From IMG/VR virus record IMGVR_UViG_3300037807_000735, positions 1 to 26,023 of that record: a DNA stretch of 26,023 nucleotides. The stretch is one strand, 5' to 3'. Under the pieces are notes generated by a model. That model did no database searches. It worked only from the letters and a program-made list of their open reading frames with translations, and was not told the DNA's origin. The stretch comes from a virus. A program made the position numbers and the translations under genes. Below are positions 1 to 26,023 of the stretch, one piece after another; positions within the stretch are counted from its first letter, which is position 1; each line of letters opens with the position of its first letter.

Positions 1-3000
1 ACATTATAGAAGAAAGATGGTTTACCAAACCCTGATTTTTCAACATATACTTTATTATCTTTTATTTCTTTTACATATAATTTTTGAAAGGATCCCATAG
101 GTGTTAATTGAACTGTTATTGTATCTTCATTAACTAATCCCGTCCAGTACTCTGGTAATTCAATTACATTATTTTTTTCTACTTTACCACGAACATATAC
201 GCCATTTTCTGGACCTTCAAGAGAGCCATGTTCTAATTTTTTACCCTTTTTTGTTGGATGATTGATTAAGAATGATTTAGATGCAGCAGTTACTTTTCCA
301 CTAAATGTACCAGTTGTACCTGAGAATCCACCTGTGCTTGTTACTGCGCCAGCATTCCAAATTCCCGATGTAACAGTACCTATCGTTGTACTTGTTCCAC
401 TAACGGTTAAATCTGTTAAAGTACCTACTGAAGTAATTGCAGTTTGAGCTGCTGTTGTTACAGTAGCTGCTGTTCCACTTGTATCTGCTGCGTTATTTGG
501 AATATCACCTGATACTAAATCTATAGTTCCACCTAATGTTATTGTGCCAGTTGATGTTATAGTTCCACCAGTTAAAGTAAGTCCACTAACTGTACCTGTT
601 GTAGCAACGGAAGTAACCGTACCAGTTGTTGTTGAGTAACTATAACCTAAAATCTTATCTTGTACTGCAGCTGATGTCATTAAATGGTCATCTACATCAT
701 TAAACTCACCACCAATATCAATATCAGCTATTGAGTGGCCACCAATAGTAATTCCACCAACGGTTATATTACCACTTGTTGTATCATCAGCATTATTTTT
801 AAGAAAAGCATCATCTACATTGAATGTAGTGCCTGATAAAGTTAAATTTGTTCCACCAAGATAGGTTGTATTTGTATTAGTTATCGCTCCAGTTGCTGCC
901 CCTAAGTATCCCCATTGGGTTGCTGTAATTGTTTCGGCACCAATGTTTTGTATTGCTGTTATTTCTGATGCTGCTAAATCTTCTGTTAATGCATATTTTG
1001 TATGGCCTGTAACGGTTGCAGTTCCACTCGAATATCCTACTGAAATTCCTGTTCCACCCGCGACTATTACACTACCTTTGTTAGATGCCGTACTATCCTC
1101 TACTGAAATCGTAACATTTCCCGTTGCACCACTTACATCAATACCAGCTCCAGCAACTGCAGTTGCTACATAATTTCCTGTTGTACCAGTACCAAGAGTA
1201 ATCTGACCACCACCTGCTGCATTAGCGTGTGTGTGAGTAGAGTTTGTAAAACTACCAATTGTAGGTGTTGTTAAAGTTTTATTTGTTAAAGTTTGTGATG
1301 CGGCTAATACAGCAACAGTATCAGTTGCGTTTGGTAAAGTTAATGTTCTATCTGCAGTTGGATCTACAACAGTTAAAGTTGTTTCATAACCATCATCCGT
1401 AGCTCCCTCAAAAATAATTGAACTTGTTACCACAAGTGATGCAGTATTTACAAAAGTCTGTGTTCCTGAAACACTTATATTAGGTACTACTAATGTTGAT
1501 GTACTTGGGTTATAAGTAAATGTTCCTGTATCATCTAATAAAGCATTCGATTCATTGTGTAGAACAATTGGAAAATTTGTATTTGCTGTACTATCTGTAA
1601 CGGTTGTCTTACCTGTGGTTAAACTTGAAGCCGTTCCACTAATATTTGTACCGACTAATGTACTTGGTGTTCCTAAATTTGGTGTTGTTAAAGTAAGCCC
1701 TGCAAGTGTTAATCCAGCTGAACCTCTATTATGTGCAATTGATGTTGTACCTATAAAAAATGTATCTGTTGGTTGAACTGATGCATCCAATAAAGTTTCT
1801 TGAGCATCTGTCATTAATCTTTTGTTCGATGCATCTGTGAAATTGGTAGTTGTAAATGTAGGTGTTGCCCCACTAATAACTGATTGGTTTAGTGCCTTAA
1901 CAGCCGAAATAGATGTTAATTCACTATCCATTAACGCACCAGCTGCAGTTACATTCGCTGTATCGGTTACATCTGCACCTGCTTCAACTCCTGTAGTAGC
2001 ACCAACTGTTAAATTAGCTGCAGTTCCTGTTACATTTGTCATCACACCACTTGCTGGTGTACCTAATGCTGGTGTTGTTAAGACAGGACTTGTTAAAGTT
2101 TTGTTTGTTAATGTTTGAGTGGTTGTTAAGTGTACCGTTTCTGCATCTAAGTTTGCTGATGGTAAAACTCCAGTTACATCTGTGGTTAAATTTATTTGTC
2201 CTCTTGTAATTACTTGGTTACTAAGAGTCAAGTAATCATAGGATCCTGCTAAAGTTACATCACCAGTATTTGTACCACTTGTGTTCTGTAGATTAGCTAA
2301 TAATGTTTCATCAAGTGTTTCTCCACCAACGGTTAATGTACTTGCATCTACATCAATATTACTTGCACTTATATGTGTTGCCTCTATTCTACCAAACGAA
2401 CCAGTTGCGGTTGTTGTGAATCCCGCAGCCGTTATCGTACCACTTGTGGTATCATTCCCACTATTAATAAGAAATGCATCATCTACATTTAAAGTGTCTC
2501 CACTTAGTGAGATATTAGTACCTGCTGCTAAATTTGTATTAGCAGAGATATCAATAGCACTCAATACTGCCATAGAACCTAATCCTAAAGTTGTTCTTGC
2601 ATTTGATGCTTCTGCATCATCAATAAGTGATGCCCCAAAAGTTGAAATTGTTGTACTTGCAGGAAGTGATAGTGTTTTAATATCTGCATCTACTTCACTA
2701 TCCATCAATGCTCCAGCACTTGTTACATTTGCTGTATCGGTTACATCTGCGCTAGTTTCAATTCCATCTAATTTATCGAACATCTCATCAGACATCACAC
2801 CCCAATTAGTTGTATCGGCTAAAGGAAGTACAGCATTATTACCGTCGGATGATACTACATCTAATTTAGTACCATCCCTACTTACAGAAAGATTGGTAGT
2901 TACATTAGTATCCTTAGCAGTATTAGCTGTTACTGCTGAATTATTCCCAACCTCGGTATCAAAATCACTAATTGTTGAAGCTGCTTGAGTTCCTGAGTGA

Positions 3001-6000
3001 TTTGCTCTTGCTAATGGGTTGGTTTCTAATTTAGTATTAGCGATTGAGCCAGCTAACATAGTATTTGTAACTTCACCTGCTGTTACTGTCTGGTTTGAAA
3101 AATCTGTATAATATGTTCCTGTTTGTCCATCAAGTAAATCAGCGTTTAAATTCGTTACTTTTGTAGTGTCATCTACACTTATTGTCCCAAATGAACCAGT
3201 TGAAGTTGATGAACCGCTTATGTTTCCAGATGTAATAAGTCCCGCTGCAGTAATTGTGCCACTTGTAGTATCGTCACCATCATTGATCAAAAATGAATCA
3301 TCAATACTAAGTGTATGAGTAATGCCTTCTCCACTTGTTGCCCCTGTAGAAGTTATGTTTGTGCCTGCGGTAATTGTTCCTACATAGTTACCAGATGTAG
3401 ATGTGCCCAATGCAATTGTATCTACGTTCAATGTGTCACCACTTAATGTAATATTTGTACCTGCTACTAAATTTGTGTCATCACTAATATCAATAACATT
3501 TCGTGTTAAGACTTGATTTGAAAGAGTTACATAGTCACGTGATCCTGCTAAAGTTATATCACCAGTATTTGTTCCACTTGTATTTTGTATATTGCCTACA
3601 ATTGTTTGTGTTAATGGCTGACTACCTACATTGATTGTGGTTGCGTCTACATCTAATACACTTGCTGAAATATGAGTTGCCTCTATTCTTCCAAATGATC
3701 CTGTTGATGTTGTTGTGAAACCACCCGCAGTTATCGTACCACTTGTCGTATCACTTGCATTATTTTTAAGGAATGCATCATCTACATTTAATGTATTACC
3801 ACTTAAAGTAATATTTGTTCCAGCTACTAAATTTGTGTAAGAACTAATATCTATTACATCAGCATTCCATGTGCCTGTTGTTATTACACCTAAGCCAGTT
3901 ATTTGTGTTTGTGAAGAATCAATACTAAGTGTATGAGTAACACCTTCTCCACTTGTTGCGCCTGTAGATGTTATACCAGTTCCGCCTGTCAGTGTTCCCA
4001 CATAATTACCTGTAGTATCAGTGCTGAGAGTTACTGAGTTTGCTTGAATTGTTGCAACACCACCTGATGCTATTGCTATATCACCACTTATTTTACTGAA
4101 TGCAGAACTTGAATAATATGCTGACATTGAACCTGAGTCAACTGAGAAAGTTCTATTAGATGCTATAGTACCACCGCCTGATAATCCTGCCCCTGCTGTT
4201 AGCGTCACAGATGTGTGATCAATATGCTCATTTGATACAAAATTTGTAGTTGAATCATGATCTATGTTAGAAGAAGGATATAATGTTGCATCAGACAAAT
4301 TAAATGCAGGTGTTGCATCTGAGTTACCCAGTGTTACTGTTACACCGCCAAAGTTAACATTATCTGAAGCTAATTTAGAAATTGGAATTTCATCATTATC
4401 TACTATCATATTTGAGAAATCTGTGTAGTATGTTCCAGTTTGCCCATCTAATAAATCAGAATTTAGATTTGTGACTTTAGTTGTTGATTGTACTGTTAGT
4501 GGTGACGTTCCTGTAGTAATACTAGAGTGCAGTTGTGGCGCACTAAAATCTACACTAGATGTTAAAGTTGTATCACTATGTCTATATCTTAGATTGTTTA
4601 CAGATCCCCCAACACCAAAATCTAAACCTGCCCCGTCCATTGTTGCTGAAGTTGTGCTTCCGCTTGCAATTGTTATATTTTTATCTGCTACATTTAGTAT
4701 TGTAGAATCTATACTTGTAGTTGTTCCTTGTACAGTTAAGTCTCCGCTTAGTGTTAATCCTGTGAAAACTGGGGAATCACTTGTACCTAATCCAAGGCTT
4801 GTTCTTGCAGTGTTTCCACTCTCAGCAACGAAGTTACTGCCATCACCGACTATAAAATTTCCATTAGTTACTGCTAATCCAGACACATCGGCGAGTTGTG
4901 CATCGTATGCCTGAACATCGCTTCCTATTATAACTCCAAGATTTGTTCTCGCTGTCGATGCGTCAGACGCTCCAGTGCCACCATGCAATACCCCAATATC
5001 AGTTGCCTCCCAGGCACCAGTACCAATTGTTCCTACAGTTGTAAGATTTGTGGCTGTGGTAATTCCGCTTTGGATTGCTTGAGTAACGCTTCCAGAAATA
5101 TTTCCAGCTGTTGTGAAACCAGCAGCAGTAATTGTGCCACTTGTAGTATCGTCACCATCATTGATCAAAAATGAATCATCAATACTAAGTGTATGAGTAA
5201 TGCCTTCCCCGCTCGTAGCACCAGTAGAAGTTATATTTGTACCTGCCGTGATTGTACCCACGTAATTACCAGTTGTGTCTGTTCCAAGTGTTACTGAATT
5301 TGATTGAATTGTTGCAACACCACTTGATGCTATTACTATGTCACCTGAAACTTTGCTAAAGGCAGAACTTGAATAGTATGCTGACATTGAACCTGAATCA
5401 ACTGAGAATGTTCTATTAGTGGATATGTCACCGCCACCACTTAGTCCAGCGCCTGCTGATAGAGTTATTGCTGTGTGATCGATGTGTTTATTAGAAACAA
5501 AATTTGTAGTCGTATCGTGATCTATTTGAGCAGACCCAGATATTGTTCCTGATGGTAGAATAGCTGTTACACTTCCTGCTGTAACTGTGCCTACAGTGGT
5601 TATGTTTCCTTGAGTGAAATGCTCATTTGATGCAAAATTTGCAGTTGAGTCGTGATCTATTTGAGCTGAGCCTGATATGACGCCTTCAGATGAGATCTTT
5701 GCCTTAACTCTAGCATCTGTGTAATATAAATTTGAAGATCCTTCTGGTAGGGCGTTTGTGTCTGTCTCAGATCCATCCCATGAAATTTGACCATTTGTTA
5801 TATCAATTGCTGTCCCTTCTGAAATATGGGCACGTACTTCAGATGCTGATGGTCCTGTGAAAGTTATTATGCCAGTACTATTGTTATATAGTAGTGAGCC
5901 ATCACCCCCTGAATCTGTTACAGATATTAGTGGTCTTACGTCTGCTTGATTAATAGATCCAGATATTTGGGATCCTGAAATGATTGAGCCAGTTATCGAT

Positions 6001-6605
6001 GTAAAATTTCCAGTAGTTGAAGATGATATACCAATCGTAACACCATCAATTGTTCCACTATTAATATCAGCAGTGTCTGCTACTAGTGCGTCAATATTTG
6101 CTGTACCGTCTATAAATAAGTCTTTCCATTCTTTACTACTTGTACCCAAATCAAATACATTGTCTACATCTGGAATCATACTTCCACTATACTCAGCAAC
6201 TACCTTAATTGTATCTGTGTCTGCATCACCGAGAGTAATTGTACCTCCAAGTGTTAAGTTTCCATTAATTGTAGAATCACCTGTAATATGTAGGGATGAA
6301 CCGCTAATGATTGAACTACTAATTTGAGCTGACCCGAAGTTCACTCCCACACTATCAGCGCTTAAGGTTTGTAAAATAGCGTTATCAGCTGGATCTATAA
6401 ATTTTATTGAGCCACTTGATACATAAATATCTTTCCAAAATTTTGTAGTTGATCCTAAATCGTAAGTGTTAGATGCGTCAGGGATGAATGAACCACTGAA
6501 TACACTAAAACTACCTGTGTCTGCTATGTGTTTTGACCAAGGTTTCGCGTCTGTTCCGATTTGTCCTTGACTTCCAGTTCTTGGTACTATGTTTCTTGTA
6601 GCCAT
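1..6605 (-). CDS. Giant modular tail-fibre-like protein (3' end outside window)
   Basis: The frame starts at an ATG at 6603-6605, with a GGGG stretch about 10 nt upstream, and stays open to the left edge. At least 2,201 residues are therefore visible and the stop is missing. The product is Ser/Thr/Gly/Asn-rich with no Cys-rich or enzymatic motif. Repeated fibre modules include the YDLGS...WKD motif near the N-terminus (twice), [13 protein letters not shown] blocks at about residues 362-443 and 782-863, and GSFGRIEA...DVDA blocks near residues 965 and 1400. The last 95 or so residues switch to a different composition with motifs [24 protein letters not shown] and LPEYWTGL. From memory, this domain ends many fibre-like proteins of marine myoviruses. 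Only a few residues are probably missing. The inferred role is host recognition or a virion fibre; trimerisation is likely but not shown. It follows a run of small structural genes, with a 6-nt gap before it. Confidence 0.85.
3247..3329 (-). repeat. 83-bp perfect direct repeat, copy 1 (inside giant fibre)
   Basis: These 83 bases recur without a mismatch at 5125-5207, 1,878 bp away in the same gene and frame. They encode a shaft phrase containing [20 protein letters not shown] (about residues 1093-1120). Perfect identity at synonymous positions, while flanks differ, suggests recent duplication or gene conversion. Confidence 0.9.
4018..4263 (-). repeat. 246-bp fibre module, copy A (giant fibre)
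   Basis: It encodes a [15 protein letters not shown]...[20 protein letters not shown]...[10 protein letters not shown] block. It aligns without gaps to 5278-5523 in the same gene and 8596-8841 in the separate 658-residue fibre gene. All three are 246 bp long. Confidence 0.8.
5125..5207 (-). repeat. 83-bp perfect direct repeat, copy 2 (inside giant fibre)
   Basis: Partner of 3247-3329; it encodes the same phrase at about residues 467-494 of the giant fibre. Recombination between the copies would delete 626 codons in frame. Confidence 0.9.
5278..5523 (-). repeat. 246-bp fibre module, copy B (giant fibre)
   Basis: Second copy in the giant fibre (about residues 362-443). It shares long runs with copies A and C, for example over the [13 protein letters not shown] codons. 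The 83-bp perfect repeat at 5125-5207 lies about 70 bp further downstream in the gene. Confidence 0.8.
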
Positions 6606-6611
6606 AATTTA

Positions 6612-6866
6612 TTAACCCCAATAATCCGAGCGAATGACTAAATCATCATTGCTATCTGTTTCAAATATTACATCAACAATTGTTGCATCTGCTCTTGGTA
6701 CTAATTCTTCGTCTATTAGTTCAAATGCGCCTAATGTCCCTAATGCTTGTATGCCAGTTAATCCACTACCATTTCCAACAAAACTTGTAGCAGTCATTTC
6801 ACCCGTCATTTTGATGTCTTTTTTAATGATTTTTTTACCGATATATGTTAATCCGCCATCTGACAT
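6612..6866 (-). CDS. Small virion/fibre-associated protein, 84 aa
   Basis: This 84-residue protein starts at an ATG whose A and T overlap the stop of the upstream gene (TAATG arrangement), which suggests translational coupling. It contains the motif SFVGNGSGLTGI at about residues 28-39. The same phrase type (GDGSGLTSI) occurs in the 658-residue fibre in this window and is common in phage fibre shafts. The C-terminal half is acidic (DEELVPRADATI, then ETDSNDD) and ends in Tyr-Trp-Gly. No enzymatic motif, signal peptide or membrane segment is visible. Its place between fibre genes suggests a small structural component or a fibre accessory protein. The exact role is unknown. Confidence 0.6.
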   Translation of the reverse strand: MSDGGLTYIGKKIIKKDIKMTGEMTATSFVGNGSGLTGIQALGTLGAFELIDEELVPRADATIVDVIFETDSNDDLVIRSDYWG

Positions 6867-7192
6867 TATGAAATCTCCAATATAGATGCAAATACATCTA
6901 TGTCACCATTAGCTGATGCTTTAGTCTCTAGCTTGTCGCCATCGCCCAAGTTGATTGGCTTTTCTATTACAACTGTAGAATCTGCTGGTATGTCTACAGT
7001 CTTAAGTATATAGCGTCTTGTTTGGAAATTTGCACTACCACTAATTGCTATATCAATTGTTGCGTCATTAATACCATCAATATTACTCATGTAAATAGCG
7101 TGTACTACACTTGTTGTACTTGCTGGGCATGTGTATAATGTCGTTAATGTTGTTGTTGATCCTGTTGCTGCGCTTTTAAATGTATTTGCCAT
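6866..7192 (-). CDS. Small structural protein, 108 aa, unknown role
   Basis: This is a 108-residue protein, Thr/Ala/Ser/Ile-rich, predicted by eye to be mostly beta strand. It has alternating hydrophobic residues (for example SVVHAIYMSNIDG and ADSTVVIEKPINLGDGDKL) and no Cys-based motif apart from one Cys. Its start lies 4 nt after the stop of the upstream gene, and its stop overlaps the start of the next, so it belongs to the same run of small virion genes. Similar short all-beta proteins sit among fibre genes in marine T4-like phages, but I do not recognise a named family. It may be a fibre tip, decoration or baseplate-associated protein. Confidence 0.6.
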   Translation of the reverse strand: MANTFKSAATGSTTTLTTLYTCPASTTSVVHAIYMSNIDGINDATIDIAISGSANFQTRRYILKTVDIPADSTVVIEKPINLGDGDKLETKASANGDIDVFASILEIS

Positions 7193-7196
7193 CTAC

Positions 7197-7517
7197 TTAA
7201 CCTCCGAAGACTATGCTCATTGCTGTTGCATGATCCATTATTGATACTCCTTTTTCATAAACTCTGCCCTCGTCAGTATTGATACTGCCTGTTACCCCTA
7301 TGGTGTAATCTCCGCTACTGCTCATTTGTAATGAACCTGTAATTGATGTAGAAGTATTTGTTGTTAAAATAGACTGTATTGAGTCAGAACCATCGTTTTT
7401 CTCAAAGTAAATCTTACCATCATTTGTGTTGATAGCAAGCTCACCTAAAGCTAAATTGCTTGTTGTTGGAGCTTTGCCAGGTGTTGAGCTCCTCTTTAAT
7501 TTTACTGTTTGTGCCAT
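7197..7517 (-). CDS. Short fibre-like protein with an attachment-type N-terminus, 106 aa
   Basis: The N-terminus (MAQTVKLKRSSTPGKAPTTS, then LALGELAINTNDGKIYFEKN) follows a pattern seen at the start of many phage fibre proteins: MAQ, a basic K/R cluster, then LxxGELAINTxDGKIY. The pattern reappears in the next upstream gene, the 658-residue fibre (MAQIIKHRRGT ... LQKGELAVTTGS). The remaining half is Ser/Thr/Gly-rich and ends in FGG. At 106 residues it has almost no shaft, so it may be a short adaptor or a truncated fibre that keeps the head-proximal domain. The ATG is preceded by AGGAG about 11 nt upstream (TATAGGAGCCGTTACATA). Confidence 0.65.
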   Translation of the reverse strand: MAQTVKLKRSSTPGKAPTTSNLALGELAINTNDGKIYFEKNDGSDSIQSILTTNTSTSITGSLQMSSSGDYTIGVTGSINTDEGRVYEKGVSIMDHATAMSIVFGG

Positions 7518-7559
7518 TATGTAACGGCTCCTATACGCTTATAGAGTATTTACTCCTTG

Positions 7560-9536
7560 TTAAAATGTTCCACCATCGATAGTTGTTGTCCACACCATAC
7601 TAGAACCATTCCATTGTAATACATCACCTGAAGTAGCTGGTGCTGTTATAAAACTTGTTGTTCCTGATGCTGAATTGTATACAACTCTATTTGCTGCTCC
7701 GCCTGCTACATTTGTAGCTGTCGTAGCTGTTGTTGCATTACCGCTTATGTCATTTGATAGTGTATTTGATCCTTGCTCTGTGTAACCATCAGCATCAATA
7801 TTTGCTGATGAACTGATTGCTACAGATGCTGTAATTGCCCCGCCTAATTTTAGGCCTGAATATGACTCGATTCGACCATTTACATCTGAAATTAATATTG
7901 CGTCTTCTGTGAGATTACCATTAGTAGATTGTTGTGGTAGTTTATAATGTGTTGAGCCACTTACACCCGTGTACCAATAATCACTTGCAGCATTCCATAG
8001 TAATGAACCTGTCCCTGCTGAACCACTTACATCAATTACATTTAAGCCACCATCTGCAACAGCTGATCCTGCATTTAATGTTAAGATTCTATCACCGATG
8101 TTTACTTCTGTTGAGTTAACTGTTGTAGTTGTTCCGTTAACTGTCAAGTCCCCTGTTACACTTAAGTTTTGAGAGATAGACATTGTCGCAACAGTAACTG
8201 AATCAGGTAAGCCTACAGTATAACTTGGTCCACCGCCTAATGCTTGTGCTGAGGTTCCTGTTATTTCTATTTCGTTTGCTGTTCCACTAACTGTAATTGT
8301 TGTATTACCTTGCACAGAACTTCCTGCTGAACTCCCATAATCAACACCTATGACAGAGCTTGCTGCTGTTAAACCTGTCCCTGCAAATAAAGTAGCCACA
8401 TCAGTAATACTTTCTTTTGCATGTGTTCCAGTAGCGCCACCATCTAAGAATAAAATATAGTCTCCATCTACAATTGCTGCTTCACCTGCTTCAGTTAAAT
8501 CAACTGCTACTGTACCTGTAGATCCTTCTGTGGGTGAGTGTGTAATATCAATCAGAGCACCAGCAGATAAATCTGTCATATAGTTGCCAGTAGTATCTGT
8601 TCCAAGTACTACTGAGTTTGCTTGAATTGTTGCAACACCACCTGATGTTATTACTACATCACCACTTACTCTACTAAAGGCAGAACTTGAATAGTATGCT
8701 GACATTGAACCTGAGTCAACTGTGAAGGTGCGATTGGTAGAAATATCACCACCTCCAAATAGTCCAGTACCTGCTGTAAGTGTGACTGCTGTATGGTCAA
8801 TGTGTTCATTAGAAACAAAATTTGTGGTAGCATCATGATCTACTTGAATTGATCCTGATACTGTGCCGCTTGGTAAAATAGCTGCTACGTCACCGGCTGT
8901 AATTGTACCGATTGAAGTTAATCCTGAGCCATCGCCGTAAAAAGAACCACTATGCATTGATGCACTAATTGTCCCTGATAAGTATAAGTCTTTCCACTGT
9001 TTCGATGAAGTACCTAAATCGAATGCATTGTCATTATTGGGTAAGAATGACGAACTAACATCAGCACCGATTGTTAAACTATCAGTACTTGCGTCACCTA
9101 AGACTATGTTACCACCAATGTAAATGTCACCATCAGCATAAACTGATGATGCTGATAAGTGTCCTGATGCACTTATGTTACCTGATGTTGTAAAATTTCC
9201 TGTTGTTGCAAGCGTACCTGTAATTGTTCTATCAGCAATATTTCCTGTTAAATCTATATTAGAGTTACCTGCACTAGATAAGCGGTAGAGTATATTATTA
9301 CCTGTATCAAGAAATAGTAAATTATTATATTCAGAATTAGCACTTACATCAGGAACTGACGCACCATTTAAAAGTCTGCCTACTACATAGTTGTTAGCAC
9401 CGCCACCAATATGTAAAATTGGTGTAGTGAGACCAGATACGGATCCTGTTGTTACAGCTAGCTCCCCTTTTTGTAATGAGCCGTAACTAGATAGTTCTCC
9501 AACCGTACCTCTTCTATGTTTTATAATTTGTGCCAT
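7560..9536 (-). CDS. Modular tail-fibre-like structural protein, 658 aa
   Basis: The N-terminus (about residues 1-58) is of the MAQ-basic-GELA type often seen at the attached end of phage fibres. It is followed by a long Ser/Thr/Gly/Ala shaft with fibre signatures: a YDLG/TSSKQWKDLYLSG type motif near residues 176-192, SFYGDGSGLTSI near 198-209, and the block [20 protein letters not shown] within about 232-313. That last block occurs twice more in the giant fibre of this window. A further motif, DLTVNGTTTTVNSTEVNIGD, recalls the giant fibre's [14 protein letters not shown]. The C-terminal part ends DVLQWNGSSMVWTTTIDGGTF; the visible phrase type LQWNG is again fibre-like. No S74 chaperone domain was recognised. 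It is a virion fibre or whisker-like component; receptor-binding is inferred, not shown. Confidence 0.8.
   Translation of the reverse strand: MAQIIKHRRGTVGELSSYGSLQKGELAVTTGSVSGLTTPILHIGGGANNYVVGRLLNGASVPDVSANSEYNNLLFLDTGNNILYRLSSAGNSNIDLTGNIADRTITGTLATTGNFTTSGNISASGHLSASSVYADGDIYIGGNIVLGDASTDSLTIGADVSSSFLPNNDNAFDLGTSSKQWKDLYLSGTISASMHSGSFYGDGSGLTSIGTITAGDVAAILPSGTVSGSIQVDHDATTNFVSNEHIDHTAVTLTAGTGLFGGGDISTNRTFTVDSGSMSAYYSSSAFSRVSGDVVITSGGVATIQANSVVLGTDTTGNYMTDLSAGALIDITHSPTEGSTGTVAVDLTEAGEAAIVDGDYILFLDGGATGTHAKESITDVATLFAGTGLTAASSVIGVDYGSSAGSSVQGNTTITVSGTANEIEITGTSAQALGGGPSYTVGLPDSVTVATMSISQNLSVTGDLTVNGTTTTVNSTEVNIGDRILTLNAGSAVADGGLNVIDVSGSAGTGSLLWNAASDYWYTGVSGSTHYKLPQQSTNGNLTEDAILISDVNGRIESYSGLKLGGAITASVAISSSANIDADGYTEQGSNTLSNDISGNATTATTATNVAGGAANRVVYNSASGTTSFITAPATSGDVLQWNGSSMVWTTTIDGGTF
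8596..8841 (-). repeat. 246-bp fibre module, copy C (658-aa fibre)
   Basis: This is the copy in another gene (about residues 232-313 of the 658-residue fibre). It has the same length and register as A and B, showing that the module has moved or been exchanged between fibre genes. Confidence 0.8.
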
Positions 9537-9565
9537 TTTAATTCTCCATGAATATAATTATTCGT

Positions 9566-9575
9566 AAATAAATAT
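9566..9575 (-). promoter_or_regulatory. AT-rich motif ATATTTAT, copy 1 (possible promoter)
   Basis: On the gene-sense strand this reads ATATTTATTT in the 43-nt gap, about 30 nt before the ATG of the 658-residue fibre. The same core occurs in four other intergenic gaps of this window. Read on the plus strand it is ATAAATAT, close to the T4 late promoter TATAAATA but facing away from the genes. Function is inferred only. Confidence 0.3.
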
Positions 9576-9579
9576 TGTG

Positions 9580-11010
9580 TTACTGAGTAAATCCCTCACC
9601 TAAATCTATTATTCCTGTTAAATCTCTATCTCCGAGTGTTCCTAAGTTATAAAATTCTATTGATCCTGAAATGACCATTGAACCCGATACTGTCAAACCT
9701 GAGTTGCTATTCTCAGATGAAAAGACATCTTTTACATTATTAACAAGTACTTGATTTACTTCTGTTCCCCCGACTGACAGCGTAGAAGCATCTACATCAA
9801 GTCTACTTGCTGAAATTGTTTGAGCTTCTATGCGGCCAAATGATCCAGTTGATGAATGTGCATGCAAAGATCCCGTAAACTGATGTGTATCATCATTTGT
9901 ATCACCAAATATTGTAGAACCACTTGAAAATGACTGGGTGATGATTGATATTGATGATGAAACAATGTAACGCTGTGCTGTTAGGTCACCCTGCACTACT
10001 AAACTACCATAAGTTCCCGATGATGCGGAAACTGATGTGAATGTAGGTGTTAAAGATACTCCGATTGTTGTTGTTATATCATCTTTTCCATTATAATTTA
10101 ATGTATCACCTGTAAATATTATATTGCTACCTGATGCTACTAATAATGTGCTTGAATTACCACTGCCGTCTGATGTAATATTTGATATGACTCTTATAGA
10201 TTTGGCACCTTGATCAATTTCTGTAATAGGGAGGATGTTAATATCAGTTTCATCTGTAACGATGATTTGCTTAGGCGTAATAAATTTTTGTGTCGTTACA
10301 ACATCATTAAATGAGTCAGGTACTAGATAACCATTCAATGTCATTGAAAAACTTGTCTTTATAGTTCTTGTATTTCCCTCATATTCACTCGTGTCTTCAA
10401 AGCTATCAATTGCTGTTCTAAACTTAAATTTTCCTGGTTCTCCCCAGTAAGATCCCTCTGACCAATTTATCTTTTCAACTATTGAATTCATTTGATCTGT
10501 AAAGTTGGTCCAAACTATGAAGTCGTAGCTTAACGTAACATAATCAGGTACTGCTACAGAATACATCTCTTTCTTTGGTACGATTCCTTTTAATGCAGAA
10601 AATCTATCATATCGATTCTCTTTAGAATACTGGGATTGGTATGTATAATGTATTTTTGGATTTTGTGGATCTAGCTTATCAACAGATAGAGATTCATCTT
10701 TTGAGAATCCAGTGCGTCTGAATGCGACGACAGGTGCCATTACTTTTTGCTTATGATCTCTTAACGCACCTTGTTTTTGTATTGCTGTCCATCGTTCTGG
10801 GTTTGCATAGATAATGGGAACTTTTACTTGTTCACCGTGTTCTTCAATTATAGGCTTAATGACATTTTCAAAATAGTAAAAAACTGCTGAATCAATATCC
10901 ATTAACCCTACAGCAATATTTTTTACATTATCGCTATTCCTAGATAACTCTTTACCTCTATTGATTTTATCAGAAGATAGTTTTAATTTATCTGGTAGCT
11001 CTTTTGCCAT
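9580..11010 (-). CDS. 15: gp15-like tail terminator fused to a fibre-like C-terminal region, 476 aa
   Basis: Residues 1 to about 255 look like a T4 gp15-type tail-sheath stabiliser. They contain VKVPIIYANPERW (about 62-74), YVTLSYDFIVWTNFTDQMN (157-175) and FKFRTAIDSFED (195-206), then the strand-rich SFSMTLNGYLVP (220-231). Compared from memory with T4 gp15, the order matches: PITYASKEHF, then an ELSIFTRYEDDMFQIVE-like stretch, then a FEVNGWMYP-like stretch. T4 gp15 is 272 residues; here about 200 more follow, with fibre phrases TQSFSSGSTIFGD, GDTNDDTHQFTGSL and [10 protein letters not shown]...DVDAS that also occur in the giant fibre. The start overlaps the stop of the gp14-like gene (TAATG). 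Placement after gp13- and gp14-like genes supports the call. An alternative is a different neck or baseplate structural protein. Confidence 0.6.
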   Translation of the reverse strand: MAKELPDKLKLSSDKINRGKELSRNSDNVKNIAVGLMDIDSAVFYYFENVIKPIIEEHGEQVKVPIIYANPERWTAIQKQGALRDHKQKVMAPVVAFRRTGFSKDESLSVDKLDPQNPKIHYTYQSQYSKENRYDRFSALKGIVPKKEMYSVAVPDYVTLSYDFIVWTNFTDQMNSIVEKINWSEGSYWGEPGKFKFRTAIDSFEDTSEYEGNTRTIKTSFSMTLNGYLVPDSFNDVVTTQKFITPKQIIVTDETDINILPITEIDQGAKSIRVISNITSDGSGNSSTLLVASGSNIIFTGDTLNYNGKDDITTTIGVSLTPTFTSVSASSGTYGSLVVQGDLTAQRYIVSSSISIITQSFSSGSTIFGDTNDDTHQFTGSLHAHSSTGSFGRIEAQTISASRLDVDASTLSVGGTEVNQVLVNNVKDVFSSENSNSGLTVSGSMVISGSIEFYNLGTLGDRDLTGIIDLGEGFTQ

Positions 11011-11495
11011 TAGTATCCTCTGCTCCTGTTAAGTCCAACTGTTGTTGGGTCTGTTAGAAATCCGTTACAAGTCACTGAATGATTATTTGTTTCCATACCT
11101 GCTAATAATTGATTCTCATTTATCGTTGCGATTTCCCAAAAAGTGTAATTCCATTCGAATACATCACCAATATCTGGAACAAAACTTACATCTCTAAGTG
11201 CTTGTCTTATGAAAGAAAAGCTAGCATTTTGATTTAAATCAGGTCCGAATTCAGATGTTTGAAAATCAAAATCATCTGCTTCAATGATACATGCCAATTT
11301 GATTCCATTTTTATAAACCTTCCCTGATGATGCTTCGCCGTAAAGATTAGTATCAGTTTCGTATACTGATACCTTATATGCAATTATTTCTTGATTAATA
11401 ACACCGGACTTATTTGAACTTGGGTCACCCACTAATTCTTTATTCACAGTATCAAAAAATTCTTTGTCTCGGGATCTTAAAAATCGGCCTGCCAT
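11010..11495 (-). CDS. 14: gp14-like neck protein, 161 aa
   Basis: This short protein (T4 gp14 is 256 residues) has a basic N-terminus MAGRFLRSRDKEFFD and a segment DFDFQTSEFGPDLNQNASFS. These are followed by VPDIGDVFEWNYTFWEIATI (about residues 105-124). That last part matches in layout the T4 gp14 region reading roughly GDLIYFPMDNSLFEINWVE: Gly-Asp, then a hydrophobic strand, then a Phe-Glu-Ile type strand. The gene lies 6 nt after the gp13-like gene and overlaps the gp15-like gene by one base, giving the T4 order 13-14-15. It would act at the head-tail connector. The assignment rests on context and weak similarity, so a generic neck protein is the safe reading. Confidence 0.55.
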   Translation of the reverse strand: MAGRFLRSRDKEFFDTVNKELVGDPSSNKSGVINQEIIAYKVSVYETDTNLYGEASSGKVYKNGIKLACIIEADDFDFQTSEFGPDLNQNASFSFIRQALRDVSFVPDIGDVFEWNYTFWEIATINENQLLAGMETNNHSVTCNGFLTDPTTVGLNRSRGY

Positions 11496-11501
11496 TATCG
11501 A

Positions 11502-12653
11502 TTACCCTATATACAAAGCAAGTGGAACTTTATTGAGTTTTTCTTGTAAGCGTTCACTTTCCTCACTGTCTGCTTCCATTAATGTTTTTCGACTCATCGC
11601 TTCTAAGGTTTCTCTTAATTCAGCAACAAGTGATTCTTTTTCTGTAGCAGCTTCTGATCTAAGTGTTTCTCCATCCATGTTTAACTCTGAATTTGGGATT
11701 GGTATAGAGGAAAATTTACTTCTTATATTCCCTAAAAGTTCTTTACATAATGCTAATCCATATTTTCTAATCCACTGTTTACCAACGTCATTAATAAACT
11801 GGTATTCCATGTTATTATAAGGGACGTTAGAATAGTCTGATACTACACTTGATGAACCACTATACTCAGTTATCAGTGCATTGTTTCTTTCACTTGTCAA
11901 AACATAATCAAAGTATAATCTTGTATTAGATTTTGGTATTGGAAAGATTCTTAATTTATTATTTGTTAATGTAAAACTATAAGATGATTTTCTTATTTGA
12001 TCATTAATCTCAATAGCTTGCATCCTTAAAAGATCTTCAAAGACAGGCATTAGTACAAATGATACTGCAGGTGAGTAGTTACCGAAACCGAATCCTTCTA
12101 CAAAGTTTGCTGTTCCATAACCAGTAGTTGCATAAGGATCAAAATATTTATTAACAGCTGCTGGTGCTTCATGATAAATCTTTTTTACTTCAATTGCTGC
12201 ATTACTTTCTGATGCGTTTGCATACAATGCGTTTAAATCATAATCTTGGCTTCCACTTTCAATTGAAATAGATCCCTTCTTCCAGTCAACAAAGCCTCCA
12301 GCACCTGCTTCAGTGCCGTATTGTTGACTTAGAAAAACTGCTCTACCCAGTGTAGGTGTTATTCTTTGTCCTGTTAATGAGGATCCTGTTGATCTACCTT
12401 GTAAGTGGAGTAAATTATCTCTTATGTTGAATTGATTGACTTGTGAACTATATTCTGTCACTGCTTCTTCAAAACAAGCATAAAATGAACTTGATTGCAT
12501 TTCAATGTCAACAATTGGATAGCCCAATCTTCGTGATGCCCAAACAGAAAATTTGTCTATTGAGGATGTGAATTCTGAATCTGAATCGTAGAATCCATAA
12601 GGTGTGTCGCCTGATGAAAATGAACTACTTCCTTGCCATATTTCAACTGCCAT
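11502..12653 (-). CDS. 13: gp13-like neck (head-completion) protein, 383 aa
   Basis: The protein is 383 residues; T4 gp13 is 309. Features seen are an N-terminal region with SVWASRRLGYPIVDIEMQSS and a central all-beta region with FTLTNNKLRIFPIP and RLYFDYVLTSE. A helical C-terminal part contains WIRKYGLALCKELLGNIRSK, then FSSIPIPNSELNMDGE and a charged coiled-coil-like end with RETLEAMSRK. The WxxxYxLALCKELLGxIRSKFxxIPIP string is, from memory, characteristic of gp13 neck proteins in marine T4-like phages. It would close the filled head at the portal and receive the tail. The ATG at 12651-12653 has a TGGAG ribosome site 7 nt upstream. It begins the block downstream of the capsid terminator, so it needs its own promoter or readthrough. 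Confidence 0.65.
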   Translation of the reverse strand: MAVEIWQGSSSFSSGDTPYGFYDSDSEFTSSIDKFSVWASRRLGYPIVDIEMQSSSFYACFEEAVTEYSSQVNQFNIRDNLLHLQGRSTGSSLTGQRITPTLGRAVFLSQQYGTEAGAGGFVDWKKGSISIESGSQDYDLNALYANASESNAAIEVKKIYHEAPAAVNKYFDPYATTGYGTANFVEGFGFGNYSPAVSFVLMPVFEDLLRMQAIEINDQIRKSSYSFTLTNNKLRIFPIPKSNTRLYFDYVLTSERNNALITEYSGSSSVVSDYSNVPYNNMEYQFINDVGKQWIRKYGLALCKELLGNIRSKFSSIPIPNSELNMDGETLRSEAATEKESLVAELRETLEAMSRKTLMEADSEESERLQEKLNKVPLALYIG

Positions 12654-12681
12654 TGTTGTCTCCAGTTAGTAACGTTTCTAT

Positions 12682-12691
12682 TAATAAATAT
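12682..12691 (-). promoter_or_regulatory. AT-rich motif ATATTTATTA, copy 2 (possible promoter of the neck-fibre block)
   Basis: The sense strand reads ATATTTATTA about 28 nt before the gp13-like ATG. It lies after the gp23 terminator and before the first gene of the next block, which is where a promoter would be expected. The sequence is shared with three to four other gaps in the window. It is a candidate only. Confidence 0.4.
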
Positions 12692-12750
12692 CAAGAACAA
12701 ACATAATCAGGCACATTAATCATCTAATAAGGTAATAGTATTCAGTATTT

Positions 12751-12816
12751 TTATAGAGTCATTTTATATTTTAAATTGCCGCAGTCCCAAATCCTGTCAT
12801 AACCTGCTTCTAGCAT
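12751..12816 (-). pseudogene. Small ORF or gene remnant with GYDRIWDCGN motif
   Basis: From an ATG at 12814-12816 the sense strand encodes 21 residues (motif EAGYDRIWDCGNLKYK) before TAA. The same frame is open for about 32 codons further upstream, back to a TAG at 12913-12915. Those codons read protein-like near the motif (LPHYSENKTEVEI) but have no ATG, GTG or TTG start, and they cross the gp23 terminator hairpin. From memory, short proteins of 30-50 residues with an ExxxMLxxGYxRIxDCGN pattern occur in marine T4-like phages. This could be such a gene with its 5' end lost, or a real 21-residue peptide. No good ribosome site is visible before the ATG. Apart from this ORF, the terminator and one AT-rich motif, the 264-nt gap 12654-12917 holds nothing I can name. 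Confidence 0.4.
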
Positions 12817-12862
12817 TATCTCAACTTCTGTTTTATTTTCTGAATAGTGGGGGAGATCTTTT

Positions 12863-12895
12863 AAAACAAAAAAGAGGCAGAATAAATCTGCCTCT
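12863..12895 (-). terminator. Intrinsic terminator after the major capsid gene
   Basis: The sense strand has a perfect 9-bp stem (AGAGGCAGA, loop TTTAT, TCTGCCTCT; 12895 down to 12873). A run of six T bases follows, starting at the end of the stem, then GTTTT. It sits 22 nt after the gp23 stop codon. A GC-containing stem followed directly by a T-run is a textbook rho-independent terminator, so the scaffold-capsid transcript probably ends here. Confidence 0.88.
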
Positions 12896-12917
12896 AATTT
12901 TGAATTGCTAAGCTAAC

Positions 12918-14525
12918 TTATACTAAGTCAGATTTTGCAACATTCACTAAGCCGTAAAATTCAGGACGAACCATCTTTTTAGCATAGCGTGTCATTACGC
13001 CTCTACGAGGTGTAAAGTTGACCGGATCATAAACAACTGGTGTTAAGATCATCGGTACATAAGGAGCATAAACAGCACCTGTTTCAAGGAACTGAGCGCC
13101 ACGGAAACCAACTAATATTTGGTCATCCTGTACGTAAGGATTCTTAAACACGTTGAAACGATTGTTCAACATACCTACTTTTTGAACACCCATTGCATAG
13201 GACTTAGTAGCATCTCCGTCAGAAGTTGTAGCAAATCCAGGAATTGATTCGAGGATTGTAGCAACTTCAGGGGAAACAACCATAAAGTTTGCACCACCAC
13301 GAAGAGTTTTCTTGTGGATTGCGTTACTTACTGATTGTATTTTGTTACCAAGGGTTTGGAACCATTCGCCTTTCGTGTAAGCAGCTACGTTAGCACCTGT
13401 TTGCTGATAAGCGGAACCATTCCATTCCATTCCCATTTCAGCAGACCAATTTTCTGTCTTAGCTGAAGCGTTTTGTTTTAACATGTCGATTATCTCAAGA
13501 TCAACTTCCATTGTCACGTATTCTGATAACATAGCTGTTAATTCAGCTTCTGCATCTACAGCGTGATATGCGTTAAGATCTTGTGCTAATTCAGGCGTCC
13601 ATACAGCTTTCAACTTACGTGTCTTTGCTGTGATGGCGATTGAACGCATTTGGATATCGACTTGTGGTATTCCTGCATCTGTTGCAGTTGGTTCTGTTAC
13701 TGTATCTTCAAAATCACCACGTGATCTATCATCTGGTTGTTCATGATAAGACACATGAATGTTTTCACCTGATCCACTTAGGTTAGTTTCTGAAGGATCA
13801 ACGATAAACGAGATTAAACCTGTACTTGCACTATAACTAGTGAAAGCTGGGTAAAATGCTGTTAAAGCGTTGATTCCTGATCCAGTAATAGCGAAAGCTC
13901 TTACACCTTCAAGGTCTGGCCTTGTCATCTGTGAAGAAGACACGGTTACCTTTACAAGGCTACCTGCTGCTTGAGAAGCAGAAAGATTAGCATCGCCACG
14001 GATGTCGGAAATTGACACAGAAGCAGTTGTATAACCAACGTCTGCTTGTGAGTCGTTAATGGAGTATCCGAATTTTCCTGCTCCGTATAGGCCGCCTGAT
14101 GGGTCGCCTGAGCTGGAAGTATCTCCATAAATATCAGAATTAGACGCATGCATTGCGCCATCTTGCTGAGTTGAACCATACTTGAAGTCTAGATAAAAAA
14201 TCAGACCTGATGGTAAGTTCATTGGTTGGACGGAAACAAATTCCTGTGATGATAGTTCAGCAAAAATTCTTCGAACAAGTGGAAGGGCTACGCCACTCCA
14301 TTGCTCTTGATTTGCTGAAGTTCCTGTCGCTGAAGCTTCATCGATAAGCTGTTTTGCTTGGTTTTCAAGCAATACTGCCATTCCTGCTACTTCACTTTCC
14401 TTTTCGATTCCTTCTAGTAAGCCTGTCGGCTCCCATTTCTGAACCAATTTGCGAGAGGAGTCTAACAACACGTTGTGAGGATTGTATCCACCCATTACAT
14501 TTTTTAATTGACTGTTAAATGACAT
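12918..14525 (-). CDS. 23: Major capsid protein, 535 aa
   Basis: The length is close to T4 gp23 (521 residues). It ends the gp20-gp21-gp22-gp23 series and follows the gp22 scaffold by 10 nt, with the SD TAAGGAG overlapping the gp22 stop codon. Residues with the gp23 pattern include the N-terminal helix with LVQKWEPTGLLEG (27-39), WSGVALPLVRRIFAEL (about 76-91), TARKLKAVW-like KTRKLKAVWTPELAQDLNAY in the second half, and the C-terminal TRYAKKMVRPEFYGL. A gp21-type cleavage site [I/L]xE|[A/G/S] is present at I61-D62-E63|A64, almost the same place as in T4 (after residue 65). A second candidate lies at L36-L37-E38|G39. It forms the hexagonal head lattice after proteolytic maturation. It is followed by an intrinsic terminator. 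Confidence 0.95.
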   Translation of the reverse strand: MSFNSQLKNVMGGYNPHNVLLDSSRKLVQKWEPTGLLEGIEKESEVAGMAVLLENQAKQLIDEASATGTSANQEQWSGVALPLVRRIFAELSSQEFVSVQPMNLPSGLIFYLDFKYGSTQQDGAMHASNSDIYGDTSSSGDPSGGLYGAGKFGYSINDSQADVGYTTASVSISDIRGDANLSASQAAGSLVKVTVSSSQMTRPDLEGVRAFAITGSGINALTAFYPAFTSYSASTGLISFIVDPSETNLSGSGENIHVSYHEQPDDRSRGDFEDTVTEPTATDAGIPQVDIQMRSIAITAKTRKLKAVWTPELAQDLNAYHAVDAEAELTAMLSEYVTMEVDLEIIDMLKQNASAKTENWSAEMGMEWNGSAYQQTGANVAAYTKGEWFQTLGNKIQSVSNAIHKKTLRGGANFMVVSPEVATILESIPGFATTSDGDATKSYAMGVQKVGMLNNRFNVFKNPYVQDDQILVGFRGAQFLETGAVYAPYVPMILTPVVYDPVNFTPRRGVMTRYAKKMVRPEFYGLVNVAKSDLV

Positions 14526-14535
14526 GAGTATCTCC

Positions 14536-15450
14536 TTAGATTATGTTTGCTAGTTTTTTCATGCGGGTCTTAAACTGGACCTGCTCACCGATAATTGGCT
14601 TTTTTGATTTAGTTGAAGTTATCTGTTTAGATGCTTGTCCTTTACGTGAAATTGATTCATTTACAGCTTTACGTTTCATAGATTCTGCAAAAGTAGTGTA
14701 AACAAGTTTTACTTCACGTACATTAGCTGCACGATCAAACTGTTCAATTACTTTCATCTTCTGTGTTTCAGTAATACTGCGACTTCTGAATAATTTGTTA
14801 GTGTAAAGAAGTTTAGCATTTAAAAGATTTACCTCAGAAAGTTTATCACGGAGATATTGAACTGTGCCCTTGTATTCCTTAAGTTCACTTCGAAGTGATT
14901 CAGCAACTTCAACGTCTTCGACGTCTTCGTCGTCTTCGTCTTCATCTTCTTCAATTTCAAATTCTTCGTCTTCATCTTCTTCAGTAAGAGTTCTGATGAT
15001 TTCGTCTAAATCGATTTCTTCATCTTCATCTTCTTCAAGTTCATCTTCTTCAGCTGCAGGTGTATCTTCATCTTCCATTTCTTCTTCAAGTTGACGTAAA
15101 GCTTCTTCAAGATCAATATCTTCTTCGTCTTCGTCTTCTTCAAGTTCTTCTTCAGAATCGTCTTCTGCGGGCTGCTCTTCTTCCTCAGCATCTTCTTCCA
15201 AGCCTTCTTCAGAATCATCTTCACAGTCTTCTTCTAGCTCTGCTTCGGGTTCTTCTTCTGCTGGCTCTTCTATTTCTGCTTCTATATCGGCTTCCTCATC
15301 ATCACCTTCCATTTCAGCTTGAAGCTTTTTGGAAAGCATTGATTTCAGATGGGGAGTAAAGGCCTCTTCGAGGGCGATTTTAGCATTTGCTAGCGCAGTT
15401 TCGCGTACTGCTTTTGCGTCAGCAATTGCTTCTTTCAATAGTTTATCCAT
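14536..15450 (-). CDS. 22: Prohead core scaffolding protein, 304 aa
   Basis: The gene lies directly upstream of gp23. Residues 1-45 form a helical start (MDKLLKEAIADAKAVRETAL). Residues of about 48-185 are extremely acidic, built from Glu/Asp blocks such as EEDEDEEIDLDEI. The C-terminal third is basic and helical (YLRDKLSEVNLLNAKLLYTN, then VIEQFDRAANVREVKLVYTT). The NAKLLYxNK...EQFDxAxxVREVKLVY pattern is that of gp22 C-termini. T4 gp22 is 269 residues, so this copy is longer, mainly by the acidic tract. It serves as the internal core around which gp23 assembles and is degraded by gp21. Several LEE|A strings match the gp21 site. The start is supported by a strong SD (TAAGGAG) 7-8 nt before the ATG. 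Confidence 0.88.
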   Translation of the reverse strand: MDKLLKEAIADAKAVRETALANAKIALEEAFTPHLKSMLSKKLQAEMEGDDEEADIEAEIEEPAEEEPEAELEEDCEDDSEEGLEEDAEEEEQPAEDDSEEELEEDEDEEDIDLEEALRQLEEEMEDEDTPAAEEDELEEDEDEEIDLDEIIRTLTEEDEDEEFEIEEDEDEDDEDVEDVEVAESLRSELKEYKGTVQYLRDKLSEVNLLNAKLLYTNKLFRSRSITETQKMKVIEQFDRAANVREVKLVYTTFAESMKRKAVNESISRKGQASKQITSTKSKKPIIGEQVQFKTRMKKLANII

Positions 15451-15519
15451 TGATATTCTCCTTAGAGATCTTTAATTGTAAAGTTATTGGGAACTTTAAT
15501 CAGAATTGATTAATTCGGG

Positions 15520-15538
15520 ACATCTTATCAAAAGATGT
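15520..15538 (-). other. Hairpin in the leader of the scaffold gene
   Basis: A perfect 7-bp stem (ACATCTT / AAGATGT) with a 5-nt loop lies about 70 nt before the gp22 ATG, between bS21 and gp22. On the sense strand it is followed by CCCG rather than T bases, so it does not look like a terminator. It may be an RNA processing or stability element for the scaffold-capsid mRNA; that is inference only. Confidence 0.35.
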
Positions 15539-15546
15539 ATTATTTT

Positions 15547-15556
15547 TAATAAATAT
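15547..15556 (-). promoter_or_regulatory. AT-rich motif ATATTTATTA, copy 3 (possible promoter of gp22-gp23)
   Basis: The sense strand reads ATATTTATTA 11 nt after the bS21 stop codon and about 100 nt before the gp22 ATG, in the 117-nt gap. A separate promoter for scaffold and capsid would fit the high demand for these proteins, but nothing in the sequence proves it. Confidence 0.35.
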
Positions 15557-15567
15557 AAGTAATATCT

Positions 15568-15762
15568 TTATTTATTAGCTTTTTTTGATTTTAATTGGGC
15601 CCTTAAGCGTCCTTTAGCACAACGTTCTCTTTTTTCTGCAGACGGCTTTTTATAAAATCTGTTTTCTTGCAACTCATGTAAAAGTCCGGAGTCTTTTACT
15701 TTCTTTTTAAAAATTCGTAATGCTTTTTCGTAATTACCATCAACAACCTTTACGTATACCAT
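15568..15762 (-). CDS. rpsU: Phage-encoded 30S ribosomal protein bS21, 64 aa
   Basis: This 64-residue, strongly basic protein has the bS21 pattern from end to end. It starts MVYVKVVDGNYEKALRIFKK (1-20; compare E. coli VIKVRENEPFDVALRRFKR). The middle is GLLHELQENRFYKKPSAEKR (26-45; compare [20 protein letters not shown]), followed by an Arg/Lys/Ala-rich tail (CAKGRLRAQLKSKKANK). E. coli bS21 is 71 residues, so only the tail is shorter. bS21 sits near the 3' end of 16S rRNA on the 30S platform, next to the Shine-Dalgarno-binding region. Phage copies are known from marine viruses and have been proposed to enter host ribosomes and favour phage mRNAs. Here it sits in the capsid gene block, its ATG directly adjoining the stop of the preceding gene. 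Confidence 0.9.
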   Translation of the reverse strand: MVYVKVVDGNYEKALRIFKKKVKDSGLLHELQENRFYKKPSAEKRERCAKGRLRAQLKSKKANK

Positions 15763-16233
15763 TTAATCCTCTTCGTTTAATTCCTGAATCTTGAAATATC
15801 TATTTAAAATATTACCCATGTCTTCGTATAAACTAGACATGCGATCATTTAATGATTGAGCTTCTGTTGCAATCTTATGAAATTGATTTGCTTGTTTGCC
15901 TAAGTCTGACATGTTTCTTTTAACTGTTACTCTGTCAAACCAATCAGCAGTTTCTTCTACAACAACTTTATTTGCTGATTTTGCGATATTTAGAAAAGTT
16001 TCACTAATTGCCTTTAAGTCATGCTTCTTATAAATTGACTCTCCATACGACCCAAATTTTGAAATTGTTTCTGCTAAATCTTCTTTCGTCATATAAGAAC
16101 TGTCTTCTTCTTGCTGAGTTATTTCTTTTGCCATTTGTAATAACTGTGCTTTGTTTTGAGTATTCAATCCCCCTATTGGTCTGATCTCTACAATTCCACC
16201 TATTTGTTCATTTAATATGTCTTTAAGCTTCAT
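15763..16233 (-). CDS. Conserved-type hypothetical protein of the prohead block, 156 aa
   Basis: The protein starts MKLKDILNEQ, lacks Cys, and is helical by eye. The long C-terminal stretch (ANQFHKIATEAQSLNDRMSS, then LYEDMGNILNRYFKIQ) is probably coiled coil. It starts 1 nt after the gp21 stop and its own stop abuts the bS21 ATG, so it is translated with the prohead genes. A possible gp21-type site (LNE or IxE followed by a small residue) is not clearly present near the N-terminus. No named family was recognised. Position and composition suggest a prohead-core or scaffold accessory protein similar in role to T4 gp67/gp68, but that is inference. Confidence 0.6.
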   Translation of the reverse strand: MKLKDILNEQIGGIVEIRPIGGLNTQNKAQLLQMAKEITQQEEDSSYMTKEDLAETISKFGSYGESIYKKHDLKAISETFLNIAKSANKVVVEETADWFDRVTVKRNMSDLGKQANQFHKIATEAQSLNDRMSSLYEDMGNILNRYFKIQELNEED

Positions 16234-16234
16234 T

Positions 16235-16828
16235 TTATTCTCCTGCTAAAATATTTCTGATGTCTTCTTCGACTTCATACCATTTGTCTGTTTGTTGGTG
16301 AGTTTTTGATTCATTCATTGGCTTTAAAAATGCACCTTGAGTTGATGGGTTTGAAACAAAGTCAAAACCGATAAGCTCATAATCTGATTGTACAGTATTT
16401 GCAGATCCCTCTTGTTGAATTGATCCCAATCCTCTAGATGAGATACCCAGCTTAATACCTGCTTTGAATAATTCTTTTAAGATGTTACCTGCTGGTGTTC
16501 CTAAAACTTCAACTGATCCTAATAGATCATCTCCATCCCAGTGCACTTCTAAAATATTATGTGACACATTTTGTAAGTTAATAACTGAACTGTCTGGGTG
16601 ATCTAATTCGCCCATTGCTCTTCGTTGTGAAATAAACTCATTAGCGTATTTTTTTGCTTCTCTTACTAATATATCTCTTGGATAAATTCTACCATTTTGG
16701 TTTTTTAATTCTGCTCGTTGTAATACACCCTTAACAATTAATCTTCCACCATTTTTGTGCATAGATTCATTGATCTGTGCTGGTGGGATGTCGAAAGGTA
16801 TTACATCGACTAATAATGCTTTATTCAT
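16235..16828 (-). CDS. 21: Prohead core maturation protease, 197 aa
   Basis: The T4 gp21-type serine protease pattern is visible. An N-terminal region has GGRLIVKGVLQRAELKNQNG (27-46), a family hallmark, continuing RIYPRDIL. The catalytic His is in MGELDHP (H77). The nucleophile Ser is in the hydrophobic LGISSRGLGS (S130 or S131). DYELIGFDFVSNPSTQGAF follows in the C-terminal third, also typical of gp21. T4 gp21 is 212 residues. It is packaged in the prohead, cleaves core and shell proteins at [L/I]xE|[A/G/S] and then destroys itself; the gp23 of this window has such sites. Its ATG overlaps the TAA of the upstream 134-residue gene by one base. Confidence 0.93.
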   Translation of the reverse strand: MNKALLVDVIPFDIPPAQINESMHKNGGRLIVKGVLQRAELKNQNGRIYPRDILVREAKKYANEFISQRRAMGELDHPDSSVINLQNVSHNILEVHWDGDDLLGSVEVLGTPAGNILKELFKAGIKLGISSRGLGSIQQEGSANTVQSDYELIGFDFVSNPSTQGAFLKPMNESKTHQQTDKWYEVEEDIRNILAGE

Positions 16829-17232
16829 TATACTAAGTCCTTAATTTTAGATGATAATCTAGTTAGTTTTTCAGAAATCTTATTAAGTGCACCTTTAGTC
16901 CTTATCATATACTGGTCAGATTCAAAATGCATTTCATTTTTTAATTTTACGTTATACTTAACAATTTTTTCTATTTCTACAATTTTTGTTCTTATCTCAA
17001 TCATAGACTTTGCTAACTTTTGCTTTGTTGTCAGTGACTCATCATTCCTATACGTCCAATAGCTTTCTTTAACAACTTCCATCCCATCAGAAAGATTCAA
17101 TTCATCTTCATCTTTTTCATCATCACTAAATGCATTAGGTGTGCTGTATCCAGCAACATTACCCGTGCCACTTGATTCTTCAACTTCTTGTTTAATTAAT
17201 TCAGCAATTAATTTTCTAAGCTCACTTAACAC
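16828..17232 (-). CDS. Conserved-type hypothetical prohead-block protein, 134 aa
   Basis: The protein lies immediately upstream of gp21 and overlaps both neighbours (11 nt with the gene before it, 1 nt with gp21). The N-terminus is a helix (MLSELRKLIAELIKQEVEE), then a Gly/Ser/Asp-rich linker with GYSTPNAFSDDEKDEDELN. Then comes ESYWTYRNDESLTTKQKLAK (about 56-75), and a helical, Lys-rich C-terminus. The GYSTPNAF and YWTYRNDES strings are, from memory, found in cyanophage hypothetical proteins at the same locus. No enzyme motif is visible. It is a possible prohead core or gp21-partner protein; this is inferred from position. Confidence 0.62.
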   Translation of the reverse strand: MLSELRKLIAELIKQEVEESSGTGNVAGYSTPNAFSDDEKDEDELNLSDGMEVVKESYWTYRNDESLTTKQKLAKSMIEIRTKIVEIEKIVKYNVKLKNEMHFESDQYMIRTKGALNKISEKLTRLSSKIKDLV

Positions 17233-18052
17233 TTTTAATATCCTCTAATAGTTGATAAAATCTCATGAGTCTCAGTGCGTCTTTAGAGTTTTTATTTGTT
17301 ACCTTTGCTGTTTCTAGTAAATTAAAGCATTCTCTTATTTTAATCTTAACAACTTTATTATCAATTCCAGGTAACATTTTCTTTAAATCATGAAGTATGA
17401 TCTTATACTTTGATTCTATGAATTCCTTTAGACCGTTAGTATTGGAAATATTGTTAATATACTCTCGTAATACTTCTTTTTGATCTGTTGTCAATACTTT
17501 ATATTTTTTATTAAATCTTTCAACAAGGATTCTGTATGCTAAACCCCTTAGGTCTTTATTTTCTTTCTTGAGCTCTTCAACAAATCCTTGTTCTTCAGTA
17601 ACTTTCTCCCTTGATACATGTTCAACTAGCGTGTAAAAACTCTTTGATGCTGTCTTTGGGTTGCTGAAATCTTCTGTGAGTACGTTATGAACAGATGCTA
17701 GTAATCTATAGCTGGACACCCTAGACTTAAAAAAGTCTTCTAAATTAAAGGTTTCTTTTAAGTCCTTGATCAATGCATACTTTTCTTTACTAAGTACTTT
17801 TACATTAATTGACTTACGATATGCTTTGATTGTTGACTCAACTAAATAAGTAGCCTTGTCTTTACTTGCAAATCTTGATTCAAGAATCACATTGAAAAGT
17901 TGATTCTCTTTAAACAGTTCTGACTTTTTATGGAAGTTTTTCTGCAAGATTTTTGTTGCTTTTGATTGTGAATTATTTAGAGCGTCAACAGTTATTTGCC
18001 GTGTGAGTAGCTCAAAAAGTAATCCTCCATTCTTGAATTTTGAATGCTTCAT
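17222..18052 (-). CDS. Conserved-type hypothetical protein between portal and protease, 276 aa
   Basis: This is an all-helical, Lys/Leu-rich protein of 276 residues with one Cys. It starts MKHSKFKNGGLLFELLTRQI (1-20) and continues TVDALNNSQSKATKILQKNF. From memory, an N-terminus of this kind (KNTG-hydrophobic-FELLVRQ...DTLN) belongs to a protein found beside gp20 in marine T4-like phages; no function is known to me. Charged amphipathic segments follow throughout, consistent with a core or scaffold role. It lies 47 nt after gp20 and is the first gene after an AT-rich motif that could be a promoter, so it may head the prohead-maturation transcript. No catalytic motif was seen. Confidence 0.62.
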   Translation of the reverse strand: MKHSKFKNGGLLFELLTRQITVDALNNSQSKATKILQKNFHKKSELFKENQLFNVILESRFASKDKATYLVESTIKAYRKSINVKVLSKEKYALIKDLKETFNLEDFFKSRVSSYRLLASVHNVLTEDFSNPKTASKSFYTLVEHVSREKVTEEQGFVEELKKENKDLRGLAYRILVERFNKKYKVLTTDQKEVLREYINNISNTNGLKEFIESKYKIILHDLKKMLPGIDNKVVKIKIRECFNLLETAKVTNKNSKDALRLMRFYQLLEDIKSVK

Positions 18053-18078
18053 TAATATCCTTAGCTAAGATTTTTCAT

Positions 18079-18088
18079 TAATAAATAT
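18079..18088 (-). promoter_or_regulatory. AT-rich motif ATATTTATTA, copy 4 (possible promoter)
   Basis: The sense strand reads ATATTTATTA in the 47-nt gap after gp20, about 26 nt before the next ATG. It is identical over ten bases to copies 2 and 3. It is a candidate promoter or other regulatory signal only. Confidence 0.35.
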
Positions 18089-18099
18089 TGAATAAATCA

Positions 18100-20430
18100 T
18101 TAATTATCCTTTTTATTCTCAATACTATTAAGTTTCATTTCAATTTGTTCAACCTCATTTATTACACTGCGCTCTTTATTTTCAAAATGTTTTTTGAGAC
18201 CGTCATAGTGAGAGAGTGCTAATGGACTCTTCCGATAATTATGTTTTATTGGGTTGTCATCTCGTTGGGTTGAATGCAAGTAGTCGTGCTTACCTAAAAC
18301 ATCTCTCACACCGTATGTGTCTCTATCCTCAGTATCTCTATCACTCTTGCCACGTTTAACATTGTTATCATCTTTGACATTATTTTTTTCTGCTTCTTGT
18401 TGTTGGGGTGGATCTGCAGCTGGATCATTCCCATCATTTTCAATAGATTGAAGTCTAAATGACAGTTTTTTATCATTAATTACTTCTTTTTCAATTTTAC
18501 CCACATCATCTGTTGTGAAATTAAAAATATTATCATAAATCCACTGTTGTGATACTAGTGATTCTGACCTCATGTCTCTTGCAATGTTATTTTTCTTTTC
18601 CCAAAGATCCAATCTTTCTTGCTCATAGATAGTTGATGGATTTGTAAGCTCTAAGTCAAAGTCAACTAGCGCAGCATCTGTGTATCCCTGTGAGTATAAA
18701 TGAACCACAGCAATCTTTGTTAACTCACTAACTGTTATTCTTTGTATTCTTTCAATGGTTCTTGCAAAACGTACATCCTCAGCAGCTAACGTTGCTTTAG
18801 ATCCCACTTCTTCTTCATACCCTAAGAAAGCCTTTGGAACGCGTAGCGCTGCCATCATTTTATTACGTAAGTATTCAATATCTTCTACTGCTTCATAAGT
18901 TAAACCGGGAAGTGATTCAATATTAGTACCACTATCACCACCACGAACAGGAAGATAAAAGTCTTCAACTAAATTTTGCATATTGTACTTTAAATTATAC
19001 TCACCAGTCTGATCATCAACAATTGGGACTTTTTTCATTTTGTCTATAATCCGCTTCATATACGTATCAACTTCATTGGGTGGTAAATTACCAATATCTA
19101 CTTTAAAAATTCTTTTTTCTGGCGCTCTCATGATTCTATGAATTAACATAGCGTCCTCCATGAGTGAAAGCTGTTTCCAAACACGTCGTGCACCTTCTAC
19201 CATAGATTTTCCGTAAGGAATATAATTTGAATCTGAAAGAAGTCTAAAGTGAGCTATCTCATAATTTTCAAATTCTGTTTTTGATGCATTTGCTGGAGAG
19301 TTTCTTGGGTCTGTAGGATCGACAACATATTTTACTTCATGCGGATTTGATGGGTTAAATCCTTCTACTCTGGAAACATCGTAAGCAGACATTGGGAGCA
19401 CATTTATAATACCATAGTCCTCTTTAACGTCTAGTTTTAAAAAGAAGTCTCCGTACTTACACATATTACGAATCCACGGCCACAAATTAAACTCAATGTT
19501 TAGTATATCATAAAATAAGTTGTGTAGTATGTCATGAATCTGAGGGTTGTCTGTTTTAATTTCTAATACATTACCGTATTCTGATTTCATTGAACTATTA
19601 TGTGTATACAATTTAGACCCATCATTAGACTCTAATGCGTATATATGATTCTTGCCAGCATTCACTATATCATAAACATCTTCTGAAATTTCAAGCCTTT
19701 TTATAGAAATGATTCTATGATTAGAGCTATCTACAAAATCTGAAAAATGCTTGTATTCATTTTCACGTAAAACGTGGTTAAAAGTTGTCTTGTCTGTGTG
19801 TAATTCACTACACAATTTATCATAATTTCGTTTTGTATTTAATGCAAAAATACCATCACCAACTCTTAAATCCTCAGTGTGTACTAAATCTCTATCTCCA
19901 TTTACCCATCTATGGTTTCCGGTGGATTTTAATTTAGTTCCATCATCCAATATGATTTCGTATACTTTGGCCTTTCCCTTGTATACAACTTTATCAGCTT
20001 TGACTGGTGTAAAATTCCCAGTGTCATCTAAACCATATAACCAAAAATCTTGTTCTTTTTTATCAAACATATCTTTAATAGTTAATTTACGTCCATCTAA
20101 TAGTGGGATTATAGTATCTGAACTTAAACATTCATCTGCATAAATGTCAAGTGCTGATGATAGAATTGGGTCATCATCCATTGCTTCATAATCTCTAAAT
20201 AGAGCTACTCGTTGTGCTTTAGCTAGTTCACCTGAGTAACCGTAGTAGTTCCCATGTGCACCTTGTGATGAGTATAGCCTTGTGTAACGATCCATCAAAT
20301 TATTTGGCGTTCTAGATTGAATCTTGTTAGTATCTACTACTTTTAATTTTTTTCCGCCAACGTTCCTTACAATAACATTAGTTGAAAAAAGTCGTGTAAT
20401 TCTGTCGTAAAAAGTGTCTTGTTTTGCCAT
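18100..20430 (-). CDS. 20: Portal vertex protein gp20 interrupted by a mini-intein, 776 aa precursor
   Basis: The precursor is 776 residues. Removing the 178-residue intein (C101-N278) leaves 598, near marine gp20 sizes (T4: 524). N-extein: DRYTRLYSSQGAHG (about 47-60) and DDDPILSSALDIYADE (85-100). C-extein: SSMKSEYGNVLEI, then MCKYGDFFLKLDV, IAHFRLLSDSNYIPYGKSM, a VWKQLSLMEDAMLIHRIMRA helix, and FYLPVRGGDSGT. All are typical of gp20. A dodecamer of it forms the DNA channel and nucleates prohead assembly. The last 110 or so residues are hydrophilic (DGNDPAADPPQQQEAEKNN) and probably disordered. The ATG lies 1 nt after the gp17 stop. Since the portal is essential, splicing must be efficient for the phage to be viable. 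Confidence 0.95.
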   Translation of the reverse strand: MAKQDTFYDRITRLFSTNVIVRNVGGKKLKVVDTNKIQSRTPNNLMDRYTRLYSSQGAHGNYYGYSGELAKAQRVALFRDYEAMDDDPILSSALDIYADECLSSDTIIPLLDGRKLTIKDMFDKKEQDFWLYGLDDTGNFTPVKADKVVYKGKAKVYEIILDDGTKLKSTGNHRWVNGDRDLVHTEDLRVGDGIFALNTKRNYDKLCSELHTDKTTFNHVLRENEYKHFSDFVDSSNHRIISIKRLEISEDVYDIVNAGKNHIYALESNDGSKLYTHNSSMKSEYGNVLEIKTDNPQIHDILHNLFYDILNIEFNLWPWIRNMCKYGDFFLKLDVKEDYGIINVLPMSAYDVSRVEGFNPSNPHEVKYVVDPTDPRNSPANASKTEFENYEIAHFRLLSDSNYIPYGKSMVEGARRVWKQLSLMEDAMLIHRIMRAPEKRIFKVDIGNLPPNEVDTYMKRIIDKMKKVPIVDDQTGEYNLKYNMQNLVEDFYLPVRGGDSGTNIESLPGLTYEAVEDIEYLRNKMMAALRVPKAFLGYEEEVGSKATLAAEDVRFARTIERIQRITVSELTKIAVVHLYSQGYTDAALVDFDLELTNPSTIYEQERLDLWEKKNNIARDMRSESLVSQQWIYDNIFNFTTDDVGKIEKEVINDKKLSFRLQSIENDGNDPAADPPQQQEAEKNNVKDDNNVKRGKSDRDTEDRDTYGVRDVLGKHDYLHSTQRDDNPIKHNYRKSPLALSHYDGLKKHFENKERSVINEVEQIEMKLNSIENKKDN
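19597..20130 (-). other. Mini-intein in gp20, 178 aa (precursor residues 101-278)
   Basis: The junctions are exact by motif. Block A starts with Cys101 (CLSSDTIIPLLDGRK). Block B is T170-G-N-H173. Block F is the DVYDI at 251-255 followed by NAGKNHIYAL. Block G is LYTHN ending in His277-Asn278, with Ser279 as the +1 nucleophile. Cys1, TxxH, penultimate His and terminal Asn are all present, so a class 1 intein should be able to splice. Only about 55 residues lie between the end of the N-terminal splicing half and block F. No LAGLIDADG, HNH or GIY-YIG motif is visible, hence a mini-intein without homing endonuclease. Rejoining gives YADE-SSMKSEYG, the expected continuous portal sequence. The insertion is in frame, 534 bp. 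Confidence 0.93.
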
Positions 20431-20431
20431 T

Positions 20432-22006
20432 TTATTCTATTAACCAAGTTAGTGATTCTTTTTTATCCCCTACATGTTGTGTCCATCCATAATCATTTTC
20501 TTCTTCCACAACATAAACACCGGAGTTGCTGCTCATTTTACTTAATGCATTTCGTGTCGTGTCTAGACCTTCTTCATGCAATTTTAATGCTGTATCTCTT
20601 ATCCAGATACCGATTGCGAGACTTATTACTAAGTCATCATTATAGCCTTTAAGTGCTTCTGGTCTGCCATTATTAAATATAAAGACATAGAGTTCATCGA
20701 CCATTCTAATTGAATTAATTTTAATTTGTTTTTCTCTTACATACTTTGCAAGCTTGTCAATAATTAGGGGCCTATTCTTAGATGATGTCGTAAATCCAGG
20801 AATCATTTGCTTTGCTTCCCTGTTATGCTTATTTGTATACTGTGTTTTCGAATCAACATACCTAATATCTTTCTTGGACCAAAACAAATTCCTATAGTCT
20901 CTATCTATAAGTATTTGCAACACTGACCAACCTACATTATTATTTTCAACAACAAGCAATGCATCATTATATTCAGTTGATACTGACAAGAGTATATTTG
21001 CATATCGCGTCGTATCTACCTTAGCTTTAAATTCTACTACTTGCTCTAATGTTTCTAAATCTATTACATGGAATGCTGAAAAGTCACCCCCATCACCTCT
21101 TGCAACATCTGCTGTTACTAGATATTTATGATCTACCTCTGTCTGCTTCCAAATCCACATATTATTATCATAACGTTTTTCAATAGGATCTTGAACTGAG
21201 TTATCTTGGATGTCTTTGATAAACTCACCTTCAATAACTGACTGTCCTGATGAAATAAAATCGCAGTCACATTCCTGGGCTGCCATGGCAGGCCCTAATA
21301 ACACATCTTGTTTGTCTCTCCACTCCTGACCTCTATCAGGGTGGACTGTCCAGTGTAGTTTTATAAAATTGAAATCATTTTCACCTGATTCAGCATCTGC
21401 CCATGTCTTATGGAACCAGTTTCCCATACCATTGGGTGTTGATAATGCAATACATTTTCCACCTGTTGCTAGAGTTTGCTGAGAAGCTGCCCAGATTTCA
21501 TCAATTTTTGAAATGAATGCTGCTTCATCAACAACTAATAATGAAAGAGCTTCTGATCGTCCTGCTTCACCTGTTGATGATATTGCTTTAATCTGAGAAC
21601 CGTTGTTATATCTTAAAGATAGCTTATTGTCTTCAACACATCCTTGTTTTAACCATGAAGGCATATACTGATGCATAACTCTAACTTTTGTTACTAAGTT
21701 CTTTGCTGTTTCTTGCTTAATAGCAATTACTAAAATATTTTTGTCATTATGAAAATTCATCAACCACAGTGCGTATCCTGCTGTTAATGTTGACATGCCT
21801 AACTGTCTTGCTTTGAGGATTATGTTATAATCATTATTTTTTAAATCGTCTAATGTCTTTTCTTGAAATTTGTATAGATCAAATTTTATCTTTCCTTGAA
21901 CAGGATGTTGAATGTAGCAATACTCACGCATAAAGTAAATAGGGTCAAGAGCACATTTTATGTATTCTTCCCTTAATTTATCTTTTACATTATCACTATT
22001 TGACAC
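20432..22006 (-). CDS. 17: Large terminase (packaging ATPase-nuclease), 524 aa
   Basis: ATPase domain: adenine-binding area FQEKTLDDL, Walker A ARQLGMST at 66-73, Walker B LSLLVVDEAAF with D160-E161, and coupling motif ALSTPNGMGNWFH (187-199). Nuclease domain of RNase H fold: LVTADVARGDGGDFSAF (D300), LLVVENNNVGW (E354), and YNDDLVISLAIG (D457/D458). T4 gp17 is 610 residues, so this is a somewhat shorter copy of a marine type. It packages DNA through gp20 and cuts concatemers. The start is a GTG at 22004-22006 that overlaps the end of the small-terminase gene by 11 nt. An AAGGAA ribosome site sits 7 nt upstream inside that gene, and no better ATG is near. Confidence 0.95.
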   Translation of the reverse strand: MSNSDNVKDKLREEYIKCALDPIYFMREYCYIQHPVQGKIKFDLYKFQEKTLDDLKNNDYNIILKARQLGMSTLTAGYALWLMNFHNDKNILVIAIKQETAKNLVTKVRVMHQYMPSWLKQGCVEDNKLSLRYNNGSQIKAISSTGEAGRSEALSLLVVDEAAFISKIDEIWAASQQTLATGGKCIALSTPNGMGNWFHKTWADAESGENDFNFIKLHWTVHPDRGQEWRDKQDVLLGPAMAAQECDCDFISSGQSVIEGEFIKDIQDNSVQDPIEKRYDNNMWIWKQTEVDHKYLVTADVARGDGGDFSAFHVIDLETLEQVVEFKAKVDTTRYANILLSVSTEYNDALLVVENNNVGWSVLQILIDRDYRNLFWSKKDIRYVDSKTQYTNKHNREAKQMIPGFTTSSKNRPLIIDKLAKYVREKQIKINSIRMVDELYVFIFNNGRPEALKGYNDDLVISLAIGIWIRDTALKLHEEGLDTTRNALSKMSSNSGVYVVEEENDYGWTQHVGDKKESLTWLIE

Positions 22007-22547
22007 TGTTCAATTCCTTGAGTTTGCTTTCAATTTCAGTCATTGCTGATTGGAGTTGTATTATTGCTTCTTCTGCTTCATTAAGAATTTTATCACTTTT
22101 CTTATATGTTTCTATGTGAACAGATCCGCCCTCAACGTTGATAGGTTCAACATAACTAAATTCTGTTGTCTCTTTCCACTCAGTTATTGATTGTAATTGG
22201 TCAAAAATAATAGACTTTTTATTTTGTAAATATCGTTCTAGCTCATAATCATCAAACGTACCATCAGTTCTCATTTTATGTTCTTCATCAATTCTACAAT
22301 CAAAACAATAATTAAATAATCTCCAAAATTTATTATCTAATTGTTTTTTCATTACTTTATCACATTTGGGGCAAAACCATGGCATTCTTACATCTTTCAT
22401 TATATCTGTAAGCTCACTTTTAATGTCACCATGTGGTTTGGCTTTTTCGTCATTCATACTAACAAAAATTCTTTTTTCTGGTGTCTGCCCTTTTAGGAGA
22501 TCACCTAATGCATCATTTTGCCTTTCAGATTCTCTAGAATATGCCAA
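21996..22547 (-). CDS. 16: Putative small terminase subunit with Cys4 zinc-ribbon-like motif, 183 aa
   Basis: The gene immediately precedes and overlaps gp17, where T4 has gene 16 (164 residues). It contains FCPKC (C59, C62) and CFDC (C81, C84), a CX2C-X18-CX2C pattern that could bind zinc. KFWRLFNYCFDC and a charged helical C-terminus (ILNEAEEAIIQLQSAMTEIE) are also visible; the latter is probably coiled coil for oligomerisation. It would recognise DNA and stimulate gp17. The start is TTG at 22545-22547 with GAGG about 9 nt upstream. No ATG or GTG lies between the preceding in-frame stop and that codon, and the next Met is residue 31. The name rests mostly on position; an unrelated Zn-binding packaging factor is possible. 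Confidence 0.65.
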   Translation of the reverse strand: MAYSRESERQNDALGDLLKGQTPEKRIFVSMNDEKAKPHGDIKSELTDIMKDVRMPWFCPKCDKVMKKQLDNKFWRLFNYCFDCRIDEEHKMRTDGTFDDYELERYLQNKKSIIFDQLQSITEWKETTEFSYVEPINVEGGSVHIETYKKSDKILNEAEEAIIQLQSAMTEIESKLKELNSVK

Positions 22548-22618
22548 TTTACTTTGCCTCGTTTTTAATATTTGTGATCATGTAACCTATCATTATGCTA
22601 TAACTTGCCTTGCATTTA

Positions 22619-22628
22619 TTATAAATAT
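22619..22628 (-). promoter_or_regulatory. AT-rich motif ATATTTATAA, copy 5 (possible promoter of terminase genes)
   Basis: The sense strand reads ATATTTATAA about 72 nt before the TTG start of the small terminase, in a 117-nt gap. On the plus strand the same bases contain an exact TATAAATA (22620-22627), the T4 late promoter consensus, but directed away from the terminase genes. The functional direction is unknown. Confidence 0.35.
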
Positions 22629-22664
22629 CAACAATACTACTTTTTTGTATATATTTTATCCTCA

Positions 22665-23228
22665 TTACTTATTGCTGTCCTTAATTGTTAAGATTCTTAC
22701 TGATGATTCATTGGTTGGTATTACAACAACTTGACTTTTCCTATCTTTGCCAATGCCCATCCAGCTTATGATTTCTTGTCCTAATGATGCTGCAATTCTT
22801 GACATTTCTCGTTTATAAGCATTATCTGGCTTTCTAGATCCTGTATTGATTGCGCCACCAAATGTTACTGAATCAGCTCTTGATTTTTTATAACTGCGTT
22901 TATCAATTAAAGATGAGGGCTCACTGGGAGTTATCATTCTAAAGTCAAAAAATGGATCGTCTGCATTCTTGTTAAGCATATAATTTATAACTGGCCAACC
23001 TAATACTAATTTTGCTTTATGATCAGTAACACGTTTATAGTCAGAAAACCCAATAAAAAAATCATACAATCCTTCATCAGAAATACCTGCTATGTTCAGC
23101 ATTCCCGAGGCTTCTTGTAATGATTTACTAGAATCAATAAACTCTTGAATCTGAACATCGTCTAATGTTATACAATCTTCCCCGTATAACATTTCATTAA
23201 CTAATCTTTTTGCAAAATTGTTTGACAT
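22665..23228 (-). CDS. Hypothetical protein, 187 aa
   Basis: The ATG immediately follows the TAA of the endolysin gene, with AAGGAG 13 nt upstream inside that gene, so the two are co-translated. The sequence is soluble and mixed: MSNNFAKRLVNEMLYGEDCI (1-20) at the N-terminus, then a helical part with EGLYDFFIGFSDYKRVTDHK. A basic, Ser-rich linker follows (RSYKKSRADSVTFGGAINTG), then a C-terminal strand region VVVIPTNESSVRILTI. There are no membrane segments or enzyme signatures. I do not recognise the family. Position between endolysin and small terminase does not settle a role. Confidence 0.6.
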   Translation of the reverse strand: MSNNFAKRLVNEMLYGEDCITLDDVQIQEFIDSSKSLQEASGMLNIAGISDEGLYDFFIGFSDYKRVTDHKAKLVLGWPVINYMLNKNADDPFFDFRMITPSEPSSLIDKRSYKKSRADSVTFGGAINTGSRKPDNAYKREMSRIAASLGQEIISWMGIGKDRKSQVVVIPTNESSVRILTIKDSNK

Positions 23229-23705
23229 TTAAACTTCTAAGCTCCTTCTAAACCAACCAAAATAAAATTTTTCAAGATCTGGTTTTCTTACTATGAGATT
23301 AGCATAATACTTAATCCTATAAGCTCTTGCCCTTTCTAATTCAACATTAGCTAAAGCTGATAGAGTATTGGGTCCCATGCCACCGTCTACTTTTATATTA
23401 GCACCCTTTGCATTTGCTGCTTCTTGCATTATTTTAACAGCACGTCCTGATCCCATATTTATGCACATATCAAAATATATGTGTCGCAGATCTTCTTTGA
23501 GACTTTCTACTTTATACTTGTCCCAGTAGTCTTTTCTATAAATATCTCTAGCATCTTCTTCTGTTAGGTTTTTGATGTCTAAATCTGGATATGCTTTCTT
23601 ACTAACACCAAATTTTGTTTCGCCGCCTGGATCTTTTGGGTCATTTACGTAACCCCCTTCGTGTTCTAACACTATTTTTATTATATCTTCAAAGTTTGTT
23701 AACAT
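23229..23705 (-). CDS. Endolysin, glycoside hydrolase family 108 type, 158 aa
   Basis: The N-terminal signature VLEHEGGYVNDPKDPGGETK (12-31) is that of GH108 muramidases, with E16 of EGGY as the expected catalytic glutamate. KFGVSKKAYPDLDI and DIYRKDYWDKYKV follow, both family-typical. The C-terminal part has VDGGMGPNTLSAL (106-118), a predicted peptidoglycan-binding repeat that accompanies GH108. The length of 158 is close to the family's small members. There is no signal peptide or transmembrane helix, so it would need a separate holin, which is not seen in the window. It hydrolyses the beta-1,4 bond of peptidoglycan to lyse the cell; a virion-associated role is possible given the structural setting. 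The ATG has AGGAG 7 nt upstream. Confidence 0.92.
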   Translation of the reverse strand: MLTNFEDIIKIVLEHEGGYVNDPKDPGGETKFGVSKKAYPDLDIKNLTEEDARDIYRKDYWDKYKVESLKEDLRHIYFDMCINMGSGRAVKIMQEAANAKGANIKVDGGMGPNTLSALANVELERARAYRIKYYANLIVRKPDLEKFYFGWFRRSLEV

Positions 23706-23756
23706 TTTTATTCTCCTAATATTATGTTTATGTCGATGGATCTAATTTTAAAATTA

Positions 23757-23897
23757 TTATATATCCAATGAACCAGAATCTCTCGTCTCTCTATTTTGAT
23801 ATGACGGATGCGTTAATATTTGCTGAACAAATTCATCTCTACTTGCTGAAATTGCTGATATATTTGGATCATCCATTAACCTTGACACCCATTCAAT
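23757..23897 (-). CDS. Small hypothetical protein, about 46 aa, probable ATT start
   Basis: The frame ends at 23757 with ...RDSGSLDI. A strong ribosome site AAGGAG (23905-23910) lies 7 nt before an ATT at 23895-23897, in the correct frame. No ATG, GTG or TTG in this frame lies at a usable distance from it; a GTG at 23886-23888 is 16 nt away. A longer version beginning with a TTG at 23942 would overlap the fibre gene and has no ribosome site. The 46-residue product contains NISAISASRDEFVQQILTHP (about 14-33), hydrophilic and probably helical, with no known motif. It sits between the fibre and the endolysin. Function is unknown. Confidence 0.45.
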   Translation of the reverse strand: MEWVSRLMDDPNISAISASRDEFVQQILTHPSYQNRETRDSGSLDI

Positions 23898-23904
23898 TGA
23901 TTTT

Positions 23905-23910
23905 CTCCTT
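23905..23910 (-). promoter_or_regulatory. Shine-Dalgarno AAGGAG that selects an ATT start
   Basis: AAGGAG is placed 14-16 nt after the fibre stop codon. At 7-nt spacing it points to ATT at 23895-23897; the alternative TTG or ATG codons at similar distance are in other frames that stop within eight codons. Confidence 0.5.
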
Positions 23911-23920
23911 TTTAAAATTT

Positions 23921-26023
23921 TTATCCACAATGATAAGTACAAGCAATTAATACTGATTTATAACCTAAGTCTGCGTCATTACTAGCAGATGTAAAGTTAT
24001 AAGGCTGTGTAGCTTTTGCTACTGTGTAATTATGTAATAGATCATCGTCTTGTTTTTCACCATGTCCTGTTCTAGTAGATGAACATATGTAATCACCTGT
24101 TTCTATATTTCCATTAGTATCTGTCACTAAAATCTTTCCTTCACCAACCGCATTATAGTCCAATGCTGGTTTTATAGGATCTAAACCATGCATATTATGT
24201 CCTATACCCCAATCTCCTGTAGAACTACTTACTGCATTTTTGTTATTATACACGCCTACCCAATTTGAACCACTACCCGGCTTTATATCATTATAGACAC
24301 CCATTACAGCTTTATCTTTTTCAGTTGTTGTAACAGTAACTTCTGGCCAAGCTAATCCTATAGTACTTCCAGTTACATTTAAGTTTCCTGTTGCTTTTAG
24401 AATCATACCTGGCTTCCAAGCTTTCATCTCATTTTCATTGTCTGTAGCTGAACCACTTATAATTTGGGATACGTGACCCCCTGTAAATGTGGAGTAGGTT
24501 ACTTCATCTCTAATTTCTCCTAAAAATGTTCCATCATTATCTGAAAATTGAACCCAGTGTTCGGAAGTATCAAAATCAGAAGTTGAATCTTCTTGTGAGT
24601 GCCATAATTTTAGTATGTATGAATCTCCCGAATCAGTTGAGGTAGTATTTCTAAAAATACCCATATAAGTATCAGATGAACTACGAACATCTAATGTACC
24701 TTCTGGTGTTCCTGTATGTCCTATGGAAAGAGCATTATGTATTTCGACATTTGCACTTGGTATTTCTATTAAATCAGTACTATATGCAAATTTTATTTCA
24801 CCATATGCTGGAACACCATTTGTTATATCTCCCATACCTATTCTACCATAACCATCTCCAGTATATGTAAAGGATAGAGAAGCGTTCCCACCTGCAGTTT
24901 CTCCTAATGATATGTGAGCTCCTTGAGCAGACCAAGCATCACCAGTACTAGTTGAATCAAGAAAAAGTCTTGGTAAAGAATCACCGGCTCCAACCCTAAG
25001 TGTTTGATTATCATATGTTAAGTGACTGACACCTTCTACAGAATTATAATCTGTGAATACTGCTAACTCATTATTAGTTCCATTTGTACCATTCAATAAT
25101 GTTGCACCCCAAACACGAGCGTCTATTTCATCTGTTTTTAATCCACCATCTGAATCTAATATTACTACTGAATTATCGGTACCACTTCCGATACTTGCTG
25201 CATTTATTGTTCCCTCAACGTGTAGATTTCCATCGCCTGGATCTGTTGATGTCGTTCCTACTCTTAGGGCATCTATTCTTGCATAATCATTTACATATAA
25301 TGGTGTTGAAGAGTTAGTAGTAAATTGACCACCGTGGACATGAATGCCGAGTGTTGTTGCAGTATCATTGCCTATATTTATTATTAGAGATTCTGTTCCC
25401 AAGGATAATCCTTCACCGGCAACAGAACCAATTGTGCCTGCACGTACGTTTGTAGCTCCTACATATCTAAAACTTCCTGACAGGAAATATATGATGGAGT
25501 TATCTTTATTCGGATCAGTGATTTTATACATATCATCATCAGTATCATACCCAATTAACAATTTATTTTCCTGATTAGCTGCGCTTCCGGATGTAAATTG
25601 AATAAATTTATCAACTGATTTGTCAATATCAAATCGGAAGTTACTTGCAACATTAGATAAAGGTGAGAATGAAATATCTCTAGCTACTGATAACTTACTA
25701 GCATTTATATCTCCAGAAAAATAATTAGTTCCTGTCCCAGTATCATCTAATTGAAAATTAACTGGATATTGCCATTGGCCCGCTGGAAAGCCTAGTACGT
25801 TACATACCTTTGTTCCATAAAATCTATATCTTGCAAGCCTATCACTACTATCTAATGTATCAGTATGTGAGAATTGTATAGATCCGGATGAATTATTACC
25901 TACTACGTCGGCTTCTAACCACACATTATAAGCATTATTAAAATAATGTCCGCCGGAATAGATTGTACCAGACTGATCATCTGATGAATATGATTGAGAA
26001 CGACATTGATTTATACTTGTGAG
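23921..26023 (-). CDS. Fibre-like structural protein, C-terminal 700 aa (5' end outside window)
   Basis: The frame is open to the right edge: 33 sense codons precede the GTG at 25922-25924, so that GTG is an internal Val and the true start is outside the window. The visible part is beta-rich and fibre-like, with GGNASLSFTYTGDGYGRIGM, GTLDVRSSSDTYMGIFRNTT and repeated Ser/Thr/Gly phrases. The C-terminus has VGEGKILVTDTNGNIETGDY, ICSSTRTGHGEKQDDDLLHN and finally SVLIACTYHCG. A GDYI...S...GxGxKQDDDLLHNYTVAK...ACTYHCG ending is, from memory, shared by fibre proteins of marine T4-like phages. It may act as a trimerisation or intramolecular chaperone-like domain (the resemblance to the Peptidase_G2 type is tentative). 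Role: host adhesion or virion fibre. Confidence 0.82.
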   Translation of the reverse strand, partial: LTSINQCRSQSYSSDDQSGTIYSGGHYFNNAYNVWLEADVVGNNSSGSIQFSHTDTLDSSDRLARYRFYGTKVCNVLGFPAGQWQYPVNFQLDDTGTGTNYFSGDINASKLSVARDISFSPLSNVASNFRFDIDKSVDKFIQFTSGSAANQENKLLIGYDTDDDMYKITDPNKDNSIIYFLSGSFRYVGATNVRAGTIGSVAGEGLSLGTESLIINIGNDTATTLGIHVHGGQFTTNSSTPLYVNDYARIDALRVGTTSTDPGDGNLHVEGTINAASIGSGTDNSVVILDSDGGLKTDEIDARVWGATLLNGTNGTNNELAVFTDYNSVEGVSHLTYDNQTLRVGAGDSLPRLFLDSTSTGDAWSAQGAHISLGETAGGNASLSFTYTGDGYGRIGMGDITNGVPAYGEIKFAYSTDLIEIPSANVEIHNALSIGHTGTPEGTLDVRSSSDTYMGIFRNTTSTDSGDSYILKLWHSQEDSTSDFDTSEHWVQFSDNDGTFLGEIRDEVTYSTFTGGHVSQIISGSATDNENEMKAWKPGMILKATGNLNVTGSTIGLAWPEVTVTTTEKDKAVMGVYNDIKPGSGSNWVGVYNNKNAVSSSTGDWGIGHNMHGLDPIKPALDYNAVGEGKILVTDTNGNIETGDYICSSTRTGHGEKQDDDLLHNYTVAKATQPYNFTSASNDADLGYKSVLIACTYHCG

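Follow-up and report, generated by a model that had tools for sequence, protein, structure and literature searches.

The window, by which we mean the whole 26,023-nucleotide stretch of viral DNA analyzed here, carries an open reading frame at 18100..20430 (−) that encodes a portal protein precursor of 776 aa, intein included. The match to the Portal_T4 profile (PF07230, 2.2e-66) and the gene order gp17-gp20-gp21-gp23 identify the product as the T4-like portal protein gp20. The gene is flanked by gp17 (terminase, PF03237), which directly adjoins it, and by prohead genes (S77 prohead protease, Gp23). A gene for ribosomal protein bS21 (15568-15762; PF01165, 3.2e-11) is found amid the prohead genes, with an equivalent location in L017 and L018, and a long tail-fiber-like ORF (3-6605), which exceeds 2201 aa and runs past the end of the contig, contains many repeated Ser/Gly/Thr-rich motifs. 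A second, independent contig (L001) harbors an intein identical to that of the window, with one mismatch in 6470 bases; an assembly error is therefore excluded.

Alignment with intein-free portals divides the precursor into three parts. Portal residues 1-100 form the N-extein (20131..20430, (−)), which ends in LDIYADE. Precursor residues 101-278 form a 178-aa insert (19597..20130, (−)). The C-extein (18103..19596, (−)) begins at the +1 residue, Ser279, with SSMKSEYG and is 75-76% identical to the intein-free portals L016-L018. The insert matches the profiles PF14890 Intein_splicing (3.8e-14) and TIGR01445 intein_Nterm (6.9e-9), and its top PDB match by sequence is the Ssp DnaB intein (2.2e-6). 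A Hint fold is predicted by AlphaFold from a 15-sequence alignment (mean pLDDT 90.4), and all 50 PDB matches listed by Foldseek for this model are inteins or intein-like domains, NpuDnaE among them (3.5e-9).

The motifs of a splicing domain are found in order along the insert. The N-terminal splicing region (intein residues 1-100; 19831..20130, (−)) shows 78% identity to the intein of L002 over 99 aa. It opens with Cys1, the N-terminal splicing nucleophile (Cys101; 20128..20130, (−)), and contains the block B motif TGNH (intein T70-H73, precursor T170-G-N-H173; 19912..19923, (−)). The C-terminal splicing region with blocks F and G (19597..19725, (−)) has the conserved sequence DVYDIVNAG...YTHN and ends in the penultimate His and the cyclizing Asn (His277-Asn278, intein H177-N178; 19597..19602, (−)). 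Among 15 inteins aligned at this site, Cys1, T70, H73, H177 and N178 never vary, and every copy examined has Ser or Cys at +1.

Cys1, a TxxH block B, His-Asn followed by Ser279, the Hint fold and profile, and homologs with a continuous empty site are the features of a class 1 intein. The length of 178 aa, the lack of an HNH motif and the presence of only a 35-aa endonuclease relic are those of a mini-intein; the HNH motif that would define a homing-endonuclease intein is absent, though present in same-site relatives. Class 3 inteins have no nucleophile at position 1 and use a WCT triplet instead (PMC5050341), and are ruled out by Cys1. On the evidence of sequence and predicted fold, the stretch 19597-20130 (−) is thus confirmed as a class 1 mini-intein in gp20 of a T4-like phage. 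The sequence-only reading had proposed precisely this: its boundaries were exact to the base, every motif residue that it named stands, and the profile matches and flank alignment that it called for bear it out.

The Hint fold is also common to BIL domains, and BIL structures appear, at lower rank, among the listed Foldseek matches. BIL domains are defined by the lack of a conserved +1 nucleophile. Such a nucleophile is found in every copy examined at the site, and Cys1, TxxH and HN are invariant. In addition, the host protein is both essential and conserved, and its empty sites show no interruption. Hence, failure to ligate the exteins, as in a BIL domain, a Hint domain of Hedgehog type or a dead intein, is highly improbable.

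The empty form of the insertion site is readily recognized. In an alignment that also included the window and T4 gp20, 14 intein-free portals showed no break across the junction (LDIYADE/STMKSEYG), and intein-free relatives read SSALDIYADE/STMKSEYG without interruption. The site would lie in the wing domain, near T4 residue 105 (PMC4493910), a number that is approximate because the T4 alignment is loose around the insertion site. None of 77 nearest portals that span the site carries an insert. This figure comes from the best 80 matches to a stretch away from the site and is not a population frequency, as records near the window may be omitted. When the window intein was compared with the phage record collection, three weak matches, all in other phages, were the only ones obtained, and the isolates in that collection are without this intein. 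No relative was found when bacterial and archaeal genomes were scanned. IMG/VR searches did, in turn, detect numerous phage contigs with an intein at exactly this position of gp20. The sequence-only reading had suggested looking for the site with and without the intein; it occurs both empty and occupied, by full HNH inteins and by mini-inteins.

Most same-site relatives in IMG/VR contigs are 424-433 aa long and have a central HNH-type endonuclease region. The motif HH..F.K.NN.P..L..(x)H...H is invariant in the middle of the aligned full-length inteins, and four of nine members match the HNH_3 profile, at best with E 0.0011, which falls short of the Pfam curated cut-off; the HNH assignment is hence made from a motif plus sub-threshold profile matches. 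Like the window intein, the full-length elements (L002, L005, L103, L106, L107, L110, L254 and others) have the arrangement DE/C...HN/(S or C), and the splicing regions are homologous, with 43-78% identity in the N-terminal part. They differ in keeping the HNH motif and the endonuclease region, which the window intein lacks except for the relic.

Alignment with the full-length HNH inteins matches the window intein to their two ends; about 250 aa in between are missing, and the deletion junction lies at 19830/19831. The last part of the endonuclease region of L002 (RNYDKLCNKINTSKRVFNNILYESGYKHFSDF) is the counterpart, in the alignment, of intein residues ~101-135 (19726..19830, (−); RNYDKLCSELHTDKTTFNHVLRENEYKHFSDF), and this segment forms three helices in the window model and in the L002 model alike. 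Because it aligns to both ends and retains this relic, the window intein is a product of deletion from a full-length intein with an HNH endonuclease, of which some 35 aa of the C-terminal helical region are left. The earlier statement that no endonuclease is visible holds in that none is intact, and needs amending in that a remnant persists. When an exact deletion repeat was sought between the window and L002, which is not established as the true parent, imperfect microhomology only was found (AAATNCNAAAC). In the window-L002 pair, dN/dS is ~0.14 and ~0.07 in the splicing regions and ~0.46 in the relic (32 codons), and the pairwise values include time when the ancestor still carried the endonuclease. 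These values suggest that the splicing regions evolve under purifying selection.

Portal and intein trees tell different histories. In the portal tree, built from extein columns 101-486, the window groups with the intein-free L016-L018 (support 100/99), and site occupancy requires eight changes. In the intein tree, the window joins L002 and L103, whose inteins are full HNH elements (97-98/95). The window and L002 inteins share 81% DNA identity, with pS 0.51-0.59 and synonymous sites not saturated; their exteins share 66%, with pS 0.78 and saturated synonymous sites. Among the other pairs of closely related inteins, most show no higher conservation of the intein than of the C-extein, although some distant pairs, too, have an excess of intein similarity. 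A co-conversion tract was sought beside the insertion site. Comparison windows 71-115 are conserved whichever pair is taken, and the window-L002 values (0.73-0.82) are indistinguishable from those of window-L016 (0.76-0.84). Since the window intein is closer to the L002 intein than the portals are to each other, and the nearest portals are intein-free, the simplest account is that the lineage gained the intein horizontally and that the endonuclease was deleted afterwards. One proposal had been that an element without endonuclease might be an old resident; the trees indicate that it is not simply old.

Loss of the endonuclease has occurred repeatedly at this site. Eight distinct endonuclease-less forms were detected: L233 (141 aa), L098 (148 aa), L229 (149 aa), L239 (149 aa), L146 (154 aa), L240 (165 aa), the window (178 aa) and L102 (194 aa). 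Two of them, L240 and L239, are 98% identical, one being trimmed further. Shortened forms of 369-376 aa are also present. The deletion ends differ among the endonuclease-less inteins. On the intein tree, the mini state involves six changes, each of them dictated by starred branches, and the sister of several minis is a full-length intein; accordingly, the tree needs at least six independent endonuclease losses at the site. The clearest pair is L254 (433 aa) and L233 (141 aa), with 99% identity over the shared aligned intein residues and 96% DNA identity in the adjoining blocks; the longest exact repeat at their deletion ends, TACAAAC, spans just 7 nt and carries little weight. Automatic intein boundaries in L005, L140, L125, L229, L230 and L245 were corrected or set aside, as they reflected a second insert or none at this site. 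The overall pattern is that expected under the homing cycle (PMC1654191) if splicing is constantly selected and the endonuclease is not.

An intein without its own endonuclease might still move in trans, by means of a free-standing homing endonuclease or of a full-length relative during co-infection. Intact HNH inteins do occupy the same site in relatives. In L002, moreover, a free-standing homing-endonuclease-like gene (3026-3697; phrog_314, 0.0016) lies exactly between gp17 and gp20, and a GIY-YIG-like ORF was recognized by eye near gp17 in L098. In the window, however, gp17 and gp20 adjoin directly, and the free-standing endonuclease that the sequence-only reading suggested looking for near gp20 did not appear in Pfam and PHROG scans of the 26 kb, which are part of the genome. 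Mobility in trans is, in our view, unlikely.

Portal inteins are not new: six (PORT) have been described in Cluster C1 mycobacteriophages (PMC5050341, Table 1), and dozens are found here in environmental T4-like gp20 genes. This amends the sequence-only reading, which placed phage inteins mainly in terminase, polymerase and nucleotide-metabolism genes. The mycobacteriophage inteins reside, like that of the window, in a phage portal protein, but both the phage group and the portal group (POG1190) differ. No description of inteins in T4-type gp20 was found in the openly accessible full-text literature. The Ssp DnaB (PDB 1mi8) and Npu DnaE (4kl5) inteins share the Hint fold and the class 1 motifs, and the solved structure of Ssp DnaB is likewise that of a mini-intein; their host genes are unrelated, however, and identity to the window intein in structural alignment is about 20%. 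A further parallel is LR756508, a 484-kb uncultured phage whose T4-type gp20 also contains inteins, among them two that are short (150 and 141 aa) as in the window. Their sites differ (extein ~233 and ~243), and the site occupied in the window is empty in LR756508.

Inteins were also observed elsewhere in these phages. At least six intein sites exist in their gp20 (extein positions ~90, 100, 145, 233-243, 305 and 364-369), with three inteins in the single gp20 of L005 and two in that of L002. The site at 364-369 (e.g., L002 6083-7240) holds HNH_3-like inteins and corresponds, by sequence alignment, to the T4 portal tunnel loop. In LR756508 (L097 2680-6840), gp20 has three inteins, of which the two endonuclease-less ones lie about 10 extein residues apart, and an intein-like insert is also present in an ORF upstream of gp20. 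The terminase gene is affected as well. An in-frame intein-like insert of ~350 aa is found in gp17 of L008 (974-3682), and gp17 of L098 (2528-4694) is divided by an atypical split intein: the N-half ends in a short intein piece and a stop, and the C-half begins with MQKYTLRTN and ends in VSHN/CDFISSG; the intein matches the engineered atypical intein CatC (PDB 6dsl, 2.5e-14). In L103/L104/L105 and L112, the gp20 exteins and the intein contain in-frame TGA codons where relatives have Trp. TGA is thus apparently translated as Trp in these phages; no tRNA gene was found when a TGA-reading tRNA was sought in the short stretches of the recoded loci.

Altogether, we consider it very probable that the window harbors a cis-splicing class 1 mini-intein that descends from a mobile HNH intein, was gained horizontally, and became immobile when its endonuclease was deleted. 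The intein, its site, its ancestry, the deletion and the horizontal gain are the parts of this account shown by sequence comparison. The ancestor was an intein of 428-433 aa with an HNH homing endonuclease, an element that would move at one site among the gp20 genes of these T4-like phages; the window lineage acquired it, and a later deletion of ~250 codons took out the nuclease together with the bulk of the helical region. As for splicing, we infer that the 776-aa precursor is translated and folds, that Cys1 attacks the Glu100-Cys101 bond, that the acyl group moves to the +1 Ser279, and that Asn278 cyclizes with the assistance of His277. Ligation of the portal halves would then yield a normal gp20 of 598 aa, although a slow or conditional reaction would also be compatible with the relic and with the structural model. 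Persistence may need no benefit to the phage, as the portal would stay functional only upon precise excision of the element or with an intact splicing domain.

A different reason for persistence, of the kind that the sequence-only reading raised, would be a post-translational switch for head assembly, with portal maturation delayed by splicing or made conditional on it. A sensor role has been proposed for inteins in other proteins, for instance for the DnaB intein in oxidative stress (PMC6195587). Timing could matter, as gp20 starts head assembly. The purifying selection on the splicing regions of the window-L002 pair might be cited in favor, yet it is expected regardless, because a failed splice kills the portal. 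A switch would also be dispensable, since the nearest portals are intein-free, and the loops of the minis vary widely in length and sequence, which argues against a shared regulatory insert. We regard such a function as quite improbable. The preferred reading, an immobile intein that persists without benefit, has a puzzling side of its own. As the intein is rare among close relatives, mobility must have been lost while empty sites were plentiful, and the simplest account of the homing cycle, in which the endonuclease decays after fixation, would not predict such loss. One tentative and rather unlikely explanation is that in this phage group the HNH endonuclease has been repeatedly selected against, and has not merely decayed after fixation.

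The T4-type portal gene is rich in inteins, which lengthen the ORF and break alignments, a circumstance that matters for the use of gp20 as a marker gene of environmental T4-like phages. Full-length, shortened and endonuclease-less alleles, together with many empty ones, are found at one site of one gene, and the minis could serve directly as small inteins in splicing work. With at least six losses and a near-identical pair that represents the states before and after, the decay half of the homing cycle becomes testable in phages. If selection against the endonuclease were true, this natural deletion series would show that homing is costly in phages, contrary to the simplest homing-cycle model.
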